A stretch of DNA of 64,000 nt from assembly GCA_943846685.1 (NCBI GenBank), contig OX044363.1, positions 2,015,386-2,079,385 on the forward strand, in the 5' to 3' direction. This DNA is from an uncultured Pseudomonadales bacterium (lineage in GTDB: Bacteria; Pseudomonadota; Gammaproteobacteria; Pseudomonadales; Porticoccaceae). A program made the translations under genes and the position numbers. Numbering within the stretch: position 1 is the first letter of the stretch; each line of letters opens with the position of its first letter. Shown piece by piece: positions 1 through 64,000 of the stretch. The notes beneath the pieces were generated by a model. It saw only the letters and a program-made list of their open reading frames with translations, did not search any database and was not told the origin of the DNA.

Positions 1-294
1 AATATCATTTTCTGTGGCTTTGATTTTAACCAGCATCAGCTCGCGTTCAATATACGAACCGACGGTCAAATCAACTACCTTAATCGTATCAATCAGCTTA
101 TGCAGCTGTTTGACGATCTGCTCAGCCATATGATCATCGCCCTGCGTTGTCAGTGTTAAACGCGACAGGGTGTCATCATCCGTAGGGGCAACCGTCAAAG
201 TGTCGATATTATACCCGCGCTGGGCAAATAGACCGACAACTCTCGACAGAGCACCTGACTCATTTTCCAAAAGAATAGAGATTATCCGTTTCAT
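1..294 (-). CDS. ilvN: Acetolactate synthase small (regulatory) subunit, partial
   Basis: Regulatory subunit of acetohydroxyacid synthase, the first common enzyme of valine, leucine and isoleucine synthesis in the cytoplasm. The visible 98 codons begin [20 protein letters not shown], the ACT-domain start typical of IlvN/IlvH, followed by [20 protein letters not shown], where the valine-effector site lies in this family. The C-terminus runs off the left edge. The ATG shares one base with the TAA of ilvB (TAATG), so translation is almost certainly coupled to the catalytic subunit. It may equally be called ilvH. Confidence 0.95.
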
Positions 295-2030
295 TAGGTT
301 CTCTCCGTCTTGTTTAACCACAGATCGCGCATGGAACCACCAGGCATTTGCATGGGGTATACATGCTCAGAGCGATCAACATCAATATCCATAAATACCA
401 CGCGATCTTTCATCGCAAAGCACTCACGCATCTTCTCTTCGAGGTCATCAATATGGGTAATTTTCATGCCCACATGGCCATAGGCCTCGGCCAACTTTAC
501 AAAGTCCGGCAGTGAATCCTCGTAGACGCTCTCGGAGTAGCGGCTGCTGTAATTCATATCCTGCCACTGGCGAACCATACCCAGAGCAGCATTATTCAGA
601 TTGATAATTTTTACCGGCAGATTGTGCTGACTGCAGGTGGACAGCTCCTGAATATTCATCTGGATACTGCCTTCACCGGTAACACAGGCAACCGCCTTGT
701 CCGGGAACGCCAACTGGCAACCCATAGCTGCAGGCAGGCCAAAGCCCATAGTGCCGAGACCGCCGGAATTGATCCAGGTGCGCGGCTTATCAAAAAGATA
801 ATACTGTGCAGCAAACATCTGATGCTGACCAACATCGGTGGTAATAATCGCCTCACCATTGGTGATCTTGTAGAGCATCTTGATAACATCCTGGGGCTTG
901 ATGCAGTTACCGGAGCTCTCCTCATAGCGCGATGCGGTATAAATACCTTTGTCAGCGCGCCACTGATCGAGCTGAACCCACCATTCGGCAATCGCTTCTG
1001 CATCTGGCTCAATAGCCATCTGCTCACTGAGACTATTCATCTCATCGAGAACCGAAGTACAGGTTCCAACAATAGGAATATGCGCATCGATATTTTTCGA
1101 TATTGAGGTGGGATCAACATCCACATGAATAATCGTTGCATGGGGGCAGAACTTGTCCAGATCGTTGGTTACCCGATCATCAAAGCGCGCGCCAATGGCG
1201 AAAATAACATCCGCATGGTGCATCGCCGTATTGGCTTCAAAAGTACCGTGCATACCCAACATACCCAGATACTGTCGGTCAGTACCCGGATATCCACCGA
1301 GACCCATCAATGTATTGGTCACCGGGAAGTTCAGTTTCTGCGCCAGAGCGGTCAACTGCTCTGAGGCATTATCCAAAACAACACCACCGCCGGCATAGAT
1401 AACCGGACGTTTGGCTTGAATAAGCGTTTTAACCGCACGCTTAATCTGCCCACGGTGACCTTTGTCAGTGGGCTGATAGGAGCGCATCTTCACTTGATCG
1501 GGGTAACTGTAAGGAACCTTGTAACTGGGGTCGGTAACATCTTTAGGGATGTCGACAACAACCGGCCCCGGGCGACCCGTGGAGGCAATATAGTAGGCCT
1601 TAGCAATAGTCTCGGCTATATCTTCAGCGCGAGTTACCAAAAAGCTGTGCTTAACGATTGGACGGGAAACACCGACCATATCGGTTTCCTGGAAGGCATC
1701 CTGACCAATCTTGGTCAGTGGAACCTGTCCAGAGATAACCACCAGGGGAATAGAGTCCATATAGGCAGTGGCAATACCGGTAATCGCGTTGGTTGCACCT
1801 GGACCAGAGGTCACCAGGGCTGTACCCACCTCACCGGTAGAGCGAGAGTAGCCATCAGCAGCGTGAACCGCAGCCTGCTCATGACGAACTAGAATATGAT
1901 GTACGTCTTCCTGTCGATACAGGGCGTCGTAGATATGTAATGCAGCGCCGCCCGGGTAACCCCAGACATTCTTGATACCTGCATCTTTTAGCGCGCGGAT
2001 TAAAATTTCACCGCCGGAATAGAGTTCCAC
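294..2030 (-). CDS. ilvB: Acetolactate synthase large (catalytic) subunit
   Basis: ThDP- and FAD-dependent enzyme that condenses two pyruvates to acetolactate, or pyruvate with 2-oxobutyrate. The 578 aa length is normal for the family. The N-terminal ThDP domain contains [14 protein letters not shown] with the catalytic Glu near residue 50 and [20 protein letters not shown]. The C-terminal ThDP domain has [16 protein letters not shown] and then a pyrophosphate-binding Asn pair. The C-terminus ends [18 protein letters not shown], like Pseudomonas IlvI. The start is GTG, with AGGA six bases upstream. It heads the ilvB-ilvN pair behind a leader of about 220 nt. ilvI is an equally good name. Confidence 0.96.
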
Positions 2031-2383
2031 AATAAATCCTCACAAATAATAATATTTGGGACGTTTCGCAGTGGCAATTGGCTGTTACATCAGAAGTGAC
2101 GCCGCGATTGCGGCAAGTTCCAGTCACACGGGTAAGTGCTTTTTGACTGTAGCCGGCACATTGGATACTAGCGCCTTCGCTCTTGATGACCAGCGGCATG
2201 GATAACGCCTACCTGGTACTTTGTCCAAATTTCTGTAGCAATACGCACAGAACAGGCGCAATTTAACACTTTTTAAGCATTTTTCAAAGCGCGGCGAATT
2301 ATTTTCTGCTTAACCCCAATTCTAAAATCTATACTTGAAGCGATGGACAATCATTATGGATAGACTTTAAACAGGGATAGAGA
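2031..2383. other. Divergent intergenic region ilvB / DUF4124 gene
   Basis: About 350 bases between divergent genes. The minus strand carries the candidate ilvB promoter and leader. On the plus strand TATACT (2330–2335) could be a -10 for the DUF4124 gene, but no good -35 sits 17 bp upstream. A 63-codon minus-strand frame (2008–2199) overlaps the ilvB start and has no family resemblance. Confidence 0.5.
2260..2287 (-). promoter_or_regulatory. Candidate sigma70 promoter for ilvB-ilvN
   Basis: On the minus strand TTGAAA (2282–2287) and TAAATT (2260–2265) are separated by 16 bp. The -35 is 5/6 and the -10 is 4/6 of consensus. This would give a leader of roughly 220 nt before the GTG of ilvB, long enough for attenuation, but I see no clear terminator hairpin with a U-run in it. 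Confidence 0.35.
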
Positions 2384-2833
2384 ATGAAATCAGCTTTAAC
2401 AATCGCCTGCTTGGTGGCGCTCAGCAGCATTTCAGCAACAGCTTTAGCGGATAAATATTACAAATGGATCGATCAGGATGGGGTTACTCATTACAGCGAA
2501 ACCAGACCGGCCAATACACCGACAACGCTGATTAGGGTAAAAGCCGGTACTGCCAGCGCTGAAAACTCTGCCATGCTGTCTGCAGCAACCTCAACGGACA
2601 GCAGCAAAAACGTCCCAGAATTGGAAAACCCCCAGCCAACAGAGCAGCAGTTAAAGGTGCAACGCAGCAACTGCGCTAAGGCGAGTAGAAAATTAATCGC
2701 ATTGGAAAATGCTGGGCGAGTTCGTCAGTTGGATGAGCAGACCGGTGAGTACCGCTATCTACCAAATAAGGAAAAACTCGAAGAAATTTCTAAAATGCGT
2801 GAATACTTGCGATCCAACTGCCAGGGCAGATAG
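2384..2833 (+). CDS. DUF4124 domain-containing secreted protein
   Basis: Small exported protein of 149 aa. Residues 1–22 form a Sec signal peptide (MKSALTIACLVALSS… ending ATALA). It is followed by the DUF4124 signature YYKWIDQDGVTHYSETRPA, a short beta-rich module common in periplasmic proteins of gammaproteobacteria. The rest is Ser/Glu-rich with a basic, helical C-terminus containing two cysteines, one near each end of that segment. A purine-rich RBS (GGGATAGAGA) precedes the ATG. It stands alone on the plus strand between ilvB and panD. The function of the family is unknown to me. Confidence 0.85.
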   Translation: MKSALTIACLVALSSISATALADKYYKWIDQDGVTHYSETRPANTPTTLIRVKAGTASAENSAMLSAATSTDSSKNVPELENPQPTEQQLKVQRSNCAKASRKLIALENAGRVRQLDEQTGEYRYLPNKEKLEEISKMREYLRSNCQGR

Positions 2834-2859
2834 GTTTCAACCACCGACTAAAAACTTAC

Positions 2860-3243
2860 TTACTCGGCCAGCTGGGTGGGAATAGTATTGGTTGAGCGCT
2901 CAACTGTATTGTCGGCATTTAGATAGACCAACTTGGGCTTGTGTTGTTCAGCTTCCTGAGCGGTGAGTTGGCCGTAGGTAGCAATAATAATTCTGTCGCC
3001 AACCTGACACTTGCGAGCCGCAGCACCGTTGATGGAAATAATCCCCGAGCCGGGCTCGGCAACAATAATATAGGTGGTAAAGCGCTCGCCATTGGTTACG
3101 TTGTAGATATCAATCTGTTCAAATTCCTGCATCCCTGACATTTTCAGTAAGTCCGCATCAATGGCACAGGAACCGTCATACCAGAGCTCTGCCTGAGTCA
3201 CCGACGCCATATGTAATTTAGCTTTTAAAAATGTAGATAACAC
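2860..3243 (-). CDS. panD: Aspartate 1-decarboxylase
   Basis: Pyruvoyl enzyme converting L-aspartate to beta-alanine for pantothenate and CoA synthesis. The 127 aa length is normal. The self-cleavage site Gly24-Ser25 is present in [11 protein letters not shown]. Lys9, Arg54 and Tyr58, the substrate and catalytic residues of the E. coli enzyme, are at the same positions, and NGAAA follows. It lies downstream of panC on the same strand with an 87-bp gap, so dnaB, panC and panD may be transcribed together. Confidence 0.96.
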
Positions 3244-3330
3244 TCACAATCTCCGTTTAAATTTCTTTCAGCTTATCAAGCAAATTTAGATCAGTCGCCG
3301 GGCTATTATCAGCGAACTATCACCAGTGCA

Positions 3331-4179
3331 TTAAAGATTAATACTTAAATTATCGATCAGACGGGCCGCACTGGTAAAAATGGCACCAAGAATGGTAATT
3401 TCAAGATCATCTTCAGCCGCGGGATTTAAAGTTCTGCTGTTGCTAACTGTAATATAGTCGGTTTTAAACCCGGCATCAGCAACCCGTTGAATCGCCGTCG
3501 CCTCCAACTCAGTAAAGTTGCGCGCGCCACCCACAATCTGCTCGGCAATCCACTCCAGACTCTGCTTGAGCACAACCACATTGGGGCGCTCTTCATCGGT
3601 AATATAGGCATTACGCGAACTCATTGCCAAACCATCGGTTTCTCGGTGAATCGGTGCCGCGGTGATCTGCACCGGCATACACAGATCCTCAGCCATACGG
3701 CGAATCACCGCCAACTGCTGATAGTCTTTAATACCAAAGATAGCCTCATCCGGCTGCACAATATTGAATAGCTTGGTAACCACCGTGGTCACCCCTTCAA
3801 AATGTCCTGGGCGGCTCGCGCCACAGAGTACATCGGTCATACTCGGGCAGATCACGCGACTCTGAGTATCGAGTCCATTGGGGTACATCTCAGTATCGTC
3901 GGGATGGAAAAGGTAGTCACAACCGGCATCGCGAAGTTTGTCGCAGTCGAGCTGATAGGTGCGTGGGTATTTATCCCAATCTTCATTGAGACCAAACTGC
4001 AGAGCATTGACAAAGATAGAGCAGACAACAATATCGCAGCTGCTGCGAGCCTGTTCAACCAGTGCCAGATGGCCATCGTGGAGGTTGCCCATGGTCGGCA
4101 CAAAGCCAATCCGTAAGCCGTCGAGGCGATTGACTCTTAAAGCATCTCGAAGACCACTGACGGTGTGGAAAACTCTCAT
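3331..4179 (-). CDS. panC: Pantothenate synthetase (pantoate–beta-alanine ligase)
   Basis: ATP-dependent ligase joining pantoate and beta-alanine; it uses the PanD product made next door. The nucleotide-binding motif [14 protein letters not shown] carries the HIGH-like signature, and [10 protein letters not shown] is the second conserved block. I chose ATG at 4177–4179 (282 aa, close to the E. coli length) because AGGA sits nine bases upstream of it. The in-frame TTG at 4186–4188 directly abuts that AGGA and is a poor start. The C-terminal dimer domain looks complete. Confidence 0.95.
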
Positions 4180-4219
4180 GATTAACAATCCTGAATATTA
4201 AGGGCTTAAGCTAAAAGAC

Positions 4220-5668
4220 TTAATCTTCGACGAAGTAATCGCCAGCCAGATCTTCAAATCTAGTGTATTTACCCAAAAACGCCAGACGACAGGTGCCAAT
4301 AGGGCCATTTCTCTGCTTGCCGATAATAATTTCAGCGCTGCCCTTGTCGGGACTGTCTTCGTTGTAAACCTCATCGCGATAGAGGAAGACAATAACATCG
4401 GCATCCTGCTCAATCGCACCAGATTCACGCAGATCCGAGTTTATCGGACGCTTATTGGGTCGCTGCTCGAGATTACGACTGAGCTGCGATAGTGCAATCA
4501 TCGGACATTCATATTCTCGCGCCATATTCTTTAATTCACGGGAAATCTGCGAGATCTCCTGAACACGACCTTCACCCGGGTTGCTACCACTCATCAACTG
4601 CAGGTAATCGACCATAATCATGCCCGGCTGAGCCTGCTTGTTAAGCGCTTCCATATCCGCCGGGGTGTCCGAACCGTGTTCCTTATGCCAGGCCTGACGC
4701 AGCTGCTCCACGCGCTCGCGGGTAAATGTCTTGATTTGGTTGCGCATCTCCAGTGGTGTGATACCGGAGGTGTCATCAATAAATAAGGGGCGGTCTTTCA
4801 ATCGCTGGGCGGCGCTACTGAGGCGCGGCCAATCATCTTCGGTGAGGTTGCCCGAGCGCATACGAGTTTGGTCTATCTTTCCGATCGACGAAAGAAGTCG
4901 AATAATCAACTGGCTGGCGGGCATCTCCAGAGAGAACACCAACACCGGTCGGTCTTGATGCAATGTCGCGTGCTCGACCATATTCATCGCAAATGCGGTC
5001 TTACCCATCGAGGGTCGACCGGCGACAATCACCAGGTCTGAATGCTGCCAACCCGAGGTCATGCCGTCGAGATCTTTAAAGCCAGTGCTCAAACCAGTGA
5101 TATCAGCATCATTTCTAAACAGCTCGTCAAGGCGTTCAACAGCCTCTTTCAGCAGCGAGTTAACTTCTTTAAAACCGCCTTTTTTCGGGCGATTTTCAAT
5201 AATTTCCTGCAGCCGGCTCTCAGCTTCAGCGAGCAGTTTTGAGCTATCCCAACCCAGTGGGTTATAACCTTTACGAACAATATCGCTGGCCGCACCAATT
5301 AGCTGACGAACAATTGAGCGCTCGAGAACGATCTGGGTATAGGCTTGGATATTCGCCGAGCTCGGCGTGCTGCTGGCAAGATCTACCAGATATTCAGCGC
5401 CGCCAATACTGGCAAGTTCATTGCTGTTCTGCAGTGACTCACTGAGGGTAATCGGATCGAAGGGCTGACCGGCCTCGGCGAGACTGGTCATGGCGTTAAA
5501 AATTAACTGGTGGTCTGTATTGTAAAAATCGCTATCGGCGATGACCGCAGCAATCGAATCGAAGGCATCATTTTTCAGCATCAATCCGCCAAGCACGGCC
5601 TGCTCTGCCTCTACCGAATGAGGGAGTGGCTGACTGGCGGCTGGCTCTGCAAACAATGCTTCGTTCAT
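4220..5668 (-). CDS. dnaB: Replicative DNA helicase DnaB
   Basis: Hexameric 5'-3' helicase of the replication fork, 482 aa. The N-terminal primase-interacting domain starts at PHSVEAEQAVLGGLML. The RecA-like ATPase domain has Walker A AGRPSMGKTAFAMN, Walker B MIMVDYLQLM, and the C-terminal arginine-finger region ending ADVIVFLYRDEVY. It lies between the rplI operon terminator and panC, as in related gammaproteobacteria where dnaB follows rplI. No intein or insertion is present. Confidence 0.97.
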   Translation of the reverse strand: MNEALFAEPAASQPLPHSVEAEQAVLGGLMLKNDAFDSIAAVIADSDFYNTDHQLIFNAMTSLAEAGQPFDPITLSESLQNSNELASIGGAEYLVDLASSTPSSANIQAYTQIVLERSIVRQLIGAASDIVRKGYNPLGWDSSKLLAEAESRLQEIIENRPKKGGFKEVNSLLKEAVERLDELFRNDADITGLSTGFKDLDGMTSGWQHSDLVIVAGRPSMGKTAFAMNMVEHATLHQDRPVLVFSLEMPASQLIIRLLSSIGKIDQTRMRSGNLTEDDWPRLSSAAQRLKDRPLFIDDTSGITPLEMRNQIKTFTRERVEQLRQAWHKEHGSDTPADMEALNKQAQPGMIMVDYLQLMSGSNPGEGRVQEISQISRELKNMAREYECPMIALSQLSRNLEQRPNKRPINSDLRESGAIEQDADVIVFLYRDEVYNEDSPDKGSAEIIIGKQRNGPIGTCRLAFLGKYTRFEDLAGDYFVED

Positions 5669-5716
5669 TTCTTAATATACTGACCTAGTTCTGCTGACAA
5701 AATAGTGCGGAGATAC

Positions 5717-5756
5717 AAAAACGGCACTGCATCTTATTCAGAAGCAGTGCCGTTTT
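5717..5756 (-). terminator. Rho-independent terminator of the rpsF–rplI operon
   Basis: The arms AAAACGGCACTGC and GCAGTGCCGTTTT form a perfect 13-bp stem around a 13-nt loop. On the minus strand the stem is followed by a T-run. It lies 31 bp after the rplI stop and before dnaB. Confidence 0.9.
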
Positions 5757-5786
5757 GCAATAAATTTACCCGGATTAGTCGGGGAT

Positions 5787-6236
5787 TTATTCAGCTTCAA
5801 CCACGATGCTGATGTTTTGAACAACATCTACGTGCAGTTGACACTCAACAGTAAACTCGCCAACAAAACGGATTGGACCTTCTGGCATATTGATTTCACT
5901 CTTGTTGATATCACCACCAGCGGCAGCAATCGCCTCTTCCAGTTCACGGACACCCACTGAACCGAACAGCTTGCCTTCATCACCAGCAATTGCAGTGATA
6001 GTGATAGCACCCAGAGCTTCGAGCAACTTAGCTCGGCCTTCGGCGCGAACCAACTTGTCAGCTGCATTGGCTTCGAGCTCTGCACGACGCAGTTCGAATG
6101 CCGCAGAATTCGCTTCAGTAGCGAAAACAGCTTTGCCCTGTGGAATCAGGTAGTTGCGACCAAAACCAGCTTTAACATTAGCTCTGTCACCAATACCACC
6201 CAACTTACCAATTTTTTCTAAAAGAATGACTTCCAT
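5787..6236 (-). CDS. rplI: 50S ribosomal protein bL9
   Basis: Large-subunit protein of 149 aa that binds 23S rRNA near the base of the L1 stalk. The N-terminal signature MEVILLEKIGKLGGIGD is followed by VKAGFGRNYLIPQGKA, the conserved rRNA-binding loop, then a long central helix and the C-terminal domain. An RBS (GAGG) sits eight bases before the ATG. It is the last gene of the rpsF–rpsR–membrane protein–rplI operon and is followed by a strong terminator. Confidence 0.98.
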   Translation of the reverse strand: MEVILLEKIGKLGGIGDRANVKAGFGRNYLIPQGKAVFATEANSAAFELRRAELEANAADKLVRAEGRAKLLEALGAITITAIAGDEGKLFGSVGVRELEEAIAAAGGDINKSEINMPEGPIRFVGEFTVECQLHVDVVQNISIVVEAE

Positions 6237-6262
6237 CTTTATATCCTCGTTTCACACTTGGC

Positions 6263-7132
6263 TCAAGAGTTGCGATTTTTAAAGGCCGCAAGCCTAGAGC
6301 GTAAATTCAATATGCTATCAATCAACCCAAGACCGACTAGCACAGTACCTGTGGGGCCAATAAAAAACAGCCCGAAGTACATTAATCCAAGCCAGTGTGC
6401 GCCCATCCCCATCAATTTGACACTTGAGTGAACCACAGCCACACCGGCAATTAACAACGGCAGTGACAACAACTCAACCCAGGGTCTGTACTCAATGGGC
6501 AAACTCACACCAGCAATAACTAAAGCAATTAAGATAACCGCAACCGGCTTATCTAATCTAAATCCGTGAAATTCCTCTTGGAACCCGCCGGGATTAAATA
6601 GTAGCGCCTGCCACCATCTAGCAACAAACAGACCACAGGCTGCAGTGGAGCCAATTAACCAGGCAACTAAGCCCAGTACAAAGGTCCTATCGGGAGTAAA
6701 GTTAAGCTCTTCCGATATCTCTGCCTGTGCACTTATCTGTGCAAAAAACTCTGCGATTTTGGCAACCGCCAAATCGACATCAGCACTGGCAATAACGCCA
6801 AACAAGATAGCCGCTAAGGCGCTGGCTAATCCTGTGGCAATTAATGCCCACTGCCAGGATGCGGTGCTGCGTAAAACATTGGCAACAGCTGCAATCACCA
6901 CTAGAGCCGCTAAGGGCACCAGTACGATCAGAGGACTGACATCACTGGCCATATACAGCGCCAGCCAGGGCAATACTGCCCACAGTGTAACAATCAATCC
7001 TTCTGAACTATCTTTTCGCAGTGATACCAGACCAATTGTTGCCGGACTTACCAGAGGCAACAACCAACCAAATAAAGCCACACCACATGCCTGAGCACGC
7101 CCGCGCATAATAATTTCAGCAAGGGCTCGCAA
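6263..7132 (-). CDS. Integral membrane protein, DUF2232/YybS-like
   Basis: Multi-pass inner-membrane protein of 289 aa with about eight hydrophobic segments and no obvious catalytic motif. Its position between rpsR and rplI matches the conserved membrane-protein gene at the same place in Pseudomonas. The start appears to be TTG at 7130–7132, supported by AGAGG eight bases upstream; an ATG eight codons further in is the alternative. Co-transcription with ribosomal protein genes suggests a role linked to growth, but the function is not known. Confidence 0.8.
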   Translation of the reverse strand: MRALAEIIMRGRAQACGVALFGWLLPLVSPATIGLVSLRKDSSEGLIVTLWAVLPWLALYMASDVSPLIVLVPLAALVVIAAVANVLRSTASWQWALIATGLASALAAILFGVIASADVDLAVAKIAEFFAQISAQAEISEELNFTPDRTFVLGLVAWLIGSTAACGLFVARWWQALLFNPGGFQEEFHGFRLDKPVAVILIALVIAGVSLPIEYRPWVELLSLPLLIAGVAVVHSSVKLMGMGAHWLGLMYFGLFFIGPTGTVLVGLGLIDSILNLRSRLAAFKNRNS

Positions 7133-7147
7133 AGTTCTAACCTCTAA

Positions 7148-7375
7148 TTACTTATGACTATCAGTGTAAGGCAGCAACGCAATATAGCGAGCGCGCTTAA
7201 TAGCTTCTGATAGTTCACGCTGGTAGCGTGCTTTGGTTCCAGTGATACGGCTAGGAACAATCTTGCCGCTCTCGGAAACATAGCCTTTCAGCGTATCTAA
7301 ATCTTTATAATCGATTTCAGGGGCGCCTTCGGCACTGAAACGACAAAACTTACGACGACGTACAAACTTAGCCAT
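7148..7375 (-). CDS. rpsR: 30S ribosomal protein bS18
   Basis: Small-subunit protein of 75 aa that pairs with bS6 on the 30S platform. The sequence starts [17 protein letters not shown] and contains [20 protein letters not shown], a hallmark block of bS18, then [19 protein letters not shown]. Its ATG overlaps the rpsF stop (TAATG), so the two partners are translationally coupled. Confidence 0.98.
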
Positions 7376-7884
7376 TATTCTTCTCCCTCTTTCGCTTCAG
7401 GCTGCGCTTCTGCAGCAACTTCTTCTGCCGCTGGCTCTTCAGCTGCAGGGGCTTCTGCTTCTGCTTTAGCCTTGGCTGCAGCATCTTCAGCAGCTTTAGC
7501 TTCATCAGCTTTCTGCTTGGCAGCAGCGCGACGCTCACGGGCTTCTTTATCCGCTTTGTCAGCATTCTCGACTTTCATAATCGGAGATTCAGCAGTAACA
7601 GCTTCATCGCGACGGATAACCAGACTGCGAAGAACCGCGTCGTTGTAACGGAAAGTAGAATTTAGCTCGTCGAGGACTTCCTGACCACATTCGACGTTCA
7701 TCAGAATGTAGTGAGCTTTGTGAATTTTGTTGATTGGGTAAGCCAGTTGACGGCGGCCCCAGTCTTCTTGACGGTGGATCTTGCCATTACCTGCTTCGAT
7801 AGAAGCAGTGTAGCGCTCGATCATACCGGAAACTTGTTCGCTCTGGTCCGGGTGGACTAGAAATACGATTTCATAGTGACGCAT
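7375..7884 (-). CDS. rpsF: 30S ribosomal protein bS6 with extended acidic tail
   Basis: Small-subunit protein that forms a dimer with bS18. Residues 1–100 are a normal bS6 fold ([18 protein letters not shown], then [17 protein letters not shown]). From about residue 105 the protein continues as a tail of some 65 residues, almost only Ala, Glu and Lys, giving 169 aa against about 131–135 in E. coli. Such tails are known targets of RimK-type glutamate ligation in E. coli; whether that applies here is not shown. It heads the operon behind a good promoter. Confidence 0.97.
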
Positions 7885-7906
7885 TGTATCTCCTCAAGGG
7901 TTAAAA

Positions 7907-7943
7907 GCTTCCCACTAACGACATTAGGTCGCTGTAGTGAAGC
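7907..7943 (-). promoter_or_regulatory. rpsF: Leader hairpin before rpsF, candidate S6:S18 autoregulatory element
   Basis: On the minus strand the leader RNA can fold into a long hairpin. Outer arms GCTTC/GAAGC, middle arms ACTA/TAGT with an unpaired GG, an internal CAG, inner arms CGAC/GTCG and a CTAAT loop. It ends about 22 nt before the rpsF ATG. Leader hairpins bound by the S6:S18 complex are established for rpsF mRNAs in several phyla. The match is by position and shape, not by a confirmed consensus. Confidence 0.45.
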
Positions 7944-7985
7944 AAGGAGTGCCCGGATTTATACCCGGACGCTGTAAGGCGCGCT

Positions 7986-8014
7986 ATTGTAGAGAGTTGC
8001 CCTGCGCGTTGCAA
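7986..8014 (-). promoter_or_regulatory. sigma70 promoter of the rpsF operon
   Basis: On the minus strand TTGCAA (8009–8014) and TACAAT (7986–7991) are separated by exactly 17 bp. The downstream discriminator AGCGCGCC is GC-rich, the kind seen at promoters under stringent control. It gives a leader of about 95 nt containing the hairpin described separately. Confidence 0.75.
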
Positions 8015-8104
8015 CAGGCAATTTAGGCTGTTTTACAGGGCCTTGTCAGGGGTCTTTTCAAGAGTCTTTTAATAAGAGTTTTAACTTGCAATTTAAAGAA
8101 TACT

Positions 8105-8722
8105 TTAACGGAGCTTCTCAGTCTTTTTATGGGCTGTATTGGCGGCTGAATCAGAATAGCGCCCAAGGCTTAGTATCGACAGCACATCGGTGCGCGGCCG
8201 ATCGAGAACCGAGGTGATCGCCATCTCTTCAAAAGCCACCACAATATGAAAGATAATCACCGCCTGAAAGAACAGATCCCAATCGAGCAGTATCAGGCTA
8301 TAAAAGGCTGGCGCCATCAGCACCGCCGCAGTCTTGGCTCCTAGCGTGTGATAGCTGGGGTACTCGCCAAATTTATTGAACGCATAGGCGACTGGCACTA
8401 TAAAGGAGAGGGTTGCCGCAACCACAAACCACAGCTGCTCAGCGAACACCTCAGGCCAGATCCAATAGAGCCCCAAAATCATCGCACCGTAAGTCAGTAC
8501 ATCGCCCCAACTATCCAGCTTTGCGCCGAGATCGGTTATTTGATTTAACTTTCGCGCCAGATAACCATCGAAGACATCACTGAGTAGCGATACCGCGAGA
8601 ACCACCAAAAAGGCCTGTGCTTTAGCATTAACAGCCAGACCGATCAGAACCGGTACCAGAACCAGCCTAGTCATACTCAGCATATTCGGCACTGAGTAGA
8701 GTGTTTCTTTTTTTCGATCCAT
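8105..8722 (-). CDS. CDP-alcohol phosphatidyltransferase family protein
   Basis: Inner-membrane enzyme of 205 aa that would transfer a phosphatidyl group from CDP-diacylglycerol to an alcohol. The family motif is complete: SDVFDGYLARKLNQ followed by DLGAKLDSWGD, giving D-x2-D-G-x2-A-R-x8-G-x3-D-x3-D. Several hydrophobic segments surround it. Substrate is not clear; PgsA-like glycerol-phosphate and other head groups are possible. I prefer the ATG at 8720–8722, because the RBS GAGGG touches the first ATG (8726–8728) but is six bases from the second. It is monocistronic. Confidence 0.85.
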   Translation of the reverse strand: MDRKKETLYSVPNMLSMTRLVLVPVLIGLAVNAKAQAFLVVLAVSLLSDVFDGYLARKLNQITDLGAKLDSWGDVLTYGAMILGLYWIWPEVFAEQLWFVVAATLSFIVPVAYAFNKFGEYPSYHTLGAKTAAVLMAPAFYSLILLDWDLFFQAVIIFHIVVAFEEMAITSVLDRPRTDVLSILSLGRYSDSAANTAHKKTEKLR

Positions 8723-8888
8723 TGCCATCCCTCTTCCAATAGGCTCTTCAGTAACATCCCAAGCTAATATTACAGGCTATTTATGATTACATACTATTCT
8801 TTATTCCCGATAATTAGCATAGTTGAAAAACAGTGGAAATTTGGCCTAAATGAAAAAATCGCCAATATCCTCAGTCAGTTGACCAACA

Positions 8889-9620
8889 TCAACTGCGTCG
8901 CTGACGCACAATCTCAAACAGACAAACACCAGTGGCAACCGATACATTCAAACTGCTAACTTCTCCAGCCATCGGCAGCTTGGCGAGAAAATCACACTGC
9001 TTGCGGGTCAACTGCCGAATACCTTTACCCTCAGCACCCATCACCAGTACCAGCGGACCTGTCAGATCCAGATCATAGATAAACTGCTCAGCTTCCCCGG
9101 CAGCACCCACCACCCAGGCACCCTGCTGCTGAAGCTTATCCAGAGTGCGGGTCAAGTTAGTCACCATGACCAGAGGTACGCTCTCAGCGGCACCACAGGC
9201 AACTTTTGTTACCACCGGAGTCAACCCCACCGAGTTATCCTTGGGCACTATAACCGCGTGAACCCCAGCACCATCCGCAGAGCGCAAACAGGCACCGAGA
9301 TTATGCGGATCAGTGACACCGTCGAGCACCAAGAACAGTCCCTCACCCGCCTTTTCCTCTGCCAGCTTTAAAAGATACTTTTCATCGTAGGTCTGGCCCG
9401 ACTCACAGAGAGCAATCACCCCCTGATGACGACCCTCGACCTTATCATCGAGATTTTTAACCGTCGCCCACTGCAGCGTTACCCCGTGCTGCTCGGCCAG
9501 CTTATGAATCTTTTGCAGACGATCATCTTGTCGTCCGCGCTGCACATGCAGCTCTTTAACTCGCTGAGGTGCTGACTTAAGCATGGTCTGAACAGCATGT
9601 ATGCCGTAAATCCAATCCAC
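8889..9620 (-). CDS. rlmB: 23S rRNA (guanosine-2'-O-)-methyltransferase RlmB
   Basis: SPOUT-class methyltransferase that modifies G2251 in 23S rRNA. The 243 aa match the usual length. The N-terminal substrate-binding domain begins MDWIYGIHAVQTMLKS. The SpoU domain has LVLDGVTDPHNLGACLRSAD, VMGAEGKGIRQLTR and LPMAGEVSSLNVSVATGVCL, the three conserved motifs forming the knotted SAM site. Upstream on the opposite strand is the RDD gene. Confidence 0.95.
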   Translation of the reverse strand: MDWIYGIHAVQTMLKSAPQRVKELHVQRGRQDDRLQKIHKLAEQHGVTLQWATVKNLDDKVEGRHQGVIALCESGQTYDEKYLLKLAEEKAGEGLFLVLDGVTDPHNLGACLRSADGAGVHAVIVPKDNSVGLTPVVTKVACGAAESVPLVMVTNLTRTLDKLQQQGAWVVGAAGEAEQFIYDLDLTGPLVLVMGAEGKGIRQLTRKQCDFLAKLPMAGEVSSLNVSVATGVCLFEIVRQRRS

Positions 9621-9710
9621 TAAATTCTCCCGATGGGTTTTCTATTGATTGCGCATTGTACTGGCTTTCGGCAAAATTCGAAGATGAATCCCATTGATAA
9701 GCAATAATTT

Positions 9711-10217
9711 ATGACTAACAGCCCCGAACAAACTATTAATCAACCGACTCACCAGACCAACTCTAAACTGCCTAGCGCCAATTTAGCCCGACGTCTGGCG
9801 GCTCTGGTCTACGATGCTTTTTTACTCTTTGCCATCACCCTCGCCTACGGACTTTTACTCCTGCTGATAAAAGTTATTTTCAATGGCACGCAAGGATTGG
9901 AAGAGGTTCAGCCCGGCCCAATTCTGCAATGGATAATTACTGCCGGGTTACTGGTGACACTTGCCGGCTATTATTTTATTTGCTGGCGCAAACAGGGACA
10001 GACTCTGGGCATGAAATCATGGCGCTTAAGACTGCAGCAACCAGACGGCTCTTTAGCCACCCCCGAGCAATGTATTAAACGCAGCATTATGGCAACCCTA
10101 TCGCTGGGATTATTCGGAATCGGCTATCTCTGGTGTCTTATTGCACCGGCCAAAGCCACACTCCATGATATCTATAGCGGCACCGAAGTGGTTTTACTGC
10201 CACCGACAAAAAAATAG
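9711..10217 (+). CDS. RDD family membrane protein
   Basis: Small integral membrane protein of 168 aa. The conserved start of the domain, ANLARRLAALVYDAFLLFAI, carries the Arg and Asp residues that name the family. Two further membrane segments follow, with KQGQTLGMKSWRLRL between them, the usual second block. RDD proteins are envelope proteins of mostly unknown role, some linked to transport or stress. It is followed by glpK on the same strand after 29 bp. Confidence 0.88.
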   Translation: MTNSPEQTINQPTHQTNSKLPSANLARRLAALVYDAFLLFAITLAYGLLLLLIKVIFNGTQGLEEVQPGPILQWIITAGLLVTLAGYYFICWRKQGQTLGMKSWRLRLQQPDGSLATPEQCIKRSIMATLSLGLFGIGYLWCLIAPAKATLHDIYSGTEVVLLPPTKK

Positions 10218-10246
10218 CGCAGTTTAAATAACCGACGAGGATTGCC

Positions 10247-11758
10247 ATGACTAAGCTAGCCAAGAACAGCAACATAAAAGACAAACTTGTGCTGGCTATG
10301 GATCAGGGCACCACCTCATCGCGAGCGATTCTATTTAATAGCGACTATGGAATTGTCGAGCAGGCCCAGTGCGAGTTTAAACAGCACTTCCCCAATTCCG
10401 GCTGGGTTGAACATAGCGCCTTGGATATCTGGCAAACCAGCCTCGACACTGCCAGAGAGGCTATAAGCAAAGCTCGAGTCAGCGCCGAACAGATTGCCAG
10501 TATCGGCATTACCAATCAGCGTGAAACCACTGTGCTCTGGGATCGTCAAACCGGCGAGCCAATCCATCATGCCATTGTCTGGCAGGATAGACGCACTGCA
10601 GATCTCTGCGACAACCTTAAAACCGAGGGTCTCGAACCCATGGTCAGCAGTAAAACCGGCCTGCTACTCGACCCCTACTTTTCAGCGACAAAAATCGCCT
10701 GGCTATTGGACAATGTTTCCGGTGCCAGAGATAGAGCCGAGCGCGGCGAACTGGCCTTTGGCACCATGGACAGCTGGCTACTGTGGAATCTAACCGGCGG
10801 TAAATCTCATGCAACTGATGCCACCAATGCCTCGCGCACCCTGCTCTACAATATTCACAGTGGCGAATGGGACCCAGAGCTCTTAAAGGTTTTCAATATT
10901 CCACCCTCAGTCTTACCCGAGGTTAAAGACTGCGCAGCGGATTTTGGCAGCACGGATTTATTTGGCAGCCCCATTGCCATTATGGGCATCGCCGGCGATC
11001 AGCATGCCGCCACTCTGGGACAGGCCTGCTTTGAAAAAGGCATGCTTAAATCCACCTACGGCACCGGTTGTTTTGCGCTGCTAAATACTGGCGAGACTGC
11101 GGTAAGCTCAAGCAATAGACTGCTCACCACCATCGCCTATCAGCTAGATGGAAAAGTTACCTACGCCCTCGAAGGCTCGATCTTTATTGCCGGAGCCGCC
11201 GTTCAGTGGCTGCGCGATGGACTGGGCATTATCGACTCCGCCAAACAATCCGGTGAGCTGGCGGCAGAGGCCGACGAACATCAGGATGTCTATATGATTC
11301 CGGCGTTTACCGGACTTGGCGCGCCCTGGTGGGACCCCAAAGCACGCGGCGCATTAATCGGCTTAACTCGCGGAACAGGCCCGGCGGAAATTTCCCGGGC
11401 AGCACTGGAATCTGTCTGTTATCAAACCTTGGATTTACTCAACGCCATGCACGCCGACTGGCAACAGGATGCGCAAACCGTTCTGCGTGTGGATGGTGGA
11501 ATGGTTGCCAGTGACTGGACCATGCAGCGACTCGCGGATATTCTGCAGGCGCCGATTGACCGCCCGGTGATTGCCGAGACCACGGCACTGGGTGCTGCCT
11601 GGCTAGCCGGATCTCGCGCTGGGGTATGGCCAGATCAACAGGGCTTTGCAGAGAACTGGCGGCTCGATAAACACTTTGATCCACAGATGGACAAGCAACA
11701 GCGCGATAAAAAAGTTGCCGGCTGGAACGATGCGATCCAGCGTGTACTGGTCGACTAG
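10247..11758 (+). CDS. glpK: Glycerol kinase
   Basis: FGGY-family kinase making sn-glycerol-3-phosphate from glycerol and ATP. The 503 aa include the N-terminal phosphate-binding loop [13 protein letters not shown] (slightly extended ahead by about 15 residues), [14 protein letters not shown], and [16 protein letters not shown] with [12 protein letters not shown] in the C-terminal domain. Start is ATG with GAGGA six bases upstream. No glpF or glpD is adjacent, so uptake and the next step must be encoded elsewhere. Confidence 0.97.
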
Positions 11759-11827
11759 ACAGCCCCATAAAACACACCCAAAATTAACTCTTGCGCCCCA
11801 TAAAGCGCAAGCACTCAGAGCTTAAAT

Positions 11828-12676
11828 ATGCTGTCTTACCGTCACAGTTTTCATGCCGGCAATCATGCCGATGTCCTGAAACATACAGTTCAGTCTTTAA
11901 TCCTGCAGTCCCTAAAACTAAAGGATAAGGCCTTTGTCTATATCGACACCCATGCCGGTGCCGGCTGCTACGACCTGCACTCCAAAGAGATGGATAAAAC
12001 CGGTGAGTATCTGGACGGAATCCAGCGCCTATGGCAGCAGGATTGCCCGGCAGCGCTGCAACCTTATCTGGATATTATTAAAGCCCTAAACAATGATAGT
12101 GATGGCCAACTGCAAAGCTACCCCGGCAGCCCACTACTGGCAAAAGAGCTGTGCCGCCGCCAGGATCGGCTGCGACTGAGTGAGTTACACCCAGCAGACT
12201 TTCCACGCCTGCAATCATTGTTTGAACAAGATCGACGCACACAGATTACTAAAACCGATGGCTTCTCCAACCTTAGAGCGGCGCTGCCGCCGATTGAGCG
12301 TCGGGGAATGGTATTGATAGATCCACCCTATGAACTCGACCATGAATACAGCGATGTGGTCAAAGGGGTAATGGATGGTTTAAAGCGCTGGGCCAGCGGT
12401 ACCTTTGCTATCTGGTATCCGGTGGTTCACAGCAAAGATGTGAGTTTTCTCGAGCGCAAATTCAGCGCCGCGGAATTGCCCGCCACATTGCAGATAGAAC
12501 TCAATGTATTGCCCGCCAATAATCGCTATGGAATGACCGGTTCGGGAATGATTGTTGTCAATCCGCCATGGAAGTTAAAGCAGCAGATGGAAGATCTTCT
12601 GCCCTGGCTGACAACCACCCTCAGTCAATCCCCCGAGGCGCAATACAAACTAAAATGGCTGGTCAGGGAAGCTTAA
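11828..12676 (+). CDS. rlmJ: 23S rRNA (adenine(2030)-N(6))-methyltransferase RlmJ
   Basis: SAM-dependent enzyme that methylates A2030 of 23S rRNA, formerly YhiR. The start MLSYRHSFHAGNHADVLKH is highly conserved, followed by the SAM site YIDTHAGAGCYDL. The catalytic N6-methyltransferase tetrapeptide is DPPY in MVLIDPPYELDHEY. The 282 aa are normal. It converges with trhO with only seven bases between the stops. A 7-bp hairpin without a U-run (11790–11811) precedes it. Confidence 0.96.
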   Translation: MLSYRHSFHAGNHADVLKHTVQSLILQSLKLKDKAFVYIDTHAGAGCYDLHSKEMDKTGEYLDGIQRLWQQDCPAALQPYLDIIKALNNDSDGQLQSYPGSPLLAKELCRRQDRLRLSELHPADFPRLQSLFEQDRRTQITKTDGFSNLRAALPPIERRGMVLIDPPYELDHEYSDVVKGVMDGLKRWASGTFAIWYPVVHSKDVSFLERKFSAAELPATLQIELNVLPANNRYGMTGSGMIVVNPPWKLKQQMEDLLPWLTTTLSQSPEAQYKLKWLVREA

Positions 12677-12683
12677 AAGAGAA

Positions 12684-13682
12684 CTACTGATCAGATTCCT
12701 GAGAGCGAGCACGGCTTGCATTCTTAAGCGCTTTCTTTTCAGTTCTACGGCGTTCAGTTGCCTCCTGAGCCGCATTGCCAATATGTTCCTCACCGCGCTT
12801 TTTAGCCAGCGCCACCTGCTTCTGACGCTCGGCAAAACGCTGCTTCTGCTCCTCATCCACAGTGCCATAGCAGTGGTGACAGGAAAGCCCCTCCTGATAG
12901 TGCAGATGGTCTTTTTCCTGTTCGGTAATCGGCATACGACAGGCGTGACACTGGTCGTAAGACCCTCTTTTCAGATCGTGATCCACAGCCACGCGATTAT
13001 CAAACACAAAGCACTCGCCAGACCACAGGGTCTGCTCTTTGGGCACCTTTTCTAAATATTTTAAAATGCCGCCCTCGAGATGGTAGACCTGATCAAAGCC
13101 CTGCTCTTTCATATAGGCCGTAGACTTTTCACAGCGGATACCGCCAGTACAAAACATCGCCACTTTTTTGTGCTTTTGCGGATCGAGATTATCTTTCGCC
13201 CAGGCCGGAAACTCACGGAAGGTTTTGGTCTTTGGGTCCACAGCATTCTCAAAGGTGCCAATCTCCACTTCATAGTCATTGCGGGTATCCACCAACACCA
13301 CATCCGGATCGGAAATCAGCGCATTCCAATCTTCCGGCTTAACGTAAGTGCCAACAACCTGCTTGGGGTCTATACCCTCAACACCCATGGTAACAATTTC
13401 GTTTTTAAGTTTAACCTTGGTGCGGTAAAACGGGATATCAGAATGGTAGGACTCTTTGGTATCTATATTTTCCAGACCCGGCTGCTGATCCAGCCACTCT
13501 AGCAGCGCATCGACGCCCTCGCGGGTACTCGAGACCGTGCCATTAATACCCTCCTGGGCTAACAGCAATGTGCCGAACACATTATTCTTCGACATAGCGT
13601 CTAACAGAGGCTCACGCAGGGCTGCATAATTTGGCAGTGTGACAAACTTATACAGTGCGCAGGAGACATATTGATCTGACAT
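12684..13682 (-). CDS. trhO: tRNA uridine(34) hydroxylase TrhO (rhodanese-like)
   Basis: Oxygen-dependent enzyme making 5-hydroxyuridine at the tRNA wobble position, formerly YceA. The N-terminal half carries [12 protein letters not shown], and the rhodanese domain has the catalytic loop [12 protein letters not shown] with its Cys. After it come CxxC pairs (CHACRMPI and CHHCYGTV) that likely bind zinc. The final 50 residues are highly charged. The 332 aa are typical. AAGG lies six bases before the ATG. Confidence 0.94.
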
Positions 13683-14140
13683 AAATTACCTTGGAAATAT
13701 TACCGCGTTAGCAAAATCTATTGGACTGATATTTAGCCGAGGCATTGTAACAAATCAACAATAGCTTCGGCAGATATCGAACAGATCAAGTTGCAGACTA
13801 AAAAACTATCCATATAAACGCAATCAAACTGAAACAGTTTTAAGACTACTATTACAGTGTATTTCCAGTGCACTTAAATGGTTCAAAGGATAAATAATAA
13901 AGTTTATTTGAAGAGAGAAAAGCGTTTTATTGGTGCGTTTTAGGGCTCGTTAACTGGCAGCCCTGCAGGGAGATCGAGGCATTTAGCTACAGGTGTCGCA
14001 GATACTAGGTTTAGGCACAAAACTTGCAGTTAACTTACATACAAACTTACAGGCCAAATAAAACCAATTCACCAATGTATAATCTTCAAATCCAACCAAC
14101 TTCGCAATCAATTTATCCAGCAAGTCAGGACCCAACAGTA
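13683..14140. other. Intergenic region trhO / 2OG oxygenase
   Basis: About 460 AT-rich bases between divergent genes. The only structures I see are a short inverted repeat AAACTG-AAA-CAGTTT (13826–13840) and the 8-bp palindrome AGTGCACT near 13868. Either could be an operator, but the support is weak. The in-frame TTG at 14024 and ATG at 14075 lack ribosome-binding sites, so I do not count 14024–14140 as coding. Confidence 0.4.
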
Positions 14141-15223
14141 ATGGCCAGTTCAGAAAAAAATTCTATCCGGAAAAGCCGCTCAGCGGTATCAATTAAACCC
14201 ACCAGAAAAAGCCAATCTGAGCGCACCATTCCACTGATCGATCTGTCCAACTTTTCACGGCGCAGAGCAGAGATCAGCGAACAGCTGTGGGATGCGGCCA
14301 CCAATTACGGTTTCTTCCAGCTGGTTAATCACGGTATCCCAACCAAGGATATTGATTTTGCCTTTATTCAGGCGAGTCGATTTTTTGATTTGACGGAGAG
14401 TGAAAAAACCAAATTTTCCCTGCGCAAATTTAAAAATGCCGGCTGGGAATCTCGCAAGCAGGTGCGATCATCAACCGGAGTTGCAGATCAGAAAGAGTCC
14501 TACCAGATAATCCAGCCAAGAATGAGAGGCCTGTGGCCAGTTGAGTCACAGCTTCCGGGTTTTAAGCGACAGTTACTGGCCTTTGAAAAATCCTGCTGGT
14601 TTTTAAGTATGCAACTGATGGGCTGCTTTGCTGAAAAATTAGGCCTGCAGAAAGATTTCTTTACTCAGGCCCATAATCCAGAGCAGTCCGATTACCAGAG
14701 TACCCTGCGTTTGTTGCACTACTATGCCAGTAGTGACGATGCTAGTAGCGACAATGCCAGTAGCGACAAAGCCCCAGAGCCAAAAGACTCAGAGCTATGC
14801 GCTTCTCAGCCTAAGCACCAGTGGTGGGCCGGTGCCCACACCGACTATGACTGCTTAACCCTACTGTTCCAGCGCAATCATCAGCGCGGACTGGAAATTT
14901 GCTGTGAAGAAAAACAGGAAACCCAGACCTGGGCGCCAGTGACCCCTGATGAAGGCCTAATCACCTGTAATATTGGCGATATGTTAATGCGCTGGAGTGA
15001 CGATAAATTGCGCTCCACTCCCCACCGAGTAGCCATGCCCGAAGGCAGCGGCTCCTTTGATGACCGCCACTCTATGGCTTTTTTCTGTCAAGCCAATGGC
15101 CGACAGACGATTTATGGCCCCGAGGGAAAATACCCCCCTATTAGCGCCAAAGAGTTTCTTAAACAGCGTCTGGCAACCAATAGTCCAATCAGCAGTCCAA
15201 ATAATAGTCAAAAAACACAATAA
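14141..15223 (+). CDS. 2-oxoglutarate/Fe(II)-dependent oxygenase, isopenicillin N synthase family
   Basis: Cytoplasmic non-heme iron oxygenase of unknown substrate, 360 aa. The DIOX-type N-terminal region has IPLIDLSNF and YGFFQLVNHGIP. The iron ligands are His233 and Asp235 in AHTDYDCL and His295 in STPHRV; Arg309 and Ser311 in RHSMAFF bind 2-oxoglutarate. I start at ATG 14141 (AGGA ten bases upstream). Between residues 190 and 225 there is a low-complexity insertion coded by three 15-bp repeats. It stands alone before the GH16 gene. Confidence 0.85.
   Translation: MASSEKNSIRKSRSAVSIKPTRKSQSERTIPLIDLSNFSRRRAEISEQLWDAATNYGFFQLVNHGIPTKDIDFAFIQASRFFDLTESEKTKFSLRKFKNAGWESRKQVRSSTGVADQKESYQIIQPRMRGLWPVESQLPGFKRQLLAFEKSCWFLSMQLMGCFAEKLGLQKDFFTQAHNPEQSDYQSTLRLLHYYASSDDASSDNASSDKAPEPKDSELCASQPKHQWWAGAHTDYDCLTLLFQRNHQRGLEICCEEKQETQTWAPVTPDEGLITCNIGDMLMRWSDDKLRSTPHRVAMPEGSGSFDDRHSMAFFCQANGRQTIYGPEGKYPPISAKEFLKQRLATNSPISSPNNSQKTQ
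14726..14770 (+). repeat. Three 15-bp tandem repeats inside the oxygenase gene
   Basis: Units GCCAGTAGTGACGAT, GCTAGTAGCGACAAT and GCCAGTAGCGACAAA encode three A-S-S-D-x steps in a surface loop of the oxygenase. The length is a multiple of three, so frame is kept. It is likely a recent slippage expansion. Confidence 0.75.
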
Positions 15224-15508
15224 ATTAGAGCGCGCACGATTTGGTTTTGGCTGTGAACATGCGGGGAAATTCAGCTAAACCCATGGGATATAGAGGCTAA
15301 AACACAGACTAAATGCCCCATTTATCGCACAGAGTATGCCTATCGACGTATAAGGATATATTTCTTCTGCAAGGGGTGTAATCTGCCGCCTCCGAAACGA
15401 TCTATTTCTCCATGCTCTTACTCTGGATATGAACCTATATCTGAATCTGGAGAAAATATTAAATAAAAAAATATTTACCCAGCAGGTAAATACCCAAGGG
15501 GAACAATT
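15224..15508 (+). other. Upstream region of the GH16 gene with a hairpin
   Basis: About 285 bases without a gene. Just upstream of the GH16 RBS, TATTTACC (15472–15479) and GGTAAATA (15485–15492) form an 8-bp perfect inverted repeat around a 5-nt loop. It could be a regulator operator or an RNA hairpin at the ribosome-binding site (AAGGGGA). No clear promoter was found. Confidence 0.4.
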
Positions 15509-17206
15509 TTGGCTTACAACAAATCAACCACAGCATTATTACTGGCTTTAACTATTACCCTAACCGCCTGTGGCGGCGGTGGTGGAAGTAGCAGTGATAA
15601 CACCGGTACTGGTAGCAACAATACTGGCAGTAACAATACAGATAACAACAATACCGGCAGTACTGGCAATACCGACAATAACAGTGGAAATACCAGCACT
15701 GACACTGTTAATCCAGTTATTGCCCTTACCGGCGAAGCGACAGTCACTCTTGAAGCGGGACAACCCTTCTTCGATCAGGGTGCAACGGCAAACGATAATG
15801 TTGATGGGTTTCTTACACAAAACATAACCACAACAGGTTCAGTTGGCAGCGCAGCTGGTACCTATACCCTGACTTATAGCGTTGAAGATAGTGCCGGTAA
15901 CAGTGCCAGTGTCACTCGAACAGTTATCATTCAAGAGGCTGATAGCGGCACTGGCAATGGGTCAGGCAATAGCGAGCCTAGCCAGATCGATATGATCGAA
16001 GGGTTTGATGGCGCACTATTTGAGGAAGAAACCTCTACCTATACCATCCCAACTAGTGCAGAGAGTTGGGCCGGTTTTGCCAATATGAACTTTGATGTCT
16101 ACCCATTTTCATTTGCTGATGGCGGCACAATCACCTTTAACGCGGCTATTCCAGCCGGCGGCAGTGATACGCGCATTTACTTTCGCTTTGAGCGTATGCC
16201 CTATCCAAATGTTGGTGCGACGTTTAATCTTGATCCGATCCTAATCACCGGTGAAGCTGAGCTTGAATACACCGTAACCATCCCACCACAGAATCCAAAC
16301 AACACCTACTCATCGTTCCTGATGTATGTAGTAGATCGAGATTCTCCGGTTATCGTTAAAAATATTTTCGTGACCGATGATGCTGGTGACGTAGATACTG
16401 GTAACGTAGATACTGGTGGTGGAGATAACACCACAGGTGGCGGCAACGCTACCGCCAAAGCGATTAATTCAAACAATTGGTTCCATCAAACCCGACTACC
16501 CAATGGCTGGGGCTGGTTCAATAACGAACAGCAGCACTACACCAACCGTATTGAAAACTCCTACGTCAGCAATGGCAGTTTGAAAATTGTTGCTATTCAA
16601 GAGAGTTTTACAGACCAGGGACATACCAAAGAGTTCACGTCGGCACGACTCAATTCCAAGTTCGCGTTTAAATATGGACGTGTAGAGGTTAGAGCAAAGC
16701 TTCCTACGGGCCCTGGCACCTGGCCGGCAATCTGGACTCTGGGTAAAAACATTACTGAGAATGGCGGTTACTGGCAGACTCAGGGCTTTGGCACTACTGG
16801 CTGGCCGGCCTGTGGCGAGATCGACATTATGGAGCACTGGGGCAATAATCAGAATTATGTGCAGAGCGCTATGCACACCCCTTCCAGCCATGGCGGCACC
16901 ATTAACCACGGCGGACAGTATATTAGTACTGCCTCTACGCAATTTCATGTCTACGAGATGGATTGGAACAGTGATCGCATCATCTTTAGTGTCAATGGTA
17001 ATGAGCATTACCGATACGCGCCAACGGTTAAAAATTCCGACACCTGGCCCTATGATGCAGAGCAGTACCTGTTATTAAATGTTGCCATACAGGACAATAT
17101 TTCGCGGAACTTCAGCCAGAGTGCCATGGAGATTGATTACATTAGAATCTATTCAGAAAATGCCGGCTCTACAGCTCCACCGATCTGGTCTGATGAATTT
17201 GAATAG
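15509..17206 (+). CDS. Secreted lipoprotein with Ig-like and carbohydrate-binding modules and a GH16 glucanase domain
   Basis: Probable beta-1,3-glucanase (laminarinase-type), 565 aa. Lipobox LTAC near residue 21, then a Gly/Ser/Asn/Thr-rich linker to about residue 65. Residues 68–145 are a DUF5011-type Ig-like domain (DNVDG, GTYTLTYSVEDSAGNSA). Residues 155–290 look like a beta-sandwich carbohydrate-binding module. The GH16 domain spans about 315–550, with catalytic E437, D439 and E442 in GEIDIMEHWG and MEIDYIRIY near its end. The start is TTG with AAGGGGA seven bases upstream. Oddly, the protein ends PPIWSDEFE, a motif that normally opens a GH16 domain. Confidence 0.9.
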   Translation: MAYNKSTTALLLALTITLTACGGGGGSSSDNTGTGSNNTGSNNTDNNNTGSTGNTDNNSGNTSTDTVNPVIALTGEATVTLEAGQPFFDQGATANDNVDGFLTQNITTTGSVGSAAGTYTLTYSVEDSAGNSASVTRTVIIQEADSGTGNGSGNSEPSQIDMIEGFDGALFEEETSTYTIPTSAESWAGFANMNFDVYPFSFADGGTITFNAAIPAGGSDTRIYFRFERMPYPNVGATFNLDPILITGEAELEYTVTIPPQNPNNTYSSFLMYVVDRDSPVIVKNIFVTDDAGDVDTGNVDTGGGDNTTGGGNATAKAINSNNWFHQTRLPNGWGWFNNEQQHYTNRIENSYVSNGSLKIVAIQESFTDQGHTKEFTSARLNSKFAFKYGRVEVRAKLPTGPGTWPAIWTLGKNITENGGYWQTQGFGTTGWPACGEIDIMEHWGNNQNYVQSAMHTPSSHGGTINHGGQYISTASTQFHVYEMDWNSDRIIFSVNGNEHYRYAPTVKNSDTWPYDAEQYLLLNVAIQDNISRNFSQSAMEIDYIRIYSENAGSTAPPIWSDEFE

Positions 17207-17259
17207 CACTTATTTTAAGAGCGTTTGATTAAAGCGCACTTAATTAAAGAGCGATTTAT

Positions 17260-17299
17260 AAAAGCCCTTTATATCCAGCTGGTTATAAAGGGCTTTTTT
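17260..17299. terminator. Bidirectional terminator between GH16 and speB
   Basis: AAAAGCCCTTTATA and TATAAAGGGCTTTT form a long perfect stem with T-runs on both strands. It serves the convergent GH16 (+) and speB (-) genes. Confidence 0.92.
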
Positions 17300-18193
17300 T
17301 ATCTCAGGGTTTCTCGCTGAACTATACCCATCATCTTGTAAGCCAGCAGTGCCGCAGAAAATTGGTAGCCATGAAAACCTGCAATAGGCGCAAACTCAGT
17401 GATATCCATACCAACAATATTGCGCTGTTTAACCACCGACTCAAACAGCCCAAGGGTTTGATACCAGCCCAGACCACCGGGAACAGGGGTGCCGGTTGAG
17501 GGAAAGATGGTTGGATCCATACCGTCAATGTCCAGAGTGAAAAACACATTGTCGGGAAAATCATCGGGCAGATCGATCGACTGAATATTTTTCGGCACCA
17601 GAATATCCGCGTCGAGATGCTCCACACCAAACAGTTTACGAGTATCCCTCTCCTCCTGACAGAATGCCCGAACACCCAGCTGAAATAACGGAATATCCAG
17701 ATCGACAATACGCTTCATCACCGACGCATGGCTGTAGGGGTTACCTTCGTAAGCCTCGCGCAGATCCGCATGGGCATCAATTTGCACCACACCAAAATCT
17801 TCAATACCGGCATCGATGAGCCCCTTGATAATACCGTAGGTCACCGTATGCTCGCCGCCCAGCCCCACCGGAAAACCACCGGCTTTAATCAGTGCCGTGG
17901 TCGCCGCAGCAATCCGATCAATCGCCTGCTCTGGCGTGCCGCTAACATCCACTGGGGGATGGGTGTAAATGCCTTTTTCACTGGGATTACTCTTGCCATC
18001 CCAGGTTTCCAACTGCCAGGATGCCTCTAGAATAGAGGCCGGGCCATCAGCGGTACCGCCGCCGTAGGACACCGACTCCTCGAGAGGCATAGGCAGAGAT
18101 ATGAAAAAAAGCTTGCTCAGGTTTTGGATGCTTAAATTCCGAGCCCAAAAATATCGGATAGCCCGGCGCCGCTAGTTGATCAAACTCTGACAT
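17299..18193 (-). pseudogene. speB: Agmatinase/arginase family ureohydrolase, frameshifted near the N-terminus
   Basis: Would hydrolyse agmatine to putrescine and urea. The intact reading frame (17299–18090) has the Mn-binding motifs GLGGEHTVTYG, VVQIDAHADLREAY and FFTLDIDGMDPT. A second frame from ATG 18191–18193 encodes MSEFDQLAAPGYPIFLGSEF and reaches a run of seven A (18104–18110; T on the coding strand). Removing one T joins both into a 297-aa protein reading EQAFFISLPMPLEESVSYGG. Internal initiation at ATG 18090 would lack about 34 residues. It is the last gene of the polyamine operon. Confidence 0.85.
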
Positions 18194-18234
18194 CTTTACA
18201 TCCCCCTCAGGTAATTTTTTTAATAAAAAGCCGC

Positions 18235-19406
18235 TTAGGATAAGCGCTGTTTAAAATCATCGTAGCCAAATTCTTTGACCAGTCTTAGCTCGTCAGTCTG
18301 CGAGTTCCAGCTGGCGATAGCGGGCAGCCCAACACCATTAAAGGTCATGGTTTTAACCATGGTGTAATGGGCCATATCGTCAAACATTCAGACGCTGACC
18401 TATCTCTAGTGGCGCGTCAAAGCTGTAGTCACCCATCACATCGCCGGCCAGGCAGGTTTGGCCGCCGAGTCGGTAATTAAAGGCTTTGTGATCCTTTTCC
18501 CCAGCACCAAAAATATCGGCACGGTAGGGCATTTCCAGAGTATCCGGCATATGACAGGTCGCCGAGCTATCCAGAATCGCCAGCTGCCATTTCGTTGTAG
18601 GTGGTATCCAAAACCTCAGTGACCAACACGCCACTATGTAAGACCGCGGCTTCGCCCGGTTCCAGATAAACCTGTACAGCGTACTTTTCCTGAAACTCGA
18701 CAATCCGTTTAATCAGCGCATCGACTGGATAATCCGCGCGAGTAATATGGTGACCACCGCCAAAATTAACCCATTCCATTTTGTGCAACAGGTCGCCAAA
18801 CTGCTGTTCAACAACCGCCAGCGTGCGATCCAATGGCGCAAAATCCTGCTCGCAGAGGGTGTGAAAATGCAGCCCGCTAATACCGGTCAAATCCTGATTG
18901 GCGAACTCACTTTTAGGGATACCCAGACGGGAACCCGGGGCACAGGGGTCATAGATCGGTGTGGTTCCCTCGGAGTGCATAGGGTTAATGCGCAGACCAA
19001 ATTTCAATTCCGGACGCTCTGCTCTGGCCTGCTCAATCAATGGCTGAAACCGCTGCCACTGACCCAGAGAATTAAACACCACATGATCGGAAATCTGCAT
19101 TATCTCCGCCAGTTCATCCTCTTTATAAGCTGCACAGAAGGTATGCACCGCCCCGCTAAATTCACCACGACCCAAGCGCGCTTCGTAGAGGCCGCTCGTA
19201 CAGGTGCCACTCAGATAGCGATCAAACAGTGGCGCCAGACTAAACATTGAGAAGGCTTTTAAGGCCAACAGTACCTTGGCACCAGACGCCTGCTGCACGC
19301 GCTGCAAAATACGCAGATTGTTTTCAACCGCGACTTCGTCGACGACAAAGCAGGGCGATGGCACTCGCTTGGGGTCAAAGGTTTCAAAGGTTTTACACTT
19401 GATCAT
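18235..19406 (-). pseudogene. nspC: Carboxynorspermidine/carboxyspermidine decarboxylase, two frameshifts
   Basis: PLP fold-type III decarboxylase that turns carboxy(nor)spermidine into (nor)spermidine. Frame 1 holds the N-terminal barrel with PCFVVDE, LALKAFSMF (PLP lysine), LHFHTLCEQ and VYLEPGEAAV. Frame 2 continues with AILDSSATCHMPDTLEMPYR and LGGQTCLAGD. Frame 3 holds DDMAHYTMVKTMTFNGVGLP to the stop. One extra base near 18583–18586 and one in the AAA at 18382–18384 explain both breaks. Removing them gives 389 aa, a full-length enzyme. Both joins then align gap-free with my memory of the family. Confidence 0.85.
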
Positions 19407-19428
19407 CGGCGGCTGGCTTCCTGTTCAC

Positions 19429-20639
19429 TCAAAGCAAATCAAAATCAGGGTCTTCAATCACCTTCCATGAAAGCCCGTGCTGATTCATATCATCCATAAA
19501 GGCATCCGGATCCATCTGCTCAATATTCCACACCCCCGGCTTCAACCACTGACCCTGAACCATTAACTTGGCACTGATCATGGCCGGCACCGCGGTTGTA
19601 TAGGAGATCGCCTGAGACTGCACTTCGCGATAGCAGTCCTGATGATCTTTAATATTGTACAGATAGACGGTTTTTTCGCGGCCATCAGAAATGCCCGTCA
19701 CCACACAGCCAATACAGGTTTTACCGGTGGTTCTTGGCCCCAGAGTCGAGGGGTCTGGCAGCAGCGCCTTAAGGAACTGAATAGGGACAATCTTCTGGCC
19801 CTGAAACTCCATCGGTTCAATGCCGGTCATACCCACATTGCCCAACACCTCAAGGTGCTTTAAATAGCTGTCGCCAAAGCTCATCCAGAACTGCGCTTTT
19901 TTAATCGTCGGAAAATTAAGCGTCAGGGATTCCAACTCTTCGTGATACATACGGTAGATATCAAAACTACCAACCCCTTCAGGGCAGGTAAAAGGCTGGC
20001 TGGTGGACATCGCCGGTGTTGTGACAAATTCGCCGTTCTCCCAGTGCCGACACTCGGCCGTCACTTCACGGATATTGATCTCCGGATTAAAGTTGGTGGC
20101 AAAGGGGTAACCGTGATCGCCGCCATTAACATCAATAATATCCAGGGTATGGATCTCATCGAAATAATGTTTGGCAATATAGGCGGTAAATACATTGGTC
20201 GCACCAGGATCAAAGCCACAACCCAGAAGTGCCATAAGACCGGCATCGGCAAACCGCTGCTGATAAGCCCACTGCCAGCTGTACTCAAACTTCGCAGTAT
20301 CCAGCGGCTCGTAATTGGCGGTATCCATATAGTGCACGCCAGCTTCGAGACAGGCATCCATAATCGTCAGATCCTGATAGGGCAAGGCGACATTGATCAC
20401 CATAAAACGGTTTTACCCGCTCAAATAGCGCCACCAGTTCAGGCACCTTATCGGCATCCACAGCGGCGGTTTCGATACTGCGGCCATAGCTCTGCTGAAT
20501 CTGCGCGGCAATTTTTTTGCACTTGCTCTCGGTGCGACTGGCCAAGCACAATCTCATCGAATACATCGGCCATCTGCGCGCATTTATGAGCCACAACCTG
20601 ACCCACGCCACCGGCACCAATAATTATAATTTTAGCCAT
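19429..20639 (-). pseudogene. Carboxynorspermidine dehydrogenase (saccharopine dehydrogenase family), two frameshifts
   Basis: NAD(P)H enzyme that condenses putrescine or diaminopropane with aspartate semialdehyde, the step before NspC. The N-terminal Rossmann motif IIIIGAGGVGQVVAHKCAQM is in one frame, SRTESKCKKIAAQIQQSYG in a second, and MVINVALPYQDLTIMDACLE to the C-terminus in a third (19429–20403). An extra base in GGCC at 20540–20543 and one in AAAA at 20404–20407 account for both breaks. Removing them gives 402 aa, the usual size. It lies 22 bp upstream of nspC, as expected for an operon. Confidence 0.87.
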
Positions 20640-20663
20640 AATTTTCTCTTCTAATGCTCTCTT

Positions 20664-22568
20664 CTAATTCTCTCGTTCATAGTAGGTATAACCCTGCATA
20701 CTGGCTCTAAAAGCCTTGATCATCTGCTGGCGTTCGGCCACCGAAATTCGTCCCTGCTGCACCGCCCGCTCTGCGGTATTGCGGTAACTCAGCTCCAGCT
20801 GCTTCGGCTCATACTCCACATAGCTCAATACATCCGCGATGGTGTCACCGATCATCTCTTTAACAAAATCAAAACTTCCGTCGCGGTTTAAACGCACACT
20901 GACAACATTGGTATCGCCAAATAAATTATGCAGATCACCCAGCGTTTCCTGATAGGCACCGACCAAAAAGACCCCTAAATAGTACTCTTCTCCAACTTTT
21001 AACGGATGCAGTGGCAGGGTTTTTTCCGGTTCGGTAAGACCGATAAAATTATCAATCTTGCCATCGCAGTCACAGGTAATATCCGCTATCACTGCCTGTC
21101 GGGTCGGCTCTTCGTCGAGGCGATGAATGGGCATAATCGGGAACAGCTGATCGATGGCCCAGATATCCGGCAGGGACTGAAAGAGGCTGAAATTACCGTA
21201 GTAAATATCCGCCAATGAGAGTTTTAGCCCGGCCATACTCTCCGGAATCTGATCCATGGTATCCAGCGCATCGGCAATATTGTGCAGAACATCGAGAAAG
21301 ATATTCTCGGCGCTGGCGCGACAACGCAGATCAACCTGTCCGGCCTTAAAACCATCGCGAATCTGATTGCGATACAGATGAACCTGTTCATAACTCTGCT
21401 CAATATTATCTGTCGTCAAATGTGTAGAGATATTGCGCAGCTTTGCCAGCAGCGGATTTTCATCCGCCTGAGCTAAACTTTTGCCACTCGACTCAAAGGT
21501 CGTAGTATCGAGAATATTGAACAGCAACACCGAGGCGTAAGCCACCACCGCCCGACCTGACTCGGTGACAATCACCGGATGGGCAACAGACTCATTATCG
21601 AGGGTCTGTTTAAGGGTGCCGACAAGGGTTTCGCAGTACTCTTCAAGGCTGTAATTGCGACTGTGGTTATCCTCACTCTGAATACCCGAGTAATCCACCG
21701 CCAGCCCACCGCCAAAATCAATATGGGTCAGCGCGGCACCCTCGCGCACCAGATCCACATAGTAGCGACTGGCTTCAATCACCCCGTTGCGAATATCCTC
21801 GAGACTGGGGATCTGCGAGCCCAGATGACAGTGCATCAGTTGCAGGCAGTCGAGCATCTCCTCCTGCCTTAGACTATCGACCACATCGATCAGCTGGGTA
21901 GCGGTAAGACCAAAGATACTCCGGTCACCACTGGTCGAATTCCAGTGGCCGCTGACCTGAGAGATCATCTTGATGCGAATACCAATCATCGGACGAATAT
22001 TCAGCGCCCGACTGCGCTCGATAATAATCGGTAATTCTGAAGGGGTTTCAATCACAAAAAAACATTCAAAGCCCAGCTTAATTGCCTGCAAACCGAGCTC
22101 GATAAACTCTTCATCTTTATAGCCATTACAGATAATCAGACGGCCGGGCTCCAGCGAAGACAGGGCAATAATCATCTCCGGCTTACTACCCACCTCAAGC
22201 CCGTGGTGATAGCGCTTACCAAAGTCGGCGATCTCTTCAACCACCTGCGCCTGCTGATTGACCTTAATTGGGTACACGCCGCGATAGGACTGGGTATAAG
22301 AGGCAGTGGCTATGGCGCTAGAGAACGCTTCGCTAAGACGCTGAATCTGTGCATCAAGAATATTTTCGACACGCAACAACACCGGCATCTGCAGATCCCG
22401 ATCGACCATACCCTTGACTATATCCACCAGTGCAACTTCGGTATTGAGGGTTTTTGCGGTTACATGACCGGCATCGGAAAGACCAAAATAGTCATTTCCC
22501 CAGCGCTCAATCCCGTATAGATCAGCGGACTGTTTGGCTTGCCAGGGTTGGTTTGTTTTTTGATCCAA
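20664..22568 (-). CDS. speA: Biosynthetic arginine decarboxylase
   Basis: PLP-dependent enzyme making agmatine from arginine, first step of the operon's pathway; 634 aa, full length. The PLP lysine lies in GVYPIKVNQQAQVVEEI. Other conserved blocks are LEVGSKPEMI, MHCHLGSQIPS, HIDFGGGLAVDYSG and VTESGRAVVAYASVL. The start is TTG with AGGAG six bases upstream. Unlike the three genes after it, it has no frame break. Confidence 0.95.
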   Translation of the reverse strand: MDQKTNQPWQAKQSADLYGIERWGNDYFGLSDAGHVTAKTLNTEVALVDIVKGMVDRDLQMPVLLRVENILDAQIQRLSEAFSSAIATASYTQSYRGVYPIKVNQQAQVVEEIADFGKRYHHGLEVGSKPEMIIALSSLEPGRLIICNGYKDEEFIELGLQAIKLGFECFFVIETPSELPIIIERSRALNIRPMIGIRIKMISQVSGHWNSTSGDRSIFGLTATQLIDVVDSLRQEEMLDCLQLMHCHLGSQIPSLEDIRNGVIEASRYYVDLVREGAALTHIDFGGGLAVDYSGIQSEDNHSRNYSLEEYCETLVGTLKQTLDNESVAHPVIVTESGRAVVAYASVLLFNILDTTTFESSGKSLAQADENPLLAKLRNISTHLTTDNIEQSYEQVHLYRNQIRDGFKAGQVDLRCRASAENIFLDVLHNIADALDTMDQIPESMAGLKLSLADIYYGNFSLFQSLPDIWAIDQLFPIMPIHRLDEEPTRQAVIADITCDCDGKIDNFIGLTEPEKTLPLHPLKVGEEYYLGVFLVGAYQETLGDLHNLFGDTNVVSVRLNRDGSFDFVKEMIGDTIADVLSYVEYEPKQLELSYRNTAERAVQQGRISVAERQQMIKAFRASMQGYTYYEREN

Positions 22569-22701
22569 AAGATTCTCCTATACAACAACAGCGTGCTAGC
22601 CTATCAACAAATAAGCGCGTTTCAATTTGGCGCAATTCTGCACCAAACAATAAGCTGAAAGCTATATTTATTTACACTGAATAGGTTAATCACGGGTACG
22701 C

Positions 22702-22730
22702 AAAAAGACCCCCAAAGGGGTCAATTTTTA
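22702..22730 (-). terminator. Terminator after pyrF
   Basis: GACCCC (22707–22712) and GGGGTC (22717–22722) form the stem of a hairpin. On the minus strand it is followed by TTTTT (22702–22706), and on the plus strand by a T-rich stretch. It separates pyrF from the speA operon. Confidence 0.8.
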
Positions 22731-22750
22731 ATAGATATTATTTAGCGGAA

Positions 22751-23458
22751 TTACAGCGAGTTATTGATCTGTATAAGGGTCTGCAATGGATCTGTTGACT
22801 GGGTGATGGGACGGCCAATCACCAGATAATCACTGCCCAGAGCGATCGCATCCACAGGTGAGACAATACGACGCTGATCGTCAGCGGCACTGTCTGGCAG
22901 GCGGATACCTGGCGTAATCAACTGAAAATCTGCGCCCAGTGCGGCTTTTAAAGCGCTGGCTTCACGAGCAGAACAAACCACCCCATCCAGACCACAGTTC
23001 TTGGTCAGCCCGGCAAGGTGCAGTACCTGCTCACTGGGACTGCGTTTAACCCCAATCTCCTGCAAATCAGCCTCATCCATACTGGTCAATACAGTGACAC
23101 CAATAAGCAGCATCGAACTGCCCTTCTGCTCCAGCGCCTGTTTGGCAGCACTCATCATACGACTACCACCGGAGGCATGAACATTGGTCATCCACACGCC
23201 GAGATCCGCCGCTGCACTAACTGCCTTGGCAGCAGTATTGGGAATATCGTGAAATTTCAGATCCAGAAACACATCGAAGCCGCGATCAACCAAGCCCTTC
23301 ACCAGTACCGGGCCGGCAGCGGTAAATAATTCTTTACCAACTTTTACCCGACACTGAGCTGGATCGAGCTTTTCTACCAAGCTCAGCGCAGCCTGCTGAT
23401 TATCAAAATCGAGGGCGACAATAACTTTTGATTGGGTTTTAGAATCAAATGCGGCCAT
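22751..23458 (-). CDS. pyrF: Orotidine 5'-phosphate decarboxylase
   Basis: Last enzyme of UMP synthesis, 235 aa. The TIM-barrel starts [10 protein letters not shown]. The catalytic Lys-Asp array is in [12 protein letters not shown], and the phosphate-binding end includes [11 protein letters not shown] and [11 protein letters not shown]. It lies eight bases after lapA on the same strand, the same lapA–pyrF neighbourhood found in many gammaproteobacteria. Confidence 0.97.
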
Positions 23459-23465
23459 AAGCCAA

Positions 23466-23714
23466 TTAGTCCTTTTTAAGTGCGCGGGCCAACTGGCGCC
23501 GATAGTAAGTAATAAGTACTGAGCTAGCCAACAGCCCGAGCAAGCAGCCGGCGGTTAGAAAAATCATCAACCACAGACCCAGACTCATGGTCAGGCTCTG
23601 CAAGACAATAAAGTCCACCTCGACCAGTTGGTTATTTTCCATAGCGAACATGGCACCGACCACAACAATCGCCAGAACCAGTATAAATTTTATCAACATC
23701 CACAGCGCGCGCAT
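23466..23714 (-). CDS. lapA: LapA domain-containing membrane protein
   Basis: Small inner-membrane protein of 82 aa with two transmembrane helices (about residues 5–25 and 42–68) separated by [13 protein letters not shown], the DUF1049/LapA signature. In E. coli LapA works with LapB in control of lipopolysaccharide synthesis; lapB is not next to it here. A strong RBS (AAGGAG) lies six bases before the ATG. It is transcribed with pyrF. Confidence 0.88.
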
Positions 23715-23841
23715 CGAAAGCTCCTTTTTGTCTTAAGCCTCTTATCTAGAAGAGGTAGTACAAAATAATCTGATCGCCATTGTACTCGCTGGCCACCGAC
23801 TCGACAAAAAATCCACAGATAAATTGACAAAAAAACAATAA

Positions 23842-23879
23842 AAAAAATGCGCCACAGGAAAACCCGAAGCGCATTTTTT
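23842..23879. terminator. Bidirectional terminator after rpmE
   Basis: AAAAATGCGC and GCGCATTTTT are perfect arms around an 18-nt loop, with A/T runs on both sides. It lies about 40 bp after the rpmE stop on the minus strand. Confidence 0.9.
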
Positions 23880-23920
23880 GTATTCCAGAAACTTGCTGTT
23901 GAAAGCAGTATTCCAGAACT

Positions 23921-24130
23921 TTACTTCTTGGCAGAACCAAAACGCTTATTAAAGCGATCAATTCGACCACCGGTGTCAGCAACTTTCTGCTTACCGGTAT
24001 AAAACGGGTGACATGCTGAACATACGTCTAGGTAGAGCGCTTGTTCGCGTGTTGAACCAACAGCAATAACATTGCCACAGCTGCAGGTCGCTTTTAATTC
24101 GTGATAGGCTGGGTGAATCTCTGTTTTCAT
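23921..24130 (-). CDS. rpmE: 50S ribosomal protein bL31
   Basis: Large-subunit protein of 69 aa: [20 protein letters not shown], then [16 protein letters not shown]. The four Cys (CSC…CSAC) make it the zinc-binding C+ form, distinct from the zinc-free YkgM type. I start at ATG 24128–24130, six bases after GGAG; an adjacent upstream ATG is too close. Longer in-frame extension upstream has no family match. Confidence 0.96.
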
Positions 24131-24261
24131 CATATACTCCAATTTGCATGCCGCCACCTTATCAATCAGCTGATAGAATGTTCCGGTAAATAAACAACTA
24201 AACCAGACAACAAACAATCCAACTCACGTATGGCACGGCAGGCCATTTCTAAAGAGCGCGG

Positions 24262-24289
24262 ATTCTAGCAGAAATAGACCTGGTTACAA
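24262..24289 (-). promoter_or_regulatory. rpmE: sigma70 promoter of rpmE
   Basis: On the minus strand TTGTAA (24284–24289), a 16-bp spacer and TAGAAT (24262–24267), the latter preceded by TGC as in an extended -10. The discriminator CCGCGCTC is GC-rich, similar to the rpsF promoter. Confidence 0.65.
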
Positions 24290-24309
24290 AAGGAATTCTC
24301 AACTTTATT

Positions 24310-26517
24310 ATGCTGGCCTCAAAACCTTTAATTATTCGCGTTGCGATACCCTCGCCATTGCGCCGCAGCTTTGATTATCTGGTTCCCGATAGTTTCGCAG
24401 AATCGCCGCCCCAAAGGGGTTGCCGGGTGCGCGTTCCGTTCGGCAAGCGCGAAGTGGTCGGGCTGGTTATTGAATCTACTGACAGCAGTGATTTTGCCCT
24501 GGAAAAGCTCAAACCGATCAGCGCCATTATCGACCGCCAGCCGCTACTGCCCGAGTCGCTGTTTAAGCTGTTTATCTGGGCTGCCAACTACTACCAACAC
24601 CCGATCGGTGATGCGCTGTTTAGCACCCTGCCAGTACTGCTGCGCAGCGGCAGTGAGCTGCCAGAAATACAGATTGCCAACTGGCGCGCCACCACCCTTG
24701 GCAAAGGACTGGGTCCAGACTCCCTCAAGCGCTCACCGCGACAGAGAGCGCTGATGGACGACCTGCTTGCAGAGTCGCTAATCCGCGAGGACTTATTGCT
24801 TGAAACCCATAGCCGTGCCGCCCTTAAACAGCTCAGGGAAAAAGACCTGATTGAGCTGGTGATGCAAAAGCCCGAACCTGTAGCACTCAATAATCTGCTC
24901 AGGGAACAGCCGCTGAAACTCCATGAATCGCAACAAAAAGCCATGGATGCGATTGAATATCACGGCTTTAAAAGCTTTTTGTTAGACGGGGTTACTGGCA
25001 GTGGAAAGACCGAAATCTATCTGCAAGGGATTGAGAAAGTTCTTCGCTATGGCCGTCAGGCACTGATTTTAATTCCCGAGATTAGCCTTACCCCGCAGAC
25101 TGAAAAACGCTTTCGCGATCGCTTTAATGTGCCGCTGGTAACCCTTAACTCCGGACTGACCGACAAGGCCCGACTCGACGCCTGGGCGCGCGCTAAATCT
25201 GGCGAGGCACAGATTATTCTCGGCACGCGCTCGGCGATCTTTACCCCGCTCAAAGATCCCGGGCTGATTATCCTCGATGAAGAGCACGACCAATCCTATA
25301 AACAGCAGGAGGGCTTTCGTTACTCGGCACGAGATCTCGCGGTTATTCGCGCGAAACAGGAAAACATTCCGATTATTCTCGGCTCTGCCACCCCCTCACT
25401 GGAATCCCTGAATAACTGCAACCAGCAGCGCTATCAGCATCTGGTTTTAGATACCCGGGCAGGCAAGGCAGTGCAGCCGAGTTGGGCACTGGTCGACCTT
25501 AAAGCCGAAACTCTCGAATGCGGTATTGGTCGGTCAACACTTGCCGCTATCAGAGAAACTATCAGTAATAAACAGCAGGTACTGGTTTTTCTCAACCGCC
25601 GCGGCTTTGCCCCCACCCTGCTCTGCCACCAGTGCGGCTGGGTTGCCGAATGTCGCAGCTGCGATGCGCGACTCACCGTCCACCGCGGCCGTGGGCGCTT
25701 GATATGCCACCACTGCAACTATCAGCAGCGCACTGTTCATCAGTGCCCGAGCTGTCAGGGCAGAGAATTAATTGCCGCTGGTGAAGGCACCGAACGCAGT
25801 GAAGCCTGGTTGCAGGAGAGTTTTCCAGATACGCCTGTTCTTCGAGTGGATCGCGATAGCACACGCAATAAAGGCGCTATGCAAAAGGTCTTTGATACAG
25901 CCAACAGTGGCGAACCCTGCATATTAGTCGGCACCCAGATGCTCGCCAAAGGCCATCACTTTGCCAATATCACCCTGGTTGTAGTTCTCGATGCCGATAG
26001 CGGCCTATTTAGCGCCGACTTCCGCAGTCATGAACGTATGGGTCAGTTACTGGTTCAGGTGGCTGGACGCAGTGGCCGTGGTTCAGCTGCCGGCAAAGTG
26101 ATAGTGCAAACTCACCAGCCCCAGCATCCGCTTTTGCAATTATTAATCAATGAGGGTTACAGCCAGTACGCGAAATTACTTCTCGACCAGCGCCAGTTGA
26201 CCCAGCTACCCCCCTACAATCAGATGGCGATTATTCGCGCGGAATCCAACAATCCCAACAGTGCCGAAATGTTTTTAAGGGCAGCGCGCAACCTGGCAGA
26301 AACGATTTCACCACCTTCACCCGACCTAGGGTATCTGGGACCACTTCCGGCATTGATGGAAAAGCGCGCCGGGCGTTTCCGCTATATATTACAGCTCAGC
26401 GGCCAGCGTCGAGGCGACTTGCAGGGGCTTCTATCCGCCCTCTGCCCGCAGCTGGAGAGGCTTCCGGAAGCCCGGCAGGTGCGCTGGTCTATAGATGTTG
26501 ACCCTCAGGAACTCTAG
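24310..26517 (+). CDS. priA: Primosomal protein N' (replication restart helicase PriA)
   Basis: 3'-5' helicase that reloads the replisome at stalled forks, 735 aa. The N-terminal DNA-binding domain starts IIRVAIPSPLRRSFDYLVP. Walker A is in LLDGVTGSGKTEIYL and the DEEH box in LDEEHDQSYKQQEGFRYSAR. The two zinc sites are formed by eight Cys from CHQCGW through CPSCQG. The helicase C-domain has LVGTQMLAKGHHF and QVAGRSGRG. It is divergent from rpmE. Confidence 0.96.
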   Translation: MLASKPLIIRVAIPSPLRRSFDYLVPDSFAESPPQRGCRVRVPFGKREVVGLVIESTDSSDFALEKLKPISAIIDRQPLLPESLFKLFIWAANYYQHPIGDALFSTLPVLLRSGSELPEIQIANWRATTLGKGLGPDSLKRSPRQRALMDDLLAESLIREDLLLETHSRAALKQLREKDLIELVMQKPEPVALNNLLREQPLKLHESQQKAMDAIEYHGFKSFLLDGVTGSGKTEIYLQGIEKVLRYGRQALILIPEISLTPQTEKRFRDRFNVPLVTLNSGLTDKARLDAWARAKSGEAQIILGTRSAIFTPLKDPGLIILDEEHDQSYKQQEGFRYSARDLAVIRAKQENIPIILGSATPSLESLNNCNQQRYQHLVLDTRAGKAVQPSWALVDLKAETLECGIGRSTLAAIRETISNKQQVLVFLNRRGFAPTLLCHQCGWVAECRSCDARLTVHRGRGRLICHHCNYQQRTVHQCPSCQGRELIAAGEGTERSEAWLQESFPDTPVLRVDRDSTRNKGAMQKVFDTANSGEPCILVGTQMLAKGHHFANITLVVVLDADSGLFSADFRSHERMGQLLVQVAGRSGRGSAAGKVIVQTHQPQHPLLQLLINEGYSQYAKLLLDQRQLTQLPPYNQMAIIRAESNNPNSAEMFLRAARNLAETISPPSPDLGYLGPLPALMEKRAGRFRYILQLSGQRRGDLQGLLSALCPQLERLPEARQVRWSIDVDPQEL

Positions 26518-26618
26518 TGGGAATTTTCTCGTTGCTTTTGTCGCTAATTTTAATAGTAGAAGGTTTGCCTAAGCAGAATAATCCCCTACAATCCCTGCTC
26601 TGAATTGGAGCTCTATAA

Positions 26619-27155
26619 ATGCCGCAAGAATACAAAAGATCCTCTAGCCGCTCTGCCAAAAAGCAGCCCGCCAAACCGAATTCGTCATTGCCGACGTTTT
26701 TATTTGGTATGGTTTTTGGCGCGCTGTTGATGTATTTCGCGCCGGCATTATTAAAAACCGCACCCACAGCTACCATCGCCGTTGAGGAAGTGACTGAAAC
26801 TGTCAAAGCCGAGGCCTCTGAGCTAAAGTTCGACTTTTACACTCTGCTGAAAAAGACTGAGATTATTGTTCCCAGCGATGAACCCTCAGAGACACAGGAT
26901 TTTAGCAGCGATGAAGATTCCTTCTATCTGCTGCAAGCCGGCTCCTTTAAAATTGCCAGTGACGCTGAAGCCCTGCGCGTTAAATTACTGCTATTAAATC
27001 TCAGCGCCACTGTCGAAACCGTCGGCATTGGCAGCGGTGAGAAATGGCACCGGGTTCTGGTCGGTCCGTTTACCGATGCCTCCAGCATGGCCTATGCCCG
27101 TGCCAAATTGGCTGAAAATGCCATTGATAGCCTGCTGCTAAAACGTAAGCTTTAA
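26619..27155 (+). CDS. SPOR domain-containing membrane protein (FtsN-like)
   Basis: Bitopic inner-membrane protein of 178 aa. A basic, Ser-rich N-terminus is followed by one membrane helix (about residues 28–47) and, at residues 105–178, a SPOR domain (YLLQAGSFKIASDAEALRVK, then WHRVLVGPF). SPOR domains bind denuded peptidoglycan at the septum. In Pseudomonas priA, argS and an ftsN-like gene are neighbours; argS is missing here. GGAG precedes the ATG by eight bases. Confidence 0.85.
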   Translation: MPQEYKRSSSRSAKKQPAKPNSSLPTFLFGMVFGALLMYFAPALLKTAPTATIAVEEVTETVKAEASELKFDFYTLLKKTEIIVPSDEPSETQDFSSDEDSFYLLQAGSFKIASDAEALRVKLLLLNLSATVETVGIGSGEKWHRVLVGPFTDASSMAYARAKLAENAIDSLLLKRKL

Positions 27156-27255
27156 GTTTAAAGGCCGATAGATCAGCGCAGCACTAGTGGGTTACACTCT
27201 GGCATAGGATTAATTTCAAGAGCTAATTTTTAAAATAATAAAAACAGAGCCGCCC

Positions 27256-28713
27256 ATGACCAGAGCAGTCGTAAAACCAAGCCTTCTAGACGCCCTAATC
27301 CCCGTTGTACTTCTAATCTCAATGCTCGCCGGTACCGTTTATGTATTCGGTCTCGACTCATTTGGCCCCAATCTGGTTGCGCTAATTTTCGCCGCCGCAG
27401 TGGCGGCACTTATAGGTATTAAGAACGGTCTGAGCTGGAAAGTTATCGAAGCAGGGATGATCGACACCATCACCATGTCACTGCACGCCATACTGATACT
27501 GTTAATGGTCGGCGCTCTAATTGGCAGCTGGATACTCGCTGGTACAGTGCCGAGCATGATCTACTACGGTGTCGAATTAATCTCTCCCAACTACTTCTAT
27601 GTCACCTCCTGCCTAGTCTGTGCTCTGGTGGGTTTTAGTATTGGCAGTTCCTGGACCGTCGCCGGCACCCTCGGCATCGGCTTTATGGGTATAGCCGCGG
27701 CACTGGATCTATCCCTGCCGATCAGTGCCGGTGCGATAATATCTGGCGCCTATTTTGGCGATAAATTATCCCCTCTTTCAGATACCACCAACCTTGCAGC
27801 AGCGGTTTCAAACAGCGATCTGTTTGACCATATCCAGCATATGCTGTGGACCACCACACCGAGTTTTATTATTGCTCTGGTAGTCTTTTTTGTACTCGGC
27901 ATTGGCAGTGGCTCGAATGTCGCAGTACAGGATATAGAACTGTTACAGCTGGCCATGCAAGATGCCTTTTTAATCAACCCGTTTATGCTCGTGCCTCTGG
28001 CGCTATTGCTGGTAATGGCGGTTAAGAAACAGCCGGCGCTATCGACACTAATTGTCGGCGCTCTGGTTGGCTGTGTATTTGCGATTATTTTTCAATCAGA
28101 GGCGATCATCGCCCTCGCAGCAGATAGCAGCCTGAATAGCGTCGCGGCCATTTTTAAGGGACTACTAAGTGCCATGTTCCTCGGTTACAGCTCGGTCAGT
28201 GGCAATGAATCGCTGGATTCACTGCTGACCAAAGGTGGTATGAGTAATATGTTGACCACCGTCGGCCTGATTATCAATGCCATGGCCTTCGGCGGTGCAA
28301 TGGCACGCACCGGCCTATTGGAACGCTTGGTAGAATCGGCGCTGAGCAGAGTTAAATCTGCCGGTGGCCTGATCACCACTACCATAACCGCCTGTATTGG
28401 TACCAATATTCTCGCCGCCGATCAGTACCTATCGATTGTGATTCCCGGGCAGATGTTTGCCGACTCCTACCGCAAAAGAAAACTCAAACTGATCAATCTA
28501 TCGAGAACCCTGGAAGACTCCGGCACACTGACCTCGGCTCTGATCCCATGGAATACCTGTGGTGCCTATATGTCCGCGACGTTGGGGGTCAGCACCTTTC
28601 TCTATGCGCCCTACGCGATCTTTAATATCTGCTGCCCGATTATTGCCATTATCTATGGCTTCTATCAGATAAAACTCCCAGTAGAGACAGAAGCAGCAGT
28701 CGCGGCCAGCTAA
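27256..28713 (+). CDS. nhaC: Na+/H+ antiporter, NhaC family
   Basis: Inner-membrane ion antiporter of 485 aa with about 11–12 hydrophobic segments. Conserved blocks of the NhaC family are visible: GSSWTVAGTLGIGFMGIA, GAIISGAYFGDKLSPLSDTT and the late GTLTSALIPWNTCGAYMSAT. It would exchange Na+ for H+ at the expense of the proton gradient, which fits a marine host. It is followed after one base by the M28 gene, suggesting co-transcription. Confidence 0.9.
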   Translation: MTRAVVKPSLLDALIPVVLLISMLAGTVYVFGLDSFGPNLVALIFAAAVAALIGIKNGLSWKVIEAGMIDTITMSLHAILILLMVGALIGSWILAGTVPSMIYYGVELISPNYFYVTSCLVCALVGFSIGSSWTVAGTLGIGFMGIAAALDLSLPISAGAIISGAYFGDKLSPLSDTTNLAAAVSNSDLFDHIQHMLWTTTPSFIIALVVFFVLGIGSGSNVAVQDIELLQLAMQDAFLINPFMLVPLALLLVMAVKKQPALSTLIVGALVGCVFAIIFQSEAIIALAADSSLNSVAAIFKGLLSAMFLGYSSVSGNESLDSLLTKGGMSNMLTTVGLIINAMAFGGAMARTGLLERLVESALSRVKSAGGLITTTITACIGTNILAADQYLSIVIPGQMFADSYRKRKLKLINLSRTLEDSGTLTSALIPWNTCGAYMSATLGVSTFLYAPYAIFNICCPIIAIIYGFYQIKLPVETEAAVAAS

Positions 28714-28714
28714 G

Positions 28715-29644
28715 ATGAAAACAGCTGGGCGAATAACAAAAGCGGCGCAATGGATAACAGCAGCCCTCTGCTGCCTGAGTTTTGCCAGCAACGCTAAAGA
28801 AGTCATGCAAATGTCTGTTTTTAGCGGCGAGCTCGCCCTGCAACATATTGCCAAACAGGTAGATTTCGGCCCGCGAATTATCGACCACCCCGCCAAACAG
28901 CAGACTCTCGACTATATTCGCGAGCTGCTATTGCCTGAGGCTGACAAACTGGTGGTGCAGCCATTTCAGCGCCACGGTCTCACCGGCAATAATATCTGGG
29001 CGAGTTTCTACCCTGCTGATAAAAGCCCATCTGCACGCAGAAGAATTATGCTCGGCGCCCACTGGGACACCCGCCCTATCTCCGATAGAGACAGCGATAG
29101 AAAACTGGCAGCGGAGCCGGTTATTGGTGCCAATGACGGTGGCTCCGGCGTTGCGGTACTTTTGGAACTTGCCCGATTACTCAGCAAGCAGCGCGCGCCT
29201 GTTATTGTAGATCTGGTATTTTTTGATCTTGAAGATATGGGCGACATCAATAACCTGCCATTCTCAATTGGCGCCAGTGAATTTGTTAGAAAAAACCGCT
29301 TCTATCGCCCGGCAGCGGGAGTAATAGTTGATATGGTCTGCGACCGAGATCTGCTTATTCCCCGAGAGGGCTATTCTCGCGATAGCGCTCCCGCACTACA
29401 AAATAAAATCTGGGATATTGCAGCAAGTCAGCAGGCTGAGGTATTTGTCGATATCGAAGGCACCTACATCAATGATGACCACCTACCGTTTTTAAAGGCC
29501 GGTTTAAAAGTGGTCAATCTTATTCACTCACCCTTCCCGCAATCCTGGCACACTAGCGGAGACAGTATTGAGCGCTGCAGTAGCAAAAGTTTGCAGCAGG
29601 TTGGCAATGTACTCGTAGAATTGATTTACACTAAAGCTAAATAA
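28715..29644 (+). CDS. M28 family protein, glutaminyl-peptide cyclotransferase-like
   Basis: Exported zinc enzyme of 309 aa with a signal peptide to about residue 27. Metal-binding motifs are GAHWDTRP, GANDGGSGVAVLLELARLL, FFDLEDMGD and the late SWHTSGDSIERCS. The last one, Trp-His-Thr followed by Asp and Cys, is closer to glutaminyl cyclases than to aminopeptidases, so N-terminal pyroglutamate formation on exported proteins is the likelier role. It begins one base after nhaC. Confidence 0.85.
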   Translation: MKTAGRITKAAQWITAALCCLSFASNAKEVMQMSVFSGELALQHIAKQVDFGPRIIDHPAKQQTLDYIRELLLPEADKLVVQPFQRHGLTGNNIWASFYPADKSPSARRRIMLGAHWDTRPISDRDSDRKLAAEPVIGANDGGSGVAVLLELARLLSKQRAPVIVDLVFFDLEDMGDINNLPFSIGASEFVRKNRFYRPAAGVIVDMVCDRDLLIPREGYSRDSAPALQNKIWDIAASQQAEVFVDIEGTYINDDHLPFLKAGLKVVNLIHSPFPQSWHTSGDSIERCSSKSLQQVGNVLVELIYTKAK

Positions 29645-29670
29645 TTCATTAGAAAATTTTAGGAACGGTG

Positions 29671-31017
29671 ATGAAAATAAAACAGCTTTCCCAGTTGGCC
29701 CTGACACTAACATTTTCTCTGGGCAGCTTACTCGCCCATGCCGACCTTAAAGACCGCGATCTGGCCGCCTCTATTAATGCCGATTACAACAACCGTCTCG
29801 GCGACCTGTTTATCCACTTTCACCGCAATCCCGAACTCAGCTTTATTGAATTTAAAACCGCCAAAAAACTCGCCAGCGAACTGCGCAGCAGTGGCTTTGA
29901 AGTCACTGAAAAAGTTGGCGGCACTGGCATAGTCGCGATCCTGAAAAATGGCGATGGCCCGTTGGTGATGATGCGTGGCGATATGGATGCCCTGCCAGTC
30001 AAAGAAAAATCCGGCCTCGATTACGCCTCCATAGCCACCCAGACAGACCCAGTTACCGGCACTGAAGTACCGGTTATGCACGCCTGCGGCCACGATGTGC
30101 ATATCACCAGTCTTATTGGCACCGCGCGACAGATGTCGGCACGAATGGACCAGTGGTCTGGCACATTAATGCTGATCGGTCAGCCGGCAGAAGAACGCAT
30201 TCAGGGAGCCAAGGCGATGATGGACGACAATCTATGGCAACGTTTTGGTCAACCTGATTATGCCCTCGCCTTCCATGTTGCCGCAGGCTTGCCTGCAGGT
30301 CTGGTCAATGTTCAGGAGGGGTCGCCATTTGCTGGTTCGGATAGTCTGGATATTATTGTCCACGGTGTCGGTGCCCACGGTGCATCACCCCATGCTGGCA
30401 AAGACCCTATACTATTGGGCAGTCAGATTGTTGTCGCCCTGCAGACTCTGGTATCTCGAGAACTGCCCCCCCGTGAACCGGGCGTGGTTACAGTGGGTTC
30501 TTTTCACAGTGGCACCACACACAATATTATTTCCGACCGCGCCCATCTGCAGCTCACCGTTCGCAACACTAATCTGGAAACCCGCGAGACTCTGTTAAAA
30601 GGGATTAAGCGTATTGCGGAGAATTTGGGTCGTGCAGCGGGTCTACCCGAAGACAAGTTGCCAGAAGTGATTTATTCAAAATCATCGACACCCCCCACCG
30701 TCAATAACAGCCCGCTAGTTCGACGACTTAAGGCGGCCTGGCAGGCAGAGTTGGGAGATGATCAGGTGGTTTCCCTGAGTTCAGGGGGTATGGGAGCAGA
30801 AGACTTCCCCTACTTCACCACCGAACCGGCTATTCCCAGCGTCTATTTTTCCATTGGTGGCACCAGTCTGGCCGACTATCAAGCGGCATCCAATGGCGGC
30901 CCAGCTATCCCCTCACACCATAGCCCACTGTTTAAAATAGACCCTCAGCCTGCGGTAACCCGAGGGGTTTATGCCACGGTTATAGCGCTGATGGATTTAA
31001 TGCCGACGGATCAATAA
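29671..31017 (+). CDS. M20 family amidohydrolase, exported
   Basis: Probable periplasmic metal-dependent amidohydrolase of 448 aa (HipO/IAA-amino-acid hydrolase-like). Signal peptide to about residue 25. The metal site includes MRGDMDALPVKE, MHACGHDVH, PAEERIQGAKAM and the late GMGAEDFPYF; GVGAHGASPHAGKDP is in the dimerisation domain. I start at ATG 29671, six bases after AGGA, rather than the GTG just before it. Substrate is unknown. It lies downstream of the M28 gene. Confidence 0.9.
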   Translation: MKIKQLSQLALTLTFSLGSLLAHADLKDRDLAASINADYNNRLGDLFIHFHRNPELSFIEFKTAKKLASELRSSGFEVTEKVGGTGIVAILKNGDGPLVMMRGDMDALPVKEKSGLDYASIATQTDPVTGTEVPVMHACGHDVHITSLIGTARQMSARMDQWSGTLMLIGQPAEERIQGAKAMMDDNLWQRFGQPDYALAFHVAAGLPAGLVNVQEGSPFAGSDSLDIIVHGVGAHGASPHAGKDPILLGSQIVVALQTLVSRELPPREPGVVTVGSFHSGTTHNIISDRAHLQLTVRNTNLETRETLLKGIKRIAENLGRAAGLPEDKLPEVIYSKSSTPPTVNNSPLVRRLKAAWQAELGDDQVVSLSSGGMGAEDFPYFTTEPAIPSVYFSIGGTSLADYQAASNGGPAIPSHHSPLFKIDPQPAVTRGVYATVIALMDLMPTDQ

Positions 31018-31053
31018 CCGGCTTTATTGGCTAAAGTTAGCGTCTAAAAAAAG

Positions 31054-32259
31054 CTATTGGCTATCAGCCACAACCCCACTGCTCTTTAGATCAGCTATCT
31101 GCTTAGAGTCGAGACCCAGCCCCTGCAGAATTTCATCGGTATGACTGGCAATCTCTGGGCCCGGCCAGTCCGTGGTACCCGGGGTATTGGCTAACTTTGG
31201 CATAATCGCCGGTATCTTTAAGGGCTGACCATTGATCTCTACCTGCTCAAACAAACCGCGCTGTTTAAAGTGCTTATCGGCCATCATATCGGCAACGTTG
31301 TAGACCGGACCACAGGGTACCCGGTGCTGCTCAAGAATTTCCATCGCCGCAGTCAGAGACTGGCCTGCGCACCAGTCAGTTAAAACCTGATCAATTTCCG
31401 CTTCATGGACTACTCGCTGGGCATTGCTAGTATATTGACTGTCCACAGCCATATCCTCCCGACCCACAGCCTTCATCAGCCGGACAAAAATGGAATCGCC
31501 ATTGCCGCCAATCACCAGATATTTATCATCCGCACATCTATAAGTATTGGTTGGCACAATGCCGGTTACAGTGGTTCCAGAGGGCTGGCGGACAACATCG
31601 GCACCATCGTACTCAGGGACCACCGCTTCTAGCAGATTAAACATCGACTCATAGAGCGCCACATCGACAACCTGACCGCCATCACCGCGGTCTCTGGAGC
31701 GCAATGCCATCAATATCCCCAGCACGGCGTGCAGACCGGAAATAGTGTCCCCCAAGCTCAGATTAGGTCTTACCGGAGCCTGATTTGGATAGCCATTGAC
31801 GTAGCGAAAACCACTGATAGCCTCGCAGGCCGATGCAAAACCGGCCTTCTCTGAATAAGGGCCGGTCTGGCCATAGCCGGAGATCCGCGCATAGATAAGA
31901 TCCGGATTGTCTGCTCGCAGTGACTCTGGATCCAGACCCCAGCCTTCGAGAACACCGGGGCGAAAGTTCTCCACCACTATATCGGCGGTCTTCAACAGCT
32001 GTTTAACCAGATCTCGCCCCTCTGGGGTTTTAAGATCCAGAGAAATACATTTTTTATTGCGCCCGAGACTCCGCCACCAAAGCGAAGTGCCATCTTTAAC
32101 TTCGCGCCAGTTACGAATCGGATCGCCACCCGGCGGCTCAACCTTAATCACCTCAGCACCAAAATAACCGAGCATACAGCCGGCAAAAGGGCCCGCTAAA
32201 AGCTGCCCCAACTCAATAACCCTTAACCCCTGCAGTGGTTTACTCACCATCTTCCCCAT
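31054..32259 (-). CDS. CaiB/BaiF-type (class III) CoA-transferase
   Basis: Cytoplasmic acyl-CoA:carboxylate CoA-transferase of 401 aa. Typical features are LQGLRVIELGQLLAGPFAG, FGAEVIKVEPPGGDPIRNW, NKKCISLDLKTPEGRDLV and the catalytic Asp in LSLGDTISGLHAVLGI. The family acts on many acids (carnitine, succinate, formate, oxalate and others), so the substrate cannot be told from sequence alone. It has no metabolic neighbours and is convergent with the M20 gene. Confidence 0.9.
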   Translation of the reverse strand: MGKMVSKPLQGLRVIELGQLLAGPFAGCMLGYFGAEVIKVEPPGGDPIRNWREVKDGTSLWWRSLGRNKKCISLDLKTPEGRDLVKQLLKTADIVVENFRPGVLEGWGLDPESLRADNPDLIYARISGYGQTGPYSEKAGFASACEAISGFRYVNGYPNQAPVRPNLSLGDTISGLHAVLGILMALRSRDRGDGGQVVDVALYESMFNLLEAVVPEYDGADVVRQPSGTTVTGIVPTNTYRCADDKYLVIGGNGDSIFVRLMKAVGREDMAVDSQYTSNAQRVVHEAEIDQVLTDWCAGQSLTAAMEILEQHRVPCGPVYNVADMMADKHFKQRGLFEQVEINGQPLKIPAIMPKLANTPGTTDWPGPEIASHTDEILQGLGLDSKQIADLKSSGVVADSQ

Positions 32260-32546
32260 TATTCTCTCTACATTTTTAACACTATTAACAGCCGCCCTAA
32301 AAAACTTGCCATTGGAATGGAATCTTATTCATCAGGGTATAAACTATAGATATAGGCCTGAAGATTAAAGAACATCGGCAGCTAAAATAAAAATAAATTC
32401 CGCAGACTGTTTTTAAACGCAGTTTTTGGAAGTAAGTTTTCAAGGCAGTATACAAAAACCCACGGAATCCGCTTTGAAAATTAATCCCAATGGAACCGGC
32501 AGGGATATGCCCACTCTAATTTTTAAAGCAAATTTGGGAGCGCACT
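32260..32546 (+). other. Upstream region of the envelope locus
   Basis: About 290 AT-rich bases between the divergent CoA-transferase gene and the first gene of the 15-kb envelope locus. It presumably carries the locus promoter. I see no convincing -35/-10 pair and no operator-like palindrome. Confidence 0.4.
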
Positions 32547-33800
32547 ATGAGACCCAGCAGCAGAGCGATCAACTATAGACCACCACAGAGCATAGATCTG
32601 GTTATGCAGATGCTGATCTGTATGTTTATAGCTATGGTTCTAAGCACTGAGGCAGTCGCCCAAACAACCTCCCCAGAGAATCCAGAAAGCGACCCTATCA
32701 GCGACTATCTGGAAGCCATAGAAGCAACTGAAGCCGAGCGCAGCGCCTATTCTACAGAACTTTCTGACCTCTACTTTGGCCTTGGGAAATCGCATTTTTC
32801 AAAACGTGAATATGAGCGTGCACGTCGCGCCTATCAGCGCGGAATGCAGATTGAACGGGTCAACTATGGCCTTAACAGCCTCTCTCAAACCCCCTATCTA
32901 CTCTCCATAGCAGATGCCGAGAGCTTTCTTGGCAACTGGGAGGAATCTCAGGATGCTCTGGAAAATATCTACACTATTAACTCCCAAGCCTATGGTGAAA
33001 CTGATCCGCGGATGCTGCCAGTGCTCGATGAACTTCTCGACTGGTATTTGGATACCTATAAAGAGAGAACCCGCAATGGTGCCTACCAGAATTTAGTCAT
33101 GTCCGAGCGTCTGGGAAATCGTATTTCTAATATCCTCAAGACCCATAGTCTAGTCAACGACCCGGATGCAGCATTGCGATACCGCAAAATCAGTCATCTG
33201 CACTATTTTATCGCCAATCATATAAAACAGTATGGCGAGCCCTCAGATTCTGGCTTCACAATAAACGCTGGTGCCACTAAAAACAGCCAAACAAGCACTT
33301 CACACCAGCACTACCAGCGCGGCAAAGCGGCGCTAAAAAAAGTGATTGAGTCCCTTGAGCAACAACCGAACAGCAGTGCTGCCGAGAAAGCCGAAGCTGT
33401 GGCAGAACTCGGTGATTGGTACCTGGTATTTGGTCAGCGCATGTCTGCCAGCAAGGCCTATAAGCTCGCCTTCCAGACACTTCTGGCGACTAGCGAATCA
33501 CAGCAGCAGTCAGAAGCCCTATTTGACCAACCAAGCATTATTGAATTTACCGCCCTGGACGAAGGACAGGGAAGACAGGAATCACCACAACAGGATCTTC
33601 AGGTAGCCATGACTGTGACCAAAACTGGCATGCCAATAAAAATGGAGATTCTCAATCCTCCAGAAAGTATCACTAAGGCTGAGATTCGATCAATTCTAAA
33701 AGATATTCGCAGCAAACGTTTCAGACCCAAGCTTGTAGAGGGAATCACTACTGAGAGCAGTATTGTATTTCCCTATTCAAGCAACCAAACACAGGGATAA
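32547..33800 (+). CDS. Exported TPR protein with TonB-C-like C-terminus
   Basis: First gene of the envelope locus, 417 aa. A signal peptide or anchor covers residues 20–40 (MLICMFIAMVLSTEAVAQ). Residues about 65–310 contain repeated helix pairs of TPR type (LYFGLGKSHFSKREYERARR, then AELGDWYLVFGQRMSASKAY). The last 80 residues (VAMTVTKTGMPIKMEIL through FRPKLVEG) resemble the C-terminal fold of TonB, as in secreted proteins annotated as energy-transducer-like. GGAG lies seven bases ahead. Likely a periplasmic scaffold. Confidence 0.7.
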   Translation: MRPSSRAINYRPPQSIDLVMQMLICMFIAMVLSTEAVAQTTSPENPESDPISDYLEAIEATEAERSAYSTELSDLYFGLGKSHFSKREYERARRAYQRGMQIERVNYGLNSLSQTPYLLSIADAESFLGNWEESQDALENIYTINSQAYGETDPRMLPVLDELLDWYLDTYKERTRNGAYQNLVMSERLGNRISNILKTHSLVNDPDAALRYRKISHLHYFIANHIKQYGEPSDSGFTINAGATKNSQTSTSHQHYQRGKAALKKVIESLEQQPNSSAAEKAEAVAELGDWYLVFGQRMSASKAYKLAFQTLLATSESQQQSEALFDQPSIIEFTALDEGQGRQESPQQDLQVAMTVTKTGMPIKMEILNPPESITKAEIRSILKDIRSKRFRPKLVEGITTESSIVFPYSSNQTQG

Positions 33801-33813
33801 CAAAATAACCGCG

Positions 33814-34602
33814 ATGAAAATAATGACTGATAAAAAACTCAGCTCAAACCAAACAACCGGCTCACAGAGGCCAATGGTTATTGGTTTGCTTATCGCTTCA
33901 ATTTTAGGCCTGTGTGCCTGTTCGATGCCATCACCGACTAGCGGCGGCTCCAGTTCAAGTGGAGGTTTACCAAGCTCTGGCGGCGGCTCACCAGGGCCTT
34001 CAAACCCAGGAGGGGGAGTGCCAAATCCGGGAGGGGGAGCACCAAATCCGGGAGGGGATGCGGGCGGCAGCACACCACCACCCAGTGGCGGTGGTGGTAG
34101 TGCTGATGGCAGTAATGATGGCGGTGACAGCTCTGATGATGGTGGAGAAAGTGCTGGAGGAGAATCTATAGAAGGCCTAGATGAAGCGCTCGATGAATCC
34201 CTTGAAGATTTCGACGAGACAGTTCTCGGTGAGGGCAATCGCAATGGCTCTGATAGCATCGATATTCTCAGTCCCAGCGGCACTAGCGGTGGGATCGACA
34301 GCGATGAACCCCTGTTTGAAGAAGCCGGTAGCGGCACTGCTCAGGGCAATGCCTCAATAGAACAGCGAGCGGCTGAGGGAGCGCCACCCGGAACCGAGAG
34401 TACTGAAGCGCAGACCGGCCAAGCCAGCTCTGGTCCGGAACAGGTCGACAGCGAAATCATTCCAATTCCTGACGATATAGATGATGGTCAGGGTGACGAT
34501 ATTGTTTTACGACAAATTCGTGACGCAGCTATCAAAGAGCGAGATCCGATACTGAGAGAAAAACTCTGGGATGAATACCGCCGTATAAAGGGTCAAGGAT
34601 AG
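33814..34602 (+). CDS. Gly/Pro/Ser-rich acidic lipoprotein
   Basis: Predicted lipoprotein of 262 aa of unknown function. Residues 25–45 are a signal sequence ending LGLCACS, where either Cys could be the lipidation site. Residues 45–125 are almost only Gly, Pro, Ser and Asn with a short repeat (NPGGG-x-P), then an acidic Asp/Glu/Ser stretch. Only the last 50 residues, VLRQIRDAAIKERDPILREK…, look folded. I start at ATG 33814, 13 bases after the preceding stop; a longer TTG frame overlaps that gene. Confidence 0.65.
   Translation: MKIMTDKKLSSNQTTGSQRPMVIGLLIASILGLCACSMPSPTSGGSSSSGGLPSSGGGSPGPSNPGGGVPNPGGGAPNPGGDAGGSTPPPSGGGGSADGSNDGGDSSDDGGESAGGESIEGLDEALDESLEDFDETVLGEGNRNGSDSIDILSPSGTSGGIDSDEPLFEEAGSGTAQGNASIEQRAAEGAPPGTESTEAQTGQASSGPEQVDSEIIPIPDDIDDGQGDDIVLRQIRDAAIKERDPILREKLWDEYRRIKGQG
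34003..34062 (+). repeat. Short 21-bp repeats in the lipoprotein gene
   Basis: Two full copies and a partial copy of a 21-bp unit (core AATCCGGGAGGGGGAGC) encode N-P-G-G-G-x-P steps. The copies differ at few positions, which suggests recent slippage. They keep the reading frame. Confidence 0.6.
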
Positions 34603-34606
34603 AAAA

Positions 34607-35842
34607 ATGACAAGAGTAAAGTTACTAATGAACAGCCGCAATATCTTAAGTTCATCTGCAATGAGCGCACTTATAACAGTGATGCTCAGCCTCGTACTGT
34701 TCGCCGCACCTTTAACAACAGCCTATGGCGCTGTAGACAAAGTAACCTCCTCAACCACCTTAACCCTGGCAACTCCGTCGCGCTCATTCCCGATAGAGTC
34801 ACTATTAGACGTAGGAATCCCAACCCTGAATGACGGGCTCTATCTGACCGACGAAGACGACACTGTATTTCCCGAAGTTCGCTATGCAGAGGCAATTTAC
34901 TTCTCCAATCAGTTGGGAAAAGTCCTAGAGAAAAGCGGCGCTTGGGGCGCTATTCGAGTGACCCCCAACAGCGATGTAATTATGGATCTATATATCACCG
35001 GCACCATCTTTCAGTCCGACGGCGAGACCATGGACCTAGAAATTGCAGTGGTTGATAGCAGTGGCAAGCAATGGTTTAAAAAACGCTATAAACAGACCAC
35101 CGGCAAGTACGCCTACGACCGGCGTTTAAAAAGCCTCGGCGATCCCTTCCAAAACCTGTTTATTCGTATTGCCAACGACCTACTCAAGTATCGAGAAAAA
35201 ATCAGCGATCAGCGGGCACAGGAACTGCGAACCATATCGGAACTGCGATTTGCCAAAAAATTCTCACCAGAAGCTTTTGATAACTATGTCGAAGAAGACC
35301 GCAAAGGGTTTTTAAGTATCGCGCGACTGCCCGCCGAAAATGACAGCATTCTTATCCGCGTGCGCAAAATCCGCGAGCGCGATTATCTCTATGTCGACAC
35401 CATGCAGGATTACTACGATGGCTTCTCCCAGCAGATGCACCTCGCCTACCAGGATTTTCGCCGCTCCTCCTACGACTCAGTGGTCAAAGCGCGACAGCTC
35501 AACGCCCAGGGCAATAAGCAAATCATCACTGGCATAGGTGCCATTCTGGCAGGCATTTATGGCCGCTCTCAGGCGCGCACCAGTATGGCCGACGACGCCG
35601 GCACCGCCACTGCCGCCGTGGGTGGATTTGTGATTAAATCCGGTCTCGACAAAAAACAGAAAGCCTCGGAATACAGCGAGTCGGTAGCCGAAATGGGCTC
35701 CTCTTTAGAAGCTGAAATTGCTCCTCAGGTTATCGAACTGGAAGATCGCACCGTCACCCTGACCGGTACGGTTCAGGCTCAGTATCAACAGTGGCAGGAA
35801 CTGCTCGGCAAAATTTATCAGCAGGAACGCGGGACACCCTAA
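34607..35842 (+). CDS. Exported protein of unknown function (assembly-lipoprotein-like N-terminal half)
   Basis: Periplasmic or outer-membrane-associated protein of 411 aa. Signal peptide to about residue 42 (ALITVMLSLVLFAAPLTTAYG). Residues 85–150 (ISFSNQLGKVLE-type helix, SGAWGAIRV, DLYITGTIFQSDGETMDLEI) recall the LptE/PqiC-like fold of auxiliary lipoproteins, though no lipobox Cys is present. A Gly/Ala-rich segment (IITGIGAILAGIYG) near residue 305 could insert in a membrane. AAGGA lies seven bases before the ATG. It starts four bases after the previous stop. Confidence 0.65.
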   Translation: MTRVKLLMNSRNILSSSAMSALITVMLSLVLFAAPLTTAYGAVDKVTSSTTLTLATPSRSFPIESLLDVGIPTLNDGLYLTDEDDTVFPEVRYAEAIYFSNQLGKVLEKSGAWGAIRVTPNSDVIMDLYITGTIFQSDGETMDLEIAVVDSSGKQWFKKRYKQTTGKYAYDRRLKSLGDPFQNLFIRIANDLLKYREKISDQRAQELRTISELRFAKKFSPEAFDNYVEEDRKGFLSIARLPAENDSILIRVRKIRERDYLYVDTMQDYYDGFSQQMHLAYQDFRRSSYDSVVKARQLNAQGNKQIITGIGAILAGIYGRSQARTSMADDAGTATAAVGGFVIKSGLDKKQKASEYSESVAEMGSSLEAEIAPQVIELEDRTVTLTGTVQAQYQQWQELLGKIYQQERGTP

Positions 35843-35845
35843 GCC

Positions 35846-37354
35846 ATGGATACCAGAGACGCCAAACAGACTAGCGCACACCCTGCTTTTAACGGACAAA
35901 ACAACAGCCAACAAAAACCAGTGAACAGTGGTGCGCGTAAAAGTGGTGTGCATCAGAGCGGCGTACAAAAAATTGTTATCTCTGTGCTTCTGCTGCTTGC
36001 CAGCGCGGTCATTTTCATCCTCCCCAAGGGCGTCACCGAACCCTGGGTTAACTATTCGGCACAGACTGAAAATACCCCGGTTAAACCAACGGCTTCAACC
36101 GTCAGCCCATCAACCGCGGCAGAAAAAACCAAATATCGACAGGACTCGCAGACGCTATTGGCGCAGATTATTGCCTACCGCGACCGCCTGCAGGAAACAC
36201 GAGTCGAGCTGTGGGGGGATTTTGAATACAAACAGGCACTATTGCAGATAGAGCGCGGTGACCAGCAATACCAATACGGCGAATACGCTGAATCGGTTGC
36301 CAGTTACCAGAGTGCTCTGGACCAACTCAGCGTCCTTGAGAGCAGCGGAAAATCGATTCTCAGCGAGGCTATCGCCAACACCGCCAGCGCTATCGAAGAG
36401 ACTGTTCTCAGTACTGCCACCACAGCCATAGAGCTGGCCAGCGCCATGGCTCCCGGCAATAAACAGGTGCAACAGCTCAGTCAGCGCGTCGCCAACTTGC
36501 CGCAGCTGATAGAAGCTATGCAGCAGGGCGACAAGTTCAGTGCACGCAGCCAACTCAGCGCCGCCAAACAAGCCTTTAACGAAGCAGTTAAACTCGATCC
36601 AGAACATAAACAAGCCGCCGCAGCACTAGCTAAAACCAACCAGCAAATCACTGAACAGCGCTTTCGAGGCTTTATGAGTGAAGGCTTTAGCGCACTGGAT
36701 AAAGATAACTTTGTAGACGCCAAAGCCGCCTTTAATCGAGCCGCCACTGTATATACCGACCACCCTGCCATCGCGCAGGCGCTTGCCCTGTTGGAGACGC
36801 GCCGCTCGCAACTCTGGGTAACCAGCAATATGGCCCGTGCAGCGGAATTTGTAGCTCAAGAAAAATGGCAGCGTGCCAACACGGTCTATCAAAAATTATT
36901 ACTCGCTGACAGCACTCTCACCGATGTCAAAGTAAAACAGATTCCGGTTGCCGTGCGCGCCGACCTGGATCAGCGTATCAAGGCCATTATCGAAGACCCT
37001 CTCGCGCTTTCAGCGAGTAGCCAATTTCGGAAAGCCCAACAGGCCCTGCAAGATGCTTCGGGAATTTCCACTCCCGGCCCAATACTCAAACAACAGATTG
37101 CCACCCTTAGAGAGACTCTAAAAGCCTCACAAACACCGGTAGAGATCGCACTAACCTCCAACAGTAATACAGAGGTGACATTATTTAGAATCGTCAAACT
37201 CGGGACCTTTGAGAAAACCTCGGTGGCACTAAAACCCGGCCGCTATATAGCCGCTGGTACCAGAAGTGGCTATCGGGATGTGCGAATTGAATTTACCGTC
37301 ACCGGCCAAGGCTTCGATGCACCGATTACGATTAGCTGTAATGAAGCTATTTAA
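35846..37354 (+). CDS. Membrane-anchored TPR protein with PEGA-like C-terminus
   Basis: Bitopic protein of 502 aa, most of it predicted in the periplasm. Basic, Gln-rich N-terminus, one membrane helix at residues 43–59 (IVISVLLLLASAVIFIL), then helical repeats from about 105 to 400, including TPR-like pairs (YGEYAESVASYQSALDQL; RSQLSAAKQAFNEAVKLDPE; NFVDAKAAFNRAATVY). Residues 425–502 are beta-rich and PEGA-like (LKPGRYIAAGTRSGYRDV). The gene lies three bases after its upstream neighbour and shares its architecture theme with the next one. Confidence 0.7.
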   Translation: MDTRDAKQTSAHPAFNGQNNSQQKPVNSGARKSGVHQSGVQKIVISVLLLLASAVIFILPKGVTEPWVNYSAQTENTPVKPTASTVSPSTAAEKTKYRQDSQTLLAQIIAYRDRLQETRVELWGDFEYKQALLQIERGDQQYQYGEYAESVASYQSALDQLSVLESSGKSILSEAIANTASAIEETVLSTATTAIELASAMAPGNKQVQQLSQRVANLPQLIEAMQQGDKFSARSQLSAAKQAFNEAVKLDPEHKQAAAALAKTNQQITEQRFRGFMSEGFSALDKDNFVDAKAAFNRAATVYTDHPAIAQALALLETRRSQLWVTSNMARAAEFVAQEKWQRANTVYQKLLLADSTLTDVKVKQIPVAVRADLDQRIKAIIEDPLALSASSQFRKAQQALQDASGISTPGPILKQQIATLRETLKASQTPVEIALTSNSNTEVTLFRIVKLGTFEKTSVALKPGRYIAAGTRSGYRDVRIEFTVTGQGFDAPITISCNEAI

Positions 37355-37461
37355 GAGATTTGAACTCAAAAGAAAATTTTAAACATCAAAGGGAATCAGA
37401 GGCCATACTGATATCACGCAAGCCTCACTCACCAAAGCGGTTCTAAATATAATTAGAAATT

Positions 37462-39552
37462 ATGGTCGACAATAAAGATGCCCAACCACTAACTGCAACC
37501 GACTTTACGCCGCTGAAAAGCAAGGCGAAAAAGCGTGGCACCCGTCCATCTGCGGCACTGCTGTTTACCACAGCATTCACAGTGGTCGCGCTGGTTATTC
37601 TAATATTCTTATTTGCCGCACGAGCTATTATTCTACGTCTCGAGCCGGCCACGGCTGTGGTTGATATCAGCGGTCTGAGCTTTCATATTGGCGATAACTA
37701 TCTACTGCTGCGCGGCGAGCATCAACTCAGTGCCGAAGCCCCGGGCTATTTTCCCCTAAACAAAACCATAGAGGTCGGCGATCAGGCCACTCAGGAGATC
37801 GATGTCGAGCTGCAACCCCTGCCGGGCAATCTTCTGATCAATGCCAGCCTCAGCGATATAAAGGTATTTATTGATGATCAGCTGGCGGGTACAGTGCCGG
37901 GAACTCTCGAAGGGATTAGTCGCGGCGCCCACAAACTCGAGTTTAAAAAATACCGTTATTTCCCCCTGCGACAGGAAGTACAGATCGAAGGTCTGGGCAA
38001 AACTCAGGCCATAGATATTTCCCTGCAACCGGCTTGGGGACATATTGATTTCACCTCCGATCCGACAGCGGCTGAACTGTATATTGATGATCGCCTAATC
38101 GGCACAACCCCGATCTCAGCAGAAGTATTGGAAACCGGAAGCAGGCTAACTCTCAAGGCAAGCGGCTATAAAACCCTACAACAGCAAGTCACCGTTAAAG
38201 CCGGCAGCAAAGCCCAGCACCCATTAATTGAAATGATTGTCGCCGATGGCCGCCTGTCTATTAACAGCTCCCCTGCGGGCGCCAGTATTACCATTGATCA
38301 ACAATTTTCCGGTGTCACGCCTTTAACAGTCGATGTAGTGCCATTTAAAAAACATCAGGTTGAGTTATTTCTCGAAGGCTATCTAAAAGCCAGCCGATCC
38401 ATGCAGGTTGAACCCGAGCAACGGGCACAACTAAGTGTCGATCTAAGACCCAATATAGGCACAGTGCAGTTAACAGTGAGTCCCGCAGATGCAGTGGTTA
38501 AAGTCGATGGCAAGCTGTACAGCAGTAGCAGTAAAACCGGCAGTCAGACCCTGTCTCTCAATGCCAAGCCCCACAGTATCAGCGCGGAAAAGCCCGGCTA
38601 CCAGACCAAGTCGATGAGTGTCACTCCCAGACCCGCCCATCAGCAGGCTCTAACTATTAACCTGCTGACTCTGCAGCAGGCTTACTGGGCATCCCGTCCA
38701 CCACAGATAAACAGCTCGGTAGGTATCAACTTAAAACTATTCCGCCCCGATCCGCAGCAGCCGTTTATGCTCGGCGCACCACGGCGACAGCCGGGCAGAC
38801 GAGCCAATGAAGCAGAGCGCTCCGTCGCCCTGCAACGCCCCTTTTACCTAGCCACCCATGAAACCACCAATGCCCAGTACCGACAGTGGAAAGAACAGCA
38901 CAGCTCAACTGCTATTAAGGGCCAAACTCTGGATATGAACGATCAGCCAGTCGCCAAGGTTAGTTGGGAAGATGCCGCGCTGTTCTGCAACTGGTTGAGC
39001 CGCAAAGAGGGTTTAGCGCCTTTCTACAATGTCGAACAGGGTCGTGTTGTCAGCGTTAACTGGGATGCTTCCGGCTACCGGCTTCCCACCGAGGCGGAAT
39101 GGGCCTGGGCAGCAAAAATCGATCTGCGCTCAAAAAGCCATATCTTCCCCTGGAGCAACGACCTCTTCCCACCACTAAAGATCAACGATAATTACGCGGA
39201 TAAAAGCGCCAGTGCTTTTCTGACCTTTACACTGCCCAACTACAATGACCAGTATCCAGTGTCTGCGGTGGTTGGCAGCTTTAAAGCCAACAGCAAAGGG
39301 CTCTATGAAATGAGCGGCAATGTTGCCGAATGGGTCAACGACTATTTTGATATACGCCCGCGGCGCGGTGAACCGCAACTCGACCCGCGCGGCCCGCAAC
39401 AGGGTAATAAACATGTTATTCGCGGTGCCAGCTGGGCCCTCGCCTCGCGCACCGAATTGCGCCTTAGCTACCGCGACTCAGGCAATGATGGGCGCATTGA
39501 TCTGGGCTTTAGAATCGCCAGATATGTAGACAAACCCGGAAGTGACCTATGA
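37462..39552 (+). CDS. PEGA-repeat protein fused to an FGE/SUMF1-like domain
   Basis: Large bitopic envelope protein of 696 aa. One membrane helix at about residues 31–54, then four to five PEGA-type beta repeats to residue 400 (for example AELYIDDRLIGTTPISAEVL and ASITIDQQFSGVTPLTVDVV). Residues 415–690 are a formylglycine-generating-enzyme/PvdO-like fold: FYLATHETTNAQYRQW, GYRLPTEAEWAWAAK, GLYEMSGNVAEWVNDYF, HVIRGASWA, LGFRIARY. The paired active-site cysteines of true FGE are not in the RGASW–GFR segment, so sulfatase activation is unlikely. A binding or structural role is my inference. Confidence 0.8.
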   Translation: MVDNKDAQPLTATDFTPLKSKAKKRGTRPSAALLFTTAFTVVALVILIFLFAARAIILRLEPATAVVDISGLSFHIGDNYLLLRGEHQLSAEAPGYFPLNKTIEVGDQATQEIDVELQPLPGNLLINASLSDIKVFIDDQLAGTVPGTLEGISRGAHKLEFKKYRYFPLRQEVQIEGLGKTQAIDISLQPAWGHIDFTSDPTAAELYIDDRLIGTTPISAEVLETGSRLTLKASGYKTLQQQVTVKAGSKAQHPLIEMIVADGRLSINSSPAGASITIDQQFSGVTPLTVDVVPFKKHQVELFLEGYLKASRSMQVEPEQRAQLSVDLRPNIGTVQLTVSPADAVVKVDGKLYSSSSKTGSQTLSLNAKPHSISAEKPGYQTKSMSVTPRPAHQQALTINLLTLQQAYWASRPPQINSSVGINLKLFRPDPQQPFMLGAPRRQPGRRANEAERSVALQRPFYLATHETTNAQYRQWKEQHSSTAIKGQTLDMNDQPVAKVSWEDAALFCNWLSRKEGLAPFYNVEQGRVVSVNWDASGYRLPTEAEWAWAAKIDLRSKSHIFPWSNDLFPPLKINDNYADKSASAFLTFTLPNYNDQYPVSAVVGSFKANSKGLYEMSGNVAEWVNDYFDIRPRRGEPQLDPRGPQQGNKHVIRGASWALASRTELRLSYRDSGNDGRIDLGFRIARYVDKPGSDL

Positions 39553-39836
39553 ATCGCCCACTTAAAACTATTAAGCAAATAATCCGTTTAGGGCCTGCAC
39601 AGACTCTGGCTACTCTTCTAGTGTTGGCAGCAATTACTTTTTCAGCAGCGCTTTGGTCCGAGGATAAAGTCGAGGCTGCTGAGATGCCAAAGGCTTCAGA
39701 GGCAGCACAACAGCCGTCCGAAAGCGATCAAGAACGACCAGATCAGGCCGCAGACGAGCCCAAACCTCCCAGCGACTTCATACCCAGCGAAGAGATTTCC
39801 GAAGACTTTCCGATTCCTCTTCCCTCTGATATTTAA
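39549..39836 (+). CDS. Small membrane-anchored acidic protein
   Basis: Protein of 95 aa with no recognised family. A basic N-terminus, one hydrophobic helix (about residues 18–36, LATLLVLAAITFSAALW), then a short Ala/Glu/Pro/Asp-rich tail predicted in the periplasm. Its ATG overlaps the stop of the PEGA–FGE gene (ATGA), so it is translated with it. A small partner subunit of the locus is likely. Confidence 0.6.
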   Translation: MNRPLKTIKQIIRLGPAQTLATLLVLAAITFSAALWSEDKVEAAEMPKASEAAQQPSESDQERPDQAADEPKPPSDFIPSEEISEDFPIPLPSDI

Positions 39837-39872
39837 CAGTTTCTACTTATTAACAGCCCCAGGGATACTCAC

Positions 39873-40667
39873 ATGAAAAGTCATACCAATGAGATGTTCT
39901 TCCAGTTAATCGCCCTGCTACTCGCCGTGATTGTTGTCCACGCAATCTTTGTCACCGTGGTGCGCCCCAATGCCGAGAGCACCATTCGCCAGCACGCCGA
40001 GATGGCTGCTGCCGGTGAAGCCTACGAGGTACCGCGATCATTTTTTATTGTGATCAAAGACTTTGAGCAGGAAGCCTGTTTTATTCTGATGTTCTGGGCT
40101 CTAGCGATTATGGGCTACAAAACCCGCAGCGCGATGAACGAACAAAAAATGTTCGCAACCCAGCTGATCTCAATTAGCGAGGGGTCAAGGGTTCTGCCCG
40201 AGGATGCCAGTCAGTTGGCACGGCCGCTGCAGTCCCTTCCGGAAGATCAACGGCCACTATTACTGCCCCGTGCGCTGCAAATCGCTCTGACTAGATTTCA
40301 GGTTACCGACAGCGTGCAATCCGCAACCGACGCGGTCAATACAGTCTGCAGCAATGAAAATGACCGCCTCGATTCGGAATTGTCGATGGTTCGCTATATC
40401 ACCTGGGCAATTCCCTCGATCGGATTTATCGGCACAGTGCGCGGTATAGGTGCTGCACTGGGGCAGGCTCACGAAGCAATGGAAGGCAATATTGCCGGTG
40501 TTACCAGCAGCCTCGGCGTCGCCTTTAACTCAACCTTTATCGCTCTGATGATCAGTATGGTCGTGATGTTTTTTATGCACCAGTTACAGCTTATTCAGGA
40601 GCGGCTGGTGCTCGACTCTCATGCCTACTGTGAAAACAATCTGCTGCGATTTTTAAAAGCGAAATAA
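39873..40667 (+). CDS. MotA/TolQ/ExbB proton-channel family protein
   Basis: Inner-membrane stator A-subunit of 264 aa. TM1 at about residues 8–31, TM2 at 67–84, and the family core from 170: YITWAIPSIGFIGTVRGIGA, then GVAFNSTFIALMISMVVMFF, where Ser-Thr sits at the position of the channel-lining Thr of TolQ/ExbB. A cytoplasmic loop of about 85 residues lies between TM2 and the core. No exbD/tolR/motB gene follows; the nearest candidates for the B-subunit are the two VWA genes 1.3 kb downstream. AGGGA precedes the ATG by eight bases. Confidence 0.85.
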   Translation: MKSHTNEMFFQLIALLLAVIVVHAIFVTVVRPNAESTIRQHAEMAAAGEAYEVPRSFFIVIKDFEQEACFILMFWALAIMGYKTRSAMNEQKMFATQLISISEGSRVLPEDASQLARPLQSLPEDQRPLLLPRALQIALTRFQVTDSVQSATDAVNTVCSNENDRLDSELSMVRYITWAIPSIGFIGTVRGIGAALGQAHEAMEGNIAGVTSSLGVAFNSTFIALMISMVVMFFMHQLQLIQERLVLDSHAYCENNLLRFLKAK

Positions 40668-40670
40668 ACC

Positions 40671-42002
40671 ATGAGCACTGCTGTCCTCGAACTTAACGAT
40701 CAGGCGCTACTGATTAAAACTCAGACGGGCGAAGCCTATTCCGAGCCAGGATTTGCCCTGCATACAGAACAGGGCATTATCACCGGTCTTCCGGCCCGTC
40801 AGCAGGCCTGGTTACAGCCGCAAAATATCTATCGCGAATACTGGCGACAACTCAATCAGGCGCCGCTGTCCGGCGAACAACAGTGGGCTCGCCATCACGC
40901 CGATATCGCCTATGCACAACTGCACAGCCTACTCACCAAAGCCGGCACACCCGAGCAGTTAATACTCTGTGTTCCCGGCACATTCGACGATCAGCAGCTA
41001 TCGCTATTGCTCGGTTTAATAGATGCCTTTAAAACCGAAGCAGTTAAAACAACGGTAGTCTCAGTAATAGACAACAGTCTCGCCAACTGTCTTTACCTGG
41101 AAGACTCTATTGAGAGTCCTGAGAATATTAAGTCGTCGGAAAAACAGACCCTGCACGTTGATTTACAGATGCAGCAAATGATCGTCAGCCAAGTTAGCTT
41201 TGAACGCAACAGCCTGCGTGTTGAAGCCCATCAGGTAATTCCAGATATAGGTGCCAGCCATATTTACAACGCCCTAGCCAGCTATATCAGAGATCTGGCG
41301 ATCAAAAATCATCGCTTTGACCCACTGCATACTTCTGAGGGAGAACAGGCTATTTATGATCAGCTACCCAATCTGGTAGCACGCTTTGGCGGTATCTCTG
41401 AATGCGAACTTATCCTCAGCTCACCGCGAGGGGATCTGCCGATACTGTTACGCAAGAGCGAACTCGAAGCGTTACTCGAACCTCGCCTGCAGAGCTTGAC
41501 CCGACTGATCAGTAAAAAAGCCGCCGCCGATATCACCCTGTCTCACAATACAAAATTGATCTCTGCCCTGCACTCAGGTTTTGGTGGCGCCCGACAACTT
41601 AATGAGACTCAGGCGGTTGATAACTGCCTGAGAGGTTACGACAGCCTTTTAAAGCACAGCGAAAACCTTCACCGTATCACCGCAATTGAACAGACAGTCA
41701 GCTTCACCGGCAGACGCAAAACAGATATAGCGCCACCAGCTCCAGCCACCCATCTGCTCTATCAGGGACGAGCCTGGCCGCTTAATGAGCCGGTCAGTAT
41801 TGGTATTGATGGCAAGCGCCTGAACATCACTCAGTTGGTCGACAGCAGTGCCACGCTGGTTATCTCCATCAATAACCACAGTCTCAATATTCTTCATCAC
41901 GACAACCAGATTTCAATAGAACTGCCCGATAGCGCCGCCCCCGGCGGAAAAATATTTATCGGCGACTTTCGGCTGCAATTAATCGAGGTCTGCAATGGCT
42001 AA
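40671..42002 (+). CDS. Hsp70/actin-fold-like protein with possible FHA-like C-terminus
   Basis: Cytoplasmic protein of 443 aa without signal peptide or membrane helix. Residues 1–330 resemble a degenerate Hsp70/actin-type ATPase: an N-terminal strand STAVLELNDQALLIKTQ where the phosphate loop would be, LILCVPGTFDDQQLSLLLGL as in the Hsp70 VPAxFxxxQR block, then SVIDNSLANCLYLED. Canonical nucleotide-binding glycines are poorly kept. Residues 360–443 (AWPLNEPVSIG, ISINNHSLNIL, GKIFIGDFRLQLIEV) look FHA-like. It starts three bases after the channel gene and overlaps the next gene by eight. Confidence 0.55.
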   Translation: MSTAVLELNDQALLIKTQTGEAYSEPGFALHTEQGIITGLPARQQAWLQPQNIYREYWRQLNQAPLSGEQQWARHHADIAYAQLHSLLTKAGTPEQLILCVPGTFDDQQLSLLLGLIDAFKTEAVKTTVVSVIDNSLANCLYLEDSIESPENIKSSEKQTLHVDLQMQQMIVSQVSFERNSLRVEAHQVIPDIGASHIYNALASYIRDLAIKNHRFDPLHTSEGEQAIYDQLPNLVARFGGISECELILSSPRGDLPILLRKSELEALLEPRLQSLTRLISKKAAADITLSHNTKLISALHSGFGGARQLNETQAVDNCLRGYDSLLKHSENLHRITAIEQTVSFTGRRKTDIAPPAPATHLLYQGRAWPLNEPVSIGIDGKRLNITQLVDSSATLVISINNHSLNILHHDNQISIELPDSAAPGGKIFIGDFRLQLIEVCNG

Positions 42003-43053
42003 GAAGCGCCGCAATATTGCCTTTAGTCTCTCCTTTCTGGACATTATGGCCTGCGGCTTTGGTGCAGTAACTCTGCTATTTTTAATTCTTCGTCACAATG
42101 CCACCGAGATCGAACTACCCGACCCAAGACTGGCCTCAGAAGTGGATCTGCTGCAAGAGGATATTAGTCAGGCCGAGCGGGAAAAAGTCGAATTACTTAA
42201 CAGCCTTAAGGAACTGCAGCTGCAATTGGTTACTGCGCAAGGTGCCTCTGATCGAGTAATTACCGATCTGCAGGAACAGGAAAAAAGCATTCAGGCCGAC
42301 CCCAAAGATGATATTGCCAAACTGCGCCGTCAAGTCGAGCAGTTGGAAATAGAGACCGCGCAGATGGAAGAGGTGGAGTTTGGCGACAAGGTGCGCGAAT
42401 TTCTTGGGGATGGCAATCGCCAGTATCTCACTGGCCTTAAACTCGGTGGCGAACGGGTAATGATTCTAGTGGATGGTTCGGCCAGTATGCTCGCGGACAC
42501 TGTGGTCAACGCGGTGCGCCGACGCAATATGGATGACAGCCAGAAAAAGCAGTCGCCAAAATGGGTTTGGACTATGCGCACCGTGGAATGGTTGTTAGCC
42601 CAATTGCCGCCAAGCAGTCGCTTCCAGGTCTATATCTTTAACACCGAAGCAGCGCCGGCAATTCTAGGCAGCGAAGGCGAATGGCTAGATGCCGCAGACT
42701 CTCTGGATCTGGAAAAAGCGGTAGAGGGCCTGCGCAACTATTCACCGGGTAATGGCACCAGTCTTATCAATGCCATTGCCGCAGTGAATGACTTTGAAAA
42801 TAAACCGGACAATCTGTTTTTACTCACCGACGGACTACCCACTCAGGGCGCCAGCCCTCCAAAAAAATATATGGTCAGCGGCCGCCAGCGCCGCGATTTC
42901 TTTGCCGCCGCAGTGAATAGCCTGCCGCGAGGCATTCCAGTCAATACGATTCTATTCCCCATGGAAGGTGACCCAGAAGCCGCCGCACTGTTCTGGCAAC
43001 TGGCACTAAATACACAGGGCGCCTTTATTGCCCCCTCGCGAGACTGGCCATGA
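41995..43053 (+). CDS. VWA-domain protein with ExbD/TolR-like N-terminal helix (first copy)
   Basis: Bitopic protein of 352 aa. A short basic cytoplasmic start is followed by one membrane helix with Asp16 (SFLDIMACGFGAVTLLFLIL), comparable to the PFIDVM helix of ExbD, whose Asp carries protons. Residues 40–130 form a coiled coil (VDLLQEDISQAEREKVELL). The periplasmic von Willebrand A domain starts near 150 with the MIDAS motif ILVDGSASM (Asp160), then NGTSLINAIAAV and FLLTDGLP. I infer a stator B-subunit in which VWA replaces the usual peptidoglycan-binding domain. Confidence 0.78.
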   Translation: MAKKRRNIAFSLSFLDIMACGFGAVTLLFLILRHNATEIELPDPRLASEVDLLQEDISQAEREKVELLNSLKELQLQLVTAQGASDRVITDLQEQEKSIQADPKDDIAKLRRQVEQLEIETAQMEEVEFGDKVREFLGDGNRQYLTGLKLGGERVMILVDGSASMLADTVVNAVRRRNMDDSQKKQSPKWVWTMRTVEWLLAQLPPSSRFQVYIFNTEAAPAILGSEGEWLDAADSLDLEKAVEGLRNYSPGNGTSLINAIAAVNDFENKPDNLFLLTDGLPTQGASPPKKYMVSGRQRRDFFAAAVNSLPRGIPVNTILFPMEGDPEAAALFWQLALNTQGAFIAPSRDWP

Positions 43054-44039
43054 AACGCCAACGCCGAGCCTCTCAGGAAGCCAGCATTTCATTTTTGGAT
43101 GTTATCAGCTGTGGCTTTGGCGCTATCGTGCTGTTGCTGGTGATAGCCCGAGTCGGCGACCCCGCCGCCCTTGAAGAGGCCGAGAACAAACTGCGCGCAA
43201 CCGTCAAAGACTATCAGGAGCGCCTATTTGATGTGCGCGGTGAATCCGTCGTTCTCAACGAACAGCTTAAATCCCGTAAGCAACAGCTCTCCGAGCTAAC
43301 CGAGCGTGTAGCTCGCCTGAAAGCCAAACTCGCCAGTATTGAAAAGCAGTCTGTGCAGATATCCCAATCCGAAGCGCGAGAAAAAAAGCAGTTACAGCTA
43401 GTGATGCAGGTTCTTAGCGAAGAGATGGAGCGCCTGCTCGGCCCTGAATTTAAGCAGCAGAATAAATTGATTGGCGGTATTCCGGTCGACAGTGACTATA
43501 TTATTTTTGTCATCGACACCTCCGGCAGTATGCAGGTCGCCGCCTGGGAAAAAGTCAAAAAAGAGATGATCAATATTCTCGACATCTACCCAGATGTCAA
43601 AGGCCTGCAGGTGCTCAATGATATGGGCCAGTATATGTTCTCTGCCTACCGCGGCCGCTGGATACCGGATAGCCCGGAGATGCGCAAAAACATCGTTAAA
43701 ACCTTAAATACCTGGGCACCATTTAGTAACTCCAGTCCGGTTGAAGGGATTAATGCGGCAATTCAGACCTTTTACAAAGCCGACCGAAAAATCAGTATCT
43801 ACACCCTTGGGGATGACTTTCAGGGCCGCTCGATTCGCAATATAGTCAAAGCCATCGACCGGTTAAATCAGGCACACCGCGGAGCCGACCGGCTGGTGCG
43901 TATTCATGCCATAGGATTTCCTGTGCATTTTCCACCGGGCGGAACCCCCAGCGCCTCGGCAATTAAGTTCGCCGCTCTAATGCGTGAACTAAGCTATAAC
44001 AATGGGGGAACCTTTATTGGCCTTAACAGCCTTAATTAA
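43050..44039 (+). CDS. VWA-domain protein with ExbD/TolR-like N-terminal helix (second copy)
   Basis: Paralogue of the preceding gene in architecture, 329 aa. Membrane helix with Asp17 (ISFLDVISCGFGAIVLLLVI), coiled coil at about 45–125 (ENKLRATVKDYQERLFDV), then a VWA domain with MIDAS IFVIDTSGSMQ (Asp156) and FSNSSPVEGINAAI, YTLGDDF. Sequence identity between the copies is high only in the helix, so they are probably non-interchangeable partners, perhaps a heterodimer. Its ATG overlaps the stop of the first copy. Confidence 0.78.
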   Translation: MKRQRRASQEASISFLDVISCGFGAIVLLLVIARVGDPAALEEAENKLRATVKDYQERLFDVRGESVVLNEQLKSRKQQLSELTERVARLKAKLASIEKQSVQISQSEAREKKQLQLVMQVLSEEMERLLGPEFKQQNKLIGGIPVDSDYIIFVIDTSGSMQVAAWEKVKKEMINILDIYPDVKGLQVLNDMGQYMFSAYRGRWIPDSPEMRKNIVKTLNTWAPFSNSSPVEGINAAIQTFYKADRKISIYTLGDDFQGRSIRNIVKAIDRLNQAHRGADRLVRIHAIGFPVHFPPGGTPSASAIKFAALMRELSYNNGGTFIGLNSLN

Positions 44040-44052
44040 AGGGATCATAATT

Positions 44053-44667
44053 ATGCAGATAACTAAAATACATCTTATTGCCAGCCTTCTTGCCCTGTTC
44101 GCCATTACCGGCTGCAGCTCATCGGCACAGGTTCAGGTCGAGCGAAACTTCCCAACCGTGGTCTCAAAACCCAAGGCTGTCAGCGCCTCGATTATCTTTA
44201 ACGACGAATTTAAAAACTATGTGGCAACACCGAGCAAGAACACCACCATTGCTATAGGCTCGGCTCAAACCCTTATGCTTAGCAATGCCTTTGCAGGGCT
44301 GTTTAACAAAATCGAATTTGTTCAATCCAGGGATCAGGTAAGCTTTGAAAATGCGCTGGTGATCACCCCATTGGTTCAGGAAGTTCAGGTCTCAACACCC
44401 TCCGACACCTATCTAAATGTCTATGAGGTGTGGATCAAATACAGCCTAGATATCCAAAATGCCAAAGGCGATCAAATCGACAACTGGTTTATGCCCGCCT
44501 ACGGCAAGACACCGGATTCTTTTATGTTGTCAAAAACCAATGCCATCGAAGAAGCTACCGTTATCGCCCTGCGCGATGCAGGTGCCAAATTACTCCTCGA
44601 TTTTTATCGAATTCCGAGTATCTACAATTGGCTGGTAAGAGAACGAAAGCTAGGAGATGAGCAGTGA
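44053..44667 (+). CDS. Lipoprotein of unknown function
   Basis: Predicted outer-membrane lipoprotein of 204 aa. Signal sequence and lipobox AITGC at about residue 19. The body (VSASIIFNDEFKNYVATPSK; AQTLMLSNAFAGLFNKIEFV; VYEVWIKYSLDIQNAKGDQI) has the alternating helix and strand pattern of YajG/LptE-like accessory lipoproteins, but I cannot name a family. I start at ATG 44053, preceded by AAGGGAT; a longer frame overlaps the VWA gene. It overlaps the next lipoprotein by four bases. Confidence 0.7.
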   Translation: MQITKIHLIASLLALFAITGCSSSAQVQVERNFPTVVSKPKAVSASIIFNDEFKNYVATPSKNTTIAIGSAQTLMLSNAFAGLFNKIEFVQSRDQVSFENALVITPLVQEVQVSTPSDTYLNVYEVWIKYSLDIQNAKGDQIDNWFMPAYGKTPDSFMLSKTNAIEEATVIALRDAGAKLLLDFYRIPSIYNWLVRERKLGDEQ

Positions 44668-45320
44668 AAAAATCAATCCTTCTCATTAGCATGGCAGCAC
44701 TACTCGGCGGCTGTGGCGCCACCACTAGCATTGACGAATACCGTCCAAACAACAGCGTTATGGAAATCAACAGCGATGAATCAGTCGTTATACTCGGGCG
44801 CCGCGATGCCGGCCACTACGACACAGACCGTGAATTTATCAGCTGCGTTTCCGGAAAAATGAAAGGCGCGGACATAGGTGTTGTACCCGAGCAACAGTTT
44901 ATCGACTCCATCTACCCCTGGTTTGAGCCGCGTACAGCACCCAAGGGGCTGAAACGGCTCACCCGCCTTATGCAGGACCCAGATATTAAAAGCCAAGTCG
45001 ACATTCAGAGAATTCGCTATTTAGTCTGGCTTGATGGCTCCACCAAAACCGACAACCAAGGCGGCTCGATTAGCTGTGCCATAGGCCCCGGAGGCGGTGG
45101 CTGTTTCGGATTTGCGCAGTGGGAGAAAAGTTCTATTTACGAAGCGATTGTCTGGGACCTTAGTGACTTTAGTGAAAAAGGCCGACTGCGTGTAGACTCC
45201 GCAGGAACCTCGTATCTGATTGGCGCCGTGGCACCAATTCCGCTTTTAACGCCGGTAAAAAAAGATGCCTGCAGCAGCCTTGGCAAACAGCTAAAAAAAT
45301 TCTTTAGCGTGCAAAAGTAA
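44664..45320 (+). CDS. Second lipoprotein of unknown function
   Basis: Predicted lipoprotein of 218 aa starting at a GTG that overlaps the previous stop (GTGA), with AGGAG about seven bases upstream. Lipobox LLGGC at residues 13–17. The mature part has several Cys (FISCVSG, SISCAIGPGGGGCFGFAQW and DACSSLG) that could form disulfides in the periplasm. No family recognised. It is likely co-translated with the first lipoprotein, suggesting a pair. Confidence 0.7.
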   Translation: MKKSILLISMAALLGGCGATTSIDEYRPNNSVMEINSDESVVILGRRDAGHYDTDREFISCVSGKMKGADIGVVPEQQFIDSIYPWFEPRTAPKGLKRLTRLMQDPDIKSQVDIQRIRYLVWLDGSTKTDNQGGSISCAIGPGGGGCFGFAQWEKSSIYEAIVWDLSDFSEKGRLRVDSAGTSYLIGAVAPIPLLTPVKKDACSSLGKQLKKFFSVQK

Positions 45321-45331
45321 ATGGTGATCCA

Positions 45332-46762
45332 GTGAAAAGTTTAAATTTACGGCTGACTTTATCCGGCCTGGTATGGGCATTGGCATTCACAGCCACCTTA
45401 ATGCCTGTGCAACTTTCGGCAAAAACCACTGGCGAAGATTTTTATAAAGAGGTACTGCAAGCGACCCCGATTTACGATGACCCAGAGCTTGATGCCTATA
45501 TCAAAAAACTCGGCAATGAAATTGTCGCCCAGTCGGAGATGGCCGGAGAGAAATTTACCTTTACCCTGCTCGACTCACCAGATCTCAATGCTTTCGCCAC
45601 CCGCGACAACTATGTCTACGTCAATCGCGGCCTGCTCAATTATGTTAGCAACGAAGCACAACTGGTTTCGGTACTCGCCCACGAAGTCGGGCATATAACC
45701 AAAAAACATGTCACCGGTCAGGAAGGCAAGGCAACCGGCGCGCAGATTCTCTCGACCATTGCCGCCGTGCTCTCCGGCAGCGGTGAAGTCTATGAAGCGG
45801 GCATGGCTTACGCCAACTCAATTATCCGCGGTCATGGCCGCCGCAACGAACTGGAAGCCGATGAAGCCGGTGCCGAATATATGGCCAAACTGGGTTACAA
45901 GCCCAGCGAGATGATCAGCATGCTATCGATTATGAAAGACTACGAAATGCTGCAGAAAGACCGTGCCAAAGCCAAGGGTGCCAGCAAGCAGACCTACCAC
46001 GGTATATTTGCCAGCCACCCGCGCAATGATTCACGACTGCGCACCGTGGTGAGTAAAGCTCAACGTCTACAATCCACCGAGACTCGCGGTGATGGCGCCG
46101 CCAGATATCGCGAGCTCACCGAAGGGCTTATCTGGGGCGAAAACTTTCTCGCCAAAGAGAAAAAACCCGAGCGCTACTCGGATATGACATTGCGGGTACG
46201 CTTTGATTACCCCAAAGGTTGGACGCAGACCAATGACACCATCAAGCGTAGCTCAGTGGGCAGCCCTGAAAGCAAAGAGGCCAAGCTCAGCCTGACCCCT
46301 ATTGCGCGCACCGCCCAGAGTCCTGAAGAATATCTCTATAATTTTCTGAAGGTTGCAAAACTCGAACAGGGCAGCGCCATCGCCCCTGCTGGGCTAAAGG
46401 GTTTTAGCGGAATTTTACCCGGCGACGAAAATCAACCTAACCAGCGTATTGCAGTTATCTATTACAAACTCAATGCCTTTGTATTTAAGGGGGAAGTGGA
46501 TAAACCGGCGCAGTTTGCCGACGCGGATAAACTGTTTGTTGAATCGATTAAAACCTTCCGACCCATTTCACGCCGTGAAATTGCCGGTCAAAAGCCAAAA
46601 ACTATTCACTATGTGAGAGCAACCAATGCCACCAACTTCGACGCGTTGGGCAAAGCACTGAATCTTAACGCCACGGAATTAGATGATCTGCGTATAATCA
46701 ACGGCCATTACCCAAGCGGTGAGCCAGTGGCCGGCGATTGGATAAAAATCTTTAAACAGTAA
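45332..46762 (+). CDS. M48 family metalloprotease, exported
   Basis: Periplasmic zinc protease of 476 aa related to BepA/LoiP-type envelope quality-control enzymes. Signal peptide to about residue 30. Zinc site: HEVGH at 117–121 in LAHEVGHITKKH, with the third ligand in NELEADEAGAEYMAKLGY. After residue 250 comes an accessory domain, and the end (LNATELDDLRIINGHYPSG) is LysM-like in pattern. TPR repeats typical of BepA are not evident. The start is GTG, 11 bases after the second lipoprotein, so it probably belongs to the locus. Confidence 0.87.
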   Translation: MKSLNLRLTLSGLVWALAFTATLMPVQLSAKTTGEDFYKEVLQATPIYDDPELDAYIKKLGNEIVAQSEMAGEKFTFTLLDSPDLNAFATRDNYVYVNRGLLNYVSNEAQLVSVLAHEVGHITKKHVTGQEGKATGAQILSTIAAVLSGSGEVYEAGMAYANSIIRGHGRRNELEADEAGAEYMAKLGYKPSEMISMLSIMKDYEMLQKDRAKAKGASKQTYHGIFASHPRNDSRLRTVVSKAQRLQSTETRGDGAARYRELTEGLIWGENFLAKEKKPERYSDMTLRVRFDYPKGWTQTNDTIKRSSVGSPESKEAKLSLTPIARTAQSPEEYLYNFLKVAKLEQGSAIAPAGLKGFSGILPGDENQPNQRIAVIYYKLNAFVFKGEVDKPAQFADADKLFVESIKTFRPISRREIAGQKPKTIHYVRATNATNFDALGKALNLNATELDDLRIINGHYPSGEPVAGDWIKIFKQ

Positions 46763-46799
46763 AACGCTCTAATAGCGAAACTTAAATAGCGAAACTCAC

Positions 46800-47546
46800 G
46801 TGACCCTTAAAACCCCCAGACATTTTTTTCTACTGCTGATTATTCTTATGCTGATTTTTGGCGCACTTTTGGGTCTCGGCTACTGGCTTAAAAGCGCGGA
46901 TTCGGTCGAAGCAAACTGGGCTATGGATGAGCTGACCAATCCCGATAATGTAGCGCTGCAAAGTCGTATTAACAGCAAACTATTTGCTGAAGATATGGTT
47001 GATGTACCTGGTATAGGTGCGGATATAGACAGCACCATGGATCAGTCTGCCATGGAAGCCAAGCTGGCCGGCTTAACTAAGAATGTCACCACGGAAAAAA
47101 TCCCCACGGCTGAGGAACTCGAAGGTTTTTATCAACTGAACAGAGATAACTATCGTCAGCCATCGAAACTCTGGCTGTGGGTGGATACCTTTAGTACCGC
47201 TCGGCATGGGGGTCAGGTTTTCGAAAAAGCACAGCAGGCGCTCGACACTCTAGTCGGCGATCTATCAACCCGAACAGCTGATCGGGAAGCTGATAGCTTT
47301 GATCGCTACGGGGCTATATTGTCGACAGAATTAGAAGAGAAATATGATCGGGCATTTACCGCGAAGTTGCTATCGCTTATCGGCGGCAGCGAAGCATTAC
47401 CCTGCTGGGCAGGACCGATCAGCTCCGCTATCGGCGCACATCTGGTCTGCGTAAAGAAAATAGACTGGGGTGCTTACACACCCCTCGAAGAGATAAAATC
47501 CCAGCTAATTAATGACTGGCGTTTCTCGGTAGCAACCGACGGTTAA
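46800..47546 (+). CDS. Parvulin-like peptidyl-prolyl isomerase family protein, membrane-anchored
   Basis: Bitopic protein of 248 aa with a start GTG and a membrane helix at about residues 10–30. The sequence IPTAEELEGFYQLNRDNYRQ followed by a strand and, later, GPISSAIGAHLVCVKKI follows the layout of PpiC-type foldases (the G-P-I/V… G-x-H-x-V end is typical), but the catalytic core is reduced, so it may be a chaperone rather than an isomerase. It closes the plus-strand run and converges with trpA. Confidence 0.65.
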   Translation: MTLKTPRHFFLLLIILMLIFGALLGLGYWLKSADSVEANWAMDELTNPDNVALQSRINSKLFAEDMVDVPGIGADIDSTMDQSAMEAKLAGLTKNVTTEKIPTAEELEGFYQLNRDNYRQPSKLWLWVDTFSTARHGGQVFEKAQQALDTLVGDLSTRTADREADSFDRYGAILSTELEEKYDRAFTAKLLSLIGGSEALPCWAGPISSAIGAHLVCVKKIDWGAYTPLEEIKSQLINDWRFSVATDG

Positions 47547-47559
47547 AAGCCAGATCTAC

Positions 47560-48327
47560 CTAAGCCATCAACTCGGCAAAGAACTTGCGCAAGCCATCGG
47601 CACCAGACTGTTCCCAGGTTTTTAATGCCGCAGTACCAACAATCGCCATATCTGCAGATCCACGCAAAAAGTCCATATCTTCCTTACCACTAATACCAAA
47701 GCCAACACCAATCTGCGCATCGGTATGTTGGCGACAGCGCTCGATCAGCGCCAGCACATCATCACCCATATTGGTTTTCGAACCGGTAACACCTTTGCGG
47801 GCAACCACATAAACCAGACCGCGACTTACAGCACCCAACTGTGCCAGACGCTTATCACTGCTAGTCGGCGTCATCAGAATAATCGGCTCAATACCCGCCT
47901 CTTCCGATAGCCGATGCAGGTTGGCAGACTCTTCTACCGGCAGATCCGGCAGAATATAACCAACACCACCCGCTGCTTTAAGGCGCTTAACAAAGGTCTC
48001 TTCACCCATCTTAAAGACCGTGTTGTAGTAACCCATCATCAACAGCTGAAAAGGAAAACGTTCGCTGGCCTGCTTCATAAACTCAAAGCAGTCCTCAACC
48101 GTAGTGCCGGCTTTTAGAGATTGCTCATTGGCATGAACAAACAACGGGCCATCGGCACTCGGCTCAGAAAATGGGAACTGCAGCTCAACCAGATCAACAC
48201 CGGCTTCCGCCATAATTTCCAGTTCTTGCATATTGGCTTCGAAGGAAGGGTAACCGCAGACCACATGGGCCATCACCAACAGATCTTTATCTTTTTTACG
48301 TTCGGCAAGAAAGCTTTGCAGAGCCAT
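47560..48327 (-). CDS. trpA: Tryptophan synthase alpha subunit (short, divergent)
   Basis: Cleaves indole-3-glycerol phosphate to indole. At 255 aa it is some 13 residues shorter than E. coli TrpA. The catalytic Glu (VDLVELQFPFSEPSADGP) and Asp in the same block are kept, but the loop reads SEPSADGP rather than the usual SDPLADGP. GVTGSKT and FGISGKEDM also depart from the common form. It follows trpB directly, the ATG sharing a base with the trpB stop. Confidence 0.93.
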   Translation of the reverse strand: MALQSFLAERKKDKDLLVMAHVVCGYPSFEANMQELEIMAEAGVDLVELQFPFSEPSADGPLFVHANEQSLKAGTTVEDCFEFMKQASERFPFQLLMMGYYNTVFKMGEETFVKRLKAAGGVGYILPDLPVEESANLHRLSEEAGIEPIILMTPTSSDKRLAQLGAVSRGLVYVVARKGVTGSKTNMGDDVLALIERCRQHTDAQIGVGFGISGKEDMDFLRGSADMAIVGTAALKTWEQSGADGLRKFFAELMA

Positions 48328-49586
48328 TAGTTTTTCTCCCCACGGTACTGATCCGCTTTGCCTTCAATAAAGGTCTTCCACTTCGCATCATCCAATGCAT
48401 CGGCAATGGTAAAGATATCTTTATCACCGCGACCGGATTGGTTGATCAATATAATTTCGTCTTTGCCCATAGTCGGCGCTTCTTTAATCGCCGTAACAAA
48501 AGCGTGAGTACTCTCCAGCGCAGGAATCAAACCCTCGGTGCGCATGGTCAGTCGCAAGGCTTCCTTCACTTCAATATCGGTGGCCGCTTCAAAGCGTACC
48601 TTGCCCTTATCGTGGAGATGAGCAAAGATCGGGTTGACACCTATATAGTCGAGACCGGCAGCAACCGAATGAGTCTCATTCATATTGCCTTCCTCGTTCT
48701 GCAGGAAATAGGTTTTAAAACCCTGGGCAACGCCGACAGTAGCGTCGTCATAAGCCAGACGTGCAGCGTGCATATAAGAACCCACACCCTGACCACCGGC
48801 TTCACTGCCAATCAGCTCAACATTATCATCGTCAAAGAATGCCTGGAAAATGCCCATGGCATTTGAACCACCACCGACACAGGCGTAGACACGATCCGGC
48901 AATCTGCCAGTCTGAGCAAGCATCTGCTCGCGCGCCTCAAAGCCAATAATCGATTGGAACCAGCTAACCATTTCCGGGAACGGATGAGGTCCACAGGCAG
49001 TACCGAGAATATAATGCGTATCGGCCATATTGGTTACCCAATCGCGCATCGCTTCATTAATTGCATCCTTAAGTGTCTTCTGACCATCTTGAACAGCGAT
49101 AACCTCAGCGCCAAGATTTTCCATCCAGAATACATTGGGACGCTGGCGTGCCACATCGACAGCACCCATATAAATCTTACAGTCAAAACCAAAGCGCGCC
49201 GCCATGGTCGCCGTGGCAAAACCGTGCTGACCAGCACCAGTCTCAGCAATCACCTTGCGCTTGCCGAGACGCTGACATAACAGGCCCTGGCCCATTACGT
49301 TGTTTACCTTGTGCGAACCGGTGTGGTTAAGATCTTCACGCTTAACATAAATCTGCGCACCACCCAGTTTGCGCGACAGGTTTTCCAGATGCGTCACTGG
49401 CGTTGGTCGGCCAGAATAACTCTGCATCAATGCAACATAGTCCTGCCAGAATTTCGGGTCCGATTTGCACTCGCGGAAACAGACCAGCAACTCTTCGATT
49501 GTTGCATGTAGAATTTCAGGCAGAAAAACACCGCCATATTCCCCGTAGTAGCCTTCACGACCATCGGAGAAATCAAAAATATCCAT
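48327..49586 (-). CDS. trpB: Tryptophan synthase beta subunit (divergent)
   Basis: PLP enzyme joining indole and serine, 419 aa. YGEYGGVFLPEILHATIEEL opens the fold; the PLP lysine is in NHTGSHKVNNVMGQG (GAHK in most TrpB); AETGAGQHGFATAT and CVGGGSNAMGIF are the other PLP blocks. I start at ATG 49584–49586, six bases after GAGG, rather than the TTG four codons upstream. It lacks the usual trpF neighbour. A stable hairpin (49602–49633) sits in its leader. Confidence 0.94.
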   Translation of the reverse strand: MDIFDFSDGREGYYGEYGGVFLPEILHATIEELLVCFRECKSDPKFWQDYVALMQSYSGRPTPVTHLENLSRKLGGAQIYVKREDLNHTGSHKVNNVMGQGLLCQRLGKRKVIAETGAGQHGFATATMAARFGFDCKIYMGAVDVARQRPNVFWMENLGAEVIAVQDGQKTLKDAINEAMRDWVTNMADTHYILGTACGPHPFPEMVSWFQSIIGFEAREQMLAQTGRLPDRVYACVGGGSNAMGIFQAFFDDDNVELIGSEAGGQGVGSYMHAARLAYDDATVGVAQGFKTYFLQNEEGNMNETHSVAAGLDYIGVNPIFAHLHDKGKVRFEAATDIEVKEALRLTMRTEGLIPALESTHAFVTAIKEAPTMGKDEIILINQSGRGDKDIFTIADALDDAKWKTFIEGKADQYRGEKN

Positions 49587-49601
49587 GGAAAACCTCAATA
49601 G

Positions 49602-49635
49602 AAAGCGGTCAACTTCAATGAAGCAGACCGCTTTT
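49602..49635. terminator. Hairpin in the trpB leader; terminator-like on the plus strand
   Basis: AAAGCGGTC and GACCGCTTT form a 9-bp stem; inside it CTTC and GAAG pair around an ATT loop. On the plus strand it ends in TTTTT and looks like a terminator. On the minus strand it lies 15 bp upstream of the trpB ATG, after the small membrane-protein gene, with only TTTCT following, so it may modulate trpBA expression. Confidence 0.55.
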
Positions 49636-49696
49636 TGGGTGAAAAAAATTAGGCGCCTAGTTTATCCAAGTCACCAGACTGACACAACGCTCAGAT

Positions 49697-49816
49697 TCAA
49701 TGTTGTTTTGCTTGGCGTCTTTTGTGGAATCTAATCTCTGCGTCTTTAACCATCAAATAACTGCCGTACATCACACCACCGAACAATACTGCCATAATTA
49801 TAATTAGAGTTATCAT
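49697..49816 (-). CDS. Small single-pass membrane protein, 39 aa
   Basis: Unannotated short gene. The translation begins MITLIIIMAVLFGGVMYGSY and ends with a basic, hydrophilic tail (EIRFHKRRQAKQH). One membrane helix (residues 2–22) and a positive tail indicate an inner-membrane micropeptide with the tail in the cytoplasm. An excellent RBS (AAGGGGA) lies five bases before the ATG. It sits 110 bp upstream of trpB on the same strand. It contains no Trp, so it is not a tryptophan leader peptide. Function unknown. Confidence 0.6.
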   Translation of the reverse strand: MITLIIIMAVLFGGVMYGSYLMVKDAEIRFHKRRQAKQH

Positions 49817-49882
49817 AGCTGTCCCCTTAAGTTGCTCGAATCGCAACACCTACTGCCAAAACTTATGCTACAACCCGGCACT

Positions 49883-49904
49883 TTTAATAGTAGTTTAATA
49901 GTAG
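49883..49904. repeat. Two tandem 11-bp repeats upstream of the small membrane-protein gene
   Basis: TTTAATAGTAG occurs twice in direct tandem (49883–49893 and 49894–49904). An 11-bp period places both copies on one face of the helix, as in activator or repressor sites. It lies about 70 bp upstream of the small gene and may control it with trpBA. Confidence 0.45.
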
Positions 49905-50020
49905 TTAGAGTTACTGTATTAACTTCTCTTATGGAATTTGTATACGCAAAGATCACGTGACCGGTTTATTGATAACAGTCAGTTTTTAATCAGACCGCCA
50001 GCCGTATGGATTTGCGCGAC

Positions 50021-50029
50021 TTATCCACA
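50021..50029 (+). promoter_or_regulatory. Perfect DnaA box upstream of nrdJa
   Basis: TTATCCACA matches the DnaA consensus at 9/9. It lies 250 bp upstream of the nrdJa ATG and 48 bp before the first NrdR box. In E. coli, DnaA boxes in the nrdAB promoter tie reductase expression to replication initiation; the same logic is inferred here. Confidence 0.55.
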
Positions 50030-50077
50030 AGTTTTTCAACGACTTACAAACTGCATTAAATAGGTTTTGATAAAAAA

Positions 50078-50093
50078 ACACAAGATATAGTGG
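50078..50093 (+). promoter_or_regulatory. NrdR box 1 upstream of nrdJa
   Basis: ACACAAGATATAGTGG matches the NrdR consensus ACACWATATATWGTGT at 14 of 16 positions. NrdR is the ATP/dATP-sensing repressor of ribonucleotide reductase genes and binds paired boxes. Confidence 0.72.
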
Positions 50094-50108
50094 ATTAGGA
50101 CTTGCAAG

Positions 50109-50124
50109 ACACACCATGTAGGAT
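50109..50124 (+). promoter_or_regulatory. NrdR box 2 upstream of nrdJa
   Basis: ACACACCATGTAGGAT matches the NrdR consensus at about 11 of 16 positions. It starts exactly 31 bp after box 1, three helical turns, which is the spacing expected for paired NrdR boxes. Confidence 0.6.
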
Positions 50125-50271
50125 AAACTGCTTCTCCAGTTCCCTAGACAAAAATAATAATAATTTGGGAATTTAGGCAGAACATACAATATATACGACC
50201 CTAAAATAACGTCGGCGACGATAGGCATAAGTACCTGCTGTTAGCCGAGAGAAATGATAAAAGGCCATTCA

Positions 50272-52426
50272 ATGAGCACCGCACCAAAATTAAAATCAGT
50301 TAAATCCGCCAAAAAGACTCCTGAGATCAAGATGCAAGATGCATCACTGGATATCTGGGACAAAAAATACCGACTAAAAGACAAGCAAGAGCAACCTGTA
50401 GATGCAGATATCAATGCAACCTACGAGCGCGTTGCCAAAGCACTCTCTGATGTCGAAGCCAAAGATAAGCGCGATCAGTGGAAAAAGCGTTTTGTCTGGG
50501 CACTTCAGCACGGCGCCATTCCCGCCGGCCGCATTATCTCCAATGCCGGTGCTCAGGCCTACAAGCCAGCCACCTCGACTATTAACTGCACCGTATCCGG
50601 CATTGTTCCCGATTCCATGCAGGGCATTCTCGAGCGCAACCTCGAAGCCGGTCTAACCTTGAAAGCCGGTTGCGGTATCGGTTATGAATTCTCAACACTG
50701 CGTCCCAAAGGTGCCTATGTTTCCGGTGCTGGTGCTTACACCTCAGGGCCGCTGTCGTTTATGGATATCTACGACAAGATGTGTTTTACCGTCTCATCCG
50801 CCGGCGGCCGCCGCGGTGCACAGATGGCCACCTTTGATGTCAGCCACCCGGATGTATTTGATTTTGTTCGCGCCAAGCGTGAAGACGGTCGTCTGCGTCA
50901 GTTCAACCTGTCGCTGCTGATCACCGAAGAATTTATTGAAGCAGTTCGCAACGACAGCACCTGGGACCTCACCTTCCCAGTCAGCGCTAAAGAAATCGAA
51001 GGCGGACTCGACCTCAAAGCTGACAATATCGTCTGGAAGCATTTCCCAACCACAGAAGCTTACACAACCAATAAAGAAGGTCTGGTTGCCTGTCGCATCT
51101 ATGAAACCATTCGTGCACAGAAGCTGTGGAATGCGATTATGTCGTCCACCTACGACTATGCAGAGCCGGGCTTTATTCTGATCGACCAGGTCAACAAAAA
51201 TAACAACAACTGGTTCTGTGAAGATATCCGCGCCACCAACCCCTGCGGTGAACAGCCCCTGCCCCCTTACGGCAGCTGCCTGCTCGGCTCGGTTAACCTA
51301 ACCAAGTTTGTGCGCAATCCGTTTACCCCAGAAGCTTATTTCGACTGGGAAGAGTACGCAGAAGTTGTCGCTGTCTTTACCCGCATGCTGGATAACGTCG
51401 TTGAGATCAACGGCCTGCCACTCGATGGTCAGCGCAAAGAGATCGAATACAAGCGTCGTCACGGTATGGGCTTCCTCGGTCTGGGTTCAACCCTGACCAT
51501 GCTGCGCATGAAGTACGGCGAGCAGGACTCACTGGAATTCACCGAGCGCGTAGCACAGGACATGGCCGTTTCTGGTCTGACTGCCGGTCTCGAACTGGCC
51601 CGTGAAAAAGGCCCAGCGCCAATTATGGAAGATGATTTTGATGTTACTGCCGCCCTGCTATTTAAGCGTCCAGAGCTGGCCAAAGACGGCATCAAAGTTG
51701 GCAGCACAATTAAAGGTAAAGTACTGCTCGGCAAGTACAGCAACTATATGCAGAATATCGCCACAGTTGCCCCAGAGCTGATCGACTCAATTATTGAAGA
51801 AGGCTGTCGCTTTAGCCACCACTCATCAATTGCGCCGACTGGCACCATCTCACTGTCACTGGCCAACAACGTCAGTAACGGAATCGAGCCAAGCTTTGCT
51901 CACCACTACTCGCGCAACGTTATTCGTGAAGGCAAGAAGTCGAAAGAGAAAGTAGATGTTTTCTCCTATGAGCTGCTGGCTTACCGCACGCTGATTAATG
52001 AGAAAGCCATGCCTTACGGCACCTCAGAAGAAGAAGCACTGCCCGACTACTTTATGAGCTCAGAAAATATTGTGCCCAAGGCCCATGTTGATATTCAGGC
52101 CGCCGCACAGAAGTGGGTTGACTCATCAATCTCGAAAACCATCAACGTACCTACAGACTGCGACTACGAGGACTTTAAAGATATCTACCTCTACGCCGCC
52201 GAGAAAGGCCTTAAAGGTTGCACCACGTTCCGCTTTAATCCAGAAGCGTTCCAGGGTGTACTGGTGACCGAGAAAGATCTCGAGAACACCACTTACAGCT
52301 TTACCTCTGGACGATGGTTCAACGGTTGAGTTTAAAGGTAATGAAGAGGTTGAGTACGACGGTGAAACCCATACTGCCGCCAACCTGTTTGATGCATTGA
52401 AAGAAGGTTACTACGGTAAATTCTGA
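50272..52426 (+). CDS. nrdJa: Adenosylcobalamin-dependent (class II) ribonucleotide reductase, catalytic part NrdJa, frameshift near the end
   Basis: Reduces ribonucleotides with a B12 radical, independent of oxygen. Conserved blocks: AGRIISNAG, INCTVSGIVPDSM, the radical site NPCGEQPLPPYGSCLLGSVN, and SIAPTGTISL. The start ATG 50272 has AAAGG seven bases upstream. The open frame stops at 52329, but one extra T near 52306 explains this: without it the text reads FTLDDGSTVEFKGNEEVEY and ends YYGKF at 52426, giving 717 aa. As written the protein loses about 39 residues. nrdJb follows, the split form known from Pseudomonas. Confidence 0.9.
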
Positions 52427-52478
52427 TCCCATTAATTAGATGCTGTAGCAACCAGCACGGAATAGCACGAGGAATAAA

Positions 52479-53165
52479 ATGAGCAAGAAAATTGAAAGTA
52501 AAATTGTCTCCTACAAGGTAAGCACCGAAGAGCAGACAAAAGAAGCCGCGGCGAAAACAGCGGAGTCAAATATTATCCAGATGCACGAGAAGGTTTCGCG
52601 ACCTGAAGCTCTGGCTGGCAGCACCTACAAGATCAAGACGCCAATGTCTGATCATGCGCTGTATTTGACGATTAACGATATTATTTTGAACGAGGGCACT
52701 GACCATGAGTTGCGCCGCCCGTTTGAAGTCTTTATCAACTCGAAAAACATGGATCACTTCCAGTGGATTGTGGCACTGACTCGCGTTATCTCTGCGGTAT
52801 TCCGCAAAGGTGGTGACTGCACATTCCTGGTGGAAGAGCTCAAGGCTGTATTTGATCCGCAGGGTGGTTACTTTAAGCCTGGCGGTAAGTTTATGCCCTC
52901 ACTAGTCGCTGAGATTGGCTGGGCGATCGAAGATCATCTGCAGAAAATTGGCATGCTCAAAAAGCCAGAAATCCCAGAGCACCAGCAGAAAATTATGGAC
53001 GAAAAGCGCGCTGAGTTTGAAGGCTCCGCTGCTGCGCCTGCTGCTTCAGAGAGCAGTGATTTCCCACCCACTGCAGAGGTCTGCAAGAAGTGTAGCGTGA
53101 AAGCGGTTATCCTGATGGATGGCTGTATGACCTGCCTAAACTGCGGCGATTCTAAATGTGGCTAG
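52479..53165 (+). CDS. nrdJb: Class II ribonucleotide reductase, C-terminal part NrdJb (TSCPD domain)
   Basis: Separate C-terminal polypeptide of the split NrdJ enzyme, 228 aa. The TSCPD-type domain covers about residues 55–165 (ALYLTINDIILNEG; FEVFINSKNMDHFQWIVALT; FRKGGDCTFLVEELKAVFDP). A Ser/Ala linker leads to a Cys-rich tail, CKKCSVKAVILMDGCMTCLN and CGDSKCG, which likely holds zinc and the redox-active Cys pair that regenerates the active site. It is 52 bp after nrdJa, before a strong terminator. Confidence 0.93.
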   Translation: MSKKIESKIVSYKVSTEEQTKEAAAKTAESNIIQMHEKVSRPEALAGSTYKIKTPMSDHALYLTINDIILNEGTDHELRRPFEVFINSKNMDHFQWIVALTRVISAVFRKGGDCTFLVEELKAVFDPQGGYFKPGGKFMPSLVAEIGWAIEDHLQKIGMLKKPEIPEHQQKIMDEKRAEFEGSAAAPAASESSDFPPTAEVCKKCSVKAVILMDGCMTCLNCGDSKCG

Positions 53166-53188
53166 CGAGTATCGCTTATCCAAATATT

Positions 53189-53218
53189 AAAAAGGGGTGC
53201 TTTTCAGCACCCCTTTTT
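53189..53218. terminator. Bidirectional terminator after nrdJb
   Basis: AAAAAGGGGTGC and GCACCCCTTTTT form a perfect 12-bp stem with a 6-nt loop and T-runs on both strands. It serves nrdJb (+) and the convergent GGDEF-EAL gene (-). Confidence 0.93.
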
Positions 53219-53255
53219 AATTCTTACCAATACATAACAGCAATAGGATTTTGAT

Positions 53256-55922
53256 CTAATTCAGAAGACTATTAAATTCAGCAATTGGTTCCGGTCGAGC
53301 AAAAAAATAACCTTGAAATAATTGGCAGCCTAAGGACTCTAAATAGTCATACTGATCCTGCGACTCCACCCCCTCAGCAACCACCTCTAATCCAAGGCTT
53401 TTCGACATTCCAACTATCGTCTTGACAATGATTTCATCACTTTCCTTAGAGCCTATATTATGGATAAACGATTGGTCTATTTTTAGTTGCGATAGTGGCA
53501 ATTTAGTCAGATAAGACATAGATGAAAATCCAGTACCAAAATCATCTAAGGAAAACCCAACCCCCGCAGCCTTAAGTTCACCCATTTTGGTGACAGCCTC
53601 TTCTGTATTCTCTAATAAAATTCTTTCTGTCAGCTCTAGTTTAAGCAATTTAGGATCAACCGTGACTTTCGATAAACTCTTCAGCACCTCCGCTACAAAA
53701 TCGGCTTGATGGAACTGACGTGGACTAATATTAATTGACAATGTCATAGCTGATGTTTGGCTATTAGCTTGCCATTTTTTTAACTGAGCACAAGCAGATT
53801 CTAAAACCCAGTATCCTATAGGAAGAATCAACCCTGATTCCTCAGCAAGAGGAATGAAATCATCGGGTGATATAACGCCAAGCTTCGGATGCTCCCAACG
53901 AATTAATGCCTCTGCACCTATTATCTTATTGGAACCATCAACCTGGGCCTGGTAATAGAGTTGGAATTGATGGTTAATAAGTGCATTGTGCAAAGCATTT
54001 TCAAGCTTTACTCGCTGTGCGATATTTTCCTGCATCTGAGGATCAAAAAATCTCAGCATATTACGTCCTGACTTTTTCGCCTGATACATGGCCAAATCAG
54101 CCTGCTTAAGCAGTTCATCCGCATTAGCACCATGACTATTGAATAGAGTGGCGCCAATACTTGCACTGCAAAAGTACTCATGATCTTTCAAAAAATAGGG
54201 CCTACTGAGTGATGCCAAAATCTTTTTGGCCACAACTTCAGTCTGGGCCGGCGCATCCTCGGTGATATTCTGCAAAATAACCACAAATTCATCACCCCCT
54301 ATACGGGCAACCGAGTCTTCAATCCGCAAGCAGCTCCTTAATCGCTCGGCTACCTGAACCAACATCAGATCGCCATAGCTATGACCCAGTGAATCGTTTA
54401 ATGATTTAAAATTATCTAGGTCAATAAAAAGCAGCGCGGCCATCTGGCCACTTCGGGCGCCAGTGCCTACAGCTTGATTTAATCTATCCATAAGCAAACG
54501 CCTATTGGGTAGACCTGTGAGGGGGTCAAAAAAGGCTAAACTATAAATTTCATCGGCATCCTGTTTACTTTTGGTAATATCTGCAAAGCCAATAACATAG
54601 TGACTAACCTCCCCTGAAACCTTATGAATTGCCGTGATACTTAGGTGCAGTGGAATGATTTCACCATTTTTAGATTTGCTGGAAACCTCACCTTCCCAGC
54701 CATCACTTCTTTCTAAAGACTTAAATATTTTTTTATAAAAGTTGCGGTCATGTTGATCGGAATTCAATAGATCTGGCATTTTACCAATAACGTCTTCTTC
54801 ATTGAATCCAGTGATTTTTATGAAAGCACTATTGACCCGCAGCACATTCAAATCACCATCGGTAATAATGGTTCCCTCCTGACTGTTGAACGTGATCGCA
54901 GAGACTTTTAATTCTTCAAGCTGTCTATTCCATTCAGTTAAATCTTTGATAAAAAAAGTAAAGATGTACTCTTTAATTCGCGGAAAGGATATTATGTACA
55001 CGTCTGCAGCAACTTTTTTACCATCTGACCTGACGACATTCATCTTAATACGGTCACGCTTAAAACGACCATTACCCTTACCATATCCATGGCCATTTTC
55101 TGCAACAATTCGATCCATTTCAGTTCTAATCGACTCACGCTGCTCGGGTTCCACAATCAATTCAAGTAGCGACTTGTTTAATGTATATTCAGGGGTATAC
55201 CCAAGAATTTCTTCTGCTTTGGGGTTCCAATTGAGTACCTGTCCGTTTTTATTCGTGGTGATAACCGCATCAAAAGACATATCTAAAATGCGCCGAGAAA
55301 ACAACTCGGATTCGATCCGCAAGCCAATTTCTTTTTCTAATGACACCGCCACCTGATCAACCTTTGACTTGAGCGAGACAGTTTCATCCGAGAGAAACCC
55401 TTCGGACTGGGTAAGAATTCTAAGAGTTTCACGCAATTCAATATGTCTGACAACGAAATCGCTAAGCAGATAAAGGGCATAGCGTTGATTTGCTGATAAT
55501 TTACGCGGTTTATAATCTAAAACACAGAGTGTTCCCAAGCAAACTCCGTTGCTGGTGACTATAGGTGCACCAGCATAGAAGCGAATTTTTGGGTCCTTTA
55601 CAACGAGGGGATTATCTTTAAAGCGGGGATCATCTTGAGTATCTACAACCTCCATTATTTTATCGGGGTTGACTATGGCATACGCACTAAATGCGACATC
55701 TCTTGGAGTCTCTTTTAGATTAAATCCTATATTCGACTTAAACCACTGACGATCTTTGTTAATCAATGAAATTAACGCAATAGGAACATTACAAATCTGT
55801 GCGGTGAGTTTTGTTAACTGATCTAACTCAACCTCGGGTTCAGTATCGAGTAATTTTAGATCTTGAAGCACCTTGAGACGATCAACCTCATTGGCTGGAA
55901 TAGGTACTTTCAACACCGCCAC
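53256..55922 (-). CDS. GAF-PAS-PAS-GGDEF-EAL cyclic-di-GMP signalling protein
   Basis: Cytoplasmic sensor of 888 aa with no membrane helix. GAF at about 20–170 (IALISLINKDRQWFKSNIG; GTLCVLDY), PAS domains at about 210–330 and 345–455, GGDEF with intact ARIGGDEF at 541–545 and an inhibitory RxxD site five residues before it. EAL with E671 in AEALIRWEHP, NISPRQF, LELTERILLEN, DDFGTGFSS, LKIDQSFI and EGVES, all catalytic residues present. Both synthase and phosphodiesterase look competent; the net activity cannot be told. It is monocistronic. Confidence 0.93.
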   Translation of the reverse strand: MAVLKVPIPANEVDRLKVLQDLKLLDTEPEVELDQLTKLTAQICNVPIALISLINKDRQWFKSNIGFNLKETPRDVAFSAYAIVNPDKIMEVVDTQDDPRFKDNPLVVKDPKIRFYAGAPIVTSNGVCLGTLCVLDYKPRKLSANQRYALYLLSDFVVRHIELRETLRILTQSEGFLSDETVSLKSKVDQVAVSLEKEIGLRIESELFSRRILDMSFDAVITTNKNGQVLNWNPKAEEILGYTPEYTLNKSLLELIVEPEQRESIRTEMDRIVAENGHGYGKGNGRFKRDRIKMNVVRSDGKKVAADVYIISFPRIKEYIFTFFIKDLTEWNRQLEELKVSAITFNSQEGTIITDGDLNVLRVNSAFIKITGFNEEDVIGKMPDLLNSDQHDRNFYKKIFKSLERSDGWEGEVSSKSKNGEIIPLHLSITAIHKVSGEVSHYVIGFADITKSKQDADEIYSLAFFDPLTGLPNRRLLMDRLNQAVGTGARSGQMAALLFIDLDNFKSLNDSLGHSYGDLMLVQVAERLRSCLRIEDSVARIGGDEFVVILQNITEDAPAQTEVVAKKILASLSRPYFLKDHEYFCSASIGATLFNSHGANADELLKQADLAMYQAKKSGRNMLRFFDPQMQENIAQRVKLENALHNALINHQFQLYYQAQVDGSNKIIGAEALIRWEHPKLGVISPDDFIPLAEESGLILPIGYWVLESACAQLKKWQANSQTSAMTLSINISPRQFHQADFVAEVLKSLSKVTVDPKLLKLELTERILLENTEEAVTKMGELKAAGVGFSLDDFGTGFSSMSYLTKLPLSQLKIDQSFIHNIGSKESDEIIVKTIVGMSKSLGLEVVAEGVESQDQYDYLESLGCQLFQGYFFARPEPIAEFNSLLN

Positions 55923-56170
55923 CCCATAGTGATAAATTCACCTAGTAGGTAGACGCGGACTCTGCATCTATTCGTAATGCTTGAAAAAAGCATCCTAACT
56001 CCCCCATTACATAAGCATTCTTATTTTTTACCTCTTCTTATATAAATGTAGACCAATCTTGTGATCTGGCAAAAATTGAGGGCGTATTTTTTATAATGTG
56101 AAAATTAGAGGTACTATTTGAGATGCCGACGTCCTTTATTATTTCGACGCCTTTTGTCATCCTATGCTTG

Positions 56171-56205
56171 AAAAAGCTGCCCAACGATAGGATATTGTCG
56201 GGCAG
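56171..56205 (-). terminator. Terminator downstream of the carbonic anhydrase gene
   Basis: CTGCCCAACGATA and TATTGTCGGGCAG pair over 13 bp with two G-T wobbles and a GGA loop. On the minus strand the hairpin is followed by CTTTTT. It lies about 190 bp after the carbonic anhydrase stop. Confidence 0.75.
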
Positions 56206-56250
56206 ACAGAGGAAAGGAAAAAGGCCGGTTTTGTCATAAGTCGTTAGAGG

Positions 56251-56363
56251 CTGTTCGGAATGATGGCCCCCTTTCCTTGCTCTCACAAAGTCCGAACAGT
56301 TCATTCCGACCGTAGGGAGAAATCTGCTGGAGATCCCTCGTCACTAAGTTCCGTTGGGATGAC
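56251..56363. repeat. Dispersed palindromic repeat, copy 1
   Basis: A left part with inverted CTGTTCGGA/TCCGAACAG arms and a right part (56301–56363) that begins TCATTCCGACCGTAGGGAGA, includes GGAGATCCCTCGTC and ends GTTGGGATGAC. The right part matches the reverse complement of 61804–61869 and part of 60091–60126, so it is one family. Confidence 0.7.
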
Positions 56364-56392
56364 CAACTGAGGATTTCTACAGGGCTAACCCC

Positions 56393-56983
56393 TTAGGGAG
56401 TAACTGGGCTGAGTTTTCCAGTTTTTACATCAAAAATAAAACCATGCACGCGAATATGGCTGGGCACCAATTCATGGTTTTTAATTTTCTCAACATCCGT
56501 TAAAACACTCTGGTGCAAATCGCTAAAGCTGTGCCATTCAATGGATTTTCCAGCCGCAGAACCGGCCTTGGTATTCTCACTGCTCTGGCGTTCAGGGTTT
56601 ACCCACTGCTCGCCATCATGAACCGCTGTCTCTAAATCTTCTTCCAGCAACTCGGCAATTTTATTATCGGTTACCGTGGCCATACCGCAGCCAGTATGTT
56701 GAATAACATACCATTCCAGTGTGCCTAAAAATTTATGGGAGATTATCAGCGAGCGAATAGCATCATCTGTAGCGCGACCACCGGCATTGCGAATCACATG
56801 GGCATCACCCTCTTCCAGACCGGCAAATTTGGCCGGATCCATTCGCGCATCCATACAGGTGAGGATAGCGAAGCGTTTGGCTGGAGGTGAAGCTAAGCCT
56901 GATTTATCAAAGATCTCGGAGTAGTCTTTATTGGCTTCCATCAAGGCGCTTAAGTTTTCACTGGGAAGATTGCTGTCAGACAT
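56393..56983 (-). CDS. Beta-class carbonic anhydrase
   Basis: Zinc enzyme of 196 aa interconverting CO2 and bicarbonate. Zinc ligands and the Asp/Arg dyad are in [10 protein letters not shown], followed by [16 protein letters not shown] and the second zinc block VIQHTGCGM. It is close to the small beta-CA type found in many bacteria. It lies 44 bp after meaB on the same strand; supplying bicarbonate to the neighbouring biotin carboxylase is an attractive but unproven link. Confidence 0.92.
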
Positions 56984-57027
56984 ATTTTTTACCTGTATGG
57001 ATAGATATTAGCCAGGCGATTATAAAC

Positions 57028-58017
57028 TTAGTCTGCGGTTTTGTAATGTTCTATTAAGCGTTGAGCGGCAACTGTCGGTGGTAATTTACCCTCGCTAACC
57101 GCCCGCTCTAATTCTGGCACCAGAGCCTTTATCTGCGGATGATTTTTAAGTTCGGCGATTAATGCCTCGGCGGTTTCGCTCCACATCCAGCTGCGCGCCT
57201 GCCGTTCACGGTTATGCTGTAGTTCACCAGATGCCGTTATAGCACTGTGAAATCTCTCCGCCTGTTGCCAGACCTCGGCTATGCCCTGATTATTAAGCGC
57301 CGAGCAAGCCATTACTGATGGCTGCCAGCTGGCAAAGCGTGACTGCATAAAATGCAGGGCCGAGCGATAATCGTTAAGAGTTTGATTGGCGCTTTTGGTC
57401 TGTTCGCCATCGGCCTTATTAACCAGAATTAAATCCGCCAGTTCCATAATGCCGCGCTTAATACCCTGCAACTCATCACCACCGGCAGGCAGTAACAGCA
57501 GCAGGAACATATCGGTCATATCGGCCACCGCAGTTTCCGATTGGCCGACGCCCACAGTCTCAACCAATATCACATCAAAGCCCGCCGCTTCGCAGAGCAG
57601 CAGTGATTCGCGGGTGCGACGGGTAACGCCTCCGAGAGTTTGACCTGCAGGAGAGGGTCGCACAAAGGCCTGTTCAGCAAAGGCCAGAGTTTCCATACGT
57701 GTCTTGTCGCCGAGAATAGAGCCGCCACTGACCGCTGAGGTTGGGTCGACAGCCAGCACTGCCACCGAGTGCCCCTGCTCTATCAGATGGTTACCGAATG
57801 CTTCGATAAAGGTGGATTTTCCAACGCCGGGGGCACCGGAGATGCCGATACGGATAGAGTTACCGGTATCGGCCATTAGGTTTTCCAGAAGCTCTGCGGC
57901 CTGCTGGCGGTGATCAGGACGAGTGGATTCAATCAGCGTAATCGCTTTCGCCAGAGCTCGACGATCTCCGGCCCTGATCTGCTCTGTTAAAGACTCTAAA
58001 TAATCAACCATAGGCAC
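57028..58017 (-). CDS. meaB: Methylmalonyl-CoA mutase-associated GTPase MeaB
   Basis: G3E-type GTPase of 329 aa that loads and protects adenosylcobalamin on methylmalonyl-CoA mutase (also ArgK). P-loop GISGAPGVGKSTFIE, switch region DPTSAVSGGSILGDKTRM, LVETVGVGQSE and the base-specificity NKAD. It starts 25 bp after pccA. Mutase and chaperone in one cluster confirm the methylmalonyl role. Confidence 0.94.
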   Translation of the reverse strand: MPMVDYLESLTEQIRAGDRRALAKAITLIESTRPDHRQQAAELLENLMADTGNSIRIGISGAPGVGKSTFIEAFGNHLIEQGHSVAVLAVDPTSAVSGGSILGDKTRMETLAFAEQAFVRPSPAGQTLGGVTRRTRESLLLCEAAGFDVILVETVGVGQSETAVADMTDMFLLLLLPAGGDELQGIKRGIMELADLILVNKADGEQTKSANQTLNDYRSALHFMQSRFASWQPSVMACSALNNQGIAEVWQQAERFHSAITASGELQHNRERQARSWMWSETAEALIAELKNHPQIKALVPELERAVSEGKLPPTVAAQRLIEHYKTAD

Positions 58018-58042
58018 TCTTTTTTAAATTTTTCTTAAACCC

Positions 58043-60028
58043 TTAGGAAAATTCCAAAATAATTTCATCCACCCTAAGACTCTCGCCCTCAACTGCGGAT
58101 ATTTTAGTCACAATACCATCTTGAATCGCACGCAAGCTATTCTCCATTTTCATCGCTTCTACTACCGCCAGCTCTTCGCCTTCTTTGACTTCCTGACCCA
58201 ATTCCACTGCCAGTTTGACCAGCAAGCCGGGCATGGGCGAAAGTAGAAATTTCGACATATCCTCAGGTTCTTTGAAATGCATATGGGTCGATAACTCGGC
58301 AGCCTTTGGCGAAAGTAGCTGTGCACTGATTTCGGCACCACGGTAAAAAAGTCGGTAGTAGCCATCTTTGGCCTCGACCTGAACAGAAACCTGTTTGCCA
58401 TTAATGGTGGCCATAAATATCGGCTCACCGAGACTCCAGTTGGTTTCAACTTGATAGTCGCCTAACTCGTCAAGGCTGACAAAATAACCTTTATCAATAA
58501 GCTCAACTATCGCCTTGGTCTGGTGACCTCCTGCAACCACTACCCAGTCAACCGCTGCCATATGTTCAAGACCGGCCAGCTGACCGGAGAGTAAACTGGC
58601 GCGCTCTTCATACAATTGATGAACTGCGGCAGCGACCACCAGAGCAATCGCCGGATCTTCCTGCACCACCAGATCGGCGTTAAAGCCGTCGGGGAATTCA
58701 TCGGCAATAAAGTTGGTACTCAAGCGGCCTTCAATAAATCGTGGATGCAACATCAACGCATTAAGGAAACTAATATTGTGGTTAACTCCGCGAATATAAT
58801 ACTTATCCAGCGCACCAACCATGCGCTCGATAGCCTCAATACGACTATCGCCATAGGTAATCAACTTGGCAATCATCGGGTCATAGAACATTGAGACTTC
58901 GCCGCCTTTATAGACGCCGCTATCGACACGAACACCCTCGCCCTGAGGCTCGGCATAGCCGACTAAGCGCCCTGTAGAGGGCATAAAGTTTCGCAGTGGA
59001 TCTTCGGCATAAACACGCGACTCCATCGCCCAACCGCTCAGAGTTACCTGATCCTGAGTCAGTGACAGCTTCTCTCCAGCAGCGACTCTGATCATCATCT
59101 CAACCAAATCCTGTCCGGTGACCAGCTCAGTAACCGGATGTTCAACCTGTAAACGGGTATTCATTTCCAAAAAGTAAAAGTTCATATCAGCATCGGCAAT
59201 AAACTCTACTGTTCCCGCTGACTGATAATCTACCGCTCGCGCCAACGCGCAACTCTGCTCACCCATTTTCTGACGGGTGGCCTGATTGAGAAATGGTGAA
59301 GGTGCCTCTTCAATAACTTTTTGATGACGGCGCTGAATAGAACATTCGCGCTCGCCCAGATAAATGACATTGCCATGGCCATCGGCCATAATCTGAATTT
59401 CAATATGGCGTGGCTGCTGAATATATTTCTCAATAAAGATCCTGGTATCGCCAAAGCTGGAACGGGCTTCGTTGGTCGCACGCTCGAAACCGTCTCGGCA
59501 ATCCGCGTCATTCCAAGCCACACGCATACCCTTGCCGCCGCCACCCGCCGAAGCTTTAAGCATCACCGGGTAGCCAATTCCGGCACTAACCTCTACTGCA
59601 TGATCGGCATCTCGAACCACATCTGTATAGCCGGGAATACAGTTGACCCCGGCCTTTTCAGCGATCAGCTTAGAGGTGATTTTATCGCCCATTGATTCAA
59701 TGGCTTTTTTGCCGGGGCCGATAAAGATAATGCCGGCGGCATCTAAGGCATCGCAAAACTGGCTGTTCTCTGACAGAAATCCATAACCGGGGTGCACGGC
59801 ATCGGCACCGGTATCGCGACAGGCCTGAATTATTTTATCTATCACCAGATAGCTTTCAGTGGACGCCGATGGGCCTATATATACAGCTTCATCTGCTCTC
59901 TGCACATGCAAGGCATCGCGATCGGCATCGGAGTAAACAGCTACGGTGGTTATACCCATTTTTTTCGCGGTGGCAAACACACGGCAGGCAATTTCGCCGC
60001 GGTTTGCTACTAGTATTTTCTTCAACAT
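58043..60028 (-). CDS. pccA: Propionyl-CoA carboxylase alpha subunit (biotin carboxylase + biotin carrier)
   Basis: ATP- and bicarbonate-dependent carboxylase subunit of 661 aa. Biotin carboxylase domain at 1–445 (ILVANRGEIACRVFATAKKM; KASAGGGGKGMRV; EMNTRLQVEHPVTE). A linking domain at about 470–590 and the biotinyl domain at the end with VVEAMKMENSL, the Lys being biotinylated. Methylcrotonyl- or acetyl-CoA carboxylases have similar sequence; the mutase and meaB next door favour propionyl-CoA. A tandem repeat separates it from pccB. Confidence 0.88.
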   Translation of the reverse strand: MLKKILVANRGEIACRVFATAKKMGITTVAVYSDADRDALHVQRADEAVYIGPSASTESYLVIDKIIQACRDTGADAVHPGYGFLSENSQFCDALDAAGIIFIGPGKKAIESMGDKITSKLIAEKAGVNCIPGYTDVVRDADHAVEVSAGIGYPVMLKASAGGGGKGMRVAWNDADCRDGFERATNEARSSFGDTRIFIEKYIQQPRHIEIQIMADGHGNVIYLGERECSIQRRHQKVIEEAPSPFLNQATRQKMGEQSCALARAVDYQSAGTVEFIADADMNFYFLEMNTRLQVEHPVTELVTGQDLVEMMIRVAAGEKLSLTQDQVTLSGWAMESRVYAEDPLRNFMPSTGRLVGYAEPQGEGVRVDSGVYKGGEVSMFYDPMIAKLITYGDSRIEAIERMVGALDKYYIRGVNHNISFLNALMLHPRFIEGRLSTNFIADEFPDGFNADLVVQEDPAIALVVAAAVHQLYEERASLLSGQLAGLEHMAAVDWVVVAGGHQTKAIVELIDKGYFVSLDELGDYQVETNWSLGEPIFMATINGKQVSVQVEAKDGYYRLFYRGAEISAQLLSPKAAELSTHMHFKEPEDMSKFLLSPMPGLLVKLAVELGQEVKEGEELAVVEAMKMENSLRAIQDGIVTKISAVEGESLRVDEIILEFS

Positions 60029-60090
60029 AAATCTTTTATCCTTAAAAATTTATCCGCAAACGTTTTTCTATGCAGCATCTCTTGAGGTCT

Positions 60091-60126
60091 GAGATCCCTC
60101 GTCGCTGCGCTCTGTCGGGATGACAG
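60091..60126. repeat. Dispersed repeat, copy 2 (partial)
   Basis: GAGATCCCTCGTCGCTGCGC followed by TCTGTCGGGATGACA, the right half of the family seen at 56301–56363 and 61804–61869. It runs into the 24-bp tandem array. Confidence 0.7.
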
Positions 60127-60202
60127 ATGGGGGCTCTGTCGGGATGACAGATGGGGGCTCTGTCGGGATGACAGATGGGGGCTCTGCCGGGATGACAGCT
60201 GG
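60110..60202. repeat. 24-bp tandem repeat, nearly four copies
   Basis: The unit starts CTCTGTCGGGATGACAGATG and ends GGGG. Copies at 60110–60133, 60134–60157 and 60158–60181 are identical; the fourth (60182–60202) is shortened with two changes. It appears to be an expansion of the end of the dispersed repeat and lies between pccB and pccA in the transcribed spacer. Confidence 0.85.
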
Positions 60203-60210
60203 ACGCATGC

Positions 60211-61743
60211 CTACAACGGAATATTTCCATGCTTGCGCCAGGGGTTTTCAATATTTTTATTGCGCAACATCGCCAATGAACGGGCCACGCGCTTGCGGGT
60301 GCTGTGGGGCATAATCACATCATCTATATAACCGCGCTTGCTGGCGATAAACGGATTGGCAAATTTCTTGCGGTATTCTTCTGTTCGCGCAGCAATTTTT
60401 TCTGCGTCGCCGCTATCTTTGCGGAAGATAATTTCCACCGCCCCCTTAGGGCCCATCACGGCAATTTCAGCAGTTGGCCAGGCCAGATTGGCATCGCCGC
60501 GCAGATGCTTGGAAGCCATCACATCATAGGCACCACCATAGGCTTTGCGGGTAATCACTGTGATTTTGGGCACGGTGCATTCGGCGTAGGCATAGAGCAG
60601 CTTGGCGCCGTGCTTGATAATGCCGCCATGCTCTTGGCTGGTGCCGGGCATAAATCCGGGCACATCGACAAAGGTTAATACCGGAATATTAAAAGCGTCG
60701 CAGAAGCGTATAAATCGCGCGGCTTTTTTCGAGGCATCTATATCCAGACAGCCTGCCAGCACCAGAGGTTGGTTGGCGATAACGCCAACCGTTGAGCCTT
60801 CGATACGAATAAAACCGCTAATAATATTCTTCGCATAACTGACCTGGGTTTCAAAAAAAGCCCCTTCATCGGCGACCTTTAAAATCACCTCTTTCATATC
60901 GTAGGGTTTATTTGCATCGTTGGGGATTAGCGTATCCAGCGACATTTCGAGGCGGTCGGCCGGATCTTCAGTCGGCCACTGGGGTGGCTTTTCGCGATTA
61001 TTGGCCGGCAGATAATTGATAAAATGACGCAATTTTTCCAACGCATCGACATCATTTTCAAAGGCCAGATCGGCGACACCAGACTTGCTTGAATGGGTTG
61101 CCGCGCCACCCAACTCTTCCGCCGTTACCGTCTCATGAGTCACGGTTTTCACCACATCTGGACCGGTAACAAACATATAGGAGCTGTCTTGCACCATAAA
61201 GATAAAATCAGTGATCGCTGGTGAGTAGACTGCGCCGCCAGCACAGGGCCCCATGACCATACTGATTTGCGGGATTACTCCGCTGGCCATAACATTGCGC
61301 TGGAACACCTCAGCGTAACCACCGAGCGAGGCAACCCCTTCCTGAATACGCGCACCCCCGGAATCATTGAGACCTATCACTGGTGCACCGACCTTCATCG
61401 CCTGATCCATCAGTTTGCAGATCTTCTCCGCATGAGCTTCGGAAAGGGAGCCGCCAAACACGGTAAAGTCCTGGCTAAAGACAAATACCAGGCGGCCATT
61501 GATGGTGCCGTAACCAATAATCACACCATCACCGGGCACATGCTGCTGCTCCATATCAAAGTCCGTGCAGCGGTGCTCGACAAACATATCCCACTCTTCA
61601 AAGCTGTCATCATCCAATAGCAGGTCGATGCGTTCACGGGCGGTCAGCTTGCCTTTGGCATGCTGGGCATCAATACGTTTCTGGCCGCCACCCAGTCGGG
61701 CGCGGTTGCGTTTATCTTCTAATTGTTCCAGTATTTCTTTCAT
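60211..61743 (-). CDS. pccB: Propionyl-CoA carboxylase beta subunit (carboxyltransferase)
   Basis: Transfers the carboxyl group from carboxybiotin to propionyl-CoA; 510 aa. Crotonase-like carboxyltransferase N-domain with [40 protein letters not shown] and [14 protein letters not shown]. The C-domain has [20 protein letters not shown] and [20 protein letters not shown]. The usual partner of pccA, separated here by about 180 bp containing the tandem repeat. Confidence 0.92.
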
Positions 61744-61803
61744 GGTTATTCCTTTTTAATAAACCCCAATGCCAGCCCGCGCTGGAGTAACAACAAAACC
61801 ACC

Positions 61804-61869
61804 GTCATCCCGACAGAGCGCAGCGACGAGGGACCTCCATGCAGATTTCTCCCTCTGGTCGAAATGACA
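61804..61869. repeat. Dispersed repeat, copy 3 (inverted orientation)
   Basis: Starts GTCATCCCGACAGAGCGCAG and ends GGTCGAAATGACA. Its reverse complement aligns end to end with copy 1 at 56301–56363. It lies in the pccB–mutase spacer. The ends GTCAT…ATGAC are themselves complementary, so the RNA would fold into a long hairpin. Confidence 0.72.
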
Positions 61870-61922
61870 GTAAAAGAGTTCGAGATGACAAAAAAGGGGT
61901 TCATCCTGAACACCCTTACTTG

Positions 61923-64000
61923 TCATTTAATAAGATCTAGCACCTGTTCTGCCGCCTCGGGAATATTTGTACCAGGACCAAAGATAGCTGCCACCCCGTC
62001 GGCACGCAGCTGCTCATAATCCTGTGGCGGGATCACACCGCCACAGATAACAATAATATCTCCGGCACCCTGCTGCTTTAGAGACTGAATCAACTGTGGA
62101 ACCAGGGTTTTATGCCCCGCCGCTTGTGATGAGACTCCAACAATATGCACATCGTTTTCAATCGCCTGGCGCGCAGCCTCTTCCGGCGTCTGGAACATAG
62201 GCCCAACATCCACATCAAAGCCGAGATCGGCGAACGCGGTGGCAATCACCTTGGCACCTCGGTCATGACCATCCTGACCCATCTTTACTACCAACAATCT
62301 CGGTCGGCGACCCTGGCTGACCTCAAATTCTTCGACTTTTTTACTTATATTCATAAAGTCCTTATCCCCTTTATAGGCAGAAGCATAGACACCACTAATT
62401 GATCGGCTCTGGGCGCGATGGCGGCCCCAGTGTTTCTCTAATTCATCACTGATTTCGCCGACAGTGGCTCGAGCTCGAGCCGCCTTAACCGCTAATTCAA
62501 GCAAATTGCCCTCACCGCTTTTCGCTGCCTGCGAAAGCGCATCGAGGGTTTGCTGGCAAACTTCCGTATCCCGTTCGGCACGCAATTTATTTAACCGCGC
62601 TATCTGCCCTTCTCGCACTGCACTGTTATCAATATCCAATACATCGACATCGGGCTCTTCGGCGAGCTGGTATTTATTCACCCCAACAATCACCTGCTCA
62701 CCGCGATCGACCCGTGTCTGTTGCAGTACCGCGGCCTCTTCGATGCGCAGCTTGGGCATACCGGACTCAACTGCCTTGGTCATGCCGCCCATCGCTTCGA
62801 CTTCATTAATCAGTACCATCGCCGCTTCAACCAATTCATTGGTCAGGCTTTCGATGTAATAAGAACCCGCCAGAGGATCAATCACATTGGTCACCCCCGT
62901 CTCTTCCTGAATCACCAGTTGAGTATTGCGCGCAATACGCGCAGCAAACTCGGTGGGCAGACCCAGCGCCTCATCAAAGGCATTGGTGTGCAGGGATTGT
63001 GTGCCGCCCAATACCGCAGACATGGCCTCAATGGTGGTACGCATAATATTGTTGTAGGGGTCTTTGCTGGTCAGACTCACACCAGAGGTTTGGCAGTGGG
63101 TGCGCAACATTAAAGAGCGCTGATCTTTGGGCGCAAATTTCTCTTCCATCAAGGTCGCCCAAAGAATCCGCGCCGCGCGCAGCTTGGCAATCTCCATAAA
63201 AAAATTCATACCAATGGCAAAGAAAAATGACAACCGCGGCGCAAACTGATCCACATCCAAACCGCTATCAATCGCTGTGCGCACATACTCAATACCATCG
63301 GCAATGGTATAGGCCAGCTCCTGCACATTAGTCGCCCCGGCTTCCTGCATATGGTAGCCACTGATGGAGATGGAATTAAACTTGGGCATATGGCTGGCGG
63401 TGTAACCAATAATATCCGCGACTATGCGCATTGAAGGTTGCGGCGGATAGATATAGGTATTGCGCACCATAAATTCTTTGAGGATATCGTTCTGCAAGGT
63501 TCCGACTAACTGTTCTGGCGCCACGCCCTGCTCTTCTGCAGCCACTATATAGCTGGCCATCACTGGCAACACGGCACCATTCATGGTCATGGACACCGAT
63601 ACCTGGTCGAGGGGAATACTGTCGAAGAGGATTTTCATATCCTCAACAGAATCAATCGCTACACCGGCCTTGCCCACATCACCCTCGACCCGAGGATGGT
63701 CCGAGTCATAACCCCGATGGGTGGCCAGATCAAAGGCCACCGAAAGGCCCTGCTGACCCGCGGCGAGATTTTTTCGATAGAACGTATTGGATTCTTCGGC
63801 AGTCGAAAAGCCTGCGTATTGGCGAACCGTCCAGGGGCGACCTGCATACATGGTTGCTTTGGGGCCACGCTTAAACGGCGCAAAACCAGGTAGGCTATCT
63901 TGATGCTTTAGGCCATCTGTATCTTCAGCGGTATACAGCGGTTTTACATCAATACCTTCCGGCGTTTGCCAAACCAACTCGTCAGCGGGGCGTCCCTTAC
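61923..64000 (-). CDS. scpA: Methylmalonyl-CoA mutase, 5' end outside the window
   Basis: B12-dependent isomerase converting methylmalonyl-CoA to succinyl-CoA. The catalytic barrel has [34 protein letters not shown] and CQTSGVSL. The C-terminal cobalamin domain starts near residue 555 with [20 protein letters not shown], the DxHxxG histidine ligand. The frame stays open to the right edge, encoding [19 protein letters not shown], which matches the family's N-terminal region, so about 20–35 residues are missing. It is a single-chain mutase, with all substrate and cofactor domains in one protein. Confidence 0.94.

Follow-up and report, generated by a model that had tools for sequence, protein, structure and literature searches.

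An open frame of 443 codons lies in a forward-strand operon in the window, by which we mean the whole 64,000-nucleotide stretch of DNA that was analysed (Table 1). It begins three bases downstream of a gene for a TolQ-like channel subunit and overlaps by eight bases the first of two consecutive genes for VWA proteins with an N-terminal transmembrane (TM) helix. The first-pass annotation had placed the gene in a motor operon with this same overlap, which is correct as stated, and the sequence blocks that it quoted are present as written; an overlap of exactly eight bases is also found in 41 of 78 relatives' loci. The highest mean hydrophobicity over 19 residues of the product, here called the pseudo-Hsp70 protein, is only 1.13, so that no membrane helix is expected, in agreement with the cytoplasmic location first ascribed to it. 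Comparison with two close relatives gave dN/dS values of 0.107 and 0.150 (Nei-Gojobori; dS in the second pair is near saturation, at 1.07), indicating purifying selection, although the channel and VWA genes, at 0.011-0.049, evolve more slowly.

Table 1. Position of the pseudo-Hsp70 gene, its parts and the neighbouring operon genes in the window
Feature	Position	Strand	Length, basis or occurrence
Pseudo-Hsp70/FHA protein, whole gene	40671..42002	+	443 aa
Hsp70-nucleotide-domain fold, residues 1-331, nucleotide motifs replaced	40671..41663	+	model, structure search and profiles
Disordered linker, residues 346-354	41706..41732	+	pLDDT < 50
Degenerate FHA domain, residues 354-443, without phospho-threonine pocket residues	41730..41999	+	model, fold search, profile homology
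TolQ/ExbB/MotA-type channel subunit, 264 aa	39873..40667	+	PF01618, E 9.6e-14
VWA1, with invariant Asp16 in its N-terminal TM helix and a DxSxS metal site in its VWA domain	41995..43053	+	
VWA2, with Asp17 (present in every row) in its N-terminal TM helix and a DxSxS metal site in its VWA domain	43050..44039	+	
PEGA repeats and FGE-sulfatase-type domain, N-terminal TM	37462..39552	+	
TM-TPR protein	35846..37354	+	
Small protein, one apparent TM helix, proline-rich tail (by eye)	39549..39836	+	operon member, 54/80 loci
Conserved operon protein, without family match	34607..35842	+	65/80 loci
Putative lipoprotein 1 of operon (ORF opens at 44002)	44050..44667	+	74/80 loci
Putative lipoprotein 2 of operon	44664..45320	+	74/80 loci

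The order channel, pseudo-Hsp70, VWA1, VWA2 is complete in 76 of 80 relatives' loci, the four exceptions lying at contig ends. The pseudo-Hsp70 gene is directly preceded by the channel gene in 79 of the 80 loci and directly followed by VWA1 in 79, and a distinct VWA2 comes after VWA1 in 77 (two further matches are VWA1 cross-matches). A PEGA-FGE gene is present in 73 and the TPR gene in 67, and trpA/trpB adjoin in 27, some loci being too short to reach them. The record titles of the near relatives are mostly Porticoccaceae or SAR92, and three named Microbulbifer strains have the operon; two contigs titled Klebsiella pneumoniae MAGs (L104 and L106) carry this operon, otherwise from marine-type gammaproteobacteria, and are probably mislabelled bins. 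In locus L098 the two lipoprotein genes lie upstream in reverse orientation (62-1400). Elsewhere in the window, a TPR protein encoded at 32547-33800 ends in about 60 residues that by eye look like a TonB C-terminal domain, and its Pfam matches are TPR repeats and weak chance matches only.

Both VWA proteins keep an aspartate in the TM helix, D16 in 78 of 78 VWA1 rows and D17 in all 75 true VWA2 rows (two VWA1 cross-matches having been removed from 77), the window included in each case. No match to ExbD/TolR was found among the ten window proteins scanned, a set to which the small protein at 39549 does not belong. A motor made of a TolQ-like channel and a VWA pair has already been predicted in print: the TPH-vWA motors described by Williams-Jones et al. 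(2025, PMC12204202) consist of a TolQ-like gene and a heterologous TM-vWA pair, with no tolR/exbD. The window operon fits this group, having in common with it a TolQ-like channel that adjoins two different VWA proteins with a conserved TM aspartate, and it is assigned by these shared features and not by sequence comparison with the Idiomarina family. The main text of that paper contains none of the terms hsp70, dnak, sulfatase or chaperone, and its sole match to 'fha' is FhaC; likewise, no description of an Hsp70-FHA protein in a TolQ-VWA operon was found among the open PubMed Central papers searched, a set without most subscription journals and without preprints.

In one family, represented by G413, G634 and G534, the Hsp70-like gene stays between the PEGA gene and VWA1 though the channel gene has moved. 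In G413 and G634 a Pfam search located this gene immediately downstream of VWA2, giving the order PEGA, Hsp70-like, VWA1, VWA2, channel, and on the G534 contig it found none; the channel profile had no match in loci L203, L205 and L211.

Fold and nucleotide site of the Hsp70-like domain

The structure of the pseudo-Hsp70 protein was predicted with AlphaFold (pLDDT 90.7, pTM 0.77) from an alignment of 56 rows, comprising the window protein together with 55 relatives' loci, chosen from the 80 after omission of fragments, near-duplicates and some loci with an uncertain start or unread bases. Judged by their titles, all 50 rows listed by Foldseek are Hsp70-family entries (best E 4.3e-17). DnaK (2v7y; Z 27.9, rmsd 3.0, 312 aligned residues, 14% identity) gives the top structural alignment, which covers model residues 1-329 and is tied within 1 Z by many other Hsp70 structures. 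FtsA, PilM, MreB and GspL do not appear among the fold matches listed, which is a statement about that list and not a direct comparison with these proteins. The Hsp70/actin-like fold that had been proposed from the letters is thereby borne out and sharpened to the Hsp70 nucleotide domain. In the model the C-terminal substrate-binding domain and lid of Hsp70 are absent, and the C-terminus is FHA-derived instead.

Profile comparison argues that this likeness reflects homology. Between the nucleotide-domain profile and that of DnaK/HscA, 309 columns align at 20% identity, and the global comparison gives P 5.9e-6, with a score of 31.7, whereas 60 column shuffles reach 8.7 at most and the reversed profile scores 3.6. 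The local score is 31.5 against 21.1 (shuffles) and 17.4 (reversed), which taken alone is weak (P 0.0023, probability 12.5%), as is the comparison of the whole protein (P 0.0087, probability 4.6%). Searches with the single sequence against Pfam, NCBIfam and the PDB, and with the profile against the PDB, returned no match. PF00012 in particular does not match the protein, and a search of its own genome with this family gives six other places. Judged by the model and backed by the nucleotide-domain profiles, residues 1-331 have an Hsp70 nucleotide-domain fold.

What the protein has in common with the nucleotide-binding domain of Hsp70/DnaK is the fold, the order of elements, the P-x-N and VPxxFxxxQ anchors and two acidic positions; in contrast, the phosphate, catalytic Lys/Glu and adenosine motifs are replaced. 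Site positions were mapped by sequence anchors and predicted strands and not by superposed coordinates. The structural alignment puts residue 1 at DnaK residue 2, as the mapping needs, and the profile alignment uses another register at both phosphate loops. With this mapping, GIDLGTTNS of DnaK corresponds to VLELNDQA and DLGGGTFD to DLQMQQMI, so that ELNDQ and DLQMQQ stand where DLGTT and DLGGGT would be found, and the phosphate loops are non-canonical, as had been noticed at the outset. The catalytic-Lys helix is replaced by PQNIYREYWRQL, in which Trp58 falls at K70 by anchor matching; INEPTAAA becomes IDNSLAN, with N135 at the Glu site (mostly S or A in relatives), and GGQTRMP becomes HNTKLIS. 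The pattern D[LIV]G[GT] does not occur within the first 30 residues of any of the 56 rows, nor does any row carry a Gly at columns 166-167, where DnaK has GGG.

The replacements are themselves partly invariant. All 56 rows have the same residue at N9, D10, W58 and D134, while D78 and R215 are invariant and R74, H75 and D217 nearly so. Two acidic positions of the Hsp70 site also survive: at DnaK D8 an E or D stands in 55 of the 56 rows, and at D194 a D or E in every row. The pocket therefore looks rebuilt rather than decayed, and it may bind a partner or a ligand.

An FHA-derived tail and its company in one clade

Residues 354-443 were folded alone from an alignment of 43 rows, 13 of the 56 having been left out, among them both rows with an FHA hit, to avoid steering the model. 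The result is an eight-stranded all-beta model (pLDDT 92.3) whose nearest folds are FHA domains, at modest values (best VIA Z 6.2, rmsd 3.7, 81 aligned); Foldseek gave no match to it at E 0.001 or less. The cytoplasmic domains of PscD/YscD from the T3SS, different proteins of a different machine, are also among the fold matches (6uid Z 5.7, 4a0e Z 5.2), and in these proteins FHA-type folds are used as docking modules. Far stronger is the relationship to the FHA tails of six relatives, with which the tail alignment scores 57.4 against a shuffle maximum of 15.5 (P 9.3e-11). The first-pass annotation had thought the C-terminus FHA-like, and would have given up its reading if the predicted fold had been neither actin-like nor FHA-like; residues 1-329 match Hsp70, residues 354-443 match FHA modestly, and the tail is FHA-derived, with a pocket that is lost here and intact in some relatives.

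The loss is evident from the residues: the Gly-Arg (GR), Ser-Arg-x-His (SRxH) and Asn-Gly (NG) residues of the phospho-threonine pocket are absent from the window protein, which has no Pfam match to PF00498. Seven of 69 family members scanned exceed the cut-off of this family, one of them, L106, by 0.1 bit (20.8 vs 20.7 bits); L106 is counted as over the cut-off and not as an intact FHA. SRxHC occurs in five of 97 family loci (L098, L153, L155, L156 and L209) and ARHHC in L210, and S..HC without the Arg in L093 and L097 is taken as chance. A strict pattern for the intact pocket matched none of the 97 loci, and is too strict. Three divergent short members of about 300-340 aa (L149, L150 and L151) have no FHA tail that could be found. 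From the modest fold match and the strong homology to relatives' intact FHA tails, the window tail is best classed as a degenerate FHA domain.

New here is the observation that, in one clade, the intact FHA pocket goes with a kinase on the TPR protein and an FHA-like domain on the PEGA protein. In L098, L153, L156 and L209 the protein at the TPR position carries a Ser/Thr kinase domain at its N-terminus (PF00069, E 7.5e-19 to 5.1e-41), and all four of these loci, which are all that could be assessed, also have an intact FHA tail and an FHA-like N-terminal stretch on the PEGA protein; L155 and L210 likewise have FHA tails, and their kinase and PEGA positions lie beyond the DNA ends and outside this count. 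The PEGA stretch is below the Pfam FHA cut-off (best E 0.019) and FHA-like by a profile in which L195 and L200 are included (P 5.5e-6, score 37.4 vs shuffle maximum 19.9). The window PEGA-FGE protein is without this domain.

The other 82 TPR proteins, of which three (L212, L213 and L214) are second copies of one place, are at most 560 residues long, and their TM helix, where found (79 of 82), starts within the first 73 residues. So short an N-terminus leaves no room for a kinase, and Pfam found no kinase domain in the five of these proteins that were scanned. A further 24 loci, many of them short contigs, have no TPR match. Protein length, TM position and Pfam were used because a pattern for the HRD motif misses the L153 kinase. 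Kinase matches as such occur in 24 of 24 genomes, and only their operon position separates the groups.

The six loci with FHA tails group together in one clade (support 0.952), next to which stands a clade that lacks the Hsp70-like protein, and the association thus represents a single evolutionary event and not a repeated correlation; the tree is midpoint-rooted and does not settle loss versus gain of kinase and FHA. There are exceptions, as L106 exceeds the FHA cut-off without a kinase or a long PEGA N-terminus, and L195 and L200 have the PEGA FHA-like domain without a kinase and without the Hsp70-like protein. An alternation of the FHA domain between the two proteins, on the Hsp70-like one in some loci and on the PEGA one in others, was considered and dropped, as intact tails go with long, FHA-like PEGA N-termini.

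An optional part of the operon

The pseudo-Hsp70 protein was found in 27 of 56 genomes searched and, within the same genus, in 24 of 35, its own genome being included in both counts. Six of the 11 same-genus genomes without it are 1.2-1.4 Mb in size (G005, G008, G010, G014, G026 and G034), where it was perhaps lost with genome reduction; one 1.4 Mb genome has it. Broader draws at E 0.001, again including the own genome, gave matches in 67 of 293 genomes of the order (one over 49 residues only), 18 of 369 of the class and three of 398 of the phylum, the last all from the same class.

That the protein is optional is also new here. VWA2 (E 1e-10) is present in 30 genomes of the class draw, two of them weakly, and the 18 with the Hsp70-like protein are all among these. 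In the remaining 12, no more than about 90 bases separate the end of the channel gene from the start of VWA1 (for L200 this spacing is taken from the match position), which leaves no room for the Hsp70-like gene and marks it as an accessory part. These 12 genomes form two clades in the tree, which would mean two losses if the protein is ancestral.

Proposed function of the pseudo-Hsp70 protein

We propose that the pseudo-Hsp70 protein belongs, as an accessory subunit in the cytoplasm, to a predicted proton motor of the 5:2 type, in which a TolQ-like pentamer would be combined with the VWA1/VWA2 pair, and that it serves as a scaffold or clamp that does not hydrolyse ATP and docks through its FHA-derived tail; we put this at a little under one in two. 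Its nucleotide domain would probably not turn over ATP in the manner of Hsp70 and would instead act as the clamp or scaffold itself. Located at the cytoplasmic face of the motor, on the channel and/or the N-termini of the VWA proteins, as we infer, it would connect the motor, through its docking module, with the TPR protein, the PEGA-FGE protein or both by way of their cytoplasmic tails, and so help assembly or set the state of the motor. Because a TPR kinase, a PEGA FHA-like domain and an intact FHA pocket are found there, docking in one clade is probably phospho-dependent, with the tail reading phosphorylation by the operon's own kinase; in the window lineage the absence of the first two and the degenerate pocket suggest phospho-independent docking.

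In favour of such a scaffold, every one of the 18 class-draw genomes with the protein matches VWA2, and the gene order is kept in 76 of 80 loci. Against it stand the acids retained at D8 and D194, by which the site may still bind something, the 12 VWA2-bearing operons without the gene, the displaced channel gene of G413 and G634 and its absence from the G534 contig, the weakness of the local profile comparison taken alone, the origin of the kinase/FHA co-occurrence in one event, and the exceptions L106, L195 and L200 together with the tail-less L149-L151. The more specific suggestion of the first-pass annotation, that the protein gates the stator from inside, is possible, its comparison with FliI- or FtsA-type regulators being one of analogy only; the 12 channel-VWA-VWA operons that lack the protein, and the family in which the channel gene is not beside it, argue against gating as its core role. 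A bolder form of the scaffold proposal, which we offer tentatively, is that vWA-type 5:2 motors have a cytoplasmic phospho-control module. In it, a kinase-TPR protein in the membrane, a PEGA-FGE protein whose FHA-like domain lies in the cytoplasm and the pseudo-Hsp70-FHA protein would together switch the motor on or off from inside, the Hsp70 fold being a ligand- or phospho-gated clamp; the window lineage would have kept a remnant that works without phosphorylation and whose rebuilt pocket is still functional.

The rebuilt pocket also lends itself to a reading as a ligand switch, in which E7, N9, D10, W58, H75, D78, D134, D164 and the Q/H loop would bind a nucleotide or small molecule and the opening and closing of the domain would gate the motor. 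A dead pocket would be expected to drift, whereas the replacing residues are conserved, D78 and R215 are invariant and the acids at the D8 and D194 positions are kept. We nevertheless consider this doubtful, as D[LIV]G[GT] and the GGG loop are missing throughout and the conservation could instead reflect contacts with a partner or upkeep of the fold. Hsp70 ancestry, the overlap with VWA1 and the persistence of the gene beside VWA1 where the channel gene moved would suit an assembly chaperone, whose Hsp70-like body holds the VWA proteins before membrane insertion; this is unlikely for a protein that is modelled with an FHA-derived tail in place of a substrate-binding domain or lid, whose phosphate loops are replaced, and without which VWA pairs occur. 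FtsA, PilM and GspL belong to the same actin/Hsp70 superfamily and occupy a similar place at inner-membrane machines, and by analogy the protein could be membrane-associated and, as a cytoskeletal element or platform, determine where in the cell the motor lies, but since the titles of all 50 Foldseek rows listed name Hsp70-family proteins we regard this as quite improbable.

Least probable, with very little chance of being right, is a part in an anti-phage or conflict system resembling Zorya or the CoCoNuTs. Zorya also uses a MotA-like channel, and PADLOC matches VWA2 to LmuB (E 3.3e-4) and JetC (E 3.8e-4) over a coiled-coil stretch (residues 39-139). CoCoNuTs contain, in CnuD, a degenerate Hsp70-like domain within a multi-gene system that also has VWA genes, but as described in PMC11090510 they are type IV restriction systems with McrB GTPases, in which no channel or PEGA protein was seen. 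PADLOC gave no match to the pseudo-Hsp70 protein at E 0.1, the only match to the Zorya set among six proteins scanned was a weak one of the channel to ZorA (E 0.0072), and the adjoining trpA/trpB of 27 of 80 loci are unlike a mobile island. A different resemblance concerns the PEGA-FGE protein, which is similar to GldK/PorK of the T9SS/gliding machinery (TIGR03525, E 1.3e-26, 93.9 bits vs cut-off 350) and more weakly to GldJ; the T9SS has a proton motor, as the window operon is predicted to have, and neither GldL nor GldM had a match at E 1 among ten window proteins scanned.

What is known of the 5:2 proton motors Tol, Ton, Mot and Zor concerns mainly their parts in the membrane and the periplasm. 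The operon of this marine bacterium hints that such motors can have a control or assembly part at the inner face. A conserved cytoplasmic pseudo-Hsp70 protein, together with the kinase and FHA domains of its relatives, would give one of the newly predicted motors a possible control arm, and would offer a handle with which to test what the motor does. Beyond the motor, the protein adds a case in which an Hsp70 domain appears to have been reused with a rebuilt active site.
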